From the NCBI RefSeq assembly GCF_003260195.1, contig NZ_QEIH01000008.1, forward strand, positions 124,001 to 188,000: a stretch of DNA of 64,000 nucleotides, in the 5' to 3' direction. The notes under the pieces are model-generated. The model made no database searches. It saw only the letters and a program-made list of their open reading frames with translations, and had not been told where the DNA came from. Positions 1 to 64,000 of the stretch are shown here, piece by piece (the stretch's first letter is position 1; each line of letters starts with the position of its first letter). Source of the DNA: Lutibacter citreus (GTDB taxonomy: Bacteria > Bacteroidota > Bacteroidia > Flavobacteriales > Flavobacteriaceae). A program made the translations under genes and the position numbers.

Positions 1-938
1 TCTTTATTTCGAGTGTATTTACCACTCCAAGCATATTTTTTTCTACCTCTAATGTTGTTGTATTCTCTTCCCTCAATAACTGCTTTAGCAGCATATTCCC
101 ATTCTGCCTCAGTTGGAAGTCTGAAACTACCAGATAATATTCCATCAGCTACTTTTACATGTCTCCCCGTGAAAGCACCTCTTTTAGTTTTAGGAGCTCC
201 TTTTTTCTTTTTAGCATATGCAGGAAGTCCTTTATGGTAGATAGTTGAATCACCATCAAAAAGAGCATTTGGGTTTTGTTTATAAGCTTCAGTATCGAAA
301 TGATTTTTACCTTCCACTTTAACTGAATCTAATTCGAATAATGGATTTAAGATACCTTTATTCATTAAAATCTTTTCATTAACTCTATTAGTTCTCCATT
401 TACAATATTGATTAGCTTGAACCCAGCTAACACCAATTACTGGATACTCAGCATATCCCGGATGTCTTAAGTAATTTTCAGATAATAGTTCATTAAAACC
501 TAAAACATTTCTCCATACTAATGTATCAGGTACAGCAGATTCGTAAATGTGTTCATAATTTATATTATTAGGAGGGAAAACTTTTTCCATCCAATCTAAA
601 TAAAATAAATATTCTGAATTCGTAACTTCGGTCTCATCCATATAAAAAGATCGAACTTGTTGTTTAACAGGTGTAGTATTCCAATCAAATAGAACATCAT
701 CTTGAACTTGACCCATTGTAAAAGTTCCTCCTTCAATTAAAACCATACCAGGAGGAGCTTCTTGGCCTTGGTAATCTCGTTTAGAATCATAGAATCCAAC
801 AGCGCTTTTATCTGAAGAACTCCATCCAGTTAGCCCACCTGCATTATGAGGGTTTCTACTATGGCAACCAACTAATGTTGTTATTAGAATAAATGAAAAA
901 ATTACCTTTGGTATTATTTTAAAATTATTGAGGTTCAT
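1..938 (-). CDS. gldJ: GldJ, gliding motility / T9SS lipoprotein (3' part outside window)
   Basis: The start codon is at 938 and the reading frame stays open to the window edge, giving the first 312 residues. A signal peptide ends in a lipobox with the lipidated Cys at residue 25. From about residue 60 there is a formylglycine-generating-enzyme/SUMF1-like fold: GMVLIEGGTFTMG, then MDETEVTNSEYL, GVSWVQANQYCKWR and RLPTEAEWEYAA. In Flavobacterium, GldJ is an outer-membrane lipoprotein needed for gliding and type IX secretion. The fold is structural there, not known to be enzymatic. Divergent porU and porV next door support the assignment. The C-terminal end cannot be seen. Confidence 0.93.
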   Translation of the reverse strand, partial: MNLNNFKIIPKVIFSFILITTLVGCHSRNPHNAGGLTGWSSSDKSAVGFYDSKRDYQGQEAPPGMVLIEGGTFTMGQVQDDVLFDWNTTPVKQQVRSFYMDETEVTNSEYLFYLDWMEKVFPPNNINYEHIYESAVPDTLVWRNVLGFNELLSENYLRHPGYAEYPVIGVSWVQANQYCKWRTNRVNEKILMNKGILNPLFELDSVKVEGKNHFDTEAYKQNPNALFDGDSTIYHKGLPAYAKKKKGAPKTKRGAFTGRHVKVADGILSGSFRLPTEAEWEYAAKAVIEGREYNNIRGRKKYAWSGKYTRNK

Positions 939-1100
939 ACTAATATTATAAGGGTTTAATAGGTCGCAATTTACGCTAAATAATTTTTTTTGCAACAAAA
1001 TAATTAATTATGTTTTTTATAACGATTGTTTTTGTACTTTATTATATGTAATGTTGTATAAAAATTAAGATTAATCCCAAAATTAAATGTTTTTTAATTG

Positions 1101-4100
1101 ATGAAGCAAATTCAAATTATATTAATTTTTCTTCTGTTTATATCTGTAACTGAGTTATTTTCCCAACAAAAATCTTCTAAAAAAATAAACCTTATATGGG
1201 AGGATAATATTGAATTTGTTGTAAATAAAGATGTAACTATAAATACTTGTTTTGTTAAAGGTAATTTGCTGAATGAGAGTTTGATACCTGTTTATGATAG
1301 CGATTGGGAAATTGAGAAAGGTAAAGTATTAACAAGTCATTCAATTAGTAATGTTGTTTATGAAAATATTAATTCAAATTATTCAATTCCAAAAGAATTT
1401 ATAGGAGCTTCATTAAGTTATAATTTAAATATAGCTAATGATAAAGAAAAATCATTTTTAGCTTTAAATTTAATACCAATTATTAAAGTTAAAAATAAAC
1501 TTAAACGCGTTATTTCATTTCAATTGAATTATTCTTTTGGAAATTATAAAAATAGTTTAAAGCATAAAAGTTCAGTTAAAAATTCTGTATTGGCTAATGG
1601 AAAATGGTTTAAATTTTCTATTAATAAAACAGGAGTTTATAAAATTGATAAGAATTTCTTAGAAAAATTGGGCGTAGATGTTAATACTATAAATCCGAAA
1701 AATATTAAGATTTATGGAAACGGAGGTAAAATGCTTTCTCAAAAAAACAGTAATATTAGACCTGATGGACTGCAAGAGAATTCAATTTATATAGGAGGAG
1801 AGTCTGATAGTAGTTTTGATAATGGTGATTTTATATTATTTTATGCTCAAGGACCACATTATTGGGAACATGATTCAAATCCAAATTTAAACACTTCAAG
1901 ACATATATATAATATTTATTCGGAAGAATCATTTTATTTTTTAACTATTAGTGATTCTTTAGGGAAACGAATTTCTACTAAACCTGAGGTTTTGGGAAGT
2001 GCCAATTTAACATTCTCTTCTTTTGATGATTTTACATTTTATGAAAAGGATGAGGTGAATTTGTTTGGAGCAGGACAACAATGGTTTGGAGATGATTTTA
2101 ATTTTGAAAATATTAATTCATATTCAATTCCTTTTGATGAAATTGATTCTTCAGAAAAAGTTAAGGTTAGAGTTAGAGGTGTTGTTCAATCCTATTCAAC
2201 AACTTCAATGGATATTTTAATAAATGACAGTGAAATGTTAAATATTAATTATGGAACATATAGTGGGTTAACAGGGGCTATTGCAAATGAAAACATAGGG
2301 GAATTTGAATTGTCTGGAGATGAGGTAAATATTGATGTAGAGTTTAATAATAATAGTAATCCTGGGGCTAAAGCCTGGTTAGATTATATTGAGGTTTTAG
2401 GACGTAGAAAATTAATAGCGAAAAAGACACAATATAATTTTCGAAATTTTAGCACAGTTGGATCTTTAAATGTTTTTGAATACTCAATTCAAAATAGTAA
2501 TAATATTAAATGGGTTTGGGATGTAACAAATCCATTAGATCCAAAAGTGGTTGAAAACAAATCAACAGGTTCTAATTTTACATTTAATTTTAATGGAGGG
2601 GAATTAGAGGAATATTTATTAATTCCAGAAAATGATTATTACTCACCTAATCAAATAGATCAAAGTGTAGTTGAAAATCAGAATTTACATAGTTTAAATA
2701 ATATTGATTACATATTAATAACACAAAACTACTTATTCAATGAAGCTCAAAGATTAGCTAATTTTCATAAGGTAAATTCAGGATTAATTACAAAAGTAGT
2801 TAGTTTAAATGAAATTTACAATGAGTTTTCATCGGGCTCACAAGATGTAACTGCAATAAGAGATTTTATTAAACATCTTTATAATAATTCAACAACTAAC
2901 AAAATTAAATATGTTTGTTTATTTGGTGATGCTTCTTATGATTTTAAAGATAGAATAGAAGGTAATAACAATATTGTACCTGTTTTTGAGGCGTACAACA
3001 GTTTTAATTTAGCATCTTCATATGTAACAGATGATTATTATGGAATGATGGATGAAAATGAAGGATTAATGAATTCTTTTGAAAGACAAGATGTTGCAAC
3101 AGGTAGAATTCCTGTTACAGATGTTATTGAAGCAAAACAAGTAGTAGATAAAATATTAGATTATTATAGTGAGGATTCATTCGGGAATTGGCGAACAAGA
3201 TTAACATTAATAGCTGATGATATTGATAGTTCGGGAGAAGAAATAATTCAGCTAAATATGGAGAAAATAGCTGATTCAATATCTTCCAAAAAGCCAGTTT
3301 TTAATTTAAATAAAATTTATTTAGATGCCTACACACAAGAAACAACATCTTCAGGGAAAGTTTACCCAACAGTTAATTTGGATATTTTAAATAAAATTGA
3401 AAGCGGAACTTTACTTATTGATTATTTTGGTCATGGAGGAGAAAACGGTTGGGCTAGTGAAGGAATTTTAAGATTAGAAGAAATTCAAAAGATGGAGAAT
3501 AAAAATAAACTACCATTATTTGTTACTGTTACTTGTGATTTCTCTAGATTTGATAACCCTTTAAGAAAAACAGCAGGAGAATTTTTATTTTGGGAACCAA
3601 ATTATGGAGCTGGTTCATTAATTTCTACTTCAAGAGAGATTTATATTAGTGTTGGTCAAGTTTTTAATGACCGTTTAATTAAACCATTGCTAAAATTTGA
3701 TAATGAAAATTTGTCGATTGCAGAATGTTTGGTTGAGGCCAAAAATCAATTTTCAACCACCCAACGTTTCTTTATATTTAATTTTGGAGATCCGGCTATG
3801 CACTTGAGTGTTCCTGAACCTTCTATTAATATTACAGCAATGAACGGTAAGGATGTGGCTACTTCTACAGATACTATTAAAGCTCTTTCATATATTAAAT
3901 TTGAAGGTGATGTTGCAGATATTAATAATAATGTTTTAAGTGATTATAATGGAGAAATTGATATTTCAGTATTTGATAAAGCAATAATAAAATCAACACT
4001 AGATAATGATTCTAAAAATATTAAAATGCAATTTGATGTAATTGATAGTAAAATATTTGAAGGAAGATCTAAAGTTGAAAATGGTAAATTTACCTTTGAT

Positions 4101-4901
4101 TTTGTAGCTCCAAAAGATTTAAAGGTTGCTTATGGTAAAGGTAAACTTAGTTTTTATGCAACGGATAAAAAATCGGATAAAGCAGGTTTTAACTTTGATA
4201 TTACCGTTGGTGGAATAAATAAAAACGCACCAGAAGATACCAAAGGGCCAGTTGTGCAATTATATATGAATGATTTAAACTTTGTTGATGGAGGTACTAC
4301 AGATAGTTCACCAATGTTTATTGGTGTTTTAGAAGATGAAAACGGGATTAATACTTCAATAACGGCAGTAGATCATGATATTGTAGCGATATTAGATAAT
4401 GATCAAGCAAATCCAATAATTTTAAATGATTATTATCAAACCGATTTAAATAATTATAAAAAAGGAAAGGTAACATATTCATTTAAAGATCTTTCAGAAG
4501 GAATGCACACAATAGACCTAAAGGTATGGGATACTTACAATAATTTAACAGAATCAACGTTTACATTTACTGTAACAGATAGTTCAGATTTAATTTTAAC
4601 TAAAGTACTTAATTATCCGAATCCATTTGTTAATTATACCGAGTTTTGGTTTAATCATAATAAACCTAATGAGTTATTAAATATTCAAGTGCAAATTTTT
4701 ACTGTTTCAGGAAAATTAGTTAAAACAATAAATGAAACAGTTCAAGCGGATGGAAATTTATGTAGGTCTTTAAATTGGAATGGTTTAGATGATTTTGGTT
4801 CAAAAATTGGAAAAGGAGTATATGTTTACAAAATTAAAGTAAAAGCAATTAATTCTAATACTACTGCTCATAAAACTGAAAAATTAGTAATATTGCAATA
4901 A
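1101..4901 (+). CDS. porU: PorU, type IX secretion sortase (C25 peptidase family)
   Basis: This 1266-residue protein starts with a signal peptide ending near FSQQ. I chose the ATG at 1101 over the TTG just before it. The C25 (gingipain-like) domain spans roughly residues 530-900, with the catalytic pair visible as H778 in YFGHGGENGW and C812 in TVTCDFSRF. PorU cleaves the C-terminal sorting signal of T9SS cargo at the cell surface and attaches the cargo to lipopolysaccharide. The last 90 residues (LNYPNPF, then SGKLVKT and GKGVYVYKI) look like a type A sorting domain, as in known PorU proteins. It is followed 37 bp downstream by porV, its partner in the attachment complex. Confidence 0.95.
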   Translation: MKQIQIILIFLLFISVTELFSQQKSSKKINLIWEDNIEFVVNKDVTINTCFVKGNLLNESLIPVYDSDWEIEKGKVLTSHSISNVVYENINSNYSIPKEFIGASLSYNLNIANDKEKSFLALNLIPIIKVKNKLKRVISFQLNYSFGNYKNSLKHKSSVKNSVLANGKWFKFSINKTGVYKIDKNFLEKLGVDVNTINPKNIKIYGNGGKMLSQKNSNIRPDGLQENSIYIGGESDSSFDNGDFILFYAQGPHYWEHDSNPNLNTSRHIYNIYSEESFYFLTISDSLGKRISTKPEVLGSANLTFSSFDDFTFYEKDEVNLFGAGQQWFGDDFNFENINSYSIPFDEIDSSEKVKVRVRGVVQSYSTTSMDILINDSEMLNINYGTYSGLTGAIANENIGEFELSGDEVNIDVEFNNNSNPGAKAWLDYIEVLGRRKLIAKKTQYNFRNFSTVGSLNVFEYSIQNSNNIKWVWDVTNPLDPKVVENKSTGSNFTFNFNGGELEEYLLIPENDYYSPNQIDQSVVENQNLHSLNNIDYILITQNYLFNEAQRLANFHKVNSGLITKVVSLNEIYNEFSSGSQDVTAIRDFIKHLYNNSTTNKIKYVCLFGDASYDFKDRIEGNNNIVPVFEAYNSFNLASSYVTDDYYGMMDENEGLMNSFERQDVATGRIPVTDVIEAKQVVDKILDYYSEDSFGNWRTRLTLIADDIDSSGEEIIQLNMEKIADSISSKKPVFNLNKIYLDAYTQETTSSGKVYPTVNLDILNKIESGTLLIDYFGHGGENGWASEGILRLEEIQKMENKNKLPLFVTVTCDFSRFDNPLRKTAGEFLFWEPNYGAGSLISTSREIYISVGQVFNDRLIKPLLKFDNENLSIAECLVEAKNQFSTTQRFFIFNFGDPAMHLSVPEPSINITAMNGKDVATSTDTIKALSYIKFEGDVADINNNVLSDYNGEIDISVFDKAIIKSTLDNDSKNIKMQFDVIDSKIFEGRSKVENGKFTFDFVAPKDLKVAYGKGKLSFYATDKKSDKAGFNFDITVGGINKNAPEDTKGPVVQLYMNDLNFVDGGTTDSSPMFIGVLEDENGINTSITAVDHDIVAILDNDQANPIILNDYYQTDLNNYKKGKVTYSFKDLSEGMHTIDLKVWDTYNNLTESTFTFTVTDSSDLILTKVLNYPNPFVNYTEFWFNHNKPNELLNIQVQIFTVSGKLVKTINETVQADGNLCRSLNWNGLDDFGSKIGKGVYVYKIKVKAINSNTTAHKTEKLVILQ

Positions 4902-4938
4902 TGATTTAATAAAATTATTAAATTAAAGAAAACCATTA

Positions 4939-6075
4939 ATGAAAAAAATAATTTTAGTTTCTCTAACTGTTTTATTTGCACTTTCAAATATAAATGCACA
5001 AGAAACGGCAAATCCAATTACAACCGCAGCACCTTTCTTATTAATAGCACCTGACGCAAGAGCAGGAGGTATGGGAGATATAGGGGTTGCAACTTCTCCA
5101 GATGCAAACTCACAACATTGGAATGCTTCAAAGTTTGCTTTTATGAGATCTCAGTTTTCCGTTGGAATAATTTATACTCCATGGCTTAGAGAATTAACTA
5201 ATGATGTTTTTTTAGGAGGATTTTCTTTTGCTAACAGAATTGATGAAAGAAGTGCCTGGGCTGCAAGTTTAAAGTATTTTAATTTAGGAGAAATTCAATT
5301 AACAGATAATAGTGGTTTTCCAAATGGTACTGAAAAATTAAATGAGTTTTCTGTTGATGCATCTTATTCTTTAAAATTAAATGAAACATATTCTATGGGT
5401 GTAACTTTACGTTATATTCGTTCTGATTTAGGTATAGAATCTGCAAATTCAACAATTAGTCCAGTAAATTCATTCGCAGTTGATATTTCTGGTTATTTTC
5501 AGTCTGATGAAAAAAACTATGGAGATTTTAATGGTATTTGGAGAGCTGGTTATAATATCTCTAATATTGGTCCAAAAGTTTCCTATTCAGATGATGGTCA
5601 AGACAATTTTATACCAACAAATATGAAAGTTGGAGGTGGTTTTGATTTTATTTTAGATAATTATAATAAAATAAGTTTAAACTTAGAATTGAATAAATTA
5701 TTAGTGCCAACACCAAGTGTTTCAGATGATGGTGAACCTCCATATTCTCAAGATGATATTAGTTTTTTTAGCGGAATGTTTAAATCATTTAATGATGCAC
5801 CAGGAGGATTTAGTGAAGAGATGAAAGAATTTACTTGGGCATTAGGAGCGGAATATATGTACGATAATTCTTTTGCAATTAGAGCAGGTTATTTTAATGA
5901 AAGTGATTTAAAAGGAGCTAGAAAATATTTCACTATTGGGTCTGGGTTTAATTTTAAAAGTTCTAAATTAGATATTTCATATTTATTCAATGCTTCAGAT
6001 ATTAATAATCCACTAGAGAATACACTAAGATTTTCTCTGTCTTTTGATTTTGGAGATATTTTTGAAGTAAATTAA
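4939..6075 (+). CDS. porV: PorV, T9SS outer-membrane shuttle protein
   Basis: The 378-residue protein has a signal peptide ending at NINAQ and the family hallmark near the mature N-terminus, APDARAGGMGDIGVA. The rest is alternating beta strands of a FadL-like 14-stranded barrel, ending in an aromatic-rich strand (LRFSLSFDFGDIFEVN). In known systems PorV collects cargo from the SprA translocon and passes it to PorU. The gene lies 37 bp after porU and 24 bp before cdd, so one transcript is likely. Length and order match the flavobacterial arrangement. Confidence 0.94.
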   Translation: MKKIILVSLTVLFALSNINAQETANPITTAAPFLLIAPDARAGGMGDIGVATSPDANSQHWNASKFAFMRSQFSVGIIYTPWLRELTNDVFLGGFSFANRIDERSAWAASLKYFNLGEIQLTDNSGFPNGTEKLNEFSVDASYSLKLNETYSMGVTLRYIRSDLGIESANSTISPVNSFAVDISGYFQSDEKNYGDFNGIWRAGYNISNIGPKVSYSDDGQDNFIPTNMKVGGGFDFILDNYNKISLNLELNKLLVPTPSVSDDGEPPYSQDDISFFSGMFKSFNDAPGGFSEEMKEFTWALGAEYMYDNSFAIRAGYFNESDLKGARKYFTIGSGFNFKSSKLDISYLFNASDINNPLENTLRFSLSFDFGDIFEVN

Positions 6076-6099
6076 CAAAGTTTAATAGATCAATTATTA

Positions 6100-6582
6100 A
6101 TGAAAAAAGTTGAAATTACAACTAGTATTTCAGTTTATGATTCAATAGATGAACTTCCAAAAGAAGTATTTACTCTTATGAATAAGGCTATTGAAGCTAA
6201 AAAAAAGGCATATGCACCCTATTCAAAATTTTCTGTTGGAGCAGCTTTTTATTTAGAAAGTGGTGAAATTATTACTGGAAATAATCAAGAAAATGCAGCA
6301 TACCCATCTGGGATGTGTGCAGAAAGAGTAGCTATTTGGAAAGTGTCTTCAGAATATCCAGAGGCTAAAATCAAAATATTAGCAATTACGGCTAGTTCAA
6401 GTTCCCAAGTTTTAAAAGAGCCTGTGGCTCCTTGCGGAGCATGTAGGCAAACTTTATCTGAATATGAACTAAAACAAAACAGTAATGTAGAAGTTTATTT
6501 TATGGGAGAAGAAGGTAAGGTGATAAAAACAAATTCTATTTCAGACTTACTTCCAATTGCTTTTGATAAATCATTTCTTTAA
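6100..6582 (+). CDS. cdd: Cytidine deaminase
   Basis: The 160-residue protein is the short, tetrameric type of cytidine deaminase, which converts cytidine or deoxycytidine to uridine or deoxyuridine in pyrimidine salvage. The zinc site is complete: C73 and catalytic E75 in MCAERVA, and C112 and C115 in PCGACRQ. Three cysteines as zinc ligands are typical of the tetrameric class. SKFSVGAA near residues 42-49 is the substrate-binding segment. It sits between porV (24 bp) and a truncated haemoglobin gene (2 bp), so it is probably co-transcribed with the secretion genes without a functional tie. Confidence 0.95.
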   Translation: MKKVEITTSISVYDSIDELPKEVFTLMNKAIEAKKKAYAPYSKFSVGAAFYLESGEIITGNNQENAAYPSGMCAERVAIWKVSSEYPEAKIKILAITASSSSQVLKEPVAPCGACRQTLSEYELKQNSNVEVYFMGEEGKVIKTNSISDLLPIAFDKSFL

Positions 6583-6584
6583 TA

Positions 6585-6968
6585 ATGAAGAAAGATATTG
6601 AGAATAGAGAGGATATTTACCTATTAGTAAAAACATTTTATATAAAATTAATGAAAGACGAATTAGTCCGGCATTTTTTTGTTAATTTTGAAAATCCAAA
6701 ACAGTTAGAAATTCATTTACAAGTTCTAGTTGATTTTTGGGATAATGTATTGTTTTATTCTGGTGGGTATCGTAAAAATGCAATGGCTCCACACCTGAAA
6801 TTACATCAAGAGAAACCTTTTAAGGTGGAACATTTTAAGTGTTGGTTATCAGCGTTTAATAAGACAGTTGATGAGTTGTTTGAAGGTGAAATGGCGCACA
6901 CGGCAAAGTCTAGAGCATTGTCGATAGCCACCGTAATGGAATTAAAAATTTCAGAGTTGAATAAGTAA
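6585..6968 (+). CDS. Group III truncated haemoglobin
   Basis: This 127-residue protein has the length and pattern of group III truncated haemoglobins: FYIKLMKDELVRHFF at helix B, FWDNVLFYSGGY at helix E and HFKCWLSAF at helix G. H70 in PHLKL aligns with the proximal haem ligand of Campylobacter Ctb; this is my alignment by eye. Roles reported for the family include oxygen and nitric oxide handling. It starts 2 bp after cdd, indicating translational coupling. A haem-dependent protein is at home in a genome that makes haem (see 47.9-58.9 kb), but nothing links the two loci directly. Confidence 0.85.
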   Translation: MKKDIENREDIYLLVKTFYIKLMKDELVRHFFVNFENPKQLEIHLQVLVDFWDNVLFYSGGYRKNAMAPHLKLHQEKPFKVEHFKCWLSAFNKTVDELFEGEMAHTAKSRALSIATVMELKISELNK

Positions 6969-7006
6969 TTCAATTTAAATTTGTTTATTAACTTTTTACA
7001 AAAAAA

Positions 7007-8071
7007 ATGAGGTCAGTAATAACAGGAACCGGAAGCTATATTCCAAATGTAGTTAAAAAGAATTCAGACTTTTTAAACCATGAATTTTTAAATGAAGATG
7101 GAACTCCATTTGATCAGGAAAATGAAGTAATTATAGAAAAATTTAAATCTATAACAGGTATAGAAGAACGAAGATATGCTGAGGCTGAAATGAACTCTTC
7201 AGATTTAGGTTCTTTTGCCTCTGAGCGAGCAATTAAAGATGCTGGAATTGATAAGGAAGATTTAGATTATATAATAGTTGCACATAATTTTGGGGATGTA
7301 AAAACAGGAAGCATACAAAGTGATATGTTACCTAGTTTAGCTTCAAGAGTTAAATATAAATTGGGGATTAAAAATCCAAATTGTGTTGCTTTTGACTTAT
7401 TATTTGGTTGTCCAGGATGGGTGCAAGGTGTAATACAAGCTGAAGCTTTAATTAAGTCTGGAATTGCAAAAAAATGTTTAATAATTGGTTCTGAAACATT
7501 ATCTAGAGTTGTTGATCCATATGATCGTGATTCAATGATTTTTGCTGACGGTGCAGGAGCTAGTGTAATTGAGGCGGTTGAAGATGATGAGAACTCCGGA
7601 ATTTTAAGTCATGCAACAAGAACTGATGTTATTGATGAATGTTTTTATTTACATTATGGTAAATCCTTTAATAAGGAGTCAGATCAAAATATTAACTACA
7701 TAAAAATGTTGGGAAGAAAGATTTACGAGTATGGTTTATCTAATGTTCCAATGGCTATGAAAACTTCTTTAGATAAATGCGGAATTGACATTTCAGAAGT
7801 GAAAAAAATATTCATTCATCAAGCTAATGAAAAAATGGATGAACAAATTATAAAAAGATTTTATAGACTATATAAAACTAAAGTACCGGTAGGAGTAATG
7901 CCAATGAATATTCACAGGTTAGGAAATAGTTCTGTAGCAACAATTCCAATATTATTAGATCAAGTGAGACAAGGTCAAATGGAAGGACATGTAGTTAATC
8001 CAGGAGATGTTATACTTTTTGCATCTGTAGGTGCGGGAATGAATATAAATGCTATTGTATATAGATATTAG
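7007..8071 (+). CDS. 3-oxoacyl-ACP synthase III family protein (FabH-like)
   Basis: The 354-residue thiolase-fold protein has the complete KAS III triad: C135 in FGCPGW, H271 in FIHQAN and N307 in HRLGNSS. KAS III enzymes condense acyl-CoA with malonyl-ACP to start fatty acid or polyketide-like chains. It is longer than E. coli FabH (317 residues), with an insertion near residues 25-60, and Flavobacteria usually carry several such paralogues. I therefore cannot say whether it is the housekeeping starter enzyme or one for a specialised lipid. It is last in the co-directional run after the globin gene and is followed by a strong terminator. Confidence 0.85.
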   Translation: MRSVITGTGSYIPNVVKKNSDFLNHEFLNEDGTPFDQENEVIIEKFKSITGIEERRYAEAEMNSSDLGSFASERAIKDAGIDKEDLDYIIVAHNFGDVKTGSIQSDMLPSLASRVKYKLGIKNPNCVAFDLLFGCPGWVQGVIQAEALIKSGIAKKCLIIGSETLSRVVDPYDRDSMIFADGAGASVIEAVEDDENSGILSHATRTDVIDECFYLHYGKSFNKESDQNINYIKMLGRKIYEYGLSNVPMAMKTSLDKCGIDISEVKKIFIHQANEKMDEQIIKRFYRLYKTKVPVGVMPMNIHRLGNSSVATIPILLDQVRQGQMEGHVVNPGDVILFASVGAGMNINAIVYRY

Positions 8072-8080
8072 TTCAATAGT

Positions 8081-8131
8081 ATTAAAACATAAAAAAAAGC
8101 CATCAATGATGGCTTTTTTTTATGTTTTAAT
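8081..8131. terminator. Bidirectional terminator between fabH-like gene and pafA
   Basis: A perfect 24-bp inverted repeat with a 3-nt loop has the GC core GCCATC/GATGGC flanked by A and T runs, so it gives a U-tract on either strand. It lies between two convergent genes. Confidence 0.9.
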
Positions 8132-8140
8132 ACTTCTTTT

Positions 8141-9826
8141 TTATTCTAATACTTCTGTTATGGTTTTTCCTGAAGTTCCATTAGGTTGTTCTATTTTAAG
8201 AAAACTGGCTAAGGTAGGAGCAATGTCTACAATTGGATAATCTTTATCTGAAGATCCTTGTTTAATTCCGTTTCCATAAAATATTAATGGAACATGGGTA
8301 TCGTAACTGTATCCAGATCCGTGAGTGCTTCCTACGTGGGCATAACTTATAGTGGTTGGTTTAGGAACAAATAAAATATTTCCTGAACGTTTTTGGTTAT
8401 ATCCATTTTGTAATTTTTGCAGCACTCCCGAATTAAAAGAAGTTGCTTGTAACGTATGGCCGCTTACAGATTTATAAACATTGGTAAAATTTATAATTTC
8501 ATCAACAAGAACTTGTTCAACTTTTAAAATGTCTAAATTTAAATCAGTAATTATTTTTGTGTTTAAAAACAATTGATTATTAGAAATATTTTCTACTATA
8601 TTTTCAGAATTGAAATGTTTAAAAGTAATTGAGTTTACATATTTTTTAAATGCAGCATTGTCAAAATAACCTCCTGGGATTTTTAATGTTTTTAAATAAG
8701 AAGGAACCTGAACGGCAGCATGGTCTGCAGTTAAGAATAAAGTATAATTATCAGATCCAATTTCGGTGTTTAAAAAATTAATTAAATCTTCAATGTTTTT
8801 ATCTATTCTAATGTAAGTGTCTTCAATTTCTTTTGAATCTACACCAAATCTATGTCCTACATAATCTGTGCTAGAAAAGCTAATTGCTAAAAAGTCGGTG
8901 TATTTACTTTTACCTAAGTTTTCTCCTAAAATTGTAGCTTTAGCAAAATCGGTTGTAAAATCATTCCCAAAAGCAACAGCTTTTAGTAAGTCATAATTTC
9001 CATTAACTTTTCTTAATTCAGATAAATTATAAGGAAAGGAAGGAGCGCTTTTTCCTTTAAAAGGTTTTTCAAAATTATTATCATCAATAATAGATTCATT
9101 ATAAGAATTAATATCATAATAAGTATTCCATGTTTTTTCTAAATAATTATTTGCTACCCCAGAATTGTTAAATTTATCAACCCAAGATGGTAATTTATCC
9201 ATATAAAATGAGCTAGTTATAAATTTACCTACATTTCCACCTTCAAACCAATAGGCGGCATTTGCTGTATGACCAGCTGGTAAAATTGCCGATCTATCTT
9301 TTATAGAAATCCCAATACTTTTACCATTCATATTTTGTGAGAGCCTAAGTTGATCTAAAATTGTTGTTGTTAACATTCTATGAGGTGATTTTTTACCACC
9401 TGTTTTTGCACCTATAGTCTCATAACTGTCATCATCTACACAATAAATAGATTTTTTTTCATATTTATCATACCAATTATTGGATATAATTCCGTGATTT
9501 GTTGGAGTAGTCCCTGTGTATATTGAAGTATGCCCTACAGCTGTATATGTAGGAATATAGTTGTAATGAACATTGTTTAAATTGTAACCTTTGTTCATTA
9601 ATCTTTTAAAACCTCCTTCTCCATACTTATTATAAAATCTAATTAAATAATCATAACGCATTTGGTCAACAACAATTCCAATAACTAATTTAGGGGATTT
9701 AGAATTTGTTTTATTTAAAGTTGTTTCTTGTTTTTCAATGGTTGTAGTTGGGTTAGATTCTGCTTTTATAGCTATACATTGTACAAGTATTATACTTGTA
9801 ATAAGTAGGGCAAATATTTTTTTCAT
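8141..9826 (-). CDS. pafA: PafA-type alkaline phosphatase
   Basis: The 561-residue exported protein begins with a signal peptide (MKKIFALLITSIILVQ). It matches the PafA branch of the alkaline phosphatase superfamily, which hydrolyses phosphate monoesters with Zn2+ and resists phosphate inhibition. Visible parts are metal ligand D54 (GIVVDQMRYD), nucleophile T95 in PTYTAVGHTSIYTG, N116 in SNNWYDK and the K176/R178 pair in SIKDRSAILP; these correspond to T79, N100, K162 and R164 of the Elizabethkingia enzyme. Later metal ligands sit in TADHAAV and THGSGY. It is monocistronic, facing away from mlaE. A phosphodiesterase role is less likely because the Lys/Arg pair is present. Confidence 0.92.
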   Translation of the reverse strand: MKKIFALLITSIILVQCIAIKAESNPTTTIEKQETTLNKTNSKSPKLVIGIVVDQMRYDYLIRFYNKYGEGGFKRLMNKGYNLNNVHYNYIPTYTAVGHTSIYTGTTPTNHGIISNNWYDKYEKKSIYCVDDDSYETIGAKTGGKKSPHRMLTTTILDQLRLSQNMNGKSIGISIKDRSAILPAGHTANAAYWFEGGNVGKFITSSFYMDKLPSWVDKFNNSGVANNYLEKTWNTYYDINSYNESIIDDNNFEKPFKGKSAPSFPYNLSELRKVNGNYDLLKAVAFGNDFTTDFAKATILGENLGKSKYTDFLAISFSSTDYVGHRFGVDSKEIEDTYIRIDKNIEDLINFLNTEIGSDNYTLFLTADHAAVQVPSYLKTLKIPGGYFDNAAFKKYVNSITFKHFNSENIVENISNNQLFLNTKIITDLNLDILKVEQVLVDEIINFTNVYKSVSGHTLQATSFNSGVLQKLQNGYNQKRSGNILFVPKPTTISYAHVGSTHGSGYSYDTHVPLIFYGNGIKQGSSDKDYPIVDIAPTLASFLKIEQPNGTSGKTITEVLE

Positions 9827-9940
9827 TTTATTAAATTTAAGATTTCAAAATTAAGATTTTTTTTTAGTTGCATTTGAATTTTATGATACAAAAAGCACAT
9901 AGCTTGTATTAATTTAATATTTTAGCGAAAAAGAAACTAA

Positions 9941-10681
9941 ATGAATTATATAGAGCATATAGGAAAATATTTTATTATGCTGAAGCAAGTTTTTAAGAAA
10001 CCCCAGAAATGGTCGGTTTTTAGAGAAACATTGTTCCGTGAGATTGAAGACTTAGGATTAAAGTCTTTAGGGATAATAATGTTTATTTCCTTTTTTGTTG
10101 GTGGAGTTGTAGCAATTCAAACGGCGTTAAATGTTGATAGTCCTTTTATACCCAAATATTTGATTGGTTTTGCAACAAAACGATCAATGATTTTAGAATT
10201 TGCACCAACTTTTATGAGTGTTATATTAGCAGGTAAAGTGGGTTCTTATATATCATCAAGTATTGGTACTATGAGGGTTACAGAACAAATAGATGCTTTA
10301 GAGGTAATGGGAATTAATTCATTAAATTATTTAGTGTTACCTAAAATTGTAGCAACATTATTTTTCTATCCTTTATTAATTTCATTGGCAATGTTTTTAG
10401 GTATTTATGGAGGTTACGTAGCCGGACTGTTAACAGGAAGGTATTTTACAGAAGACTATATTTACGGAATTCAATTAGATTTTGACCCTTATTTTGTTAA
10501 ATATGCTTTAATTAAAACGGTAGTTTTTGCATTTGTAATTGCTACAATTCCTGCATATCATGGTTATTATGTAAAAGGAGGATCTTTAGAAGTTGGTAGA
10601 GCTAGCACACAAGCTGTAGTTTGGACCAGTGTAGTTATTATTTTATTAAATTATTTCTTAACTCAAATGCTATTAGGATAA
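9941..10681 (+). CDS. mlaE: MlaE-like ABC transporter permease
   Basis: The 246-residue protein has about five to six membrane segments and the MlaE/Ttg2B/TGD1 signature EQIDALEVMGINSLNYL near residues 111-127. In other bacteria MlaE with MlaF moves phospholipids between inner and outer membranes. The stop codon directly abuts the mlaF start, so the two are translationally coupled. No MlaD-type substrate-binding gene follows; in many Bacteroidota it lies elsewhere, which I cannot check here. A TATTTTAG sequence 16 bp before the start could be a weak -7 element. Confidence 0.92.
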   Translation: MNYIEHIGKYFIMLKQVFKKPQKWSVFRETLFREIEDLGLKSLGIIMFISFFVGGVVAIQTALNVDSPFIPKYLIGFATKRSMILEFAPTFMSVILAGKVGSYISSSIGTMRVTEQIDALEVMGINSLNYLVLPKIVATLFFYPLLISLAMFLGIYGGYVAGLLTGRYFTEDYIYGIQLDFDPYFVKYALIKTVVFAFVIATIPAYHGYYVKGGSLEVGRASTQAVVWTSVVIILLNYFLTQMLLG

Positions 10682-11452
10682 ATGATTGAAGTTGAAGGAT
10701 TATATAAAGAGTTTAATAAAGTTCCAGTTTTAAAAGGTGTTACAACAACTTTTGAAAAAGGGAAAACTAGTATGATAATTGGTCAGAGCGGATCTGGTAA
10801 AACAGTATTTTTAAAGTGTTTACTTGGGCTTCATGTTCCTGAAAAAGGAATCATCAGTTTTGACGGTAGAAAGCAATCAGAGTTAGATATTAAAGCTAAA
10901 AGACAGTTAAGAAAGGAAATGGGAATGGTATTTCAAGGAGGCGCTTTATATGATTCGCTTACGGTTGAAGAAAATATTATGTTTCCTTTAAAAATGTTTA
11001 CCAAAGATTCAAAAGGTGAAATGCAAAAAAGAGTTGACTTTGTATTAGACAGGGTGAACCTAGAAAACGCTAATAAAAAATTTCCTTCTGAAATTTCTGG
11101 TGGAATGCAAAAAAGAGTTGCCATAGCTAGAGCAATTGTAATGAATCCAAAGTATTTATTTTGTGACGAACCAAATTCAGGATTAGACCCAAATACTGCA
11201 ACTGTAATTGATAATTTAATTCAAGAAATCACAAAAGAATATAATATTACAACTGTTATTAATTCTCATGACATGAATTCGGTAATGGAAATTGGAGAAA
11301 AAATTGTTTTTTTAAAAGATGGTGTAAAAGCATGGGAAGGATCCAATAAAGAGATTTTTAAAACTGAGAATGAGGCGATTGTAAATTTCGTGTATTCTTC
11401 CAATTTATTTAAAAAAGTTAGAGAGGTATATTTAAATGAAAAAAAATATTAA
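10682..11452 (+). CDS. mlaF: MlaF-like ABC transporter ATP-binding protein
   Basis: The 256-residue nucleotide-binding subunit has Walker A GQSGSGKT (residues 34-41), the signature EISGGMQKRVAIARA, Walker B YLFCDEPNSGLDP and the switch His in INSHD. The doubled GM in SGGMQKR is typical of the Mla/Ttg2 group. It energises the MlaE permease encoded immediately upstream, with no gap. The tRNA-Lys promoter begins just inside or after its 3' end. Confidence 0.93.
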   Translation: MIEVEGLYKEFNKVPVLKGVTTTFEKGKTSMIIGQSGSGKTVFLKCLLGLHVPEKGIISFDGRKQSELDIKAKRQLRKEMGMVFQGGALYDSLTVEENIMFPLKMFTKDSKGEMQKRVDFVLDRVNLENANKKFPSEISGGMQKRVAIARAIVMNPKYLFCDEPNSGLDPNTATVIDNLIQEITKEYNITTVINSHDMNSVMEIGEKIVFLKDGVKAWEGSNKEIFKTENEAIVNFVYSSNLFKKVREVYLNEKKY

Positions 11453-11457
11453 AGATG

Positions 11458-11488
11458 TTTGGTTATATGAAAATAAACTATATCTTTG
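11458..11488 (+). promoter_or_regulatory. Promoter of tRNA-Lys (-33 TTTG, -7 TATCTTTG)
   Basis: The -33 element TTTG at 11458-11461 and a perfect TAnnTTTG element, TATCTTTG at 11481-11488, are separated by 19 bp. The tRNA starts 23 bp after the -7 box. Confidence 0.75.
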
Positions 11489-11511
11489 CAGCCGCTAAAA
11501 AGGAAATAATT

Positions 11512-11584
11512 GACCTGGTAGCTCAGTTGGTAGAGCACCTCCCTTTTAAGGAGGTGGTCCTGGGTTCGAGCCCCAGCCAGGTCA
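11512..11584 (+). tRNA. tRNA-Lys (anticodon TTT)
   Basis: The 73-nt cloverleaf folds fully: acceptor GACCTGG/CCAGGTC, D arm GCTC/GAGC, anticodon stem CCTCC/GGAGG around loop CTTTTAA, and T arm CTGGG/CCCAG with TTCGAGC. The anticodon is TTT. The 3' CCA is not encoded. Confidence 0.97.
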
Positions 11585-11586
11585 CA

Positions 11587-11616
11587 AAAACTTCTCGATT
11601 TAGAGAAGTTTTTTAG
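11587..11616 (+). terminator. Terminator between the two tRNA genes
   Basis: A 10-bp stem (AAAACTTCTC/GAGAAGTTTT) with a 6-nt loop is followed by T-rich sequence. It sits 3 nt after tRNA-Lys, so read-through to tRNA-Tyr may be partial, or the hairpin may be a processing signal. Confidence 0.65.
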
Positions 11617-11631
11617 TTTTTTTGAAACTAT

Positions 11632-11712
<81 letters not shown>

Positions 11713-11713
11713 C

Positions 11714-11745
11714 AAACCTCAAACATCTAGTTTGAGGTTTTTTTT
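11714..11745 (+). terminator. Terminator after tRNA-Tyr
   Basis: A perfect 11-bp stem (AAACCTCAAAC and its complement) with loop ATCTA is followed by a run of T. Confidence 0.88.
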
Positions 11746-11797
11746 ACAACAACTATAAAATGTTTAACATTAAGACGTAGGAGTTAAACAAAAATGC

Positions 11798-11805
11798 TAT
11801 ATTTG
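11798..11805 (+). promoter_or_regulatory. -7 element of the TonB-dependent receptor gene
   Basis: TATATTTG matches TAnnTTTG exactly and lies 19 bp before the ATG. No clean TTG is seen at the expected -33 distance. Confidence 0.55.
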
Positions 11806-11824
11806 TATTGTATTAAATACTATT

Positions 11825-14236
11825 ATGAAAAAGCAATTCTTATTTATTGGTATATTTCTTTTTACTATTTTAGTTGGGGTCTCTCAAAATACGGGAGTAG
11901 TTTCAGGTAAAATTATTGATAAAGAATCTAGAGGTATAATTCCTTTTGTAAATGTTATTATTAGCGGTACCTCTATAGGCACAGTTTCAAATGAAAATGG
12001 TGTGTTTTCAATAACTAATGTTCCGTTAGGGTTTGTTAAAGTTCAGGTCTCTTTGTTAGGGTACCAAACTACTGTTTCTGAAGATTACTTAGTAACCTTA
12101 GAGAAGTCGCCTTATATTGTTGTTGAATTGGCTCAGAGTAGTGAAGAATTGGATGAGGTTTTAATAGAAAGTAGATTGTTTAAAAAATCTATTGAAAATC
12201 CTTTATCTGTTCAAACTTTAGGAATTACTGAAATTGAGAAAAATCCAGGAGGGAATAGAGATATTTTGAAGGTTATTCAATCTTTACCCGGAGTTGCTTC
12301 AAACCCTGGTTTTAGAAATGATATTATAATTAGAGGTGGTTCGCCTTCCGAAAATAAATTTTATGTAGATGGTATAGAAGTGCCAGTCATAAATCACTTT
12401 CAAACTCAAGGATCATCAGGTGGTCCTGTGGGAATAATGAATGCTGATTTAATTAGAAAGGTTGATTTTTATACAAGTGCTTTTTCTGCAAATAGAGGAA
12501 ATGCACTTAGTTCTGTAATTGAATTTACTCAGAAGGATGGAAACCCTAATAAAATTAACTCTAGGGTTACTTTGGGGACTTCTGACGCAGGAATAACTTT
12601 GGATGGACCTCTTAGCTCTAAAACTACTTTTATCGCTTCTATGCGTCAATCTTATCTTCAATTATTATTTAAACTAATTAAGCTTCCTTTTTTACCAACT
12701 TATAATGATTTTCAATTTAAGGTTAAGCATCAAATATCAGAAAATGATGAGATTTCAATAATTGGTTTAGGCGCAATTGATAATTTTGAGTTGAATGAAG
12801 ATGTAAATGATGATGTTACTGATGAAGAAACTATAAAACGAAATAGATATATACTTAGTAATATTCCAGTTCAGGAGCAATGGAATTATACAGTTGGGAT
12901 TAATTATAAGCATTATGGAAAACACTCAATGCGGCAATTTGTTTTAAGTAGAAATGAGTGGAGTAATAATGCTAAAAAATATTTCAATAATACATTTTTA
13001 CCTTCAGATTTAATATTAAAATATGATTCTAAAGAAATTGAGAATAAGTTTAGATTTGAAAACACTTCAACTTTAAAAAATAACTATAAATTAAATTTTG
13101 GAGTAGGGTTAGAATCTGCTAAATATTCAAATAGTACTTTTCAGAAAATTGCGAATACTTCAGGTGTTTCAATAATTAATTTTGCTTCGGATCTTAATAT
13201 GTTGAAGTACAATATTTTTAGTCAGATTTCAAGAAGATTTGTAAAATCAAAACTAGGTGTTTCTGCAGGAATTAGATTTGACGGAGCTGATTACAATAGT
13301 GAAATGAAAAATTTATTTAATCAATTTTCTCCACGAGTTTCATTAACATATGGTATAAATGAAAAACTAAATTTTAATGCTTCAACCGGAATATATAACC
13401 AATTACCTGCGTATACGGTTTTGGGCTATAGAGATTCCTCTAATAATTTAATAAATAAAGAAAATGGACTGAAATATATAAATGTAACTCATTATGTTTC
13501 AGGTTTAGAGTTAAATTCAAATGCAACTTCAAAAGTATCATTAGAGGGGTTTTATAAATCATATAAAAATTATCCATTTTCTGTTAGAGATCAAATAAGT
13601 TTGGCAAATTTAGGGTCAGATTTTGGGGTTGTAGGAAATGAAGAGGTAACATCAACTTCAAAAGGAAGAGCCTATGGTGTTGAGGTGTTGGCTCAAAAAA
13701 AATCATACAATGGTTTGTATGGAATTGTGTCTTATACATTTGTGAAAAGTGAATTTCAAAATTCTATAAATAAATATATTCCTTCTTCTTGGGACAATAG
13801 ACATTTGTTAACAATTACAGCTGGAAAAAAATTGAAGAAAAATTGGGAAATAGGTGGTAAATTCCGTTTAATAGGAGGGCAACCTTATACGCCGTATGAT
13901 GTAAATGCTTCATCGTTAATTGAAAATTATGACGTTTCTAATAGTGGAATATTAGATTATTCTAAATTAAATTCAGAGCGGTTTAATACGTATCATCAAT
14001 TAGATGTTCGTTTGGATAAAACTTGGTATTGGAAAAAAATGTCTCTTAATTTTTATTTAGATATTCAAAACTTATATGCAAGTGAGTCTACTTCTCAATC
14101 GTATTTAATTCCATTAATTGATAATAACGGAAATAGGGTTATAAATTCATCAGATTCTTCACGATATAATTTGGAAGAAATTGAGAATTCTTCTGGAAAT
14201 GTATTACCTAGATTCGGTCTTATTTTTGATTTTTAA
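11825..14236 (+). CDS. TonB-dependent receptor with N-terminal carboxypeptidase-like domain
   Basis: The 803-residue outer-membrane protein has a signal peptide (to GVSQ), a CarboxypepD_reg-like beta-sandwich at about residues 24-110 (GKIIDKESRGIIPFVNVII, SIGTVSNENGVF), a plug domain at about 118-225 (VIQSLPGVASNPGFRNDIIIRGG, shown here only as a landmark around residues 146-168) and a 22-strand barrel. Such receptors import ligands with TonB energy. There is no SusD partner, so a glycan SusCD system is unlikely; the substrate may be a siderophore, vitamin or peptide. The stop codon overlaps that of the convergent DUF389 gene. Confidence 0.88.
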   Translation: MKKQFLFIGIFLFTILVGVSQNTGVVSGKIIDKESRGIIPFVNVIISGTSIGTVSNENGVFSITNVPLGFVKVQVSLLGYQTTVSEDYLVTLEKSPYIVVELAQSSEELDEVLIESRLFKKSIENPLSVQTLGITEIEKNPGGNRDILKVIQSLPGVASNPGFRNDIIIRGGSPSENKFYVDGIEVPVINHFQTQGSSGGPVGIMNADLIRKVDFYTSAFSANRGNALSSVIEFTQKDGNPNKINSRVTLGTSDAGITLDGPLSSKTTFIASMRQSYLQLLFKLIKLPFLPTYNDFQFKVKHQISENDEISIIGLGAIDNFELNEDVNDDVTDEETIKRNRYILSNIPVQEQWNYTVGINYKHYGKHSMRQFVLSRNEWSNNAKKYFNNTFLPSDLILKYDSKEIENKFRFENTSTLKNNYKLNFGVGLESAKYSNSTFQKIANTSGVSIINFASDLNMLKYNIFSQISRRFVKSKLGVSAGIRFDGADYNSEMKNLFNQFSPRVSLTYGINEKLNFNASTGIYNQLPAYTVLGYRDSSNNLINKENGLKYINVTHYVSGLELNSNATSKVSLEGFYKSYKNYPFSVRDQISLANLGSDFGVVGNEEVTSTSKGRAYGVEVLAQKKSYNGLYGIVSYTFVKSEFQNSINKYIPSSWDNRHLLTITAGKKLKKNWEIGGKFRLIGGQPYTPYDVNASSLIENYDVSNSGILDYSKLNSERFNTYHQLDVRLDKTWYWKKMSLNFYLDIQNLYASESTSQSYLIPLIDNNGNRVINSSDSSRYNLEEIENSSGNVLPRFGLIFDF

Positions 14237-15660
14237 TTATTATTTAACTGAATACTATCAATATTTAAGCGTGTTTTAAGCCATTTACCCAGCAGTATCT
14301 GTTGCTGCTTAACGTTTGGAACAGAATCATACCATTTAGCATTAAAAACAGTGATAGTATCAACTGAATTGAAATTATTTTCAATCAATTTGGCATAACC
14401 TAATTTTGATAAACCAGAATAGTTTATTTGAGCTTCTTTACTAATTTGAATAAACGGAATTTCATTAGCCTCATATTTGGATAATTGTTTAGTTAAGAGT
14501 TTTATTTTATCTTCTTTTTCTTTAACAGTTTCATCTCTAGATGATATTATTCTTTGATTTTGAACATATAAATCTGTTAAGTTTTTTACATCATCCCTTA
14601 AATCTGAATGATCAACACCTTGTTGAACAATTAATTTAGTGTCTTTAAGACCGTAATCATTTAACTTAGACTCCCATTTACTTAAATCTTCTGCAGTAAG
14701 TTTATTCCCATATACTACAATATTTATTGATTTTTCAGGATATTTTATATTGTTTTCATTTTCATCAATTATGCTTATCCCGCTTTTTTTTATGTCGTTT
14801 ATCAGGTTTTGAGCATTTTGTCTGTATTGGTTTTCTTGAAATAAATTTATAAACATATAAATACTACCCGCAAAGACCAATAAGGCAATGAATGAAGCTG
14901 TACGTGCAATTCTTTTTCTTTTTGCTGAATTAATATATTTCAACATAGGAAAACGTAAAAATTTAACAATAACAAATGTTGCTAATGCAATAAAGATGGT
15001 ATTAATAGTAAATAAAAACATGGCACCTCCAAAATAAGCAAGGTTCCAAGTTGCTAATCCGTAACCAGCTGTACAAAGTGGAGGCATTAAAGCTGTGGCA
15101 ATTGCAACACCAGCAATGGTGTTGGTTTGCTTAGTTCTTCTGCTCAGCGCAATAATTAGGGCTAAACCACCTGAAATTGCAATAAAAACATCTCTAACAT
15201 CTGGTGCTGTTCTAGCCAATATTTCGGGTGTTTCATTCTGAAATATTGGAAATATAAAAAATAAGGTTGAAGTCACAAGGCTTAAGCCAACCATAACACC
15301 TAAGTTTATAAGCGACCGTCTTAAAGTATCTATATCGTTAATTCCAATAGACAATCCTACTCCTAAAATTGGTCCCATTAAGGGAGATATAAGCATTGCT
15401 CCAATTACAACTGCTGTTGAACTAACATTAAGCCCAATAGAAGCTATTAGGATTGAAAAAACCAATACCCAAGCAGTATGGCCTTTCATTGAAATGTTTT
15501 CTTTTATATCTTCAATAGTACCTTTTTTATCAGTATCTTTTCTTATGTCTAGTAATTCGTGTAAAAATGCTACAATACTGGCCCAGATCCCTATAATATC
15601 ATTATTTTCAGGTGTTTCTGGATTTTGGGATTCAGGTTTTGGATTATTATTGGTTTCCAT
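14233..15660 (-). CDS. DUF389 family membrane protein
   Basis: The 475-residue protein matches the DUF389/TIGR00341 group. A short acidic N-terminus is followed by about six membrane segments with the family motif GAMLISPLMGPILGVGLSIG (about residues 87-106) and ATALMPPLCTAGYG. A long C-terminal extramembrane part (about residues 280-475) includes a charged, probably coiled-coil stretch around 355-395. The molecular function of the family is not established. It ends in a 4-bp overlap with the receptor gene on the other strand, and I see no terminator between them. Confidence 0.85.
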   Translation of the reverse strand: METNNNPKPESQNPETPENNDIIGIWASIVAFLHELLDIRKDTDKKGTIEDIKENISMKGHTAWVLVFSILIASIGLNVSSTAVVIGAMLISPLMGPILGVGLSIGINDIDTLRRSLINLGVMVGLSLVTSTLFFIFPIFQNETPEILARTAPDVRDVFIAISGGLALIIALSRRTKQTNTIAGVAIATALMPPLCTAGYGLATWNLAYFGGAMFLFTINTIFIALATFVIVKFLRFPMLKYINSAKRKRIARTASFIALLVFAGSIYMFINLFQENQYRQNAQNLINDIKKSGISIIDENENNIKYPEKSINIVVYGNKLTAEDLSKWESKLNDYGLKDTKLIVQQGVDHSDLRDDVKNLTDLYVQNQRIISSRDETVKEKEDKIKLLTKQLSKYEANEIPFIQISKEAQINYSGLSKLGYAKLIENNFNSVDTITVFNAKWYDSVPNVKQQQILLGKWLKTRLNIDSIQLNNN

Positions 15661-15821
15661 ACAATTTAAATTTAAACGAAATTATCTCCAAATTTGGATT
15701 TAACTTCAGCCGTTATTTTTTATATCCTGTCCTTTTTTTAAAATTGTTAAGGATATTTATGTGGTAAAATAATTAAAATTTTATTCTAATTTCAATTGTC
15801 TTAATAACTGCATAATAATTT

Positions 15822-16418
15822 TTATTCATTAAAGATACTTTCTATTTCTGCATTTTGATTGAATAAATACACTTTGTTGCTTTTTAATTCAATGCATTCA
15901 ATTCTTGTTCGTCTAAGTTTAATTTTTTTATAAGTTTTACCATTATAAATAAAATTATGTCCATTACTTAACTCAAAGATAAAGCACTTTCCTGAATTAT
16001 CATCAAACTGTTTTAAAGCATATGTTAAATTTACATCAGATCCAGTACTTGCTTTGGGGTTTTTTAAATAATTTGCTAATAGAGGAAGTAATTCAATAGG
16101 GAAAATGGTTGGTGTTATAAATGGAAGCATTAGATGCTGGAAACTTATTTTCCATTCAATTCCATGTGGTTTAACCTTATTGTATTTTTTAAAAGTAACA
16201 AAATGTGCTATTTCATGAATAAGTGTTAACAGAAATTGATAATGGTTTAAATTATTATTAATAGTAATTTGAAATTTGTGATTGGAGGTTCTTTTAAAGT
16301 CTCCGTGCTTAGTTGCTCTTTCATTAACAATTTTAATTTCTAATGGATGCTTAATTAAAATTTCGTTTAAAGGAACTTTTGCATTTTGAGGTATGTATTT
16401 TGATAATTTTTCAATCAT
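15822..16418 (-). CDS. SprT-like zinc metalloprotease-family protein
   Basis: The 198-residue protein carries the SprT-type zinc motif: H68-E69-x-x-H72 in LIHEIAHFV, with a third His, H85, in KPHGIEW. Its N-terminal half matches the SprT-like fold. The C-terminal zinc-ribbon cysteines found in E. coli SprT are missing; the corresponding region reads GKCFIFELSNGH and YKKIKLRRTRIEC. Whether bacterial members are active proteases is not settled. The ATG abuts the stop codon of the SDR gene upstream with no gap, so the two are coupled. Confidence 0.85.
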   Translation of the reverse strand: MIEKLSKYIPQNAKVPLNEILIKHPLEIKIVNERATKHGDFKRTSNHKFQITINNNLNHYQFLLTLIHEIAHFVTFKKYNKVKPHGIEWKISFQHLMLPFITPTIFPIELLPLLANYLKNPKASTGSDVNLTYALKQFDDNSGKCFIFELSNGHNFIYNGKTYKKIKLRRTRIECIELKSNKVYLFNQNAEIESIFNE

Positions 16419-17099
16419 TTAAGGCGTAGTTGAAGAGACTTGTAATATTTTACCATTATAAAATTTGTTACCATTTAAAGAAAAATTATAGATATAATCA
16501 GCCATTTCTATTGCAGAAACTGGTGCTTTATATCCAGGGAAAGCTTCTTCAAGCATTTCGGTTTGAACCGCACCTAAAGCTAAAACATTAAATGCAATTT
16601 GTTGTTCTTTGTATTCTTCTGCCAAAAGCTCTGTAAGAGTTATTATAGCTCCTTTTGCAGAACTATACGCTGCAAGTCCAGGAAATTTTAAGCTTCCTTG
16701 AACACCTCCCATACTACTTATATTTAATACATGGCTACCTGTTTGTAAGAAAGGAATTAATAATTTAGTTAATGAAGCAATTGCAAAAACATTTACTTGG
16801 TATACATCAATAAAATCTTGAGTTGTTAATTGTTCAAAAGGTTTATTAACTAGTTTTCCGGCATTATTTATTAATATATCAACCTTATTCCAATTTTTAG
16901 AAATAAAATCTGTTACTTTTTTTAAATCTTTTTCAACTAAAAGATCTACAGATAAAGGTGTAATATTTTTAATGTTTAATTCTGAAAGTGGTTTTGTATT
17001 TCTTGATAATGCTAAAACTTGATAATTGTTTTTTGCAAAAATTTGAGCCAATTCGAAGCCTATTCCTCTACTAGTTCCGGTAATTATAATGTTTTTCAT
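16419..17099 (-). CDS. Short-chain dehydrogenase/reductase
   Basis: The 226-residue Rossmann-fold enzyme has the cofactor motif TGTSRGIG (residues 7-14), NNAG at 78-81, and the catalytic S129, Y145 and K149 (YSSAK). It is short for the family, so substrate loops are minimal. The substrate cannot be predicted. The Arg in TSRGIG fits NADPH preference, which is only an inference. It is the first gene of a two-gene unit with the SprT-like gene. Confidence 0.88.
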   Translation of the reverse strand: MKNIIITGTSRGIGFELAQIFAKNNYQVLALSRNTKPLSELNIKNITPLSVDLLVEKDLKKVTDFISKNWNKVDILINNAGKLVNKPFEQLTTQDFIDVYQVNVFAIASLTKLLIPFLQTGSHVLNISSMGGVQGSLKFPGLAAYSSAKGAIITLTELLAEEYKEQQIAFNVLALGAVQTEMLEEAFPGYKAPVSAIEMADYIYNFSLNGNKFYNGKILQVSSTTP

Positions 17100-17176
17100 A
17101 GTTAGATGTAAATACGGATAATTAATTGTGGTAAAAATACAGAATTTAAGTTATAGATTTTAACGAAAATACTAAT

Positions 17177-18700
17177 TTAGTCCTCTAAGTTTATATGTTG
17201 ATAGGCTCCAATATCTGCTGGGAAATTGCGTTGAACTCCTAAAATATCAAAAGGAGATTTTGTCGTTCCATTTAAATTAGCTTTGTTATTTCCTTCAGAA
17301 TTTTCCCCAATAATTAATTCATTTTTAAAAGGAGCTTTAAAGTGAGGATCTCCATTAAATATATTTTCTGAATAATGATTTGTATCTTCAAAATTATATT
17401 CTGGAATATTTTTAAGGTTCTCATTAAAATCATTAAATTTTATGAGGTTATTTTTAAATGAATAGTTAAATACAGAACCATCTACCTTATCAATTAATAA
17501 TTCAGTATTAGCGCTTCCTCCAATAATACAATTTGTGAAATTAGCATCATATAAATTTTTTGTAACTATTTTTTGAGTTCCATTTTCATAAAATGATGAA
17601 TAATTATTTATTAAAACACTAGGATATTCTCTTAAACTATTATTCCAGAAATTTACAAATGTAGAATGAGTGAAGTTGTAAGTTCCTCCAGTAGTGCAAG
17701 CTAAGGAAGCTTGTCCGCTATTATTAATAACAAGGTTTTCGCCTTTTATATTTGCTTCTCGTGCTAATAATCCAAAGTTTGAAGAATTGTAAATTTCAGT
17801 ATTGTTAATAGTGAGGGTAGCAGAGGTGTCACTCCCTATAGAGTCCATAATAATTCCTATAGATGCGTTTTTTATTATTGTGTTTTTTATGGAGTGGTTT
17901 TTACTACCAGCTCTTAACCAAATAGCTCCCCATTGCCCTGGAATATCACTAAATATAGGTTCTAATCTATCGCCTTCAAAAGTTACTTTATTTTCTAATT
18001 CTCCTTCAATCTTTAAAGTCGCATTTTTTTCTATGATAATTCCAGAATTTGTGTGAAAATGTATTGTTGCTCCTGCTTTAATTGTAAGAGTTTTATTCTC
18101 AGGAACTGCACAATAACCATAAATTACATAGGGCTTATCATTCGTGAAAGTAGTATTATCTTTTAAGTAAAAACCATTTATTTTTATTGGATTTCCTTCT
18201 GAATTAATTCCTGTATTAATGGTTTCAACAAGTCCATTTAAATCTTTTGAAGGAAATAGAAAGTGTGCATCTTTAACTAAAGTTATTAATTTAACATTTT
18301 GCCCTTTTTTACCATTGTCAAAAACTATGGAATCTTTATAAATTGGATTTGTAATAGCATTGTAATTGATAGTTGTTTCAACAAAAATATAAATACTATC
18401 GTTTGCTAAAATTTCAACATTATCAAATATTTTTCCAGGAATCCCGTCAACATTTAATTTGTAGTTCGAGTTTTCTCCTCTACCTAATTTCACTGATGGT
18501 ATTGAAATTGCGTGGCTACTTTTATTATAAACTTTTAGGTTGTATGTGCTTGATCCTATATTTGTAAAAACAGTATCTAAATAAAGAGTATCTTTTGAAA
18601 AAGATAAATTTCCAGAACTTAAAACTACATCAAAGTCTTTTCTGCAGGAAGCAGTTAAAAATAAGCTGATTGCAAAAATAAATATAAGGGAAATTCGCAT
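17177..18700 (-). CDS. Lipoprotein with right-handed beta-helix repeats
   Basis: The 507-residue protein has a lipoprotein signal with Cys19 in FLTASCRKD. Residues 25-140 look like an immunoglobulin-like sandwich (LSFSKDTLYLDTVFTNIGSS). From about 185 to 400 there are short repeated strands such as LTIKAGATIHFHTNSGIII, SIKNTIIKNASIGIIMD and LTINNTEIYNSSNFG, typical of parallel beta-helix proteins. The tail mentions NFPADIGAYQ, a motif often seen at the end of Bacteroidota beta-helix surface proteins. It may bind or cut a polysaccharide, but I see no catalytic motif. It lies 22 bp after the glutaminyl cyclase gene and is likely co-transcribed with it. Confidence 0.7.
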   Translation of the reverse strand: MRISLIFIFAISLFLTASCRKDFDVVLSSGNLSFSKDTLYLDTVFTNIGSSTYNLKVYNKSSHAISIPSVKLGRGENSNYKLNVDGIPGKIFDNVEILANDSIYIFVETTINYNAITNPIYKDSIVFDNGKKGQNVKLITLVKDAHFLFPSKDLNGLVETINTGINSEGNPIKINGFYLKDNTTFTNDKPYVIYGYCAVPENKTLTIKAGATIHFHTNSGIIIEKNATLKIEGELENKVTFEGDRLEPIFSDIPGQWGAIWLRAGSKNHSIKNTIIKNASIGIIMDSIGSDTSATLTINNTEIYNSSNFGLLAREANIKGENLVINNSGQASLACTTGGTYNFTHSTFVNFWNNSLREYPSVLINNYSSFYENGTQKIVTKNLYDANFTNCIIGGSANTELLIDKVDGSVFNYSFKNNLIKFNDFNENLKNIPEYNFEDTNHYSENIFNGDPHFKAPFKNELIIGENSEGNNKANLNGTTKSPFDILGVQRNFPADIGAYQHINLED

Positions 18701-18722
18701 TTTTATTATTTAAAATATAAAA

Positions 18723-19757
18723 TTACTTTTTAAATAGTTTAATCTCATACAATTTGCTCCAGTGTTTACCTGTAACAAAAAGACGGTTGTTTTCTTTATC
18801 AAATGCTATTCCATTCAATACATCGTCATCTTCCCTTAAATTTTGGTCTTTTTCAATTAATTTTTTTAAGCCATTTAAATCGGCTACACCATCAACTTTA
18901 CCGGAACTAGGGTCTACAATTAAAATAGAATTTTTTTGCCAAATATTAGCGTAAATTTTCCCGTTAATATATTCAAGTTCATTTAATTTTTCAACCTTTT
19001 GTTTGTTGGTATAAGCTTCAATATAACTTTCTTCAATTAAAGTATCTGGGTTTAAGAACCAAATACGTTCAGTTCCATCAGATTTAATAAGTTGCTTACC
19101 ATTATTAGTTAAACCCCAACCTTCACGGCTTTTTGTGTATTTAAATTCTTTCTCTTTTTTAAAAGTTTCTAAATCATAAACCAAACCTATTCCGTCTTGC
19201 CAGGTAAGTTGATATAATTTATTGTTTAAAATAGTTATTCCTTCACCAAAGTAGGTTGCGTCTAAATCTTGTTGTTGTAAAGATTTTCCTGATTTTAATT
19301 CCGTTTTTCTAATATATGAAGATCCTTTTCTTCCTGTGCCTTCATATAAATAACCATTATGATATTCTAAACCTTGAGTGTACGATTTTTCATCATGTGG
19401 ATAGGTATTTATTATCTTGTATGTATAAATTTCAGGAGAAGTATCGGCCATAAAATATACCGCTTTAGTTACCTTTTCAGTTTTATCTTCAAAAAATACA
19501 AGTGCAGTTAATTGATGTTTTCCAAGTCTGAAATCTTTTGTATTAATTTTGGCAGATGTTCCTTCCGAGGTGATTTTTTTATTATCTATTGAAAATTGAA
19601 CAGATTTAATTGGTTTTCCTTCTTTTTCAGAAATGGAAACTTCAAGCACTTCATTAGTTTGAATTTTGCTTGGAGTTTTTAAAACAAACTTATATTCGCT
19701 CTTGCAAGAAATTAAAATTAGAAACAAAAATAAACCTGAAAATGTTTTATATGACAT
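18723..19757 (-). CDS. Glutaminyl-peptide cyclotransferase (plant/bacterial type), lipoprotein
   Basis: The 344-residue protein has a lipobox with Cys18 (LILISCKSEY). After a beta-sandwich of about 100 residues comes a five-bladed propeller of the glutamine cyclotransferase family: YPHDEKSYTQGLEY, GYLYEGTGRKG, YFGEGITIL, LTWQDGIGLVYD, LNELEYINGKIYANIW and LNGIAFD. These enzymes turn N-terminal Gln into pyroglutamate. Many T9SS substrates mature to an N-terminal Gln, so a periplasmic or outer-membrane cyclase fits a T9SS organism; that link is inference. It diverges from rpmE2. Confidence 0.9.
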   Translation of the reverse strand: MSYKTFSGLFLFLILISCKSEYKFVLKTPSKIQTNEVLEVSISEKEGKPIKSVQFSIDNKKITSEGTSAKINTKDFRLGKHQLTALVFFEDKTEKVTKAVYFMADTSPEIYTYKIINTYPHDEKSYTQGLEYHNGYLYEGTGRKGSSYIRKTELKSGKSLQQQDLDATYFGEGITILNNKLYQLTWQDGIGLVYDLETFKKEKEFKYTKSREGWGLTNNGKQLIKSDGTERIWFLNPDTLIEESYIEAYTNKQKVEKLNELEYINGKIYANIWQKNSILIVDPSSGKVDGVADLNGLKKLIEKDQNLREDDDVLNGIAFDKENNRLFVTGKHWSKLYEIKLFKK

Positions 19758-19806
19758 ACTAAAATAGCTTTTTATGAATTTTTATGTAAATTAAATAAAT
19801 TATTTG

Positions 19807-19836
19807 TTTGAAGTTTCAAAAATATAGTTAAATTTG
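19807..19836 (+). promoter_or_regulatory. Promoter of rpmE2 (TTTG, 18 bp, TAAATTTG)
   Basis: The -33 element TTTG is at 19807-19810 and the perfect -7 element TAAATTTG at 19829-19836. A transcript would start near 19842, giving a leader of about 35 nt. Confidence 0.75.
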
Positions 19837-19875
19837 CAGTCTGAAAAATAAAATTAGAATTAAAACGAGTTTACG

Positions 19876-20127
19876 ATGAGAAAAGGTATACACCCAGAAA
19901 ATTATAGAATGGTAGCATTTAAAGATATGTCTAACGAAGATGTGTTTTTAACTCGTTCAACAGTAAATACTAGAGAAACTTTAGATGTAGATGGTGTTGA
20001 ATATCCTTTAGTAAAATTAGAGATTTCAAGAACTTCACATCCTTTTTACACAGGTAAATCTAAGTTAATAGATACTGCTGGACGTATTGACAAGTTCAAA
20101 TCTAAATATGCTAAATTTAAGAAATAG
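19876..20127 (+). CDS. rpmE2: 50S ribosomal protein L31, type B
   Basis: The 83-residue protein matches L31 from [19 protein letters not shown] to the [21 protein letters not shown] region. It lacks the four zinc-binding cysteines of type A L31, so it is the zinc-free, longer type B. In organisms with both forms this paralogue is used under zinc limitation; in Bacteroidota it is often the only copy. It has its own consensus promoter and terminator. Confidence 0.97.
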
Positions 20128-20149
20128 TATTCTAGATTAAAATATTTAA

Positions 20150-20178
20150 AATCCTCAACTAAAGTTGGGGATTTTTTT
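20150..20178 (+). terminator. Terminator after rpmE2
   Basis: The stem AATCCTCAAC/GTTGGGGATT (one T-G pair) with a short A-rich loop is followed by eight T. Confidence 0.85.
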
Positions 20179-20253
20179 TGTTTATAAATGGTTCGTTTTT
20201 AGTCTACTAAATAAACTTTATAAAAAAATGTTTATCTTGTAGTAAAAACTACT

Positions 20254-21360
20254 ATGCCTATTTATATGGATCGCCACGATATTCCAAGTGAGATATCCGC
20301 AGAACATGTGGCTCAAATGCACGAGGAAGATTTAAAAATTGAACACTTATTTGGTTGTAAAGGGATGACTTATTGGTGTGATGAGAAGAGAAGAACTGCA
20401 TTTTGTTTAATTAAGGCCCCAAATAAGAAAGCGATTCAAGATATGCACCAACATGCGCATGGTGAATACCCTCATAGTATTATTGAAGTTAATGAAAAAA
20501 TTGTTGAATCTTTTTTAGGGAGAATTGAAGATCCGGTAAAAGCACAAAATACAAAGTTAAATATTATTAATGATCCTGCTTTTAGGGTAATAATGGTTAT
20601 TAAAACAAGTAGCTATTTAAATAGGTTAGAAGCAAATCAATTTAGTTTATTTACACAAAAATTTCATAACAGTGTTTTAAAGTCAACAAAGCATTTTAAA
20701 GGAAGAGTTGTTAAAAAGGATAACAATAGTTATCTCGTCTCCTTTAAATCGGTTAGTAATGCTGTTTGGTGCGCTTTAAAAATTCGATCAAATTTCAAAT
20801 ATATTACACCAAAATTTGATTTGAAGAATCGTAAAATGAAGATAGCTCTTAGTTCAGGTATACCGGTATCAGATAAAGAAAGTATTTTTGAAGATGCCAT
20901 TGTTTCTGCCAAAAGGATGTGCGAAATTGTTTCTGAACAATTAGTTATTACAAATGAGGTGAAAGCATTGTACGAAAGTGAAAATAGAAATGATAGTATT
21001 GATAATGATTTAATTAGAATATTAAAACCTACTGAAGAAAAATTCTTAAATCATTTAATGGATTATGTTGAGAAAATTTGGAATAAACCCAATTTTAAAG
21101 TTGATGACTTTAGTAATGATTTAGGGTATAGTAAATCTCAACTTTATAGAAAATTAATTAAGTTGGCGGGTAAATCTTCTAATAATTTTATTAAAGATTA
21201 TAGATTGAAAGAAGCTTTAAAAAAATTATATAAGCACGCTGGTAATATTTCAGAAATTGCTTATGAGTCTGGTTTTAATAGTCCTGCTTATTTTTCGAAA
21301 TGCTTTATGGATAAGTATGGAATTTTACCGTCAAAATACATTCAGCAACATACTGTTTAA
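20254..21360 (+). CDS. Three-domain regulator: DUF4242, degenerate cyclase fold, AraC HTH (copy 1)
   Basis: The 368-residue protein has three parts. Residues 1-88 match DUF4242, the family of the nickel-binding SCO4226 protein (PIYMDRHDIP, MTYWCDEKRRTAFCLI, HGEYPHSIIEV). Residues 108-242 follow the class III nucleotide cyclase pattern: GRVVKKDNNSYLVSF aligns with GxVVKxxGDGFLxxF, and IALSSGIPV, IFEDAIVSAKRM and LVITNEVKAL also fit. Both metal-binding Asp are lost (K117 and N158). Residues 262-365 are an AraC-type double HTH (FSNDLGYSKSQLYRKLI, ISEIAYESGFNSPAYFSKCF). There is no signal or membrane segment, so it is a cytoplasmic one-component regulator. A paralogue starts 19 bp downstream. The ligand is unknown. 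Confidence 0.8.
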   Translation: MPIYMDRHDIPSEISAEHVAQMHEEDLKIEHLFGCKGMTYWCDEKRRTAFCLIKAPNKKAIQDMHQHAHGEYPHSIIEVNEKIVESFLGRIEDPVKAQNTKLNIINDPAFRVIMVIKTSSYLNRLEANQFSLFTQKFHNSVLKSTKHFKGRVVKKDNNSYLVSFKSVSNAVWCALKIRSNFKYITPKFDLKNRKMKIALSSGIPVSDKESIFEDAIVSAKRMCEIVSEQLVITNEVKALYESENRNDSIDNDLIRILKPTEEKFLNHLMDYVEKIWNKPNFKVDDFSNDLGYSKSQLYRKLIKLAGKSSNNFIKDYRLKEALKKLYKHAGNISEIAYESGFNSPAYFSKCFMDKYGILPSKYIQQHTV

Positions 21361-21379
21361 TAATTCTTAAATATAGATT

Positions 21380-22450
21380 ATGCCTTTATACATGGATTTT
21401 CACAAATTGGGTTCTGGTGAGATTAAATTAGATGATCTTATTAAAGCTCATGCTGCGGATGTGGCTATCCAGGAAGAATATGGTGTCTTCGAAAAAAAAT
21501 ATTGGGTAAATATTGAAACTAAAACCTTGTTTTGTCTTACACAAGCACCAAATAAGGAAGTTTGTAATGAGGTTCACAAAAAATCTCATGGAAATACAGC
21601 TTGTAATATTATAGAGGTTTCTGAAGAGGAATTTAGCATGTATTTAGGAGTTGGAACAAGTAAAAATGATTTAGCTCATACGCTTTCTGGAGAATTGGAT
21701 TCTGGTTATAGAACGCTATTAATGCTTAGTATTTATGACTTTACGGGGAATTATAATCACTATATAATTAAAATACAAAAATTAATACAAAATTATAATG
21801 GTGTTATTGTTATGCAGCCAACTGAAGATATTAAGGCTTCATTTATTTCTGCATCTGAAGCCGTAATTTGTGCTATATCTATTTTTGAATTACTTAAATC
21901 TATTCCTGATTTTTACTTAAATAAATTATCAATTGTAACAGGAAAACCCGTAGATGAATTAGGAGACAATTTATATGAAGAAGCTAATAAAAAGGTTGAG
22001 CAATTAAATAAAATTGGGTCAAGTAATTATATTTATATTGATACATACACAAAACTATTGTCTGATAAAGAGTCGGATACAGTAAAAAGGAATCAAAAAT
22101 ACATTAAGGTTATAAGTGAATTAAATTTTTCATTTTTAGATGAATTATTAAATGTTTTGAATAGTGAATTGTATAATTCCGATTTTAAAAGTGTACAATT
22201 ATATACTCCCTTAGGATTGAGTAAATCACAAGCCTACAGGAATATTAAGGCTTTAACAAGAATGTCTCCAAACAAATTTATTCAAGAGTTAAGGCTTCGT
22301 AAATCTCTAGATATGCTTAAGCTTAATAATAAAACTATAGCAGAAATAGCCTATGATTTAGGCTTTAATAGTCCAACTTATTTTACCAGAGTCTTTAAAA
22401 GAAGATATAGAATGCTTCCTACAGTATTTGCTAGAAATTCAATTAAATAA
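21380..22450 (+). CDS. Three-domain regulator: DUF4242, degenerate cyclase fold, AraC HTH (copy 2)
   Basis: The 356-residue paralogue has the same order: DUF4242 at residues 1-90 (PLYMDFHKL, KYWVNIETKTLFCLTQAPNKE), a more diverged cyclase-like domain at about 108-228 (GVIVMQPTEDIKASF, then SIVTGKPVDELGDNLYEEANKKVEQL), and an AraC HTH at 250-350 (LGLSKSQAYRNIKAL, IAEIAYDLGFNSPTYFTRVFKRRY). The metal positions read S117 and E149, so catalysis is not expected. Four His are shared with copy 1 (H8, H24, H66, H70 here). Overall identity is low except in the HTH, suggesting an old duplication with different signals. The next gene, 146 bp on, encodes a FAD oxidase, a plausible target. Confidence 0.8.
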   Translation: MPLYMDFHKLGSGEIKLDDLIKAHAADVAIQEEYGVFEKKYWVNIETKTLFCLTQAPNKEVCNEVHKKSHGNTACNIIEVSEEEFSMYLGVGTSKNDLAHTLSGELDSGYRTLLMLSIYDFTGNYNHYIIKIQKLIQNYNGVIVMQPTEDIKASFISASEAVICAISIFELLKSIPDFYLNKLSIVTGKPVDELGDNLYEEANKKVEQLNKIGSSNYIYIDTYTKLLSDKESDTVKRNQKYIKVISELNFSFLDELLNVLNSELYNSDFKSVQLYTPLGLSKSQAYRNIKALTRMSPNKFIQELRLRKSLDMLKLNNKTIAEIAYDLGFNSPTYFTRVFKRRYRMLPTVFARNSIK

Positions 22451-22503
22451 ATTTATTTTTTGAATTTTAATGAATCAATTGTATCATTTTTTGAACTAAA
22501 ACT

Positions 22504-22536
22504 AACATTGTTTCAGGTTTTAATGTTCCAAATTTG
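22504..22536 (+). promoter_or_regulatory. Possible promoter and operator upstream of the FAD oxidase gene
   Basis: An inverted repeat AACATT-N12-AATGTT (22504-22527) overlaps a TTG at 22508-22510, which lies 18 bp before CAAATTTG (22529-22536, one mismatch to TAnnTTTG). The overlap would suit control by a dimeric regulator. The repeat is short and AT-rich, so chance is possible. Confidence 0.35.
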
Positions 22537-22596
22537 TAGTGTTAAATCTTTGTAAATAAGATTTTTCAGCTACTTATTAACTAAAAAAATTAAAAC

Positions 22597-23991
22597 ATGA
22601 AAAATTCAGTAAAAAGTTTAGATCCTTCATTAATTGAAGGATTGGCTTCACAATTAAGGGGTAAACTTATTAAGCCAACAGATGCAGAATATAACGACAC
22701 ACGTAAGGTGTATAATGCAATGATAGATAAAAAGCCAGGACTATTTGCTATGTGTGTAGATGTTGCAGATGTAATGGCATCAATAAATTTTGGAAGGAAT
22801 AATGATTTATTAATTGCAGTAAGAGGAGGAGGACACAATGGAGGCGGATTAGGACTTTGTGATGACGGTTTAGTGATTGATTTATCAGGAATTAAATTTG
22901 TTCTAGTAGATACTTCAGATAATACGGTAAGAGTAGGAGGTGGTAATCTCTGGGGAGAAGTTGACCATGCAACATACCCCTTTGGGCTTGCTGTTCCTGC
23001 AGGGATGGTATCTACAACAGGTGTTGGCGGATTGACTTTAGGAGGTGGAATTGGTTATTTAACAAGAAAATATGGACTTACAATAGATAATCTATTAGAA
23101 GCAGATATGGTTTTAGCTGATGGTTCATATGTTACAGTAAATAAAAATAAAAATACCGATTTATTTTGGGCTATCCGAGGTGGTGGTGGAAACTATGGGG
23201 TAGTTACTTCTTTCAAATTTCAGGCGCATCCTGTTAAAACGGTGTTTGGAGGGCCAACCTTATGGCCAATAGAGCAAACAGAAGAAATAATGGAGTGGTA
23301 CCATAATTTTATAAATAAGGCTCCAGAAGAATTGAATGGTTTTATAGCAACAATGGTAATTCCTGGTCCTCCTTTTCCAGAGCATTTACATAAAAAACAA
23401 TTCTGTGCAATTGTTTGGTGTTATTCAGGAGATATGGAAAAAGCTAAAGAAGCTTTTAAGCCAATTTTGGCAAAGAATCCTATATTTGAGCATGTAGGTG
23501 AAATGCCTTACCCAGCTATTCAATCAATGTTTGATGGTTTATTGCCAAATGGGTTACAGTGGTATTGGAGAGCTGACTTTTTTAATGAATTAGGCACAGA
23601 GTTGAGAAAGCAACACTTAAAGTTTGGTTCTAATAATCCATCTTTGTTGTCCCAAATGCATATGTATCCAATTTCTGGAGCAGCAAGTAGAGTGGGAGTT
23701 GAAGAAACACCTTGGGCTTATCGTGACGCTAAATACGCTGGAGTAATTTGTGGAGTAGATCCAGATCCTAAAAATGCAAATAAAATAACAAAATGGTGTA
23801 AAGAATATTGGGAAGCTTTGCATCCATATGCTGCAGGAGGAGCTTATTCAAATTTTATGATGGATAATGAAGGGCAGGAGCGTATTAAAGCAAGTTACAA
23901 ACACAACTATAATCGTTTAGCTAAAATAAAGGCTATATATGATCCAAATAATGTCTTTAGAGTTAATCAAAATATTAAACCAAGTAATTAA
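22597..23991 (+). CDS. FAD-binding oxidoreductase with berberine-bridge C-terminal domain
   Basis: The 464-residue protein belongs to the vanillyl-alcohol oxidase/berberine bridge superfamily. The FAD domain shows AVRGGGHNGGGLG with H80, the usual covalent FAD ligand, followed by GVGGLTLGGGIGYLTRKYGL. The second covalent ligand, a Cys in GxC before this motif, is V138 here, so a single 8-alpha-histidyl bond is expected. The C-terminal BBE motif is present (YSNFMMDNEGQERI and YDPNNVFRVNQNI). Family members oxidise sugars, alcohols or alkaloid-like molecules with O2, forming H2O2. There is no signal peptide. It follows the two DUF4242 regulators and ends before a shared terminator. Confidence 0.88.
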   Translation: MKNSVKSLDPSLIEGLASQLRGKLIKPTDAEYNDTRKVYNAMIDKKPGLFAMCVDVADVMASINFGRNNDLLIAVRGGGHNGGGLGLCDDGLVIDLSGIKFVLVDTSDNTVRVGGGNLWGEVDHATYPFGLAVPAGMVSTTGVGGLTLGGGIGYLTRKYGLTIDNLLEADMVLADGSYVTVNKNKNTDLFWAIRGGGGNYGVVTSFKFQAHPVKTVFGGPTLWPIEQTEEIMEWYHNFINKAPEELNGFIATMVIPGPPFPEHLHKKQFCAIVWCYSGDMEKAKEAFKPILAKNPIFEHVGEMPYPAIQSMFDGLLPNGLQWYWRADFFNELGTELRKQHLKFGSNNPSLLSQMHMYPISGAASRVGVEETPWAYRDAKYAGVICGVDPDPKNANKITKWCKEYWEALHPYAAGGAYSNFMMDNEGQERIKASYKHNYNRLAKIKAIYDPNNVFRVNQNIKPSN

Positions 23992-24090
23992 ATAATAATA
24001 AATAAAACTATTAAATTGATTGTTTGATTTTTAATTTCTTTTTTTGAATTCTAGAATGTTAATTATCTTAGATGTTCAATTTTAAAACAT

Positions 24091-24124
24091 AAAAAACCCA
24101 TTGTTGTTTAACAATGGGTTTTTT
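24091..24124. terminator. Bidirectional terminator between FAD oxidase gene and pdhC
   Basis: Perfect 15-bp arms (AAAAAACCCATTGTT and complement) with loop GTTT provide a T-run on both strands. Confidence 0.9.
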
Positions 24125-24144
24125 AATTATAAATATTCAATAAA

Positions 24145-25797
24145 CTATGCTATCATAGTTACTGGGTTTTCAATATATTGTTTTAAAGTATTCATAAAAG
24201 CAGCACCTACAGCACCATCAATAGTTCTGTGGTCACAAGCTAAAGTTAAAGTCATTACATTTCCAACAACAATTTCACCATTTTTAACAACAGGTTTTTG
24301 TTTGATACCACCTACAGACAAAATTGCTGAATTTGGTTGGTTAATAATAGAAGTAAAACTATCTACACCGAACATACCTAGGTTAGAAACCGTAAAAGTA
24401 GAACCAGACATTTCATCTGGAGTTAATTTTTTATTTTTCGCTTTAATTGCTAAGTCTTTTACTTCAGCACCAATTTGAGTTAAACTTTTAGTGTCTGTAA
24501 AAGGAATTACAGGAACTACCAATCCATCTTCAATAGCAACCGCAACACCAATAGCAATGTGGTTGTTATAGATAGTTTGTTCGTTTGTCCACTCAGTATT
24601 AACTTGAGGATGAGATTTTAAAGCCATAGCTGTAGCTTTTACAACTAAATCATTAAATGAAATTTTTGTGTCAGGTATTGAATTGATTACTTTTCTGGAT
24701 GCTATAGCATTGTCCATATCAATATCCATTGTTACTGTAAAGTTTACAGCAGTAGTTTGAGAATTGTCTAGAGCTTTCACAATTGCTTTACGCATTTGAG
24801 AATTCTTTACCTCAGTCTTGCTGATTTCTCCAACAGGAGCGGCTACGGTAGTTGCAGAACTAGCAGCAACTTCAACTATAGGATTGTAATTTTCAATATC
24901 TATTTTTACTATTCTACCTCCTTCACCTGTACCAACAATTTTAGCTAAGTTTATTCCTTTTTCTTCAGCTAAAGCTTTTGCTAGTGGAGAAGCTATAATA
25001 CGTCCGTTTTCAGAATTAATTGCGCTAACTTTTTTAGTAGCTGTAGTATTTGAATCTTTTATAGGAGCAGCAGATGCAGGAGTTTTTTTCTCAGCAGTTG
25101 GAGCTTTTGTTTCAGCTTCTTCTGTAGCAGCAGGTGCAGTAGTAGTTGTAAATCCTGAAACAACTGCAGTTACATCAGTTCCAGCTTCACCAATAATTGC
25201 TAATAATGAATCAACAGGAGCATTTTCACCTTCTTGTAATCCTATATATAATAAAGTTCCTTCGTTAAACGATTCAAACTCCATAGTAGCTTTGTCAGTC
25301 TCTATTTCAGCTAGAATATCTCCTTCTGAAACTTTGTCACCAACTTTTTTTAACCAAGTTGCTACTGTTCCGTCAGTCATAGTATCACTTAAACGAGGCA
25401 TAGTTACAATAGTAACATTATCTGGAACCACAAATGCTTCTGTAGCAGGTTTAGTTTCTGCTAGAGGAGCTGCTTCTTTAGAAACAGGAGCGGCAGTTTC
25501 TTCGCTAGTTACTGCTGCTTTTGTAGCATCTCCAGCCAATAAAGCAGAAATGTCTTCATCTTTTTCGCCAATAATAGCTAATAAGCTATCAACAGGAGCA
25601 GTTTCTCCTTCTTGTAATCCAATGTGCAATAAAAAACCTTCGTTAAAAGATTCAAATTCCATAGTAGCTTTGTCAGTTTCAATTTGAGCAAGAATATCTC
25701 CTTCTTCAATTTTGTCTCCTACTTTTTTTAACCACTGTGCAACAACTCCTTCGGTCATTGTATCACTTAAACGCGGCATTGTAATTATTTCAGCCAT
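24145..25797 (-). CDS. pdhC: Pyruvate dehydrogenase E2, dihydrolipoyl acetyltransferase
   Basis: The 550-residue protein has two N-terminal lipoyl domains with lipoyl-lysines K43 and K169, both in the identical context IETDKATMEFESFNEG. Ala/Thr/Pro-rich linkers follow, then a subunit-binding domain near 262-302 (IIASPLAKALAEEKGI, GTGEGGRIVKIDI) and a catalytic domain ending with the HxxxD motif (H523, D527 in CDHRTIDG). It transfers the acetyl group to CoA in the pyruvate dehydrogenase complex. The start codon directly follows the pdhA stop. The near-identical lipoyl repeats at DNA level could recombine. Confidence 0.97.
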   Translation of the reverse strand: MAEIITMPRLSDTMTEGVVAQWLKKVGDKIEEGDILAQIETDKATMEFESFNEGFLLHIGLQEGETAPVDSLLAIIGEKDEDISALLAGDATKAAVTSEETAAPVSKEAAPLAETKPATEAFVVPDNVTIVTMPRLSDTMTDGTVATWLKKVGDKVSEGDILAEIETDKATMEFESFNEGTLLYIGLQEGENAPVDSLLAIIGEAGTDVTAVVSGFTTTTAPAATEEAETKAPTAEKKTPASAAPIKDSNTTATKKVSAINSENGRIIASPLAKALAEEKGINLAKIVGTGEGGRIVKIDIENYNPIVEVAASSATTVAAPVGEISKTEVKNSQMRKAIVKALDNSQTTAVNFTVTMDIDMDNAIASRKVINSIPDTKISFNDLVVKATAMALKSHPQVNTEWTNEQTIYNNHIAIGVAVAIEDGLVVPVIPFTDTKSLTQIGAEVKDLAIKAKNKKLTPDEMSGSTFTVSNLGMFGVDSFTSIINQPNSAILSVGGIKQKPVVKNGEIVVGNVMTLTLACDHRTIDGAVGAAFMNTLKQYIENPVTMIA

Positions 25798-26790
25798 TTA
25801 TCTATGTTTTAAAAAAGGGTAATCTTCTTGTTCGTATACCATATCATATAATAACTGTTTATCTGGAAATGGAGATTCCTCAGCAAATTTTTGACATTCA
25901 GCTACTTTATCTTTAACATCTTGATCCCAAGATTTGATTTCATCTTCAGAAGCGTATTTCTTCTTTTTAATGACTTCTAATACTTGTGAAATTGGATCAA
26001 TTTTTTTGTATTCTTCAACTTCTTGTTTTGTTCTATAGTGTTGAGCATCACTCATTGAGTGCCCTCTATATCTATAGGTTTTAATATCTAACAATGTTGG
26101 ACCGTCACCTCTACGAGCTCTTTCTATCGCTTCGTTCATTGCTTCAGCAACTTTTACAGGATTCATTCCATCAACAGGTCCACAAGGCATTTCATAACCT
26201 AAACCTAATTTCCAGATTTCATCATGATTTGCAGTACGCTTAACAGATGTACCCATTGCGTATCCATTGTTTTCACAAATAAATACTACAGGTAATTTCC
26301 AGTTAATTGCCATGTTGAAAGTTTCATGCAAAGAACCTTGACGAGCGGCACCATCACCAAAATAAGTTAAGGTAACACCATCTCTTTCAAAATACTTATC
26401 AGCAAATGCTAATCCAGCTCCTAATGGAATTTGTCCTCCAACAATTCCGTGACCTCCATAAAAATTATGTTCTGGAGAAAAAATATGCATAGAACCTCCC
26501 ATACCACGAGATGTACCAGTATCTTTACCTAGTAACTCAGCCATAATCCTTTTAGGATCAACGCCTAAACCAATTGGCTGTACATGATTACGGTATGCGG
26601 TAATCATTTTATCGTTTTCATTCATTGCATGCAGAGCTCCAGCTAACACAGCTTCTTGCCCATTATACAAATGTAGAAAACCTCTTACTTTTTGTTGAAT
26701 ATAAAGAGCTGCTAATTTGTCTTCAAATTTTCTCCAGAAAAGCATGTCTTTATACCAATTGATATAAGTTTCTTTAGTGAATTTTTTCAT
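25798..26790 (-). CDS. pdhA: Pyruvate dehydrogenase E1 component alpha subunit
   Basis: The 330-residue ThDP enzyme shows the cofactor motif GDGAARQG through NNGYAMGTS and the phosphorylation-loop-like YRYRGHSMSDAQHYRTK. It forms a heterotetramer with E1 beta, which is not in this window; pdhB must be encoded elsewhere. It is the first gene of the pdhA-pdhC pair, with zero intergenic gap. TACTTTTG on the minus strand at 26831-26824 is a good -7 element 33 bp before the start. Confidence 0.97.
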   Translation of the reverse strand: MKKFTKETYINWYKDMLFWRKFEDKLAALYIQQKVRGFLHLYNGQEAVLAGALHAMNENDKMITAYRNHVQPIGLGVDPKRIMAELLGKDTGTSRGMGGSMHIFSPEHNFYGGHGIVGGQIPLGAGLAFADKYFERDGVTLTYFGDGAARQGSLHETFNMAINWKLPVVFICENNGYAMGTSVKRTANHDEIWKLGLGYEMPCGPVDGMNPVKVAEAMNEAIERARRGDGPTLLDIKTYRYRGHSMSDAQHYRTKQEVEEYKKIDPISQVLEVIKKKKYASEDEIKSWDQDVKDKVAECQKFAEESPFPDKQLLYDMVYEQEDYPFLKHR

Positions 26791-26823
26791 TTATGAATAT
26801 GATATTTAATTTCAATAGAACTG

Positions 26824-26831
26824 CAAAAGTA
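26824..26831 (-). promoter_or_regulatory. -7 element of pdhA-pdhC
   Basis: TACTTTTG on the minus strand matches TAnnTTTG exactly. No clear -33 TTG is seen at 17-23 bp. Confidence 0.5.
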
Positions 26832-26985
26832 CTATTTTACGCACTAGTATAAAAATATGTCTACAAATTTTTTGTTAGAATGCAGTGGAAATAACATAAA
26901 ATTAAGAAACCCTATTGAATTTGATAATAATGGATATTTACAATTATGAAATTATTAATTTTTCAAAAAAAATAGGTTAAAATAA

Positions 26986-27012
26986 ATAAGCCTCTGTAAA
27001 AAAGAGGCTTAT
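26986..27012 (-). terminator. Terminator after gcvP
   Basis: The 10-bp stem ATAAGCCTCT/AGAGGCTTAT with a 7-nt loop is followed on the minus strand by TTATTTT. It lies 20 bp past the gcvP stop codon. Confidence 0.8.
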
Positions 27013-27032
27013 CTTTTATGTTTTATTATAAT

Positions 27033-29879
27033 TTAATCCATATAGTGCTCTATAGGAGTACATGAACAAATTAAATTTCGATCCCCATAAGCATCATCAA
27101 TTCGTCTTACAGATGGCCAAAATTTATTTTCTTTAATATAAGGTAAAGGGAAAGCAGCTTCTTGTCTTGTGTAAGGTAAATTCCATTCATCTGAGGTTAA
27201 CATTGCCTCTGTATGAGGAGAATTTTTAAGAGCTGAATTAGTATCACCAGGTTCCATAGTATCAATTTCTTTTTTAATGCTAATTAAGGCATTACAAAAT
27301 CTATCAAGTTCTGCTTTGTTTTCGCTTTCAGTAGGCTCAATCATTAGGGTCCCTGCAACTGGGAAAGAAACTGTTGGAGCATGATATCCATAATCCATCA
27401 ACCTTTTGGCTATATCAGTAACTTCTATTCCTTTTTCTTTAAATTCTCTAAAATCAACAATCATTTCATGAGCAGCAAATCCATTTTCTCCAGTATAAAG
27501 TATGCTGTAGTGCTTTTCTAATAGAGCTTTAATATAGTTTGCATTTAAAATAGCGTTAATGGTAGATTTTTTTAATCCCCCAGTTCCTAATAATTTAATG
27601 TAACTATATGAAATTAATAATACTAAGGCAGAACCCCAAGGAGCTGATGAAACAGCTGAAATTGGTGTTTCTCCTCCAGTTGGAATAATTGGATTTGAAG
27701 GTAAAAATGGAGCTAAATGTTTTACAACACAAATTGGACCAACCCCTGGACCACCACCACCATGCGGAATGGCAAAAGTTTTGTGTAAATTTAAATGACA
27801 AACGTCTGCTCCAATTGTAGCAGGATTTGTTAATCCTACTTGGGCATTCATATTTGCACCATCCATATATACTTGTCCTCCGTTTTCATGAATAATTTCA
27901 GTAATTTCTTTTATTGTACTTTCAAAAACCCCGTGAGTTGATGGGTAAGTAACCATAATAGCTGCTAAGCTATCTTTATGAAGTTCAGCTTTTGCACGTA
28001 AATCAGCAATATCAATATTTCCATCTTCAGTTGATTTTGTTACTACCACTTTCATACCAGCCATAACTGCAGAAGCAGGGTTTGTACCATGAGCAGAAGC
28101 AGGAATTAAGCAAATTTTTCTATGACTTTCGTTTCTAGATTTATGGTACGCTTTAATTACCATTAAACCAGTATATTCTCCTTGCGCTCCAGAATTAGGT
28201 TGCAATGATGTAGCGTAAAAACCGGTAATTTCGTTTAAAGCAGTTTCTAGTCCTTTAAATACTTCATGATAGCCTTGCGCTTGATCAACTGGTACAAATG
28301 GATGCATTACTCCCCAATTTGGCCAACTTATAGGTAACATTTCAGTTGCTGCATTAAGTTTCATTGTACAAGAACCTAATGAAATCATAGAATGAGTTAA
28401 TGATAAATCTTTACGTTCTAATTTTTTAATATAACGCATCATTTCAGTTTCTGAATGGTATTTATCAAAAACTTCATTGGTCATAAAACTAGAAGTTCTT
28501 TTTAGTTCTCCAGGATTATTATTAATAATAATTTCATCTAATACAATATTTTCTTTCCCTTCAGATTTGGCTAAAATTGAAATAATTTCATTTATATCCT
28601 CTAATCTTGTTGTTTGATTAATTGAAATACTTACCTCAGTTTTAGTAGGGTAATAAAAATTGATTCCAGATTTTTCTGCAATTTCTTTAAGTTTAGCACT
28701 ATCAGTAATTTTAACAGTTAAAGTGTCAAAATATACTGAAGTTAAAGGTTTTAATCCTATTTGAGAAATACCTTTATGCAATGTAGCAGCTAAATTGTGA
28801 ATTCTATTTGCAATATATTTTAATCCTTCTGAGCCATGAAAAACACCGTACATACCTGCCATAACAGCCAATAAAACTTGAGCAGTACAAATATTTGATG
28901 TTGCTTTTTCACGTTTTATGTGTTGTTCACGAGTTTGTAAAGCCATACGTAAGGCTCTATTTCCGTCCTTATCTTTACTAATACCTATTATTCTTCCAGG
29001 AATATTTCTTTTGTATGTTTCTTTAGTTGCAAAATAACCAGCGTGAGGACCACCATACCCCATTGGAATTCCAAAACGTTGCGTGGTTCCAACTACAACA
29101 TCAGCACCCCATTCTCCAGGAGGTGTAAGAATTGCTAAGCTTAGTAAATCAGCTGCAACGGCAATTCTAGCCTCAACAGAATTTGCTTGATCAACAAAGT
29201 TTTTATAATTATAAACTTGTCCATTTTTAGAAGGATATTGAACAATACCACCGTAAACATTTTCATTAAAACTAAATTCTAGATGATTTCCTATTATTAA
29301 CTCAATTCCTAAAGGAACTGCTCTAGTTTTTAAAACATCTATGGTTTGAGGGAGTAATTCTTCAGAAACAAAAAATTGAACAGCATTGGATTTTTTTTGA
29401 GTTTTTGATCTTGTATTTAATAACATTATCATTGCTTCAGCCGCTGCAGTTCCTTCATCTAAAAGAGAAGAATTTGCCAATTCTAGGCCTGTTAATTCAG
29501 AAACCATTGTTTGGAAATTCAATAAAGCTTCTAATCTACCTTGTGAAATTTCAGCTTGGTAAGGAGTATAAGCAGTATACCAACCTGGATTTTCCAAAAC
29601 ATTTCGTTGAATAACTCCTGGGATAATTGTTGGGTGGTAACCTAAACCAATATAATTTTTAAATAGTTTGTTTTTGTTCGCCAATTCCTGAATATGTAAT
29701 ATATACTCATATTCACTCATTGCTTTAGGTAAATTTAATTCATTTTTTAACCTAATATCCTTTGGAACTGTTTTGTCAATTAATTCATTTACAGAAGCAA
29801 CGCCAATAGTTTTAATCATTTTATTAACTTCATTTTCACTTGGTCCTACGTGTCTTAAAACAAAAGAATCTGTTTTCAT
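27033..29879 (-). CDS. gcvP: Glycine decarboxylase (P protein), single-chain
   Basis: The 948-residue PLP enzyme is the full-length fused form, in which the N-terminal half resembles GcvPA and the C-terminal half GcvPB. It opens with FVLRHVGPSENEV, shows IGLGYHPTIIPGVIQRNVLE near residue 75, and the PLP-lysine region LNLHKTFAIPHGGGGPG in the second half. It decarboxylates glycine and hands the aminomethyl group to lipoyl-GcvH. gcvT and gcvH are not adjacent. The minus-strand TAATTTTG at 29922-29915 is a likely -7 element. I looked for a glycine riboswitch in the 138-bp leader region and saw none. Confidence 0.97.
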   Translation of the reverse strand: MKTDSFVLRHVGPSENEVNKMIKTIGVASVNELIDKTVPKDIRLKNELNLPKAMSEYEYILHIQELANKNKLFKNYIGLGYHPTIIPGVIQRNVLENPGWYTAYTPYQAEISQGRLEALLNFQTMVSELTGLELANSSLLDEGTAAAEAMIMLLNTRSKTQKKSNAVQFFVSEELLPQTIDVLKTRAVPLGIELIIGNHLEFSFNENVYGGIVQYPSKNGQVYNYKNFVDQANSVEARIAVAADLLSLAILTPPGEWGADVVVGTTQRFGIPMGYGGPHAGYFATKETYKRNIPGRIIGISKDKDGNRALRMALQTREQHIKREKATSNICTAQVLLAVMAGMYGVFHGSEGLKYIANRIHNLAATLHKGISQIGLKPLTSVYFDTLTVKITDSAKLKEIAEKSGINFYYPTKTEVSISINQTTRLEDINEIISILAKSEGKENIVLDEIIINNNPGELKRTSSFMTNEVFDKYHSETEMMRYIKKLERKDLSLTHSMISLGSCTMKLNAATEMLPISWPNWGVMHPFVPVDQAQGYHEVFKGLETALNEITGFYATSLQPNSGAQGEYTGLMVIKAYHKSRNESHRKICLIPASAHGTNPASAVMAGMKVVVTKSTEDGNIDIADLRAKAELHKDSLAAIMVTYPSTHGVFESTIKEITEIIHENGGQVYMDGANMNAQVGLTNPATIGADVCHLNLHKTFAIPHGGGGPGVGPICVVKHLAPFLPSNPIIPTGGETPISAVSSAPWGSALVLLISYSYIKLLGTGGLKKSTINAILNANYIKALLEKHYSILYTGENGFAAHEMIVDFREFKEKGIEVTDIAKRLMDYGYHAPTVSFPVAGTLMIEPTESENKAELDRFCNALISIKKEIDTMEPGDTNSALKNSPHTEAMLTSDEWNLPYTRQEAAFPLPYIKENKFWPSVRRIDDAYGDRNLICSCTPIEHYMD

Positions 29880-29914
29880 TTAATATATTGGGTTAAATTA
29901 ATTTATATGAGTGT

Positions 29915-29922
29915 CAAAATTA
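29915..29922 (-). promoter_or_regulatory. -7 element of gcvP
   Basis: TAATTTTG on the minus strand, 35 bp before the gcvP start, matches TAnnTTTG. A -33 TTG is not evident. Confidence 0.5.
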
Positions 29923-29986
29923 CTGAAAATAACAGCATAAAAATAGCTTGGTTTTACTTAATTGTGATATTTTGTTAACCAAAATT

Positions 29987-30013
29987 TTGATATAATATTA
30001 AATTGTATTTTTG
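29987..30013 (+). promoter_or_regulatory. Promoter overlapping the start of the UbiA-like gene
   Basis: TTG at 29987-29989, a 16-bp spacer and TATTTTTG at 30006-30013 end only 4 nt before the ATG at 30018. Transcription would begin at or next to the start codon. Confidence 0.5.
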
Positions 30014-30017
30014 TTCG

Positions 30018-30845
30018 ATGCCAAGTTTAAAAAGAATAATTGATTTTTATATAATTAGTAATATTCATGTTGCTGTTGCTGGGTTTTGTATTAGTAAAAT
30101 TACTTTACTAAAATATGGTATTCACAATAATTTAGTGCCATTTTTTGTTGGGTTTTCAATAATATTATCATACAATTTTATCCGATTTTATGAAATTAAA
30201 ACAAATAGAATGAAATGGTATAGAGTATGGCTTAATCAAAACAAAAAGTTGTTAATAACTTTACAAGTATTTTCAATCTGTTCAATAGTATTTATTCTCT
30301 TTTTTAGAACATTTGATTTAAAATCGATAGCTACTCTTTTTCCTTTTGGATTAATGACTTTTTTTTATGTTGTTCCAGTGTTTAAATTAAATAATAAAGA
30401 ATTTTCATTTCGCTATTTTCCAGGGTTAAAAACATATAGTATTGCAATTGCTTGGGCAGGTGTTTCGGTTTTGTTTCCATTGTCTGAATCAAATGTAATT
30501 ATTGATTTTAATGTAGTATTGGAATTTATTCAGCGTTTTTTATTTGTATTAGTTATAACAATTCCTTTTGATATTAGAGATATGGATTCAGATGCTATTA
30601 GTTTAAAAACTATTCCTCAAGTATTTGGAGTTTCAAACACTAAAAAATTAGGTTTAGTTTTATTAGTGATTTTTGTGTTAATTAGTTTATATGTTAATAA
30701 ATATTTAATTATAGATGTACTTATAGCCACTATATCAGGCTTGTTTTTATGGTTTTCAACTAGCGATAGATCTAGATATTATACAGGCTTTTGGGTAGAA
30801 TCTGTTCCTATTATTTGGTTGTTTTTATTGTTAATATTGAATTAA
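30018..30845 (+). CDS. UbiA-like membrane protein with degenerate first Asp motif
   Basis: The 275-residue protein has eight to nine predicted membrane helices. The second UbiA-type motif is present as FDIRDMDSDAISLKTIPQVFG (landmarks D-x-x-D-x-x-x-D, near residues 183-205). The first motif, normally NDxxDxxxD, reads YNFIRFYEIKTN, so the metal-binding Asp are lost. UbiA enzymes prenylate quinones, haem or other acceptors; this protein may be inactive or use another mechanism. I start at ATG 30018, not the upstream TTG, because the -7 element covers the upstream part. A methyltransferase gene follows 10 bp later, a pairing seen in quinone-type pathways, though substrates are unknown. Confidence 0.65.
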   Translation: MPSLKRIIDFYIISNIHVAVAGFCISKITLLKYGIHNNLVPFFVGFSIILSYNFIRFYEIKTNRMKWYRVWLNQNKKLLITLQVFSICSIVFILFFRTFDLKSIATLFPFGLMTFFYVVPVFKLNNKEFSFRYFPGLKTYSIAIAWAGVSVLFPLSESNVIIDFNVVLEFIQRFLFVLVITIPFDIRDMDSDAISLKTIPQVFGVSNTKKLGLVLLVIFVLISLYVNKYLIIDVLIATISGLFLWFSTSDRSRYYTGFWVESVPIIWLFLLLILN

Positions 30846-30855
30846 GAAGAGAAGA

Positions 30856-31665
30856 ATGAAGAAAAAATTAGAATGTTATTTTGAAGTAAATAAAGATACT
30901 TGGAATAAAAAGGTTGAAATTCATAAAAAATCTGAATTTTATGATTTAGAGTCTTTTAAAAAAGGGAAATCTTCTTTGAATTCTTATGAAATTAATGAAT
31001 TAGGAGATGTTAAAGGAAAGTCTCTTTTACATTTGCAGTGTCATTTTGGACAAGATACGTTAAGTTGGAGTAGGTTAGGAGCAACGTGTACTGGAATTGA
31101 TTTGTCTGATAAAGCCATAACTGAGGCAAAAAAGTTAAATAAAGAACTTGGACTAAGTGCAACTTTTATTGAAAGTAATTTATATGATGTACCTAAAAAT
31201 GTGTCAGGGGAATTTGATATTGTTTTTTCATCTTATGGTGTAATTACTTGGTTGCCAGATTTGAAAAAATGGGGAGAAATAATTGCAAGTAAATTAAAAA
31301 AAGGAGGTGTATTTTATTTAATTGAGTTTCATCCAATAATTTGGATGTTTGATTTTTTACAGGCTCCACCTAAATTAATATATTCATATTCTAATAAGAA
31401 GGTTATTTATGAAGAATACAAGGGGACTTATACAAATAATGATGCTGATATTATAAGTAAAGAATATGCTTGGAACCACGGATTGGGAGAGGTGATTTCG
31501 GCCTTAACTTCAGCAGGTCTTGAAATAGAATTTTTACACGAATTTGAAGAATCTCCTTATAACATTTTTCCTGATATGGAAAAAACAAAAGATGGTAAGT
31601 TTCAATTTAAAGAAAGTGAAAGATTGTTTCCTTTATTATTTTCAATAAGAGCTATTAAGAAATAA
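30856..31665 (+). CDS. Class I SAM-dependent methyltransferase
   Basis: The 269-residue protein has the SAM-binding motif LLHLQCHFGQDTLSWSRLGA (residues 55-74, motif I), GIDLSDKAI (motif II acidic loop) and FDIVFSSYGVITWL (motif IV). The C-terminal half around LIEFHPIIWMFDFLQAPP resembles small-molecule methyltransferases. The substrate is not predictable. An A/G-rich stretch AAGAAGAGAAG before the ATG resembles a Shine-Dalgarno site, uncommon in this phylum. It probably shares a transcript with the UbiA-like gene. Confidence 0.85.
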   Translation: MKKKLECYFEVNKDTWNKKVEIHKKSEFYDLESFKKGKSSLNSYEINELGDVKGKSLLHLQCHFGQDTLSWSRLGATCTGIDLSDKAITEAKKLNKELGLSATFIESNLYDVPKNVSGEFDIVFSSYGVITWLPDLKKWGEIIASKLKKGGVFYLIEFHPIIWMFDFLQAPPKLIYSYSNKKVIYEEYKGTYTNNDADIISKEYAWNHGLGEVISALTSAGLEIEFLHEFEESPYNIFPDMEKTKDGKFQFKESERLFPLLFSIRAIKK

Positions 31666-31702
31666 AAAAGGCTTCCAATTGGAAGCCTTTTTTATTTCTT
31701 AA
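31655..31702. terminator. Bidirectional terminator, perfect 48-bp palindrome
   Basis: Two perfect 24-bp arms meet without a spacer; the core is GGCTTCCAATTGGAAGCC flanked by A and T runs. The palindrome includes the methyltransferase stop codon and ends 10 bp before the convergent gene's stop. Confidence 0.9.
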
Positions 31703-31712
31703 TGTTTTGAAA

Positions 31713-32486
31713 CTATTTTAATAAGTTGTTGATTTTTTCTTTTTCTTCTTCAGCTAAAGCTCCATCAACTAAAATTCTTCCACTATGCTCATCCGTAATT
31801 ATTTTCTTACGACTTGCAATTTCAACTTGTCTTTGAGGTGGAATTGTAAAGAAAGAACCTCCTGAAGCACCTCTTTCAATTGAAACAACCGCTAAACCAT
31901 TTTTAACAGATGTTCTAATTCTATTGTATGCTTTTATTAAATGATCATCAATTAATTCAGAATATTCTGCTGATTTTTTTAGTAATAATTCTTCTTCTTT
32001 AATGGTATCACCCATAATATCGTTCAACTCAGCAGATTTATGTTTCAATAAATCGTCTTGTCTTGCAATTTTTTCTTTAGTAGAAGTAATTATTTCATTC
32101 TTTTGCTCAATTTTAACCTTATATTCTTTAATTCTTTTTTCGGCTAATTCTATTTCAAGCTCTTGATATTCAGTTTCTTTACTTATAGAGTTAAATTCTC
32201 TATTGTTTCGAACCTTTTTTTGTTGCTCAGCATATTTTTTAACCAATGCATTTGCTTCTTCGATTACTAATTTTTTTCCAGAAATCTCACCTTTCAAATT
32301 TTCAACATCCTTGTCTAAATTAGAAAGCCTTTTATTTAGGCCAACAATTTCATCTTCTAAATCTTCAATTTCTAAAGGTAGTTCTCCTCTTACATTCTTA
32401 ATTTCATCAACTCTTGAATCAATTAATTGTAAGTCGTAAAGCGCTCTTAATTTTTCTTCAACAGTAACTTCTTTCTTTTTGGCCAT
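31713..32486 (-). CDS. Coiled-coil CT398/CdsZ-like protein lacking the zinc-ribbon cysteines
   Basis: The 257-residue protein starts at ATG 32486 (MAKKKEVTVEEKLRAL), 1 bp after the Nif3-like stop; an upstream in-frame start would overlap that gene. Residues 15-190 form a long antiparallel coiled coil with the RNNREFNSISKE turn typical of the DUF164/CT398 group. The C-terminal domain aligns with the C4 zinc ribbon but carries none of its cysteines: VSIERGASGGSFFTIPPQ and DEHSGRILVDG replace CxxC pairs. Chlamydial CdsZ supports type III secretion; the role in free-living bacteria is not defined. Confidence 0.75.
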   Translation of the reverse strand: MAKKKEVTVEEKLRALYDLQLIDSRVDEIKNVRGELPLEIEDLEDEIVGLNKRLSNLDKDVENLKGEISGKKLVIEEANALVKKYAEQQKKVRNNREFNSISKETEYQELEIELAEKRIKEYKVKIEQKNEIITSTKEKIARQDDLLKHKSAELNDIMGDTIKEEELLLKKSAEYSELIDDHLIKAYNRIRTSVKNGLAVVSIERGASGGSFFTIPPQRQVEIASRKKIITDEHSGRILVDGALAEEEKEKINNLLK

Positions 32487-32487
32487 A

Positions 32488-33582
32488 TTATAAGTAATAA
32501 ATTGGATTTGTGTTTTTTTCCGATAAAATGATTGCAAAATTAGGAAATTTTTTCGTAAGTATGTCTACTAAAAGATTTTTTGTGTATTGTTCACTCTCAT
32601 AGTGGCCTATATCTGCAATGACAATTTTGTTTTCTGCTTGATAAAATTCGTGGTATTTTATATCTGATGTTATGTAAATGTCTGCTTTAGAGTTAATTGC
32701 GTTTTTTATAGCAAAGCTGCCTGAGCCACCTAACACTGCAATTTTTTTTATAGGTTTATTTAATAGTTTTGAATGCCTTATGCCTTTTGCGTTCATTTTT
32801 TTCTTTAAAAAAGTTAAAAAATCAGCTTCAGTTTGTTCATTTGCTAATTCACCTATCATACCCATACCAATATCTTGATTGTAATTTTCTAATGAAACAA
32901 TATCATATGCAACTTCTTCATAAGGGTGCGTTTCAAAAAGGGCTTTAAGAATTGAATTTTCGTTATGTTTTTCAAATATTACACTAATAAATGTTTCGTT
33001 TTCAGTGTGTATTATACCTTTTTCACCTATAGTTGGATTCGAATTTTCATTTCCTTTGTAAGTTCCAAATCCTTCTGTATTAAAACTACAATTATCATAG
33101 TTTCCAATATTTCCGGCACCCGCATTAAATAAAGAATTTCGAACTAATTCAGCGTTTTCTTTTGGAGCGTAAGTTGTTAATTTTTTAATGGTGTTTTGCT
33201 GAGGAATTAGTATTTTTTTATTTTTAAGCCCTAAAACATCACAAATTTTAGCATTTACACCTTCTATTGAATTGTCAAGCGCAGTGTGCATAGCGTAAAT
33301 AGCAATTTCATTTTTAACGGCTTTTAAAACAACTCGTTCTACATAATTATTACCATTTAACTTTTTTAAGCCTGAAAAAATTATGGGATGAAAACTAACT
33401 ATTAAATTACACTTTTTTTCAATGGCTTCATCAACAACATTCTCTAATGTATCTAGAGTTACCAAAACTCCAGAAACAGGTGTTTGGTAATTTCCTATTA
33501 ATAAGCCAACATTATCAAACCCTTCAGCATAATTTAAAGGGGCAATTTCTTCAATACAATTGGTGATGTCTTTTATTGTCAT
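32488..33582 (-). CDS. Nif3-like dinuclear metal centre protein
   Basis: The 364-residue protein matches the Nif3/GTP cyclohydrolase I type 2-like family: APLNYAEGFDNVGLLIG near the N-terminus, SFHPIIFSGLKK with a metal-binding His, YAMHTALDN, and C-terminal IADIGHYESEQY with His and Glu ligands. A central insert (about residues 125-235, including THPYEEVAYDIV) is the CutA-like domain seen in long members. The biochemical role is unsettled. It sits directly before the coiled-coil gene, a pairing common in Bacteroidota, and diverges from lpxK. Confidence 0.9.
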   Translation of the reverse strand: MTIKDITNCIEEIAPLNYAEGFDNVGLLIGNYQTPVSGVLVTLDTLENVVDEAIEKKCNLIVSFHPIIFSGLKKLNGNNYVERVVLKAVKNEIAIYAMHTALDNSIEGVNAKICDVLGLKNKKILIPQQNTIKKLTTYAPKENAELVRNSLFNAGAGNIGNYDNCSFNTEGFGTYKGNENSNPTIGEKGIIHTENETFISVIFEKHNENSILKALFETHPYEEVAYDIVSLENYNQDIGMGMIGELANEQTEADFLTFLKKKMNAKGIRHSKLLNKPIKKIAVLGGSGSFAIKNAINSKADIYITSDIKYHEFYQAENKIVIADIGHYESEQYTKNLLVDILTKKFPNFAIILSEKNTNPIYYL

Positions 33583-33667
33583 AATATTAAAAATAATTCC
33601 AATAACAAAGGTAAATTTTACACGATAAAGTTAAAGTATTTTATCATAAATATTATAATATGTTTTG

Positions 33668-33675
33668 TATTTTCG
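33668..33675 (+). promoter_or_regulatory. -7-like element immediately before lpxK
   Basis: TATTTTCG, one mismatch to TAnnTTTG, ends 6 nt before the GTG start codon. Confidence 0.35.
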
Positions 33676-33681
33676 CTTTTA

Positions 33682-34719
33682 GTGAATTTACTAAGAAAAA
33701 TATTATATCCATTTTCATTAATATACGGTTTAATTACTCGTATTAGAAATTTCCTATTTAATAAAGGTGTGTTAAAATCTACCAAATTTAAAATCCCAGT
33801 GATTGTAGTTGGTAATTTAAGCGTTGGTGGCACAGGGAAAACTCCACAAATTGAATATTTAGTTAGGTTGCTTAAGGAAGACTATAAAGTGGCAGTTTTA
33901 AGTAGGGGATATAAAAGAAAAAGTAAAGGATTTATTATTGCAGATGAAAATTCAAATTCAGATTTAATTGGAGACGAACCTTTTCAATATTTTAAGAAGT
34001 TTAAACAGGTTATTGTAGCTGTTGACGCGGATAGAACTAACGGGATAAAGCAATTAAAAAATCTTAAAAATCCACCAGAAGTAATTTTATTAGATGATGC
34101 TTTTCAACATAGAAAAGTAGAAGGAGGATTTAATATTTTATTGACACCTTTTAATGATTTATATGTAGATGATACGCTTTTGCCAACAGGTAATTTAAGA
34201 GAACCTATTTCTGGAGCTAAGCGAGCACAAATTATAATTGTTACAAAATGTCCAGAAAAGTTAACTGAAGAGGAACAATTTAAAATTGCAAAAAAATTAA
34301 AACCAACACTTTCTCAAACCGTATTTTTTACTACTATTTCTTATAGCGAAAAATTGAAAGGGGAGTCAGAAATTGGAATTGAAGATATAAAAGGGAAGTC
34401 AGTTTTATTATTAACAGGAATTGCAAATCCAACCCCTCTTGCTGAATATTTAAAAAAGAAGCAAGTGAATTTTGAACATTTAGATTATCCAGATCATTAT
34501 AATTTCACAAAAGATGATTTAGATTTAATCTCGGGTAAACTGAAATCTTTGAAAGGGGAAATTATGTTAATATTAACAACAGAAAAGGATTATGTACGTA
34601 TCTTTGATAAATTAAAGAATCTTTATTATTTATCAATAAAAACACAATTTATAAATCATGAAAATGATTTTAATAACATATTAAAAAGCTATGTGGGAAA
34701 AAGTTCAGGAAACAGTTAA
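33682..34719 (+). CDS. lpxK: Tetraacyldisaccharide 4'-kinase
   Basis: The 345-residue kinase phosphorylates the lipid A disaccharide at the 4' position in the inner membrane. It has an N-terminal membrane-associated helix (LRKILYPFSLIYGLITRIR), a P-loop VVGNLSVGGTGKTP (residues 42-55), and LLDDAFQHRKV, matching the Asp and His active-site region of LpxK. The start codon is GTG; N-terminal similarity to the family (MNLLRKIL) supports it. The last 29 bp overlap the next gene in another frame. Confidence 0.94.
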   Translation: MNLLRKILYPFSLIYGLITRIRNFLFNKGVLKSTKFKIPVIVVGNLSVGGTGKTPQIEYLVRLLKEDYKVAVLSRGYKRKSKGFIIADENSNSDLIGDEPFQYFKKFKQVIVAVDADRTNGIKQLKNLKNPPEVILLDDAFQHRKVEGGFNILLTPFNDLYVDDTLLPTGNLREPISGAKRAQIIIVTKCPEKLTEEEQFKIAKKLKPTLSQTVFFTTISYSEKLKGESEIGIEDIKGKSVLLLTGIANPTPLAEYLKKKQVNFEHLDYPDHYNFTKDDLDLISGKLKSLKGEIMLILTTEKDYVRIFDKLKNLYYLSIKTQFINHENDFNNILKSYVGKSSGNS

Positions 34720-35500
34720 TTTTTTAAAAGAAAAAGGAATAAAAACTCCAGATTTTGGAATTATTTTAGGAACTGGTTTAGGTAATTTAGTTGAAAAAAT
34801 AACTATTGAAATTGCTATTCCATATGATGAAATTGTGAATTTCCCAGTTTCAACTGTTGAAGGGCATTCAGGGGAATTAATTTATGGGAAAATTGGTAAT
34901 AAAAAAGTTATTGCAATGCGTGGACGATTTCATTATTATGAAGGTTGGTCTATTCATGAAACTGTTTTTCCTGTGAGAGTTATGAAATATTTGGGGGTTG
35001 AACAGTTAATAGTTTCAAACGCGTCTGGAGGAGTAAACCCAGCATTTGAGGTGGGGGATATTATGGTAATTACAGATCACATAAATTTAATGCCTGAGCA
35101 CCCGTTAAATGGAGCTAATGAGAATAGATTTGGACCAAGATTTGTTGATATGCACGAAGCTTACAGTAAGAAAATGATATCTAAAATGGATGTTGTGGCT
35201 GAAAAATTAGATGTTCCATTACATAAAGGAATATATTTAGCCTTGCAAGGGCCAACTTTTGAGACGCCTGCAGAATATAAAATGGTGAAAATTTTAGGAG
35301 CTGATGCCGTAGGAATGTCAACTGTGCCAGAAGTTATTGTAGCTAAACATATGGGAATGGAGTGTTTTGGGGTTTCTGTAATTACAGATTTAGGTGTTGA
35401 AGGTGTGGTAGAGTCGGTTTCACATGAAGAGGTGCAAGAAGTTGCTAAAAAATCAGAAAAAATTGTTGGTAGATTAGTGGAAGAATTTATTAAATTATAA
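34691..35500 (+). CDS. punA: Purine nucleoside phosphorylase, trimeric type
   Basis: The 269-residue enzyme splits inosine and guanosine with phosphate. Visible motifs are GIILGTGLGNL (phosphate loop), MRGRFHYYEGW, SNASGGVNPAF, LQGPTFETPAEYKM and MSTVPEVIVAKHMGM with the base-binding region, all typical of the class II trimeric type (PNPase I). The first ATG that gives the family N-terminus lies inside lpxK, making a 29-bp overlap and suggesting translational coupling. Confidence 0.95.
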   Translation: MWEKVQETVNFLKEKGIKTPDFGIILGTGLGNLVEKITIEIAIPYDEIVNFPVSTVEGHSGELIYGKIGNKKVIAMRGRFHYYEGWSIHETVFPVRVMKYLGVEQLIVSNASGGVNPAFEVGDIMVITDHINLMPEHPLNGANENRFGPRFVDMHEAYSKKMISKMDVVAEKLDVPLHKGIYLALQGPTFETPAEYKMVKILGADAVGMSTVPEVIVAKHMGMECFGVSVITDLGVEGVVESVSHEEVQEVAKKSEKIVGRLVEEFIKL

Positions 35501-35540
35501 ATTTGGCATTATATTGGAAGTGATAATGAAAATAATTAGT

Positions 35541-36026
35541 ATGAAGAAAGTAATATTTAGTTGTGTTTTTACCATTGGAATTTTTTTTCAAGCAATTGGA
35601 CAAGATAGTTTTAAAGAGAACAATATTGAAGATAATATTGAGGTGAATTGGGAAAAGGATTATTCTAAAGCTGTTAAATTATCTAAATCTTCTAAAAAAC
35701 CATTATTAATCTTTTTTACAGGATCAGATTGGTGTAGTCCTTGTAAAATGTTAGTTGCTGATGTTTTTCAATCAAAAAAATTTAAAAATTTAAGTGAAGA
35801 TGATTTTGTTTTATATGAAGCAAATTATCCAAGGAATAAAGATTTAGTGTCAAAATCTCAGAAAAGTAATAATGAATCTTTAAAAAGGAAATTTAATATA
35901 AATACATATCCAACAGTTATTATTGTAAATTCAAAGGAACATGAATTGGGTAGATTAAAAGGTTATAATTTAATGAGAGATACAAGTTATCATTATTCCT
36001 TCTTTAAAGAAACTCTAAATAAATAA
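35541..36026 (+). CDS. Exported thioredoxin-family protein
   Basis: The predicted 161-residue protein has a signal peptide (MKKVIFSCVF to AIGQ) and a thioredoxin-fold motif with C65 and C68 in TGSDWCSPCKML. I chose ATG 35541 because it gives a normal signal peptide; an ATG at 35526 would add five residues. It resembles periplasmic DUF255/thioredoxin-like proteins used for disulfide handling. It follows punA by 40 bp without an obvious functional link and ends before a terminator. Confidence 0.82.
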   Translation: MKKVIFSCVFTIGIFFQAIGQDSFKENNIEDNIEVNWEKDYSKAVKLSKSSKKPLLIFFTGSDWCSPCKMLVADVFQSKKFKNLSEDDFVLYEANYPRNKDLVSKSQKSNNESLKRKFNINTYPTVIIVNSKEHELGRLKGYNLMRDTSYHYSFFKETLNK

Positions 36027-36036
36027 AATTTAAAAG

Positions 36037-36058
36037 AACCACCATCGGTGGTTTTTTT
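36037..36058 (+). terminator. Terminator after the thioredoxin-like gene
   Basis: The stem AACCACC/GGTGGTT with loop ATC is followed by a T-run. Confidence 0.85.
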
Positions 36059-36572
36059 ATGAATAAACAGTATAGATTTTATAACTCTATAAGTTTTTTT
36101 ACGTTTCTATTAATCCATCTTTCAGTATAATAAAGACCATAAGACAATCTATTTGTTAATTATATGTGTTTAAAATGGTTAAAGTTTTAAATAGTTAAAA
36201 ATCTAAAGCTCTAGTTTTAAATAAATCTTGGATATTATATTTAACAACTCTACTAATTGTATTAGTATTAAAAATTGGAGCTGTTTAGTTTGAATAAAGA
36301 AAGTAAATGTGTATGAATAACTACTTAAGATTTATCGGTAAGTTACTTTCTAAATTTAAGTTAATAGTTTAAATATTACATTCCGTTTATTTTTAATAAT
36401 TAATTTACCTTTAATAGAAAATTTCTTTAGTAATAGTTTTCATTTTGAAGGAATGGCTTTGTCTAAAAAATATTGTAATAGTATTTATTCTGTCTGAATT
36501 TCATTGAATGTAATATCATAAATATTTTCTTATAGATTATTAAATTAAAGAATCAACGAATAATTAAAACAA
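36059..36572. other. Intergenic region without a convincing gene
   Basis: About 510 bp lie between two terminators. All six frames are broken by frequent stops. Two fragments stand out on the plus strand: an open stretch without a start at 36199-36288 that would encode a hydrophobic segment (SWILYLTTLLIVLVLKIGAV), and a 19-codon ATG frame starting near 36313 (MNNYLRFIGKLLSKFKLIV). They may be remnants of a decayed gene. I see no RNA structure, repeat or insertion-sequence end. Confidence 0.5.
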
Positions 36573-36597
36573 AAAAAACCGCCATTGGCGGTTTTTT
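36573..36597. terminator. Terminator after the OmpA-like gene
   Basis: Perfect 11-bp arms (AAAAAACCGCC and complement) with loop ATT serve the minus-strand gene and could also stop plus-strand transcription. Confidence 0.88.
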
Positions 36598-36617
36598 ATA
36601 AATAAACATTTTAGTTC

Positions 36618-37859
36618 TTATTGATTTACAACTCTAAATGTAGTTCTTCTGTTAGCTTTATGTTCTCTTTCTGTACAAGAAACGCCATCAGCACATCTGT
36701 TTGTTAATCTTTTTTCACCATATCCATTTGCAGTTAATTGACTAGAATTAATTCCTTTTGAAATTAAGTAGTTAGAAACAGCTAAGGCTCTTCTTTCTGA
36801 TAAATCTTGGTTACTTACTTTTGAACCTCTAGAATCTGTATGAGATTCAAGAACTACAGCAACACCTGTTTTTAATACAGGAAGTAAACGAGTATCAATA
36901 ATTCTTTTAGCTTCAGGCGTTAAAGATGCACTTCCTAAATTCCAATTGATAGGTAATATACTTGATTCTGTTAATTTACAATCAACTTCTTTCCAAGTAG
37001 TTAATCCACCTTTTTGAACTAATACTTCTTTAGAAACAGTTTTATATTGTGCAGGAATAGTTTTATCTGTAGAACTTGCGTCTCTATCTAAAAGAACTTT
37101 TGTGATAGTAGCGTATTCTGCAGGGATTTCAACAACTCTTGTACTTGGAGGTGTTACCATAACAGTTTTCTTAATAACTTTAGTTACTTCAGGAATCTCA
37201 ACTCTTCTAGTTGTTGGTTTTGTAGCAACTACCGTTTTCTTATATGTTTTATTAAATCCAGGTACAGAACTTCTTGAAACATAAGCATCTTTATCTAATA
37301 AAGTTTTAGAAATAGTTACATATTCTGCAGGAATTGGTTTATAACACCAGTATCTACAGTCGTTAGGATCACTAGATTCACAATCAGGAGCCACATCACT
37401 CATTTGCCAAGTTGCAGAGGCTGGTTTAATTTCAATAGTTTCAGAATCAGATTTAAATATAGCTGGTGTTACGTTTAATTTAGATCCATCTTCTTTAGCT
37501 GTATAAGTTAAAGTTTCAGATCCGTATGAACCTGCAATAGGCTCTAATCTGTAACTAGCTTCTTTTACAACAACAACAACATCTCTAGTAGAATAAGTTG
37601 CAGGAACAATCTCTAAACGTTGACTAGCTTCTTTTACAAGTACTCTTTCAGTAGTTGTTTTGTAAGTTGCTGGTGATGTTGAAATTGTTTTGTAAGCAGC
37701 TTTGGTTTCAATTGTTACATCTTGGTTTTTCCAAACATCAGGAGTTTTACATCTTACGTAACATTTTCCAGGTTCAGGATTTGAAGGTAAATCTTGTGAA
37801 TAAGCACTTGCTCCAAAAATTAACAAAGTAGCGGATAGTAATAGTTTTTTCATTTTCAT
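36618..37859 (-). CDS. OmpA-family protein with internal repeats
   Basis: The 413-residue exported protein has a signal peptide (to AYSQ). Residues 64-135 hold about three to four imperfect 23-residue repeats with the pattern TYKTTTERVLVKEASQRLEI, then TYSTRDVVVVVKEASYRLEP. A second set at 175-285 repeats PAEYVTISKTLLDKDA, PAEYATITKVLLDRDA and PAQYKTVSKEVLV. An OmpA-like peptidoglycan-binding domain spans about 305-412 (LESHTDSRG, LSERRALAVSNYL, ANRRTTF). There is no N-terminal eight-strand barrel of classical OmpA. It probably links the outer membrane or surface to peptidoglycan. Six cysteines at 33, 37, 160, 168, 172 and 294 could form disulfides. Confidence 0.85.
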   Translation of the reverse strand: MKMKKLLLSATLLIFGASAYSQDLPSNPEPGKCYVRCKTPDVWKNQDVTIETKAAYKTISTSPATYKTTTERVLVKEASQRLEIVPATYSTRDVVVVVKEASYRLEPIAGSYGSETLTYTAKEDGSKLNVTPAIFKSDSETIEIKPASATWQMSDVAPDCESSDPNDCRYWCYKPIPAEYVTISKTLLDKDAYVSRSSVPGFNKTYKKTVVATKPTTRRVEIPEVTKVIKKTVMVTPPSTRVVEIPAEYATITKVLLDRDASSTDKTIPAQYKTVSKEVLVQKGGLTTWKEVDCKLTESSILPINWNLGSASLTPEAKRIIDTRLLPVLKTGVAVVLESHTDSRGSKVSNQDLSERRALAVSNYLISKGINSSQLTANGYGEKRLTNRCADGVSCTEREHKANRRTTFRVVNQ

Positions 37860-37991
37860 AATTAAATTAAATAGGTTAAGTAAATATATTTAGATTTTCT
37901 AAACGATTTCTAACTTATGACACGCAATTTTTAAGATAGTCACAAAACTTCTTAAATTTAATGAAAAAAAAAAGGAAAAATAAGTAAAAGT

Positions 37992-38888
37992 TTATATTTT
38001 TTTGAAATAGAGGCTTTTAACAATGCCATCTGCAAGTCCAATTTTTGGAACATAAATCTTTTTAGCATTACTCCATTTCATTGCAGATAAATATATTTTA
38101 GTTGCAGGAATAATTACATCGGCTCTATCTGGGTTTAAATCGAGTTCTGAAATTCTTTCATCATAACTCATCTTTTTTAAGAAATGGTATTGCGCTTTCA
38201 TATAAATTAATGAGAGTGGTTTGCCAATTGGTTTTCCAGAAAGTTTAAATATTTTATTAATATTACCTCCAGAGCCTATTAAAATAGGTTTATTTAATTT
38301 TTGAGTATTGGCTTTTATCCAAACTTCCATGTGTTCCCATATATCCTTAAATGATTTTTGTTTGTTAAGTAAACGAACAGTACCTATTTTAAAAGATTTA
38401 GAATTTATTATTTTTCCGTTAGAAAATATTGTAATTTCAGTACTGCCTCCGCCAACATCTACATAAAGATAAGATTTGTCATTTTCAATTAATTCTGATA
38501 AATCGGTAGAAAAAATAATAGCAGCTTCTTTTTTACCTTCAATAATATTTATTTTAACAGATGTTTTTTCAAAAATTTCATTGGCAACGTCTAATCCATT
38601 TTTTGCTTCTCTCATTGCTGAAGTTGCACAAGCATAATAATTTTCTACACCATGAACATCCATAAGAAGTTTAAAAGCCTTCATAGCTTTAATCATTCGT
38701 TCTTTATTTTCATCAGAAATGAAGCCTTTTAAAAAGGTGTCTGCTCCTAAGCGAATTGGAACGCGAACCAAAGCTGATTTTTTAAAACTTTGATTTCCTC
38801 CTTTTTCATATGTTATTACATTTGATACCAATAAACGAATGGCGTTTGAACCAATGTCAATTCCTGCTAGTTTCTCAATTTTTAACAT
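37992..38888 (-). CDS. Ppx/GppA-family phosphatase
   Basis: The 298-residue protein has the ASKHA-fold motifs AGIDIGSNAIRLL at the N-terminus and LYVDVGGGSTEITIF in the middle, as in exopolyphosphatase and pppGpp phosphatase. It lacks the extra C-terminal domains of E. coli Ppx, so it is the short form. It could act on polyphosphate or pppGpp; the sequence does not decide. It lies 5 bp after the SixA-like gene, so these two phosphatases probably share a transcript. In some bacteria a polyphosphate kinase gene is linked, but none is visible here. Confidence 0.88.
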   Translation of the reverse strand: MLKIEKLAGIDIGSNAIRLLVSNVITYEKGGNQSFKKSALVRVPIRLGADTFLKGFISDENKERMIKAMKAFKLLMDVHGVENYYACATSAMREAKNGLDVANEIFEKTSVKINIIEGKKEAAIIFSTDLSELIENDKSYLYVDVGGGSTEITIFSNGKIINSKSFKIGTVRLLNKQKSFKDIWEHMEVWIKANTQKLNKPILIGSGGNINKIFKLSGKPIGKPLSLIYMKAQYHFLKKMSYDERISELDLNPDRADVIIPATKIYLSAMKWSNAKKIYVPKIGLADGIVKSLYFKKI

Positions 38889-38893
38889 GTAAA

Positions 38894-39382
38894 TTATTTG
38901 TAGTTTTTTGGGAATTCCGTTAAAAACGTATTTCCAGATTTAATATTTTTCCAATGGTTTGTGTCAAATTTAATTCCAACAACTCCACAAGTTGGTACAT
39001 GGTCAATTTCTTTACTTCCAAATTTATTCACAAAAGTATTTATACCATGATCATGACTGAAAATAATAGCTGAATCAAAACTATCATCTAAAGCTTTTAC
39101 GGTTTTAATTAAATAACCATCACTAAAGTTATAAAGAGATTTACTTATTCTAAGATTGGCTAAAGGGTAATTAAAAGTGTAGCTAAAAATCATTCCAGTA
39201 TGTAAGGCTCTATTTGCACAGCTTGAGATAAATACATCTGGGGTGGCAATTTTTTTATTTAAAACGTTTGATATTAAATAAGCATCATTTATACCTCTTT
39301 TTTTTAGAGGTCTGTCAATGTCTTTAATACCTTTATATGTCCATGAGGATTTAGCGTGTCTTACTATATAAAGTGTCTTCAT
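38894..39382 (-). CDS. SixA-like histidine phosphatase
   Basis: The 162-residue protein has the RHG-type motif YIVRHAKSSW at the N-terminus (catalytic H9 in RHA) and the second His in SHDHGINTF near residue 109. The short length fits the SixA branch of the histidine phosphatase superfamily. SixA in E. coli dephosphorylates phosphohistidine on a phosphotransfer protein; the target here is unknown. It lies just upstream of the Ppx/GppA gene on the same strand. Confidence 0.88.
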   Translation of the reverse strand: MKTLYIVRHAKSSWTYKGIKDIDRPLKKRGINDAYLISNVLNKKIATPDVFISSCANRALHTGMIFSYTFNYPLANLRISKSLYNFSDGYLIKTVKALDDSFDSAIIFSHDHGINTFVNKFGSKEIDHVPTCGVVGIKFDTNHWKNIKSGNTFLTEFPKNYK

Positions 39383-39412
39383 ATTGGGTTGTTGAGGTTC
39401 AAATATAAATAA

Positions 39413-40060
39413 TTAAGGGGCTAATCTTTCAATTTTCCAATTAAAATCTTCTTGTAATGTGTATCTTATCCTATCATGCATTCGGTTTGGTCTACCTTGC
39501 CAAAACTCTATACTTATTGGTTTTACAATATACCCACCCCAATGTTTAGGCCTAATTATTTCTTTGTTTTTAAATTTTTCTTCATATTTTTTTAAACGAT
39601 CATCCAAATAATTTCTTGAAGGAACCGGTTCACTTTGTTCTGATGCCCAAGCTCCTAATTTACTTCCATCAGGTCTCGATTCAAAATAACCATCAGATAA
39701 GTTTTCCGAAATTTTTTCTGCAGTACCTTTAATAATTATTTGTCGTTCAACGTTATTCCAAAAAAAGGATAAGCAAACATTTGGATTATTTTCAATAGCT
39801 TTTCCTTTTTCACTATTATAATTTGTGTAAAAGATGAAACCTTCCCAAGTGTATTTTTTTAATAAAACTACTCTTGATTTTGGGAATCCATCTAATCCAA
39901 CAGTAGATATAGTCATAGCATTTGATTCTATATCACCACCAAATTGATCAACCTCAAAAAACCATTTTTGAAATAATTCCATAGGGTTTTCCAAAATATC
40001 ATTCATTGAGAGTTCAATTTTCTGGTAATTTCTTCTATAATTACTTAGATCTGTTTCCAT
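39413..40060 (-). CDS. pdxH: Pyridoxamine 5'-phosphate oxidase
   Basis: The 215-residue FMN enzyme makes pyridoxal 5'-phosphate. Family motifs are RVVLLKKY, FYTNYNSEKGKAIENNP, ASEQSEPVPSR and the C-terminal EFWQGRPNRMHDRIRY with substrate-binding Arg and His, closing with WKIERLAP. Length is standard. It is read in the same direction as the phosphatase genes downstream (30 bp apart), possibly on the same transcript. PLP is the cofactor of GcvP and HemL in this window. Confidence 0.96.
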   Translation of the reverse strand: METDLSNYRRNYQKIELSMNDILENPMELFQKWFFEVDQFGGDIESNAMTISTVGLDGFPKSRVVLLKKYTWEGFIFYTNYNSEKGKAIENNPNVCLSFFWNNVERQIIIKGTAEKISENLSDGYFESRPDGSKLGAWASEQSEPVPSRNYLDDRLKKYEEKFKNKEIIRPKHWGGYIVKPISIEFWQGRPNRMHDRIRYTLQEDFNWKIERLAP

Positions 40061-40110
40061 AAGGCTAAATTAAAAATTCTTTAATAAAATTAAATTCATT
40101 TAAAAAGTTT

Positions 40111-41574
40111 TTATGAATTTGTTTTTTTTATTGCCAATAAACCTACAAATGTTATTAAGCCATTAACTATTAAAAGCTCATAGCCAAAAATATACCCATT
40201 AAATAGTTGAGCGGAGTAACTATTTAAAATATACGTTACGATTACTGAAATTAGGGCAATTGCCCAAACTAAATTATCTTTAATATTAATTTTAGTGAAA
40301 ATACCAAAGGCAAATAGCCCAAGAAGAGGTCCATATGTGTAAGACGCAACTTGAAGTACACTGCTTATAACGTTGTCTTCTAATACATATTTAAAAATAA
40401 TAATAACAATTACTAAAACTGCTGAAATTACAATATGTGTTCTTTTTCTAATTGCTTTTTGTTTTGATTTTTCTTTGTTTTCAATATCTAAGAAATCAAT
40501 ACAATAAGATGTTGTTAATGAGGTAAGAGCACTATCCGCACTTGAATAAGCAGCGGCAATTAAGCCTAAAATAAATACTATACCGATAGAACTTCCTAAA
40601 TTACCATTTAATGCAATTTCAGGAAATAATAAGTCTGTTTTAATACTGCCATCAACAACAGGGACTTTTATTCCCATTTTTTCAGCATAAATAAATAATA
40701 ATGCACCTAATGTTAAAAAAACAAAATTTACTAATATTAAAACAAACCCTAGTGAAAGCACATTCCATTGTGCTTCTTTAGTGTTTTTACAAGTTAAGTT
40801 TTTCTGCATCATATCTTGATCTAATCCTGTCATTGCAATTGCAATAAACATTCCTCCCAAAAATGATTTTACCAAATGTTTTTTACTATTAAAATCATCA
40901 GTAAAAATAATTTTGCTGTATTTTTCAAATTCACTAGAAGCTAATAAATCAGATATAGACCAATTTAAGTTGTTAAGAATAATAAATATGGTTGAAACAA
41001 CGGCAATTAACATGAACAGTGTTTGCAATGTATCTGTCCAGACAATAGTTTTTATGCCTCCTTTAAATGTGTACACCCAAATTAGGAGGATTGAGAGAAT
41101 TACAGTAACCTCAAAAGGAACATTCCAAGCATCAAAAATAAAATATTGTAAAACTGATGCAACTAGAAATAAACGAAATGAAGCACCTAAAACTCTTGAA
41201 ATGAAAAAGAAAAAAGCTCCTGTTTTATGAGATGTTGGGCCAAATCTATGTTTTAAATATTCATAAATTGAAGTAACCTTAATTTTGTAGTAAATTGGGA
41301 TTAAAACGTATGCAATAACAAAATACCCAAATAAATACCCGATAACAATTTGCATGTAGCTAAATTGAGAGCTTTGTACCCAACCAGGAACAGAAATAAA
41401 AGTTACTCCAGAAAGTGACGCTCCAATCATACCAAAGGCTACAACATACCAAGGAGATTTTTTATTTGCTTTAAAAAAAGTATCATTACTATCATTTTTT
41501 CCGGTGAAATATGCTATTAATAAAAGAACACAGAAATAAATAATTATTAAGGAAAGAATGTATACAGGTTGCAT
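40111..41574 (-). CDS. Sodium:solute symporter family protein
   Basis: The 487-residue protein has about 13 membrane helices with the SSS-family core: [24 protein letters not shown] near TM2 (landmarks at about residues 42-65), [12 protein letters not shown] and [17 protein letters not shown], containing the conserved Na2-site Ser/Ser pair. Members move sugars, amino acids, sialic acid or other solutes with Na+. The substrate cannot be read from sequence. It is separated from pdxH by 50 bp and diverges from recR. Confidence 0.92.
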
Positions 41575-41618
41575 TAACTTATTTAATATTTGTTAGGTGA
41601 ACAAAGAACGTAAAATTA

Positions 41619-41648
41619 TTGAGAATATCGTTTGAAATTGTACATTTG
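41619..41648 (+). promoter_or_regulatory. Promoter of recR, ending 4 nt before the ATG
   Basis: TTG at 41619-41621, a 19-bp spacer and TACATTTG at 41641-41648 form a full consensus promoter. The predicted start site coincides with the ATG at 41653, implying a leaderless message. Confidence 0.65.
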
Positions 41649-41652
41649 CTGA

Positions 41653-42264
41653 ATGAATTTTTCTTCCAAACTTTTAGAAAATGCTGTTAATGAAGTTTCT
41701 CAATTGCCAGGTATTGGTAAAAGAACAGCTTTAAGATTGGTTTTGCATTTATTAAAACAACCCGAATCACAAACGCATCAATTGTCAAAAGCTCTAAATA
41801 GTTTAGTTGATGAAATTAAATTATGTAAAAAATGTCATAATATTTCCGATGTTGACATATGTGAAATTTGTTCAAACCCTTCTAGAAATGAAGAGGTAAT
41901 TTGTGTGGTTGAAGATGTACGTGATGTTATGGCAATAGAAAATACGGCCCAATTTAAAGGTTTGTATCACGTTTTAGGAGGTAAAATTTCACCAATTGAA
42001 GGAATAGGTCCTCAAAATTTAACTATTGAAAGTTTAGTTGAAAAGGTGAAAAAAGGAGTTGTAAAGGAAGTTATTTTTGCATTGAGTTCAACTATTGAAG
42101 GTGATACTACAAATTTTTACATTTTTAAACAGATTGAGAAAGAAGGGATAAAAACTTCAACAATTGCACGAGGAATTGCTGTGGGAGATGAATTAGAATA
42201 TGCCGATGAGATTACGTTAGGAAGAAGTATTTTAAATAGAATACCATTCGAAAATTCATTGTAA
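41653..42264 (+). CDS. recR: Recombination mediator RecR
   Basis: The 203-residue protein has the N-terminal helix-hairpin-helix ([17 protein letters not shown]), a four-Cys zinc finger (CKKC and CEIC, about residues 57-75), a Toprim domain opening with [15 protein letters not shown] and the C-terminal Walker-like loop [18 protein letters not shown]. With RecO and RecF it loads RecA at gaps. The start is fixed by family similarity ([12 protein letters not shown]). A full consensus promoter ends 4 nt upstream. Confidence 0.97.
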
Positions 42265-42267
42265 TTT

Positions 42268-43416
42268 ATGGATATATCAGTTGTAATTATTAATTATAAT
42301 GTACAATATTTTTTAGAACAATGTATATTAAGTATTTATGAGTCTTCTAGGAATTTAACTGTTGAAATTATTGTTGTTGATAATAATTCTGATGATGATT
42401 CTTGCGCTATACTAAAGGAACGATACCCCAATGTTATTTTAATTGAAAATAAAGAAAATGTTGGGTTTTCAAAAGCCAATAATCAGGGAAGTAAATTAGC
42501 TAAAGGAGAGTTTATACTAATCTTAAATCCAGATACAGTTATTGGAGAAGGTACTTTAGATAGTATTATAAGCGTTGCTCGTAAAAAACAAAATTTAGGT
42601 GTTTTAGGTGTAAAATTGATTGATGGTTCTGGTGAGTTTGCTCCAGAAAGTAAACGGGGAATCCCAACTCCAAGCGTCTCGTTTAATAAACTTTTTGGAA
42701 TTTCAAGTAAACAAACATGTAAGTATTATGCAACTCAATTAGGTGAAAATGAATCTGGAATTATGGATGTTGCTTCTGGTGCATTTATGTTTTTAAGGCT
42801 TAATGTTTTTAAAGAAGTAAAAGGTTTTAATGAAGATTATTTTATGTATGGAGAAGATATTGATCTTAGTTTAAAACTATTAAATAAAGGATATCAAAAT
42901 TATTATTTAGGTAATACTAAAATAATACATTTTAAAGGTGAAAGTACAAGGAAAGATACAAAATATTTAAACTATTTTCACGATGCAATGCGTATTTTCT
43001 ATAGAAAACATTTTAAATTTAATAAGGTTTATGACTTTTTTATGAAGCTAGGTATTGAATTTTGGTATTTGTTAAAATATTTAAAATTTAGAAAAGAAAA
43101 AACAATATCTAAACCCATAAGAAATTTATTGTATCTAGGAAATGATGAAACTATTGTAAACCATTTAGATAAAAAATATTTAGTCTTAAAAGGTAAATTA
43201 ATTGATGATTACTTAAAAATAAAAACAGTAGTGAAAAACAAGAATATAGATACTGTTGTTTTTGATAATTCAGAAATTTCTTATAAAAAAATAATAGAAC
43301 ATTTTGAAGTTTTAAAAAGTGAAAAAGTAGCATTTAGAATACACCCTAAAACAACCAATTATTTAATAGGGAGTTCTAGTCCTAATGTAAGAGGGCAGGT
43401 AGAAATTATAGGCTAA
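42268..43416 (+). CDS. Family 2 glycosyltransferase
   Basis: The 382-residue protein has a GT-A domain: SVVIINYNVQYFLEQC, EIIVVDNNSDDDS, GFSKANNQG and the metal-binding LILNPDTVI, followed by SGAFMFLRLNVFKEVKGFNEDYFMYGEDIDLSLKL (landmark ED near residue 208). It resembles rhamnosyltransferases and other wall or O-antigen enzymes. Residues 285-382 form an extra Rossmann-like segment (NLLYLGNDETIV, IDTVVFDNSEISY), common in flavobacterial homologues and possibly regulatory. It starts 3 bp after recR, so it is coupled with a gene of unrelated function. Confidence 0.88.
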   Translation: MDISVVIINYNVQYFLEQCILSIYESSRNLTVEIIVVDNNSDDDSCAILKERYPNVILIENKENVGFSKANNQGSKLAKGEFILILNPDTVIGEGTLDSIISVARKKQNLGVLGVKLIDGSGEFAPESKRGIPTPSVSFNKLFGISSKQTCKYYATQLGENESGIMDVASGAFMFLRLNVFKEVKGFNEDYFMYGEDIDLSLKLLNKGYQNYYLGNTKIIHFKGESTRKDTKYLNYFHDAMRIFYRKHFKFNKVYDFFMKLGIEFWYLLKYLKFRKEKTISKPIRNLLYLGNDETIVNHLDKKYLVLKGKLIDDYLKIKTVVKNKNIDTVVFDNSEISYKKIIEHFEVLKSEKVAFRIHPKTTNYLIGSSSPNVRGQVEIIG

Positions 43417-43420
43417 AAGG

Positions 43421-45478
43421 TTACTTTTCTATTTTAATTCTTGCATCTACAGCTATTATTTCTTTAGAGTTTCCAATTAATGGGTTTAAATCTAGCTCAA
43501 TAATTTCAGGAGCAATTGTCACTAAATTCGAAACTTTTAAAATGATTTTAGTAAAGATATTTTCACTTACTCCTTCTTGATTTCTTACTCCTTGAATAAT
43601 TTTATATGATTTTAAACTTTGTATCATTTCAATAGCTTCATTTTTTGAAACAGGAGCCAAACTAGTTTTAATATCTTTTAAAACTTCAATATAGATTCCT
43701 CCTAAACCGCATAAAATTAAATGACCAAAATTACCTTCCCTTTTTGCACCAATAAACAATTCAATACCTTTTTTCATAGGTTGAATTAAAACTCCTTCTA
43801 CATTCTTAATTTGCATTAATTTTTGATATGAGTGCGTTAATTCCTTTTCTGAATTTATGTTTAAAATAATTCCTCCAACATCCGATTTATGAATTGGTCC
43901 AACAACCTTCATAACAACAGGAAACTCTATTTTATTTAAAATTCTGGAGCACTCACTCAATGTTTTACAAATAAATTCTGGAACGGTAGGTATTTTTGCT
44001 GCTTGAAGAATTTTTTTAACATTATAAGTGTTTAAATAACCATTTTCCGAATTATCAATAATTTTCCGAATGTTTATTCTATCTATTTTTTCTGTTGTTT
44101 TTTTTCTAATTATTGCTTTTGAAGTATTGTAAACCCTACCTAACGCTTCACCAAATAAAACTTCATCCGGAAAAGAAATATTTCCTTTTGAAATAAATTC
44201 ATCTATTTCATTTTTTACATTTATAACAGAAGGCATTATAGCAAAAATTGGTTTTTTGCAAGTTCTAATCTTATTATGTAAAGTTTCATATACATCGTAA
44301 ACTTCAAACAAACCCGGACTTCCAAAAATAACTACTATAGCATCTATTTCAGAGAAATGATGCTCACAATAATCAATAATAATTCCTAATTGTTCTGCAT
44401 TTCCTGTTGCTAAAAAATCAATAGGATTAGCAACTGAAGATCCATGATATAATTGAGTTAATAATTCTTCACTTTTTAAATTATCTAGTTTTGGAACATT
44501 TAATCCGTTTTTTGAAAGTGTATCAGTTAACATTACTGCGGGACCTCCAGCATGTGTAATTATAGCAATGTTATTCCCTTTTAATTTAGGGTGCGTAAAT
44601 ATAGAGGCTACATTAATTAACTCATTTCTGCTATAGCACCTAACTATTCTTGCTTTTTTAAACAATGCATCTACCGCGAGATCTGAATTTGCGAGCGCTC
44701 CAGTATGTGAACTTGCAGCTCGGCTTCCAGCCTCAGAACTTCCCGCTTTTATTGCTGCTATTTTACAACCTTTTTTAACTAATGATATAGCGTGTTTTAA
44801 TAGTTTTTGAGGGTTTTCTATACTTTCTATATATAATAATTTGATCTTAGAACTTGTATTAGAATCAAAAGATTCATCCAAATGTTCTAAAATTTCTTCA
44901 ACTCCAATTTGTGCTGAATTTCCAACAGAATAAACACTTGAAAAAGTTAAGCCTGTAGATTTGGCAGCTTCAATAATAAAAACCGCTGTAGCTCCTGAAC
45001 CTGAAATAAAATCTACACCTTTTTTATTTATTTTGGGAATAGGAGAGGTGAAAGCACCTGCATAATTTTGGTTGATTAAGCCAATATTATTAGGGCCAAG
45101 TAATGTTCCACCTACAGCATTAATTTCTTGTACAATTGCATGTTCCAATTTTGCTCCGTCTTCATCCTTTTCGCTAAAACCAGCTGAAAATATTATAAAA
45201 CCTTTTGTGTTTTTATTTTGAGTTAATTCTTTTACTGTCTCTAAAACATATTTTGAGGCTATTGCTATAATTGCTAAATCAACTTCAGGAAGTTCATGTA
45301 TATTTTGAAAACATTTTATGCCTTGAACACTTTCTGCCTTAGGATTAACCGCAAATAATTCTCCCTTAAAATTATTATTTATTAAATTTTTTAAAACACT
45401 TCCTCCTGGTGTTTTTGTGTTATTAGAGGCTCCAATAATTACAATACTTGAGGGGTTTAAAAGCTTTTTGTTTAGCAT
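43421..45478 (-). CDS. ADP-forming acyl-CoA synthetase, alpha and beta domains fused
   Basis: The 685-residue protein has an N-terminal CoA-binding domain (LNPSSIVIIGASNN, LLGPNNIGLIN), a succinyl-CoA-ligase-like part with the probable phospho-His in AASSHTGALANSD (about residue 258), and a C-terminal ATP-grasp domain from about residue 470 (FPVVMKVVGPIHKSDVGGIIL, where landmarks are residues 515-535). Such enzymes convert acyl-CoA, ADP and phosphate into acid, CoA and ATP. It lies 16 bp after iorB, so aryl-acyl-CoA from indolepyruvate oxidoreductase is the natural substrate here. It ends 4 bp from the convergent glycosyltransferase gene. Confidence 0.92.
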   Translation of the reverse strand: MLNKKLLNPSSIVIIGASNNTKTPGGSVLKNLINNNFKGELFAVNPKAESVQGIKCFQNIHELPEVDLAIIAIASKYVLETVKELTQNKNTKGFIIFSAGFSEKDEDGAKLEHAIVQEINAVGGTLLGPNNIGLINQNYAGAFTSPIPKINKKGVDFISGSGATAVFIIEAAKSTGLTFSSVYSVGNSAQIGVEEILEHLDESFDSNTSSKIKLLYIESIENPQKLLKHAISLVKKGCKIAAIKAGSSEAGSRAASSHTGALANSDLAVDALFKKARIVRCYSRNELINVASIFTHPKLKGNNIAIITHAGGPAVMLTDTLSKNGLNVPKLDNLKSEELLTQLYHGSSVANPIDFLATGNAEQLGIIIDYCEHHFSEIDAIVVIFGSPGLFEVYDVYETLHNKIRTCKKPIFAIMPSVINVKNEIDEFISKGNISFPDEVLFGEALGRVYNTSKAIIRKKTTEKIDRINIRKIIDNSENGYLNTYNVKKILQAAKIPTVPEFICKTLSECSRILNKIEFPVVMKVVGPIHKSDVGGIILNINSEKELTHSYQKLMQIKNVEGVLIQPMKKGIELFIGAKREGNFGHLILCGLGGIYIEVLKDIKTSLAPVSKNEAIEMIQSLKSYKIIQGVRNQEGVSENIFTKIILKVSNLVTIAPEIIELDLNPLIGNSKEIIAVDARIKIEK

Positions 45479-45494
45479 TTATTTTAGATTCAAT

Positions 45495-46079
45495 TTATAA
45501 AACTAAGTTAGAAGTAATTTCTTTTCCTTTGTTAAAAGCTTCTAAGTTTTTATTTATAATTCGCTCACCTTTTTTTTCGAACAATGTCTTTATTGCAGTT
45601 TGTAAACTTTCATCGCTAAGGGGCAGCAAATGTGCCACAGCTCCTAATAATACAATATTTGTAGCTTTAGAATTTCCCAATTGTTTTGCAATAGCTTTTG
45701 CATCAATTAAAATGGTATTTGGATGTGATTTTATTTCAGAATATAGTTTTTCTAATTCAGGGTAGTTTGTAATATTCATAAATGGATTACTATCCGTAAC
45801 TAAATATCCTTTCTTTTTTAAATATGGTAAATAACGTAATAACTCCATTGGTTCTATAGAAATTATAATATCTGCTTTTCCTAGTGGAATTAAATCTGAA
45901 AATATTTCTTTATTAGAAATGCGAACATGACTAAGCACAGCACCACCTCTTTGGCTCATACCATGTACTTCATTTTGTTTTATGTTTAAATTTGAATTCA
46001 GAGCAGCAGTATCTAAAATTGTTGCAATAGTTAAAATACCTTGACCTCCAACTCCTGCTAAAATTATGTTTGTTTTCAT
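45495..46079 (-). CDS. iorB: Indolepyruvate oxidoreductase, beta subunit
   Basis: The 194-residue protein belongs to the gamma-domain family of 2-oxoacid:ferredoxin oxidoreductases: NIILAGVGGQGILTIATILD at the N-terminus, HGMSQRGGAVLSHVRI, and IISIEPMELLRYLPYL. IorB pairs with IorA to decarboxylate aryl pyruvates oxidatively to aryl-acyl-CoA. It is encoded 6 bp after iorA and 16 bp before the acyl-CoA synthetase gene, which makes the substrate class reasonably clear. Confidence 0.92.
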   Translation of the reverse strand: MKTNIILAGVGGQGILTIATILDTAALNSNLNIKQNEVHGMSQRGGAVLSHVRISNKEIFSDLIPLGKADIIISIEPMELLRYLPYLKKKGYLVTDSNPFMNITNYPELEKLYSEIKSHPNTILIDAKAIAKQLGNSKATNIVLLGAVAHLLPLSDESLQTAIKTLFEKKGERIINKNLEAFNKGKEITSNLVL

Positions 46080-46085
46080 ATTTTT

Positions 46086-47702
46086 CTAATTTAAGATCAT
46101 TTGTTGCTCCTTTTTTATTTTATCTTTTTTATCTTTTGATAATTGTACACAAGGACGTTGAGCAATTACTACAGAAGTACCTTTGTAATTAATTTCGTTT
46201 CTTATTATATCAATGTTTTTATCTAGGTTTTTATGAAGAGGAGTGATAATTTTTAAATGATTTTTATCAACGCCAATACCTTTACAAATATTAATTAACC
46301 TACCAGAAGCTGCTGAATCTTGGGCACCTGTCATTGCAACTGCAGAATTATCTGAAATTATTACTGTAATAGGAGAATTTTCAATTACAGCATCTAATAA
46401 ACCTGTCATTCCAGAATGCGTAAAAGTTGAATCCCCAATTATAGCAATTGAAGGATGAATTCCTGCATCAGAGGCTCCCTTAGCCATATTTATTGAAGCT
46501 CCCATATCAATTAACGTATTAATGCTTTCATAAGGAGGAAGTACACCAAGTGCATAACAGCCAATATCTCCAAAAACTTGTTGTTGTGAATTTTCCTTTT
46601 TCAATTTGTTTATTGCTTCAAACAAATCTCTATGAGCACAGCCAACACAAAGTTCAGGAGGTCTACCAGTTACTATACTAGGGATATCTTCTGTTATTTT
46701 ATCATTAAAGCCCAATGCATTTGCAATATTATCGGGATTTAATTCTCCAACTCTATTAACATGTCCAGTGAGTCTGCCTATTACCTTTTTATGTTCACTA
46801 AAATAATCAGAAACTAATTCTTCAATAAACGGAGCACCATCTTCTAAAACCAATATTTTTTTACATTTATCAAATATTTTTTTTACTTGCTTTTTTGGGA
46901 GTGGGTATTGCGATATTTTTAAGATTGGGTATGGGCACTTATCATCCTCAAAATTTTCCAAAACGTAATTGTATGCAATTCCAGAGGCAATAATTCCAAT
47001 AGAAGTATTTGGCCCGTCTATATATTTGTTGAATAAACTATTTTCTGAACTCTCTTTAGAATCCGTTTGTATTTCAATTAAATGTTGATATCTGTTTCTA
47101 GCATATATTGGTATTAATTGAAATTGATGAGGGGTTTTAGGAAGATTAATTTTGTTTTGTAATTTTCTTTCTGAAACCTCAATACCAGTTCTTGAATGAG
47201 ACAATCTAGTTACCATTCTTATCATAATTGGTAAACCCATTTGTTCTGATAAATAAAAGGCATATTTGGTTATATCATAAACTTCTTGTTGATTTGAAGG
47301 TTCTAAAATAGGGATCATTGCAAAACGACCATAATTTCTTGAGTCTTGTTCATTTTGTGAAGAATGCATTGAAGGATCATCAGCAACTACAACAACTAAA
47401 CCACCATTAATTCCAGAAATGGACATATTCATAAAAACATCTGCAGCCACATTTAATCCAACATGTTTCATAACTGTCATAGCTCTTTTTCCAGCATATG
47501 ACATTCCTAAAGCAGCCTCCATAGCTGTTTTTTCGTTAACAGACCATTTGGAGTGAATGTTTAATTCTTTTGCCGTTTTAGATTTTTGAATGTATTCTGT
47601 AATTTCCGTTGAAGGTGTTCCGGGGTATGAATAAACCCCTGAAATTCCGGCATCAATTGCTCCTTGCGCTAAGGCTTCATTTCCTAATAACAGTTTTATC
47701 AT
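46086..47702 (-). CDS. iorA: Indolepyruvate oxidoreductase, alpha subunit without ferredoxin domain
   Basis: The 538-residue protein has the pyruvate-binding domain first (GAIDAGISGVYSYPGTPSTEI, landmarks at 15-35) and the ThDP domain last (GDIGCYALGVLPPY, IGDSTFTHSGMTGLLDAV, DNSAVAMTG). PELCVGCAHRDLF joins them. Archaeal IorA is about 610-650 residues and ends in a two-cluster ferredoxin domain. Here the chain stops soon after AQRPCVQLSKDKK, with no CxxCxxCxxxCP motif, and the frame then ends cleanly 6 bp before iorB. Electrons must therefore pass directly to an external acceptor. The oxygen tolerance of the enzyme is unknown. Confidence 0.9.
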   Translation of the reverse strand: MIKLLLGNEALAQGAIDAGISGVYSYPGTPSTEITEYIQKSKTAKELNIHSKWSVNEKTAMEAALGMSYAGKRAMTVMKHVGLNVAADVFMNMSISGINGGLVVVVADDPSMHSSQNEQDSRNYGRFAMIPILEPSNQQEVYDITKYAFYLSEQMGLPIMIRMVTRLSHSRTGIEVSERKLQNKINLPKTPHQFQLIPIYARNRYQHLIEIQTDSKESSENSLFNKYIDGPNTSIGIIASGIAYNYVLENFEDDKCPYPILKISQYPLPKKQVKKIFDKCKKILVLEDGAPFIEELVSDYFSEHKKVIGRLTGHVNRVGELNPDNIANALGFNDKITEDIPSIVTGRPPELCVGCAHRDLFEAINKLKKENSQQQVFGDIGCYALGVLPPYESINTLIDMGASINMAKGASDAGIHPSIAIIGDSTFTHSGMTGLLDAVIENSPITVIISDNSAVAMTGAQDSAASGRLINICKGIGVDKNHLKIITPLHKNLDKNIDIIRNEINYKGTSVVIAQRPCVQLSKDKKDKIKKEQQMILN

Positions 47703-47738
47703 AATTAATGAAATTATAAAGTTGATTTATTATGACAT

Positions 47739-47783
47739 TAAATTTACGAAAACGTTTTCGGGTAAAGTGTGATTTTAATCACT
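47739..47783 (-). promoter_or_regulatory. iorA promoter region with LacI-like palindrome and CRP/FNR-like dyad
   Basis: Reading the minus strand toward iorA: a dyad TGTGA-N6-TCACT when read on the plus strand (47768-47783, with inner core TGAT-TTTA-ATCA), then a perfect 14-bp palindrome CGAAAACGTTTTCG (47747-47760), then TAAATTTA (47746-47739, one mismatch to TAnnTTTG). The predicted start near 47734 puts the dyad at about -41.5. The palindrome fills the promoter spacer and resembles LacI-family operators. Confidence 0.5.
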
Positions 47784-47921
47784 AAGTAATTAAGTGTCTT
47801 AAAATTACAATTCGATATTTTTAAGGATGTAATGGGTTTATTTAAGTATAGTTAATATTTAAGAAATATTAATTAAAGAAACGTATTAAAGTATAATTTA
47901 CGTTATAGATTTAATAAAAAT

Positions 47922-48482
47922 TTAATTGATTTTATTTGATTCCCAACTTTTCTTTTTTCGTATGTTTTTATAAAGTTTTACTCCTAACATTAATAAAATG
48001 GAGACCCCAACAATTCCAACAACTCCAAAAATCCAATCAAAAGTACTTTTAAGAACTACTAAAAATACACAAGAAAATAAAATTAAAGTAGCTACTTCAT
48101 TCCATATTCTCAAAGCAAAAGAAGAATATTTTAATGATCCTTTTTCAATTTGATTGTACATAATTTGGCAAGACCAATGATAAGCAAAAAGTAAGGCTAC
48201 GAAACTAAGTTTAATTTGCATCCAACTTTGTTGAAGCCAAACAGGTTGTAAAACTAGTAACCAAATTGCAAAAAGTGTAGCTAAAACAGCCGATGGCCAA
48301 GTAATAATATACCAAAGTCTTTTTATCATTAATTTGTACTGAGGTAGAAGAATATTTTTAGAAGTTTCATCTTTTTCTTCAGCTTCTTTGTAATATATAA
48401 AAAGACGAATTATATAGAATAATCCTGCAAACCAAGTGGTAATAAAAATTATGTGAAGTGATTTAATGTATAAATATTCCAT
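47922..48482 (-). CDS. hemJ: HemJ-type protoporphyrinogen IX oxidase
   Basis: The 186-residue membrane protein has about four to five helices and the UPF0093/HemJ pattern: LHIIFITTWFAGLFYIIRL with a conserved His near residue 10, and QIKLSFVALLFAYHW with the conserved Lys and His. HemJ oxidises protoporphyrinogen IX to protoporphyrin IX. Its place after hemH in a haem locus supports HemJ over a CopD-like copper role. It starts 8 bp after the hemH stop. Confidence 0.92.
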   Translation of the reverse strand: MEYLYIKSLHIIFITTWFAGLFYIIRLFIYYKEAEEKDETSKNILLPQYKLMIKRLWYIITWPSAVLATLFAIWLLVLQPVWLQQSWMQIKLSFVALLFAYHWSCQIMYNQIEKGSLKYSSFALRIWNEVATLILFSCVFLVVLKSTFDWIFGVVGIVGVSILLMLGVKLYKNIRKKKSWESNKIN

Positions 48483-48490
48483 TGTTTAAA

Positions 48491-49507
48491 TTAATTAGTT
48501 GCCCAAGTATTAATCCAACTAGAAAGTGTTTTAATCCATTTTTCATCTTCATTTAAACAAGGAATTGCAGTAAATTCTTCACCACCGTTTTTAATAAAAG
48601 AATCTTTAGCTTCCATTCCAATTTCTTCCAAAGTTTCCAAACAATCAGAAACAAAAGCAGGTGTTACAACAGCTAATTTTTTTAACCCATCTTTCGCAAA
48701 ATCATCAATAACAAAATCTGTATAAGGTTTAATCCAAGGATCTCTACCTAATCTTGATTGAAATGATACACTATAGTTTTCTTCTTTCAAGTTTAATTTT
48801 TCAGCAACTAATCTTGTTGTTTCAAAACATTGGTGTCTATAGCAAAATTCATGTGCAGGAGAAGGTGTTTTACAACAACTGCCATCTAATTTACAGTGAG
48901 ATTTTGTAACATCTGATTTTCTTATATGGCGTTCTGGAAGTCCGTGATAAGAAAAAAGTAAATGATCTGGTTTTGCTTTATTTAAGGATTTTCCAATATT
49001 TTCACTTAGAGCTTCAATATAATCTGGTCTGTTATAAAACGCAGGAAGATCGCTTAAAGTTACTTTTGGAAAGTGTTTTTTCACTAATTTGTCTGCAAAG
49101 GCTAAGATAGTTTCTGTAGATGCCATTGCAAATTGAGGATATAGAGGTACCAAATAAATTTCTGTTACTCCTTGGTCAACTAATTTTTGAATACCTGTTT
49201 TTAAAGATGGTTTTCCATAACGCATTGCTAATTCAACAGGAATATCAACTTGTTCTTTCACCTTTTTATGTAGTCTTTCAGAAAGTACAATTAGAGGAGA
49301 ACCTTCATCCCACCATATTTTTTTGTAAGCGGCAGCTGATTTTTTAGGACGAGTATTTAAAATAATTCCTTTAACTAATAATGCTCTAAAAAAATAAGGT
49401 TTATCAATAACGTATTCATCCATTAAAAACTCATCTAAATAATTTTTAACATCTTTTACTGAAGTACTATTTGGTGATCCTAAATTAATTAATAAGGCTC
49501 CTTTCAT
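48491..49507 (-). CDS. hemH: Ferrochelatase
   Basis: The predicted 338-residue enzyme inserts Fe2+ into protoporphyrin IX, the last step of haem synthesis. I start at ATG 49507 (MKGALLINLGSPNS), 4 bp after the AraC stop; an upstream TTG frame would overlap that gene. Catalytic His is in FSYHGLPERH. The segment with HCKLDGSCCKTPS and HEFCYRHQC adds several cysteines and His that could bind metal. It forms a unit with the AraC gene before it and hemJ after it. Confidence 0.95.
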   Translation of the reverse strand: MKGALLINLGSPNSTSVKDVKNYLDEFLMDEYVIDKPYFFRALLVKGIILNTRPKKSAAAYKKIWWDEGSPLIVLSERLHKKVKEQVDIPVELAMRYGKPSLKTGIQKLVDQGVTEIYLVPLYPQFAMASTETILAFADKLVKKHFPKVTLSDLPAFYNRPDYIEALSENIGKSLNKAKPDHLLFSYHGLPERHIRKSDVTKSHCKLDGSCCKTPSPAHEFCYRHQCFETTRLVAEKLNLKEENYSVSFQSRLGRDPWIKPYTDFVIDDFAKDGLKKLAVVTPAFVSDCLETLEEIGMEAKDSFIKNGGEEFTAIPCLNEDEKWIKTLSSWINTWATN

Positions 49508-49511
49508 TGTG

Positions 49512-50405
49512 TTATGATTTTGCAAATTGTTTTGGTGTTATTCCGAATTTTCTTTTAAAAGCAGCAATAAAATGACTTGAATTACTATAGCCCAAATTTA
49601 AAGCTATTTCATTTACATTTAATTGCTGTTCTTGTAATAATTTTTTAGCGAGTTCCATTTTGTAATTTAATAAGAATGTAAATACAGGAGCTCCATAAAA
49701 TTCTTTAAAATCAGTTTTTAATTTTTTTATATTTAACCCAACTTTTTTGGCTAATTCATTTAGTGAAGGTGGGTTATTCATTTCTTCAATTATAATCTCT
49801 TTTGCTTGTTTAATTTTACTAATTGTCTCTTCACTAGCAATATATGGGCAATTTTCTGTTTCGGTCTCAGCATTTGAGCTAAAATAATAGCTTAATAATT
49901 CATATACTTTACCTTTTATATATACAGTTCTTAAAGATTGATTTGTTTGTTTTGTTTTTAATTGGTTTAAAATTAAACCAATAGAAGGATTTATTTCTTT
50001 GGGTTCAATAATTGGTTTACCTGTTTTAAAACTACTAAAATCAAAAGGGATATTTCCTTCAGTAGAAAATAAAGAATGGAAATACTCAATAGAAATTAAA
50101 ACACCAATGAGTTCAGATTTTGGTGTAATTTTAAAAAGAACATCCATAGTTTCATCTTTAAAATAAACCATAGTAGAATTTCCAGATTTAATTGGAACAG
50201 CACAGTGCTCCATATTAATGGCAACCACATTATCTCCGTGTAAACTAAAGTATATTTGAATATAATTTGTGGTTAAATTCTTTTTTAATAGTTGTGTCTC
50301 ATCACTTAAATTATTGAAATAAAACACTTTAAATGTGCTTTTCTCGTTAAATATTAAATAAGAACTTTTGTCGATGTTTTTATAGTTGTTTGTATTTGGT
50401 TTCAT
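49512..50405 (-). CDS. AraC-family transcriptional regulator of the haem locus
   Basis: The 297-residue protein has an N-terminal cupin-like sensing half (residues 10-140) and a C-terminal AraC double HTH at about 195-297: PSLNELAKKVGLNIKKLK, VNEIALNLGYSNSSHFIAAF and KRKFGITPKQFAKS. The gene is divergent from hemA and 4 bp ahead of hemH, so it is likely the local regulator of haem genes; its ligand is unknown. Minus-strand TATTTTTG at 50447-50440 is a consensus -7 element 34 bp before the start. Confidence 0.85.
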   Translation of the reverse strand: MKPNTNNYKNIDKSSYLIFNEKSTFKVFYFNNLSDETQLLKKNLTTNYIQIYFSLHGDNVVAINMEHCAVPIKSGNSTMVYFKDETMDVLFKITPKSELIGVLISIEYFHSLFSTEGNIPFDFSSFKTGKPIIEPKEINPSIGLILNQLKTKQTNQSLRTVYIKGKVYELLSYYFSSNAETETENCPYIASEETISKIKQAKEIIIEEMNNPPSLNELAKKVGLNIKKLKTDFKEFYGAPVFTFLLNYKMELAKKLLQEQQLNVNEIALNLGYSNSSHFIAAFKRKFGITPKQFAKS

Positions 50406-50439
50406 TGGTGATTTTTATAAAAAAGATCTTAAACTAGGG

Positions 50440-50447
50440 CAAAAATA
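50440..50447 (-). promoter_or_regulatory. -7 element of the AraC-hemH-hemJ unit
   Basis: TATTTTTG on the minus strand matches TAnnTTTG. No good -33 element is seen at the standard spacing, which would suit activator dependence. Confidence 0.5.
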
Positions 50448-50488
50448 CAATATTTATAGCTTTTCTATTAATATATTCAATTTAAAAG

Positions 50489-50534
50489 TGTGACATTTGT
50501 CATATTGGAAATAGTAGTATTTTGCCTATGTTTG
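50489..50534 (+). promoter_or_regulatory. hemA promoter with CRP/FNR-like dyad
   Basis: TTG at 50505-50507, a 19-bp spacer and TATGTTTG at 50527-50534 form a full consensus promoter. TGTGA-N6-TCATA (50489-50504, containing TGACA-TT-TGTCA) lies just upstream of the -33 element, centred about 42-43 bp before the predicted start site. The leader would be about 140 nt long. Confidence 0.55.
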
Positions 50535-50555
50535 CAGCAAAACACAGTGAAAACA

Positions 50556-50580
50556 CTAATTTAGAATGTTTCTAAATTAG
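50556..50580 (+). repeat. Perfect 10-bp inverted repeat in the hemA leader
   Basis: CTAATTTAGA and its complement are separated by ATGTT. It lies downstream of the predicted transcription start and could be an RNA hairpin or an operator. There is no T-run after it, so it is not a standard terminator. Confidence 0.6.
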
Positions 50581-50607
50581 AATTAATAACTTATATCGAT
50601 AATAAAA

Positions 50608-50654
50608 GTACTTTTGTCGGTATTTTGGCAAAAGGTAAATATGTACTTTTGTCG
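50608..50654 (+). repeat. 12-bp direct repeat upstream of hemA
   Basis: GTACTTTTGTCG occurs at 50608-50619 and 50643-50654, a 35-bp period. Each copy includes TACTTTTG, an exact TAnnTTTG match, so these could be further promoters or paired AraC-type sites. The second copy ends 24 bp before the hemA start. Confidence 0.55.
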
Positions 50655-50678
50655 ATACTTATTAGGATAACCAATTTT

Positions 50679-51932
50679 ATGGGATTAGATAGTTTACCAA
50701 CTAAATTGTACAATGTAGGTTTAAGTTATAAAAAAGCCGATGTTAAAGTTAGAAGTGCGTTTAGTGTTTCTAAAAAAAATCAAAAGTTACTTTTACAAGA
50801 AGCTAAGGATAAAGGTATTGACGGTATTATTGTTCTGTCAACTTGCAATAGAACAGAAATTACAGGTTTTGCGAAGCATCCGTTTGAATTAATTAGTTTG
50901 TTAGTTAAATACTCAAACGGAAGTGTTGAAGACTTTATAAATGTTTCTAATGTTTATAAAAATAAAGAGGCAGTTGCTCACTTATTTAAAATAGGGACTG
51001 GTCTTGAAAGTCAAATATTAGGTGACTATGAAATAGTAGGACAATTGAAGGAGTCTTACAAGTTGGCCAAACAAATGGGGACAACAAATACGTATTTAGA
51101 GCGTATTATGAATTTAGTTTTACAAGCCAGTAAAGAGGTTAAAAATAAAACAAAATTAAGTTCGGGAACTACTTCAGTAGCTTATGCGGCGGTTCAATAT
51201 ATAATTAAACACGTTCCAAATTATCAGGATAAATCTATTTTAGTTTATGGGTTAGGAGAAATAGGGAAAAATACGTGTAAAAATATTCTTGAATATACGA
51301 ACAATAAAAATATTTCTTTAATTAATAGAACAACAGCTAGATCTATTGAATTTAAAGAACAGCATCCTGAATTAGGTATTGAAGAGTTTAGTTCATTATC
51401 AAATAGTATAAATGATTCAGATATTTTAGTAGTTTCAACTGGCGCAAATAGTTTTACTGTTACAAAAGAACATATTCATTCAGAAAAAAACTTGTTGATT
51501 TTAGACCTATCAATGCCTGAAAATGTTGATGCTAAGGTAAAAGACATGAAAAAAGTTGATTTAATTAATGTTGATGAACTTTCGAAAATTACAGATGGAA
51601 CTTTAGAAGTAAGAAAAAATGAAATTCCTTTAGTTGAAAAAATTATTGAAAAATATCAAGAAGAATTCAATGATTGGATTTCAAATAGAAAGTATGTTCC
51701 TGCAGTAAATGCATTAAAGGAATCCTTGCAAGCAATACAGCAAGATGAAATTGACTTTCACTCAAAAAAATTAAAAGATTTTAATGTTGAACATGCTGAG
51801 TTTTTAACTAACAGAATGATTCAAAAAATAACTACACAATTTGTTAAACATTTAAAAGCTGATGAGACTTCTGTTGATCAGAGTATAAATGTTATAAGCA
51901 AAATATTCTGCAAAGAAAAAACCGAAGTTTAA
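50679..51932 (+). CDS. hemA: Glutamyl-tRNA reductase
   Basis: The predicted 417-residue enzyme reduces glutamyl-tRNA(Glu) to glutamate-1-semialdehyde, the first step of haem synthesis. I start at ATG 50679 because the family N-terminus (LYNVGLSYKKADVKVR) begins just after it; the in-frame extension upstream contains the promoter-like repeats. Catalytic C56 lies in VLSTCNRTEITG, the NADPH-binding loop in VYGLGEIGKNT, and the C-terminal dimerisation helix from about 320 onward. It leads a seven-gene run to hemN, 2 bp ahead of hemCD. Confidence 0.96.
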   Translation: MGLDSLPTKLYNVGLSYKKADVKVRSAFSVSKKNQKLLLQEAKDKGIDGIIVLSTCNRTEITGFAKHPFELISLLVKYSNGSVEDFINVSNVYKNKEAVAHLFKIGTGLESQILGDYEIVGQLKESYKLAKQMGTTNTYLERIMNLVLQASKEVKNKTKLSSGTTSVAYAAVQYIIKHVPNYQDKSILVYGLGEIGKNTCKNILEYTNNKNISLINRTTARSIEFKEQHPELGIEEFSSLSNSINDSDILVVSTGANSFTVTKEHIHSEKNLLILDLSMPENVDAKVKDMKKVDLINVDELSKITDGTLEVRKNEIPLVEKIIEKYQEEFNDWISNRKYVPAVNALKESLQAIQQDEIDFHSKKLKDFNVEHAEFLTNRMIQKITTQFVKHLKADETSVDQSINVISKIFCKEKTEV

Positions 51933-51934
51933 GA

Positions 51935-53536
51935 ATGGAAAAAATTATTAGAATTGGTACTCGCTCTAGTGAATTAGCACTATGGCAGGCTAATACCGTT
52001 GCCCAACAATTAGAACATTTTGGTTGTGAAACTGAAATTGTGAAAATTGATTCAATTGGAGATGTTGTTTTAGATAAGCCCTTATATGAATTGGGAGTAA
52101 CAGGAGTTTTTACCAGAAATTTAGACGTTGCCTTGTTAAATGGTAATATTGATATTGCTGTGCATTCTTTTAAAGATGTTCCTACAAAATTACCCGAAGG
52201 TGTGGTTCAAGCAGCCGTGATTAAAAGAGGTGATTTTAATGATGTTTTAATTATGAAAGATGATGATGAGTTCTTTTCTAATAAAACAGCTACAATAGCT
52301 ACAGGTAGTTTGCGCAGAAAAGCGCAGTGGTTATATAGATATCCAAACCATAAAATAACAGGTTTAAGAGGAAATGTTCAGACTAGATTGCAAAAGTTGG
52401 ACGACAATGATTGGGATGGGGCTATTTTTGCAAAAGTAGGATTGAAAAGATTAAAGTTAATGCCTAAACCAGACGAAGCTTTAATATTAGATTGGATGGT
52501 GCCTGCGCCAGCTCAAGGAGTAGTTATGGTTGCCGCGTTAGGAGAAAATACAGAATTAGTAGAGTTTGTAAAACAAATTAATGATGAAGATACTGAAACT
52601 TGTGTAAAAATTGAACGAGATTTTTTAAGAGTTTTAGAAGGTGGATGTACAGCTCCAATTGGTGCTTTGGCATTGGTGATAAAAGATGAAATTAAATTTA
52701 AAGGAGTTTTGTTTAGTCCAGATGGAAGAAATAAAATGGAATTTTCTAAAACATCACCAAAAGATAATGCTTGGGATTTAGGAGAGTATGGTGCTAAATT
52801 TTTATTAGAAAGAGGTGCTAAAAATTTAATGTACAATGTTCAAGAGGATATTGAAAAATCTACATTAATTTATTCAACAAAAAGTTTATCACACGATCAA
52901 ACATCTATTTTAAATTCAAGAATTGGAGTTGTAAGTAGTGATTTTATTACTATAAGAAACAATCGTTTAAAGCCTTTAATAGTTAAAAAACCAATAGAAA
53001 ATGTTGTTTTTACTAGTCAAAATGCAGTTGAAGCATTATTAAATAACTTTTCACCATTAGAATTAGATTTTTCAAATATTTATTGCGTTGGTAGAAGAAC
53101 CAAAAAATTAATAGAAAAGAAAATTGGCAAGATTGCGCATATAGAAAAAGATGCAGAAAAGTTAGCCAATTATTTAGTTGAAAATTTAGAAAATAAAAAG
53201 GTTACTTTTTTCTGTGGAAATATAAGAAGAGATGATTTACCAACAATTTTAAATAATAATAAAGTTGAGGTAAATGAAGTAGAGTGTTATCAAACTCAGT
53301 TAACACCAAGAAGTGTTGAAGATAAATTTAAAGGAGTGTTATTTTACAGTCCGTCAGGTATTGAAAGTTATCTTAAAGATAATTCAAAAGGAAAAGGGGT
53401 TGCTTTTTGTATAGGAGAGACTACAGCTACCGAGGCAAGAAAGCATTTTGAAGAAGTTGTTGTAGCAAAAGTGTCAACAGTAAATAGTGTATTGAGTTCA
53501 GTGAATGAACACTTTAAAGACAGTATAGAAAATTAA
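51935..53536 (+). CDS. hemCD: Fused hydroxymethylbilane synthase and uroporphyrinogen-III synthase
   Basis: The 533-residue protein joins two enzymes. Residues 1-305 are Hem[15 protein letters not shown], catalytic D81 in [16 protein letters not shown] and the dipyrromethane-cofactor Cys C238 in [11 protein letters not shown]. Residues 330-525 look like Hem[49 protein letters not shown] and [10 protein letters not shown]. The fusion would make linear hydroxymethylbilane and close it to uroporphyrinogen III in one polypeptide. It starts 2 bp after hemA and ends 11 bp before hemB. Confidence 0.93.
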
Positions 53537-53547
53537 AAAATATAGTC

Positions 53548-54513
53548 ATGAACAGAACCAGACGTCTTAGAAAAACCGAAAATATTCGTCGTTTAGTTAG
53601 AGAAAATAAATTAACTATTGACGATTTAATTTATCCTTTATTTATTGAAGAAGGAGAAAATATAGAAACAGAAATAGTTTCTATGCCAGGTATAAAAAGA
53701 TTCTCTTTAGATAGGATTTCAAAAGAATTGGATGAGGTAGTAGAATTAGATATTCCTGCAGTATTACTTTTTGGAATTCCTTCAAAAAAAGATGATACAG
53801 GTTCTGAAACTTGGAATGATAATGGAATTATGCAACAAGCTATTCGTTTTATCAAAAAGAATTACCCAAGTTTATATGTAATTACAGATGTTTGTTTTTG
53901 TGAATATACAAGCCATGGACATTGTGGAATTATTCATGATAATGATGTTGATAATGATGCAACATTAGTAAATATTGCAAAACAAGTTATATCTCATGCA
54001 AAAGCAGGTGTTGATATGGTTGCACCATCAGGAATGATGGATGGTATGATTCAAGCTATTAGAGAAGCCTTAGATAATACAGGTTTTTCAAACCTACCGG
54101 TAATGTCATATGCAGTAAAATATTCATCAGCTTTTTATGGTCCATTTAGAGATGCAGCAGATTCTGCTCCTACATTTGGCGATAGAAGAACATACCAAAT
54201 GGATCCTTCAAACAGAGATGAAGGTTTAAGAGAAGCAACTTTTGATGATGAAGAAGGTGCTGATATTTTAATGGTAAAACCAGCATTGGCTTATTTAGAT
54301 ATTATTCGTGATTTAAAGAATAATTTTGATCGTCCAATTGCTTGTTATAATGTAAGTGGAGAGTATGCAATGATAAAAGCTGCAGCTGCTAAAGGTTGGA
54401 TTGATGGAGATAGAGTAATGATGGAAAGTTTACTTTCAATGAAAAGAGCAGGAGCCGATATTATTATCACTTATTTTGCAAAAGAAGTTGCTAAAATATT
54501 ACAAAAAAAATAA
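53548..54513 (+). CDS. hemB: Delta-aminolevulinic acid dehydratase (porphobilinogen synthase)
   Basis: The 321-residue enzyme condenses two 5-aminolevulinate molecules into porphobilinogen. The zinc-type metal site is present (three Cys in [15 protein letters not shown]). Schiff-base lysines lie in [15 protein letters not shown] and [11 protein letters not shown]. The active-site lid motif [13 protein letters not shown] is intact. It lies 11 bp after hemCD. A 103-bp gap separates it from hemL, with TAAAGTTG at 54532-54539 as a possible extra promoter. Confidence 0.97.
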
Positions 54514-54616
54514 AAGTATTCTGAGTAAAGTTAAAGTTGGCCACTTAGTAACATCATAGTGATTATCTGAAATAAATTAATTATTACTCCGTTCATTCAC
54601 CAATAACAATAACAAT

Positions 54617-55912
54617 ATGAAATTAGAAAAATCAATTGAATTATATACCAGAGGAAAAAGACACCTAGTTGGTGCAGTAAATTCACCGGTAAGAGCATTT
54701 AAATCTGTTGGTGGAGTTCCTATTTTTATTGAAAGAGCTAAAGGAAGTAAAATTTATGATGTTGATGGAAATGAGTACATAGATTTTGTTCTTTCTTATG
54801 GCCCTATGATTTTAGGGCATAGAAATGGTGTTGTAGAGAAAACCATAAAGAAATATATGAAGAATGGTTACACTTTTGGAGCTTCAACCAAAGGTGAAAT
54901 TATAATGGCAGAAATGGTTTGTGATGCTTTTCCAGGAATGGACAAAGTTAGATTTGTTAATTCAGGAACTGAAGCGGTTTTAAGTGCTATTCGTTTAGCA
55001 AGAGCTTATACAGGAAAGAATAAAATAATAAAATTTGCAGGTTGTTATCATGGGCATTCAGATGCTTTGTTAGTGGCTGCCGGATCAGGTTTAGCAACAT
55101 TAAGTATTCCAGGGAGTAAAGGTGTGCCAGATGAAGCTGTGAAAAACACGTTGATCGCTGAATTTAATAATATAAAAAGTGTTGAAAATCATATTAGAAA
55201 AGGAGGGATAGCGGCTGTAATTATAGAGCCTATTGCCGGTAATATGGGGGTTATTCAGCCAGATAAAAAGTTTATTAAAGAATTAAGAGAGTTAACAAAA
55301 GATAACGATGTTTTGTTAATTGCAGATGAGGTAATGACAGGTTTTAGATCTCAATATGGAGGTGCTCAAGAACTTTTAGGTTTTGAAGCTGATATTACTT
55401 GTTTAGGTAAAGTTGTTGGTGGAGGTTTTCCTGTGGGAGCTTATGGTGCTAGAAATGAAATTATGGAAATGGTGTCGCCTTTAGGAGATATGTATCAGGC
55501 AGGTACATTATCGGGAAATCCTATTGCTATGGCTTGTGGTATAGCAACTTTAAAAGAATTAAAAAAACAGAATCCATATAAAGATTTTGAAAAAACGGCA
55601 GCTTTTTTAGAAAGAGAAATGAAATCTGCTGCTAAAAAAAATGGTATTGATTTACAAGTAAATAGATTTGGTTCTATGATTAATCCATTTTTTACAAAAA
55701 CTAGAGTTGTTGATTTTAAAACAGCTCAAACAAGTGATACAAAAAAGTTTAAAACGTTCTTTTGGAAAATGATGGAGAATGGTGTGTTTTTACCACCATC
55801 TCAATTTGAGTCTTGGTTTTTAGGCACTGCAATGACCAAAAGAGATATTTATAAAGTAAGATCGGCTATTCAAATTGCTATGAAAGCAGTTGCTGATAAA
55901 TTTAATAAATAA
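54617..55912 (+). CDS. hemL: Glutamate-1-semialdehyde 2,1-aminomutase
   Basis: The 431-residue PLP enzyme converts glutamate-1-semialdehyde to 5-aminolevulinate. Motifs are GAVNSPVRAFKSVGG, FVNSGTEAVLSAIRLARAYT, YHGHSDALL, IADEVMTGFR and the PLP lysine in CLGKVVGGGFPVGAYG. It acts between HemA and HemB although the gene sits after hemB. It is 29 bp before hemE. Confidence 0.97.
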   Translation: MKLEKSIELYTRGKRHLVGAVNSPVRAFKSVGGVPIFIERAKGSKIYDVDGNEYIDFVLSYGPMILGHRNGVVEKTIKKYMKNGYTFGASTKGEIIMAEMVCDAFPGMDKVRFVNSGTEAVLSAIRLARAYTGKNKIIKFAGCYHGHSDALLVAAGSGLATLSIPGSKGVPDEAVKNTLIAEFNNIKSVENHIRKGGIAAVIIEPIAGNMGVIQPDKKFIKELRELTKDNDVLLIADEVMTGFRSQYGGAQELLGFEADITCLGKVVGGGFPVGAYGARNEIMEMVSPLGDMYQAGTLSGNPIAMACGIATLKELKKQNPYKDFEKTAAFLEREMKSAAKKNGIDLQVNRFGSMINPFFTKTRVVDFKTAQTSDTKKFKTFFWKMMENGVFLPPSQFESWFLGTAMTKRDIYKVRSAIQIAMKAVADKFNK

Positions 55913-55941
55913 CGAATACTACTAATTAGAATATAGCATAA

Positions 55942-56967
55942 ATGATTAAGAACGATTTATTTTTAAGAGCTTTAAAGGGTGAAACAGTTGAACGTCCACC
56001 AGTTTGGATGATGCGTCAGGCAGGAAGATATTTACCAGAATTTATTGCTATTCGCGAAAAGTATGATTTTTTTACACGATGTAGAACTCCAGAATTAGCT
56101 TCAGAAATAACAGTGCAACCAATACGTAGATTTGGAATGGATGCTGCTATTTTATTTTCTGATATTTTGGTGATTCCACAAGCAATGAATATTGAGGTTG
56201 AAATGAAAGAAGGAATTGGGCCTTGGTTACCTAATCCTATTCGTTCTCAAAAAGATGTAGATAACGTAATTGTGCCAGATGTAACTGTAGAATTAGGTTA
56301 TGTAATGGAAGCTATTAAAGCGACTAAAGAATTATTAAATGATGAAATTCCTTTAATTGGTTTTGCGGGTTCACCTTGGACAATTTTATGTTATTGTGTG
56401 CAAGGACAAGGTTCTAAAAACTTTGATAAAGCTAAAGAATTTTGCTTTACTCAACCAATTGCAGCACATACATTACTTCAAAAAATAACTGATACAACTA
56501 TTGCTTATTTAAAAGAAAAAGTAAAGGCAGGTGTTAATGCTGTTCAAATTTTTGATTCTTGGGGAGGAATGTTGTCTCCAGTAGATTATCAAGAATTTTC
56601 TTGGCAGTATATCAATCAAATTATTGAAGCATTGAAAGATGATGCTCCGGTAATTGCTTTCGGAAAAGGATGTTGGTTTGCTTTAGAAGATATGGCAAAT
56701 TCAAACGCATCTGCTTTAGGTGTAGATTGGACAGTTTCTCCAAAAGTTGCAAGAAAATTAACAGGAAATAAAATCACATTGCAGGGAAATTTTGATCCAG
56801 TTCGTTTATTATCAACTCCAAAAGTTATTAAAACTATGGTAAAAGAGATGATTAATGAATTTGGAAAGGATAAATACATTGTAAATTTAGGACACGGAAT
56901 TTTACCACACGTGCCTGTAGATAATGCAAAAGCATTTATTGATGCCGTTAAAGAATATAAATATTAA
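55942..56967 (+). CDS. hemE: Uroporphyrinogen decarboxylase
   Basis: The 341-residue enzyme removes four carboxyl groups from uroporphyrinogen III to give coproporphyrinogen III. The signature [16 protein letters not shown] and [12 protein letters not shown] are present, as are [10 protein letters not shown] and [11 protein letters not shown], and the C-terminus shows [14 protein letters not shown]. Its 3' end overlaps the following acetyltransferase gene in another frame. Confidence 0.97.
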
Positions 56968-57493
56968 TATAGGTGATTTTGCTATTGTAAATCTTAAACA
57001 GAAAGATGCTATCAGTTTAAGTGAAATGCTATTGGTAAATAAAGTTAGGTTTCAACGTTATTTTCCTAAAACTCTAGAGGAAAATTTAAATCTAGAAATG
57101 ACCAAATTATATATTGATACTAAAAACGCATTATTACTTTCTAATAAAGAGTATACTTTAGGTATAAAGGATATCAAAAATGAGAAAATAATAGGATTGG
57201 TTATCATTAAAAATATAGATAACAATAAAAAAAATGCAGAAGTAGCATATTCAATAGATAGTGATTACGGCAATAAAGGCTTAATGACAAAAGCTGTAAA
57301 TGAAATAAGTAAGTTTGCACATAAGAAAGTAAATTTAAAATCACTCTTTATATTAGCGCATAAAACAAATTTAGCAAGCGTTAAAGTTGCTAAAAAAACA
57401 GGGTTTGTTTGGAAGAAAACTGAATTAAAAAGTTATATTCCTAAAAATGAGCTTGTAGCCATTGATATGGAGATGTTTGTAAAAGAATTTTAA
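56942..57493 (+). CDS. GNAT-family N-acetyltransferase within the haem operon
   Basis: The protein is 183 residues from ATG 56942, or 189 from ATG 56924; both starts lie inside hemE, giving a 26- or 44-bp overlap. It resembles RimJ/RimL-type acetyltransferases: [39 protein letters not shown] (acetyl-CoA loop around GNKGLM), and [16 protein letters not shown]. It likely acetylates a protein N-terminus or a small amine. It ends 11 bp before hemN, so it is embedded in the haem operon, but it has no known step in haem synthesis. Confidence 0.83.
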
Positions 57494-57504
57494 ATAGTTT
57501 AGAG

Positions 57505-58863
57505 ATGAAAAACCTAATTCAAAAATATAATATTCCTGGCCCAAGATATACTAGTTATCCAACAGTTCCTTTTTGGGATAAAGAAGGAATTGCACAACAA
57601 GAATGGGAAAGAACGGTTAAAAAATCGTTTAATGAAAGTAATGATGTTGAAGGAATTAGCTTGTACATTCATTTACCGTTTTGTGAGAGTTTATGTACGT
57701 TTTGTGCGTGTCATAAAAAAATAACAAAACGTCATGAGGTTGAACAACCTTATATGGATACTGTTTTAAAAGAATGGGATTTATATTGTGATTTGTTAGA
57801 GGAACGTCCAAAAATTAGAGAGATTCATTTAGGTGGAGGAACTCCAACTTTTTTCTCTTCTGAAAACTTGAAAAAGTTAATTAACGGAATTTTTAAAAGA
57901 GCTGAGAAGTTTAAGACCTTCGATTTTAGTTATGAAGGACATCCAAATCATACTTCCGAAGAACAATTACAAACATTGTTTGATTTAGGCTCAAGAAGAA
58001 ATAGTTTTGGAATTCAGGATTATGATCCTATTGTTCAAAAAGCAATTCATAGAATTCAAAGTTTTGATCAAGTGAAACGTGTAAATGATTTATCTCGTAA
58101 AATTGGATATGAATCTATTAGTCACGATTTAATTTTCGGATTGCCATTTCAAACAGAAGAAAGCATTAGAAACACCATAAAAAACACTATTGAATTAAAA
58201 CCAGATAGAATAGCCTATTATAGTTATGCACATGTGCCTTGGATTAAAGGAGTTGGGCAGCGTGGTTTTGACGATAGTGATTTACCAAAGGACAATGAAA
58301 AGCGTCATTTATACGAGTTAGGAAAACAATTATTTTTTGATAATGGTTATGTTGAAGTAGGGATGGACCATTTTGCGTTACCAACGGATTCATTACATAA
58401 GGCGATGGAAGCTAAAAAGTTACATCGTAATTTTATGGGGTATACAGCAGGTAAAACTGAATTGATGATTGGTTTAGGAATGTCTTCAATAAGTGATTCT
58501 TGGTATGCTTTTGCTCAAAACGAAAAAAATATAGATGATTATACTGAAAAGGTAAATAACGGTATAATTCCAATTTTTAGAGGTCATTTATTAACAGATG
58601 AGGATTTAATTATAAGAAAGCATATTTTAAATTTAATGTGTAATTTAGAAACAACTTGGAATGTTGGACTGGATGAAAAAACAATAGCAGAAATTATAAA
58701 AAGATTACAGCCAATTATTGATGATGGTTTAATAGATGTTTCTTTAACTAAAATTACTGTAAAAGAAGAGGGAAGAATGTTTGTACGTAATATTTGTATG
58801 GCTTTTGATCTTCGTTTAATTGATAATAAGCCAGATACAAGATTGTTTTCAATGACTATCTAA
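57505..58863 (+). CDS. hemN: Oxygen-independent coproporphyrinogen III oxidase
   Basis: The 452-residue radical SAM enzyme converts coproporphyrinogen III to protoporphyrinogen IX without O2. The cluster-binding cysteines are C60, C64 and C67 in FCESLCTFCACH, where the extra Cys after the motif is typical of true HemN rather than HemW. GPRYTSYPTVPFW at the N-terminus and GGGTPTFF also match. It is the last gene of the plus-strand haem run, ending before a strong bidirectional terminator. Confidence 0.95.
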   Translation: MKNLIQKYNIPGPRYTSYPTVPFWDKEGIAQQEWERTVKKSFNESNDVEGISLYIHLPFCESLCTFCACHKKITKRHEVEQPYMDTVLKEWDLYCDLLEERPKIREIHLGGGTPTFFSSENLKKLINGIFKRAEKFKTFDFSYEGHPNHTSEEQLQTLFDLGSRRNSFGIQDYDPIVQKAIHRIQSFDQVKRVNDLSRKIGYESISHDLIFGLPFQTEESIRNTIKNTIELKPDRIAYYSYAHVPWIKGVGQRGFDDSDLPKDNEKRHLYELGKQLFFDNGYVEVGMDHFALPTDSLHKAMEAKKLHRNFMGYTAGKTELMIGLGMSSISDSWYAFAQNEKNIDDYTEKVNNGIIPIFRGHLLTDEDLIIRKHILNLMCNLETTWNVGLDEKTIAEIIKRLQPIIDDGLIDVSLTKITVKEEGRMFVRNICMAFDLRLIDNKPDTRLFSMTI

Positions 58864-58872
58864 TAGAATAAA

Positions 58873-58923
58873 TAACATAAAAAAAGCCGAACAAATTAAT
58901 TTTGTTCGGCTTTTTTTATGTTA
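58873..58923. terminator. Bidirectional terminator between hemN and terC
   Basis: Perfect 23-bp arms with a 5-nt loop have the core AGCCGAACAAA/TTTGTTCGGCT and a T-run on both strands. Confidence 0.92.
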
Positions 58924-58934
58924 TAATTAGAAAA

Positions 58935-59789
58935 TTACTTATCTAATATTTTAGAGTTTTTTAGTTTCTCATCAACAATAGTTGAGTTGTGTAATTGAAC
59001 TGGGTTTTTTCCTTTTTTCAATTTTAAATTCAGAAATTCTACGAAAAGTGAGAAAAATATAGCAAAATATAAATACCCTTTAGGAATACTATGTACTGGA
59101 TTTCCAAAGAATTCAAAATGAGCTAAATGTGATCCTTCGGCTAATAGCATAACACCAATTAACAATAGAAACGATAGACCTAAAATTTGAATGGTAGGGT
59201 GTTCATTCACAAATTTACTCACAGGTCCTGCAAATACTAACATAATAATTATAGAAACAATAATGGCAATTATAATGATAGCCATTCCTCCAAAATACCC
59301 AAATCCAACAGGAGGAGTATCAAAACTAACCAATCCAATTGCAGTTAAAATACTGTCAAAAGAAAAAACTAAATCTAAGACAACAATTTGAATAATTGCA
59401 TTTAAGATAGTACTACTAGCCTTTGTATTTGTCTCATTCTCATCACCTTCTAATTTGTGATGGATTTCGGCAACACTTTTATATAAAAGGAACAGTCCAC
59501 CAGCAATAATGATTAAACTTTGACCAGTAATCCCAGCTTTTAACCAGGTAGTATCAATGTGTATTAATACATTTTGTAATTGTAGTACCCAAGATATTCC
59601 AAATAATAAGCCAATTCTAAAAACCATAGCCAATATTAAACCGATGTTTCGTGCTTTTGGTCTATCTTTTTCTTCTAGTTTATTTGAAACAATAGAAATA
59701 AAAACAATATTATCAATACCTAAAACTATTTCCAAAAAGATAAGAGTTAATAAGGCAATCCAAGTGTTTGCTTGTAAAAATATCTCCAT
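58935..59789 (-). CDS. TerC-family integral membrane protein
   Basis: The 284-residue protein has seven to eight helices and the family motifs FLEIVLGIDNIVFISIVS near the N-terminus and LDLVFSFDSILTAIGL in the middle, each with intramembrane Asp residues. Recent work on TerC proteins links them to Mn2+ export, often for loading secreted proteins. The C-terminal tail (residues 255-284) is charged and cytoplasmic. It starts 3 bp after the upstream lipoprotein gene stop, in an apparent operon with purB. Confidence 0.9.
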   Translation of the reverse strand: MEIFLQANTWIALLTLIFLEIVLGIDNIVFISIVSNKLEEKDRPKARNIGLILAMVFRIGLLFGISWVLQLQNVLIHIDTTWLKAGITGQSLIIIAGGLFLLYKSVAEIHHKLEGDENETNTKASSTILNAIIQIVVLDLVFSFDSILTAIGLVSFDTPPVGFGYFGGMAIIIIAIIVSIIIMLVFAGPVSKFVNEHPTIQILGLSFLLLIGVMLLAEGSHLAHFEFFGNPVHSIPKGYLYFAIFFSLFVEFLNLKLKKGKNPVQLHNSTIVDEKLKNSKILDK

Positions 59790-59792
59790 AGC

Positions 59793-60164
59793 TTATTCAG
59801 ATTTTTTAATTAATTCACCTTTTTGCACAAAATTAGAATGACCAATTACAGCTTCAAATTCATATGAATTACTTTCTATATTGGTAATTTTAATATGAAT
59901 AGGATCTTCATCAATGGCAGATTTTGGATTGATCATTTTTAATGTATAATTAAAATTATTTTTCCAACTGATTGATAAAGTGTCTATTCTATCTTGATAT
60001 TTTTCTATTTGAAGAGAATCTTGCCTAATAATAATTGTTTTTTCATAACCTTTACCTTCTGGAATTTCAAAAGTCCCAGATTTAAATCTGTCAGGGTTTA
60101 AAGGTTCATCCTGACAACTTGTTACCAGTGTTAAAAACAATACTATTAATGCAATTTTTTTCAT
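59793..60164 (-). CDS. Small lipoprotein of unknown function
   Basis: The 123-residue protein has a lipoprotein signal with Cys17 (LTLVTSCQDEP). The mature part is mostly beta strand: GTFEIPEGKGYEKTIIIRQ, DTLSISWKNNFNYTLKMI and NSYEFEAVIGHSNFVQKGEL. I do not recognise the family. It lies between purB (10 bp) and terC (3 bp), so it is co-transcribed with both. If TerC handles metal loading of exported proteins, a periplasmic partner would fit, but this is a guess from position. Confidence 0.75.
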   Translation of the reverse strand: MKKIALIVLFLTLVTSCQDEPLNPDRFKSGTFEIPEGKGYEKTIIIRQDSLQIEKYQDRIDTLSISWKNNFNYTLKMINPKSAIDEDPIHIKITNIESNSYEFEAVIGHSNFVQKGELIKKSE

Positions 60165-60174
60165 TTTGTAAATT

Positions 60175-61518
60175 TTAAATTCCAGTGTAATTACTTGGTG
60201 TAATAGCTTTTAATTCAGTTTTAATTTCGTTTGAAACCTCTAAACTATCAATAAAATCAGCCATAGATTTCTGAGTAATTTTTTCGTTAGTTCTAGTTAA
60301 ACCTTTTAATGCTTCATATGGATTTGGATATGCTTCTCTGCGTAATATAGTTTGAATAGCTTCAGCAACAACAGCCCAATGATTTTCTAAATCTTCAGCA
60401 AATTTTTCTTTATTAATTAATAATTTATTTAATCCTTTTAACGTAGAAGTGAAGCCAATAATTGTGTGACCAAACGGAACACCAATATTTCTTAAAACAG
60501 TTGAATCTGTTAAATCACGTTGTAAACGAGAAATAGGTAATTTTGCCGAAAGATGTTCAAAAATTGCATTTGCAATTCCTAAGTTTCCTTCTGAATTTTC
60601 AAAATCTATAGGATTTACTTTATGTGGCATTGCAGAAGAACCAACTTCTCCTTTTTTGATTTTTTGTTTAAAATAATCCATAGAAACATATGTCCAAATA
60701 TCTCTATTAAAGTCAATTAAAATAGTGTTGATACGTTTTTGAGCATCAAAAATTCCAGCTAAATGATCATAATGTTCAATTTGAGTTGTAGGAAAAGAGT
60801 GGTGTAAACCCAATACTTTTTCAACAAAATGAGTTCCGAAAGTTTTCCAATCAATGTTTGGATAAGCAACAACATGAGCGTTATAATTACCAGTTGCTCC
60901 ACCAAATTTGGCTGCATAAGGTATATTTTGTAATTGTTTTACTTGTTGCTCAAGACGTTCTATAAATACTAATATTTCTTTTCCTAAACGAGTAGGGGAA
61001 GCCGGCTGACCGTGAGTACGTGCTAACATAGGAATGTCTGCCCAAGCAGTTGCTAATTGTCTTAGTTTCTCTATTAAAGTTGCTAATTCAGGATAGTAAA
61101 CAATATCAAAAGCATCATTAATAGATAATGGTGTAGCCGTATTGTTAATGTCTTGAGAAGTTAAACCAAAGTGAATAAATTCTTTATAAGCTTGTAAACT
61201 TAAAGCATCAAATTTTTCTTTAATAAAGTATTCAACCGCTTTTACATCATGGTTTGTAATACTTTCAATATCTTTAATTTTTTGAGCATCAGCTGAAGTG
61301 AAATCAATATAAATTGCTCTTAATTGAGGAAAAAGTGAATTATCAAAGTTTACTAATTGTGGCAATGGAATTTCGCACAATGCAATAAAATATTCAATTT
61401 CTACTTTTACTCTGTATTTTATTAGCGCTTCTTCCGAAAAAAATGGAGCTAAACCTTCTACTTTACTTCTGTATCTACCATCAATTGGAGATATTGCGTT
61501 TAAACTTGTTAATGCCAT
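60175..61518 (-). CDS. purB: Adenylosuccinate lyase
   Basis: The 447-residue enzyme of the fumarase/aspartase superfamily acts twice in AMP synthesis, releasing fumarate from SAICAR and adenylosuccinate. The signature loop SSAMPHKVNPIDFENSEGN is intact (catalytic Ser in GSSAM), with TSQDINNTA and ARTHGQPASPT around the catalytic His residues. The N-terminus LNAISPIDGRYRSKV is typical of the long bacterial type. It is in a reverse-strand series with a helical-repeat protein upstream and terC downstream. Confidence 0.97.
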   Translation of the reverse strand: MALTSLNAISPIDGRYRSKVEGLAPFFSEEALIKYRVKVEIEYFIALCEIPLPQLVNFDNSLFPQLRAIYIDFTSADAQKIKDIESITNHDVKAVEYFIKEKFDALSLQAYKEFIHFGLTSQDINNTATPLSINDAFDIVYYPELATLIEKLRQLATAWADIPMLARTHGQPASPTRLGKEILVFIERLEQQVKQLQNIPYAAKFGGATGNYNAHVVAYPNIDWKTFGTHFVEKVLGLHHSFPTTQIEHYDHLAGIFDAQKRINTILIDFNRDIWTYVSMDYFKQKIKKGEVGSSAMPHKVNPIDFENSEGNLGIANAIFEHLSAKLPISRLQRDLTDSTVLRNIGVPFGHTIIGFTSTLKGLNKLLINKEKFAEDLENHWAVVAEAIQTILRREAYPNPYEALKGLTRTNEKITQKSMADFIDSLEVSNEIKTELKAITPSNYTGI

Positions 61519-61576
61519 CTGTTAGTTTTGTGTTGAAAAAAGCAAAATTAATGAAATTAAGCTAAAAAGAATACTT

Positions 61577-62146
61577 TTATTGTCTGTTTATCAAGTCTAA
61601 AGTAATCTTTCCACGTGCTTTATATGCGGGACTTTCTTTTGGTATGTTTTGTTGTATAATTAATTTCAGTTCTTTGTGAACCCAATCTGAGTTTTTTCCA
61701 AAAATATAAAGAAAATTCATTGCATATGCTTTTGTGGCTACTTTATGGTTGCTTATCATCCAATCGAAACCAGTTTCAATAATTGCGTTAATATGTTTTT
61801 TTGAAAGTGTGTTTTTTAGAATGCTGTCTTTTTTTGAATTGAATGTAATAGCGATAAAATTACAAATTTTAGATAAAGGTCTAACGGCACTATCTAAATA
61901 AGCTTTTCCAATATTTAATGTAAATAGATCCAAATATGGAGCTACCCAATCTATTTTTTGTTCACAAACTAATTCTAATACCCAGGCTGCTTTAATAGAA
62001 ACTTTATCATTTACATTAAATGAAATTTCTAATAAAAATGGAAATAATTCCGGATTATCGATTACTAAATCTCTAATACGATTACGATTTACACGCAAAG
62101 CTGATCCTAAATTTTCTAATTCTTGAATTAAAAATACTTTAGTCAT
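61577..62146 (-). CDS. Helical-repeat (HEAT-like) protein next to purB
   Basis: The 189-residue protein appears all alpha-helical, with repeating helix pairs such as NPELFPFLLEISFNVNDKVSIKAAWVLELV (landmarks at residues 29-58) and VATKAYAMNFLYIFGK, like HEAT repeats. No catalytic residues are evident. In Flavobacteria this protein is regularly found beside purB, and databases sometimes mislabel it as the lyase. It lies 58 bp before purB, and its start overlaps the preceding small membrane protein gene by 8 bp. Confidence 0.75.
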   Translation of the reverse strand: MTKVFLIQELENLGSALRVNRNRIRDLVIDNPELFPFLLEISFNVNDKVSIKAAWVLELVCEQKIDWVAPYLDLFTLNIGKAYLDSAVRPLSKICNFIAITFNSKKDSILKNTLSKKHINAIIETGFDWMISNHKVATKAYAMNFLYIFGKNSDWVHKELKLIIQQNIPKESPAYKARGKITLDLINRQ

Positions 62147-62264
62147 TTTTTTTCTCTTTTGTTTTTTTAGGAGATAATTTTATTAATAAATAAGCAAAAG
62201 CAATAATTATATGAAGTATTACTAAAATCATAATTGTGTAAAACCAAAAATTGGAAATGGCCAT
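62139..62264 (-). CDS. 41-residue single-pass membrane protein
   Basis: From ATG 62264 the frame encodes a hydrophobic helix (residues 5-28, MAISNFWFYTIMILVILH as the start) and a basic cytoplasmic tail ending KKTKEKKND. Its stop overlaps the start of the downstream gene (8-bp overlap, ATGACTAA), which suggests translational coupling and supports it as real. A longer upstream start would run into the divergent DUF1028 gene. Function unknown. Confidence 0.55.
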   Translation of the reverse strand: MAISNFWFYTIMILVILHIIIAFAYLLIKLSPKKTKEKKND

Positions 62265-62326
62265 ATTGTTGTATATTGTATTATAAAAAATAGGATATCT
62301 GTCTTTAATTTCTAAATTTACAAAAT

Positions 62327-63310
62327 ATGAAATATTTGAGTGTGGTAATAGTAACATTACTATTTTATTTTAATGGGTTTTCACAGAAAGTCTATTCAAA
62401 AAAAGAACCATTTGCTCATACTTATTCAATAGTTGCAAGAGATACAGTTACAGGTGAAATGGGTGTTGCAGTGCAATCACATTGGTTTTCAGTTGGTAGT
62501 TTAGTTACTTGGGGAAAAGCAGGAGTTGGAGTTGTAGCAACACAATCATTTATAAACCCTTCATTTGGACCAAGAGGTTTAAGTTTATTAGAAAATGGGC
62601 TAACACCAAAATTAGCTGTATCAACTTTATTAGAATTAGATGAAGGTAGAGACGTTAGGCAATTAGCAATTTTAGATGCACATGGAAATGTAGAAGCATA
62701 TACAGGGGAAAAGTGTATTAAGAATGCAGGACATATTATTGGAAATAATTTTTCAGTGCAAGCAAATTTAATGGATAAAAATACGGTTTGGTCAGCAATG
62801 GCTAAAGCTTATGAAAACAGTAAAGGAAGTTTAGCAGAACGTATGTTAGCAGCAATGAAAGCGGCTCAAAAAGAAGGTGGTGATATAAGAGGTAAACAAT
62901 CTGCTGCAATTTTAATAGTGAAAGCAAAAAGTACCGGAAATAGTTGGCAAGATAAAGTGGTTGATTTACGTGTGGAGGATAACGAAAACCCCATTGAAGA
63001 GTTGGATCGTTTATTAACAATTCATACAGCATATGAATATATGAATAAAGGCGATTTAGCAGTAGAAATAGGAAATAATAAATTGGCTAAAGAGCATTAT
63101 ATGCATGCTCAGGAATTAAATCCAAATAATTTAGAAATGAAATTTTGGTACGCTATTACGTTGGCTAATAATGGTGAGTTAATTGAAGCGAAACATATTT
63201 TAAAAGAGTTGTTTCAACAAAATGAAAAATGGAAAGTGCTAATTCAAAGATTGGTAAAGCCAGAATTATTAACTATTTCGAAAAAAGAATTAGAAGAACT
63301 ATTAAACTAA
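62327..63310 (+). CDS. DUF1028 family exported protein with C-terminal helical region
   Basis: The 327-residue protein has a signal peptide (to FNGFSQ) and the DUF1028 N-terminal-nucleophile-like fold: HTYSIVARDTVTGEMGVAVQSH, GVGVVATQSFINPSFGPRGL (landmarks within residues 61-80) and GKQSAAILIV. Residues 235-327 are helical and TPR-like (AYEYMNKGDLAVEIGNNKL, HYMHAQELNPNN). The function of the family is not established, though similarity to Ntn hydrolases suggests amide hydrolysis. It starts a plus-strand run with the haem-binding protein gene 7 bp later. Confidence 0.87.
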   Translation: MKYLSVVIVTLLFYFNGFSQKVYSKKEPFAHTYSIVARDTVTGEMGVAVQSHWFSVGSLVTWGKAGVGVVATQSFINPSFGPRGLSLLENGLTPKLAVSTLLELDEGRDVRQLAILDAHGNVEAYTGEKCIKNAGHIIGNNFSVQANLMDKNTVWSAMAKAYENSKGSLAERMLAAMKAAQKEGGDIRGKQSAAILIVKAKSTGNSWQDKVVDLRVEDNENPIEELDRLLTIHTAYEYMNKGDLAVEIGNNKLAKEHYMHAQELNPNNLEMKFWYAITLANNGELIEAKHILKELFQQNEKWKVLIQRLVKPELLTISKKELEELLN

Positions 63311-63317
63311 TTAATTT

Positions 63318-63755
63318 ATGAAAAAAGGAATACTAAGTATTGTGGTTGTTTTTATCCTAATACAGTTAATAAGACCTAATAAAAACGATTCAGGAAATAA
63401 TATAAATCATATTTCAACAGTAATAAATGTACCTGAGAATGTTCAAAGTATTTTAAAAAAATCGTGTAATGATTGCCATTCAAACAATACAGTATATCCG
63501 TGGTATAGTAAAATAGCACCAGTATCTTGGTATTTAGCTTCACATGTAAATGATGGTAAAGAGCACTTAAATTTTTCAGAATGGACAGCTTATAATATAA
63601 ATCAGAAAAAACATATAATTAAGGATTTGGATGAAGTTTTAAAATCTCATGAGATGCCTTTAAAAAGTTATTTAATAATTCATAAAGATGCAAAAATGAA
63701 TGCGGAACAATTTGAGTTATTAAGTAATTGGGTGAAAACTATAAAAATAAATTAA
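63318..63755 (+). CDS. Haem-binding domain protein (CxxCH)
   Basis: The 145-residue protein has an N-terminal membrane anchor (GILSIVVVFILIQLI) and one c-type haem site C50-N-D-C53-H54, followed by YPWYSKIAPVSWYLASHV, which matches the Haem_bd domain found in Bacteroidota. It is likely anchored facing the periplasm and may serve in electron transfer or sensing. The haem could come from the pathway encoded nearby, but c-type attachment genes are not in the window. It follows the DUF1028 gene by 7 bp. Confidence 0.85.
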   Translation: MKKGILSIVVVFILIQLIRPNKNDSGNNINHISTVINVPENVQSILKKSCNDCHSNNTVYPWYSKIAPVSWYLASHVNDGKEHLNFSEWTAYNINQKKHIIKDLDEVLKSHEMPLKSYLIIHKDAKMNAEQFELLSNWVKTIKIN

Positions 63756-63789
63756 AAAAAGAATTGTTTAATTAATAAAACTTAAGAAA

Positions 63790-64000
63790 TTGGATATATC
63801 AAAAATATTTGAAAACAATAAAGTATGGATTGCAAATAAGCTAAGTGTAGATAAGGATTATTTTATAAATTTAGGGAAAGGGCAAAGTCCAGAGGTTTTA
63901 TATATTGGCTGTTCAGATAGCAGAGTTACTGCAGAAGAATTGATGGGAGCAAATCCAGGAGAAGTATTTGTACACAGAAATATAGCAAATATGGTTCCTA
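63790..64000 (+). CDS. can: Beta-class carbonic anhydrase (5' part)
   Basis: The first 70 residues are inside the window. The start appears to be TTG 63790, since the family N-terminus (MDISKIFENNKVWI) begins there. The zinc-site motif C41-S-D43-S-R45 in YIGCSDSRVTAEELM and VFVHRNIANMVP are typical of beta-carbonic anhydrases, which interconvert CO2 and bicarbonate. The second zinc His/Cys pair would be beyond the window. Confidence 0.93.
   Translation, partial: MDISKIFENNKVWIANKLSVDKDYFINLGKGQSPEVLYIGCSDSRVTAEELMGANPGEVFVHRNIANMVP

Follow-up and report, generated by a model that had tools for sequence, protein, structure and literature searches.

Two predicted regulators joining a DUF4242 head, a cyclase fold and an AraC end, and a 21-bp-period repeat upstream of an EncM-like oxidase in Lutibacter citreus

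The window, i.e. the whole stretch of 64,000 nucleotides of Lutibacter citreus DNA that was analysed, contains two regulator-like genes followed by an oxidase gene on the same strand. The first gene, R1 (20254–21360, + strand, 368 aa), was characterized from the list of open reading frames, a Pfam search, a profile comparison with the PDB and an AlphaFold model with subsequent fold comparison. It encodes a DUF4242/SCO4226-like head (residues 4–79), a class III cyclase-fold middle (about 106–250) and an AraC-type HTH_18 domain (288–364). R2 (21380–22450, + strand, 356 aa) starts 19 bp past R1 and exhibits the same domain order. Pfam placed PF14026 (SCO4226-like, cut-off 28.5) at residues 4–79 of R1 (E 1.1e-17, 64.4 bits) and 4–80 of R2 (E 6.8e-15, 55.5 bits), and HTH_18 (cut-off 33.6) at 288–364 of R1 (E 6.9e-17, 62 bits) and 278–352 of R2 (E 1.8e-18, 67.1 bits); R1 and R2 were the only PF14026 matches in their own genome. 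The AlphaFold models reached a mean pLDDT of 90.5 (R1) and 91.1 (R2), and their C-terminal double HTH matched 3lsg with Z values of 16.5 and 16.7, respectively. Reading frames, Pfam, profile and models thus confirm the two genes, 19 bp apart and each with a DUF4242 head, a cyclase-like middle and an AraC end, that an earlier note had recognized from the letters alone. As part of the joint explanation developed below, R1 and R2 are likely to be cytoplasmic one-component regulators of the AraC family.

The head resembles SCO4226, the nickel-binding DUF4242 protein of Streptomyces (PDB 4OI3/4OI6). A profile of 74 relatives retrieved SCO4226 from the PDB with an E value of 8e-16, and the R1 model head was superimposed on 4oi6 by Foldseek with an rmsd of 1.3 Å over 77 columns; the match rests on these two methods, the VIA fold-comparison lists being so filled with cyclases and AraC domains that the head was barely tested there. 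The residue pattern D6, H8, H23, D26, W41, C51 and H65 is shared with SCO4226, and each of these residues is kept in 72–74 of the 74 regulators. Unlike SCO4226, the heads of R1 and R2 are fused to a cyclase fold and an HTH.

For the middle domain no Pfam match above cut-off was obtained in R1 or R2, and Guanylate_cyc was not listed at E values up to 1. The profile of the 74 relatives matched class III cyclases in the PDB (3mr7, 5e-17; Ma1120, 4e-15; Rv1900c, 2e-10), and the models aligned with Ma1120 (5d0h) at Z values of 16.1 (R1) and 14.4 (R2). Although the fold is that of the class III adenylyl cyclases Ma1120 and Rv1900c, the metal-binding Asp residues are missing: metal positions 1 and 2 are occupied by Lys and Asn in R1 and by Ser and Glu in R2, and among the 74 regulators Asp was found at position 1 in only 2 and at position 2 in 16. 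For comparison, three alphaproteobacterial DUF4242-cyclase fusions (named 'nickel-binding protein', about 272–280 aa) show the same succession of head and cyclase domain and, in two of the three, the FLGRIxDP linker motif, but all three contain both catalytic metal Asp residues and lack the HTH. Because the metal ligands were lost in the regulators and kept in these three fusions, the middle domain is, judged from its sequence, a pseudo-cyclase devoid of its catalytic metal ligands, which argues against an active cyclase.

The third gene, OX (22597–23991, + strand, 464 aa), encodes an FAD oxidase with the Pfam domains FAD_binding_4 and BBE and a predicted lone flavin link at His80. At the position which we take to be the Cys site of the bicovalent flavin link in berberine bridge enzymes, all 50 oxidase rows carry Val or Ile, so that the second (Cys) link appears to be absent and a bicovalent flavin was discarded. 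The description as a berberine-bridge-type FAD oxidase in the earlier note is consequently sound with regard to the FAD oxidase with a BBE domain and loose with regard to the berberine-bridge label, since EncM, the flavin-N5-oxide enzyme of the enterocin pathway, is the relative of solved structure that comes closest (332 bits across the full length). The homology with EncM covers the whole length and includes the flavin-linking residue, EncM His78 according to PMC7662398, whose equivalent His80 is a His in 50 of 50 oxidase rows. In contrast to the EncM setting, no polyketide genes were spotted by eye among the window ORFs between 16 and 29 kb.

Conservation of the neighbourhood, which the earlier note had named as the test of its proposal, held in a sample of 120 genomes of the family, the own genome counted. 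Of the 29 oxidase matches, 18 follow such a regulator at a distance of no more than three genes and 11 are not beside a regulator; seen from the other side, the 31 regulator loci, among them the window, comprise 18 with a same-strand oxidase downstream. Other occupants of this cargo slot are a truncated globin, a DUF4242 protein, a cupin, SnoaL, NnrU and a nitrilase plus DinB. The regulator is constant and its cargo is exchanged among about eight gene families; the proposed self-contained module with a specific oxidase therefore survives as recurrent adjacency and not as a tie to one oxidase. In the automatic tally 25 of 103 regulator chains were without recognised cargo, and at three loci an oxidase is present though small spurious ORFs mask it. 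Since the gene calls were crude (ATG-first and greedy, with one spurious pair and some fragments among the 103 chains), the cargo counts are lower bounds. The standalone DUF4242 cargo proteins keep C51 and H65 in 31 of 31 rows and G70 in 27 of 31, and D6, H8, H23 and D26 in none, which leaves a common binding site of sensor head and cargo unsupported; head and cargo thus need not share a ligand. Viral spread was dismissed as well, as none of 11 pattern-matching stretches in viral contigs encodes a relative.

Between R2 and the oxidase gene lies a direct repeat with a 21-bp period, predicted to be an AraC-type operator (22469–22508, + strand), with the half-sites TGAATCAA (22471–22478) and TGAACTAA (22492–22499). 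A period of 21 bp is characteristic of AraC-type sites. The 63 distinct gaps of 60–300 bp preceding recognised cargo were scanned for direct repeats in which 10 or more of 12 bases agree: period 21 yielded them in 23 gaps, compared with 1.4 in dinucleotide shuffles, and each other period from 13 to 40 in 0–2. In a cross-validation, a matrix from 21 family gaps reached 10 bits or more in 36 of the 39 test gaps, which were unthinned among themselves, versus 0.07 for mononucleotide shuffles. A control on 80 loci, part of whose gaps the matrix had seen, found the site in 57 of 65 post-regulator gaps versus 6 of 210 other same-strand gaps; the remaining 8 post-regulator gaps stayed below 10 bits. 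Furthermore, the motif TAnnTTTG, given as the flavobacterial −7 box consensus in PMC9723704, begins exactly 39 bp past the start of the second repeat unit at 32 of the 35 sites with a downstream box (59 sites, unthinned). In the window CAAATTTG (22529–22536, + strand), with one mismatch to this consensus, occupies the box position of the relatives. On this basis the period-21 repeat, new here in its place between regulator and cargo, looks like an AraC-type operator and is probably activating. As the shared two-part site stands before the next gene and recurs across many related bacteria, it suggests that R1 and R2 switch on the flavin oxidase or, in its stead, one of a few other genes. The C-terminal double HTH and the predicted 21-bp-period direct repeat before the promoter are features of the AraC/XylS family (AraC, MarA, ToxT, Rns); the sensor of R1 and R2, DUF4242 plus pseudo-cyclase, differs, AraC's own sensor being a cupin-like arm.

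The distribution of the site was followed beyond these gaps. None of the nine remote oxidase loci scanned, out of 11 remote matches, has a 20-bit site. Among 15 loci from the phylum, 7 have such a site (two of the 7 being duplicates of loci used in matrix building) and 8 do not, two of the latter being cut or partial, and several distant subclades have a weak repeat or none. The R2-type pattern, with up to 3 mismatches allowed, matched the 5.1-Mb own genome once, at the window site, and a search for R1-type sites with one pattern and at most 3 mismatches found none there, the reversed control giving 1 match. Mutual information between regulator positions and operator columns placed 42 of the top 200 pairs in the HTH, where 28% of all pairs lie; the top pairs are attributable to clade structure, and a covariation of regulator and operator is thus not supported.

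Building on the computed domain order, cyclase fold, lost metal ligands, conserved neighbourhood and conserved repeat with its spacing to the −7 box, we consider it rather likely that R1 and R2 are ligand-sensing, most likely activating regulators of the directly downstream promoter, acting via the pseudo-cyclase and the 21-bp repeat. We infer that the DUF4242 head would bind a small ligand, that the cyclase-fold middle would transmit this event as a coupling module, probably by dimerising, and that the AraC HTH would bind the direct repeat that precedes the −7 region in the cargo promoter; action of a head ligand through the cyclase fold would agree with the domain architecture as well as with an active site that is dead. 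The cargo, here the oxidase and elsewhere a globin, nitrilase, cupin, SnoaL, NnrU or DUF4242 protein, may act on the inducing compound or on its damage, i.e. in detoxification. More tentatively, and with less than even confidence, we envisage that a ligand-gated cyclase became a transcription factor: the head, fused to an intact cyclase in alphaproteobacteria, would here drive a dead cyclase dimer, which on ligand binding would rearrange and so set two AraC HTHs at the spacing of the 21-bp repeat, the old paralogues R1 and R2 would form a two-input switch, and a single promoter design would be re-used for different detoxification genes in Bacteroidota and Balneolota.

With respect to the signal, R1 and R2 might instead sense nickel or another divalent metal, with the oxidase as a metal-responsive gene, an option we rate as very unlikely. 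The PF14026 match above cut-off and the His, Asp and Cys residues kept in the heads speak for it, as does SCO4226 itself, which binds Ni2+ and whose gene is Ni2+-induced (PMC4186839). The same paper names Asp43, Ser46 and His76 as the Ni-1 ligands and suggests that the site is conserved, but in our alignments these positions hold Asp, Arg and Ile in R1 and Asn, Thr and Ile in R2, so that R1 retains the Asp alone and R2 no identical ligand. This loss rules against nickel sensing and leaves the nickel-binding reading of the head in the earlier note unsupported. At the Ser46 position the Thr of R2 could in principle replace Ser. The cut-off of the SCO4226 equivalog NF033706 in NCBIfam (125 bits) was missed as well, with 37.8 and 51 bits; the nickel affinity of SCO4226 is low (Kd 10 µM, PMC4186839), and the recurrent cargo families include no metal transporter, though metal or haem binding is possible for cupins and globins. 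Even less probable, to the point of being nearly dismissed, is a middle domain that signals through a cyclic nucleotide or NTP which it still produces or binds: the class III fold is clear and two more active-site positions of R1 retain Lys and Arg, yet both metal Asp residues are replaced in R1 and R2 and are rare among the 74 relatives.

The preferred reading of ligand-sensing activators also has to be weighed against other modes of control. AraC proteins can activate or repress, and nothing specific favours repression of the cargo by R1 and R2, which we regard as unlikely; the repeat lies upstream of the −7 box, which starts 39 bp past the second unit start, and does not overlap it. Activator sites in AraC biology adjoin the −33/−35 region, and since the repeat is placed like these and clear of the −7 box, activation is preferred. 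A possible though doubtful alternative is that the window promoter responds to R2 alone, R1 being the relic of a former R1-oxidase unit taken over by R2. In its first half, TGAATCAATTGT, the window repeat agrees with five loci that have an R2-type regulator alone, for which reason R2 probably reads the repeat directly, with R1 as a partner or second input. A role for R2 alone would also agree with the lack of an R1-type site in the own genome and with one relative, whose sole R1-type gene is frame-broken while the oxidase and an R2-like site are still there. Against it, R1 of the window has an intact frame and a nearest relative 75% identical, R1-R2 pairs precede the oxidase in three family genomes including that of the window, and other tandem regulator pairs precede SnoaL and oxidase in four Balneolaceae-type loci. 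R2 is not a recent duplicate of R1, given their identity of 29% and their position in old, separate clades.

A widespread regulator family, undescribed in the open-access PMC literature searched, thereby gains a testable target and site, and a dead cyclase domain is put forward as signal coupler in a DNA-binding protein. Regulator, operator and swapped cargo would furthermore serve as genetic handles on the roles of EncM-like oxidases and DUF4242 proteins in marine bacteria. The open-access PMC text searched held no paper joining DUF4242 and AraC, nothing linking EncM, flavin, oxidase and Bacteroidetes, and no paper linking any three of truncated hemoglobin, FAD-binding oxidoreductase, AraC family and Flavobacteri. 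One paper found there mentions a nickel-binding protein, which is NikA of E. coli.

The two tandem regulators R1 (20254-21360) and R2 (21380-22450, starting 19 bp past R1) and the oxidase gene OX (22597-23991) are open reading frames arranged head to tail on the plus strand. Pfam analysis revealed a PF14026 head (SCO4226-like; the literature name is DUF4242) and an AraC-type HTH_18 end in both regulators, and no Pfam family above its cut-off in their middle domains. A profile of 74 relatives, compared with solved structures, retrieved class III cyclases (3mr7, 5e-17; Ma1120, 4e-15; Rv1900c, 2e-10) and matched the head to SCO4226 at 8e-16. The AlphaFold models, both confident (pLDDT 90.5 for R1 and 91.1 for R2), superimposed on Ma1120 (5d0h) over 150 residues in R1 (Z 16.1, rmsd 3.5) and over 139 in R2 (Z 14.4, rmsd 3.7). 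With the ends from Pfam, the cyclase profile matches and the fold comparison, the three-domain reading of the earlier note is correct.

For comparison, three proteins encoded on alphaproteobacterial plasmids (length about 272-280 aa; Pfam applied to one of them) combine a head like that of R1 and R2 with a cyclase domain and carry no HTH. Whereas all three (L178-L180) keep both catalytic metal aspartates, R1 and R2, which possess the HTH, have lost them: the two positions hold Lys and Asn in R1 and Ser and Glu in R2, and of the 74 regulators, 2 have Asp at the first position and 16 at the second. Judged by these residues, the regulator middle is predicted to be a dead cyclase (pseudo-cyclase) acting as a coupler, and the regulators would be a new form of AraC-type one-component regulation with the pseudo-cyclase in that role. 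The sole annotation of the alphaproteobacterial genes, located at about 4001-4843 of L178, L179 and L180, is "nickel-binding protein".

The best conserved part of the regulators is the head, with D6, H8, H23, D26, W41, C51 and H65 each present in 72-74 of the 74 sequences, a pattern common to SCO4226 and the regulator heads. According to an excerpt of PMC4186839, the nickel-1 ligands of SCO4226 are Asp43, Ser46 and His76. In our alignments these positions are occupied by Asp, Arg and Ile in R1 (Ile77 opposite His76) and by Asn, Thr and Ile in R2, and the set named in that excerpt is thus preserved in neither. Since the head residues are kept but the nickel-1 set is not, the head points to a conserved site of some kind, and neither nickel nor the metal reading of the earlier note is supported.

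The regulator family, of which no description was found in the open-access PMC text searched, is real and conserved and has a predicted operator. The gaps between the regulators and their cargo (the gene or genes in the adjoining slot) contain a direct repeat. The 63 distinct gaps (60-300 bp) that precede recognised cargo were scanned for repeats identical at 10 or more of 12 bases. Period 21 yielded 23 such gaps, each of the remaining periods in the range 13-40 yielded 0-2, and dinucleotide-shuffled gaps yielded 1.4 at period 21. A 40-column operator matrix has the consensus AATGAnTCAAAAnTnnnATTTTTTGAATnAAATGTAnnAT. A matrix trained on 21 family gaps alone gave scores of 10 bits or more for 36 of 39 further gaps, whose similarity to the training gaps was below 75% and which were not thinned against one another; mononucleotide shuffles gave 0.07. 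Some of the regulator gaps had gone into the full matrix, which across 80 loci reached this score in 57 of 65 gaps after regulators versus 6 of 210 other same-strand gaps; three of the four control gaps above 15 bits stand before oxidase, DUF4242 or globin cargo. Where DUF4242 cargo lies 5' of the regulator (L040, L059, L061, L126-L129), the site is located 5' of the cargo. Furthermore, 35 of 59 sites (not thinned) are followed downstream by a TAnnTTTG box, beginning in 32 of these 35 exactly 39 bp past the first base of the second repeat unit; TAnnTTTG is given as the sigma-A -7 box of Flavobacterium psychrophilum in an excerpt of PMC9723704. The repeat weakens beyond the main clades: 8 of 15 phylum loci lack a 20-bit site, and the seven others include L212 and L213, which duplicate named loci. 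A regulator-operator covariation test was not supportive.

In the window the matrix matched a predicted operator at 22469-22508, with half-sites starting at 22471 and 22492, and CAAATTTG, one mismatch from TAnnTTTG, stands at the expected box position (22529). An R2-type pattern (up to 3 mismatches) matched the 5.1-Mb L. citreus genome once, at the window site, and one R1-type pattern had no match in this genome. The first half-site of the window, TGAATCAATTGT, is that of loci with R2-type regulators only (L060, L155, L160, L165, L167). This half-site and both pattern searches suggest that R2 probably reads the oxidase promoter, where R1 is probably a partner, a second input or a left-over.

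PF14026 was present in 32 and the oxidase (E up to 1e-30; 29 matches) in 27 of 120 family genomes, L. citreus being one of the 120; in the phylum, regulators (E up to 1e-40) were found in 18 of 395 genomes, again including L. citreus. The oxidase lies at most three genes downstream on the same strand in 18 of 31 tabulated regulator loci, the window among them, and 18 of the 29 oxidase matches adjoin a regulator. By chance such adjacency would be of order one in a thousand, because a regulator covers a few kb in genomes of 3-5 Mb. Among the 11 remaining matches, the one in G119 is a fragment and the one in G096 a 31% match; with these two left out, none of the nine scanned loci had a 20-bit site in its 1.5-kb flanks, which argues that the site accompanies the regulator and not the oxidase. 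The self-contained sensory and metabolic module put forward earlier is hence well supported as a local unit, both by the downstream oxidase and by the conserved candidate operator.

Upstream of the regulators, the minus strand (17177-19757) encodes two proteins, one resembling glutamine cyclotransferase and the other lipoprotein-like, and L032 and L044 have both at the corresponding position. L044 (G113) has these upstream genes and one regulator with a broken frame (6214-7334; ORFs of 130 and 203 aa), with the oxidase frame open and the operator present. In L086 (G021) a lone oxidase (1495-2871) stands between ruvB and queG, where several other genomes have a regulator.

In further loci the slot is taken by a globin of the truncated kind (PF01152), a cupin, a DUF4242 protein, a SnoaL-like or NnrU-like protein, or a nitrilase with a DinB-like protein, as identified by Pfam on one representative per kind. 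Among 103 regulator chains (family plus named loci, the latter the best 80 of 548 matches and not a random sample; fragments counted), at least 78 carry one or more recognised cargo families and at least 40 the oxidase, lower bounds because small spurious ORFs break up some chains. Single R2-type regulators are followed by a nitrilase in 7 and by the oxidase in 1 of 12 chains. The window's own position, before pdhC, holds globin and oxidase in L033, DUF4242 alone in L039 and L054, DUF4242 and cupin in L052, and is empty in L058. The cargo DUF4242 proteins are 90-150 aa long, and many begin, judged by eye, with a signal-like stretch. Of the seven head residues they share only C51 and H65 (31 of 31) with the regulator heads, and on this pattern they are a different subfamily.

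A quick regulator tree (125 rows, calculated without bootstrap) placed R1 and R2 in separate old clades, that of R2 comprising 17 rows (SH-aLRT 100). R2 of the window is sister to R2 of L041 (100), and the R1 proteins of these two loci fall into different subclades; in L038 and L138, R2 relatives are paired with R1-type partners from an additional subclade. The pairs of Balneolaceae-type genomes, upstream of SnoaL and oxidase (L159 = L213, L215, L216, L219), draw their members from two further clades. Given these mixed pairings and the Balneolaceae-type pairs, the tandems look to have been assembled more than once.

OX His80, invariant across all 50 oxidase rows (window included), aligns to EncM His78, the residue linking the flavin according to an excerpt of PMC7662398. 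EncM is the nearest solved relative of OX (332 bits, whole length). OX is the sole close copy in its genome, whose single further match shares 26% identity with it across query residues 38-186. Berberine bridge enzymes have a second link via Cys, and at the position which we take to be equivalent the OX family has Val (44 of 50 rows) or Ile (6 of 50). With His80 kept and Val or Ile at the presumed Cys position, a single covalent flavin link is predicted for OX.

Two oxidases far from regulators, L079 87-1406 (G075) and L080 2933-4252 (G104), have as neighbour, at distances of 82 and 37 bp, a 439-aa protein whose fused domains are a 2Fe-2S ferredoxin, a class III cyclase and a globin (Pfam on the L079 copy; the L080 copy assigned by length and start), which is a second link of this oxidase to cyclase and globin. 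Methyltransferases stand beside remote oxidases in L080 (682-1470; Methyltransf_31, Pfam) and L096 (627-1412; by eye), and may resemble arsenite methyltransferase. On a Caballeronia plasmid (L182, 3497-5341) an oxidase 61% identical to OX is divergent from an 85-aa DUF4242 protein, after which comes an AAA-LuxR regulator; oxidase and DUF4242 thus meet outside Bacteroidota with a different regulator type.
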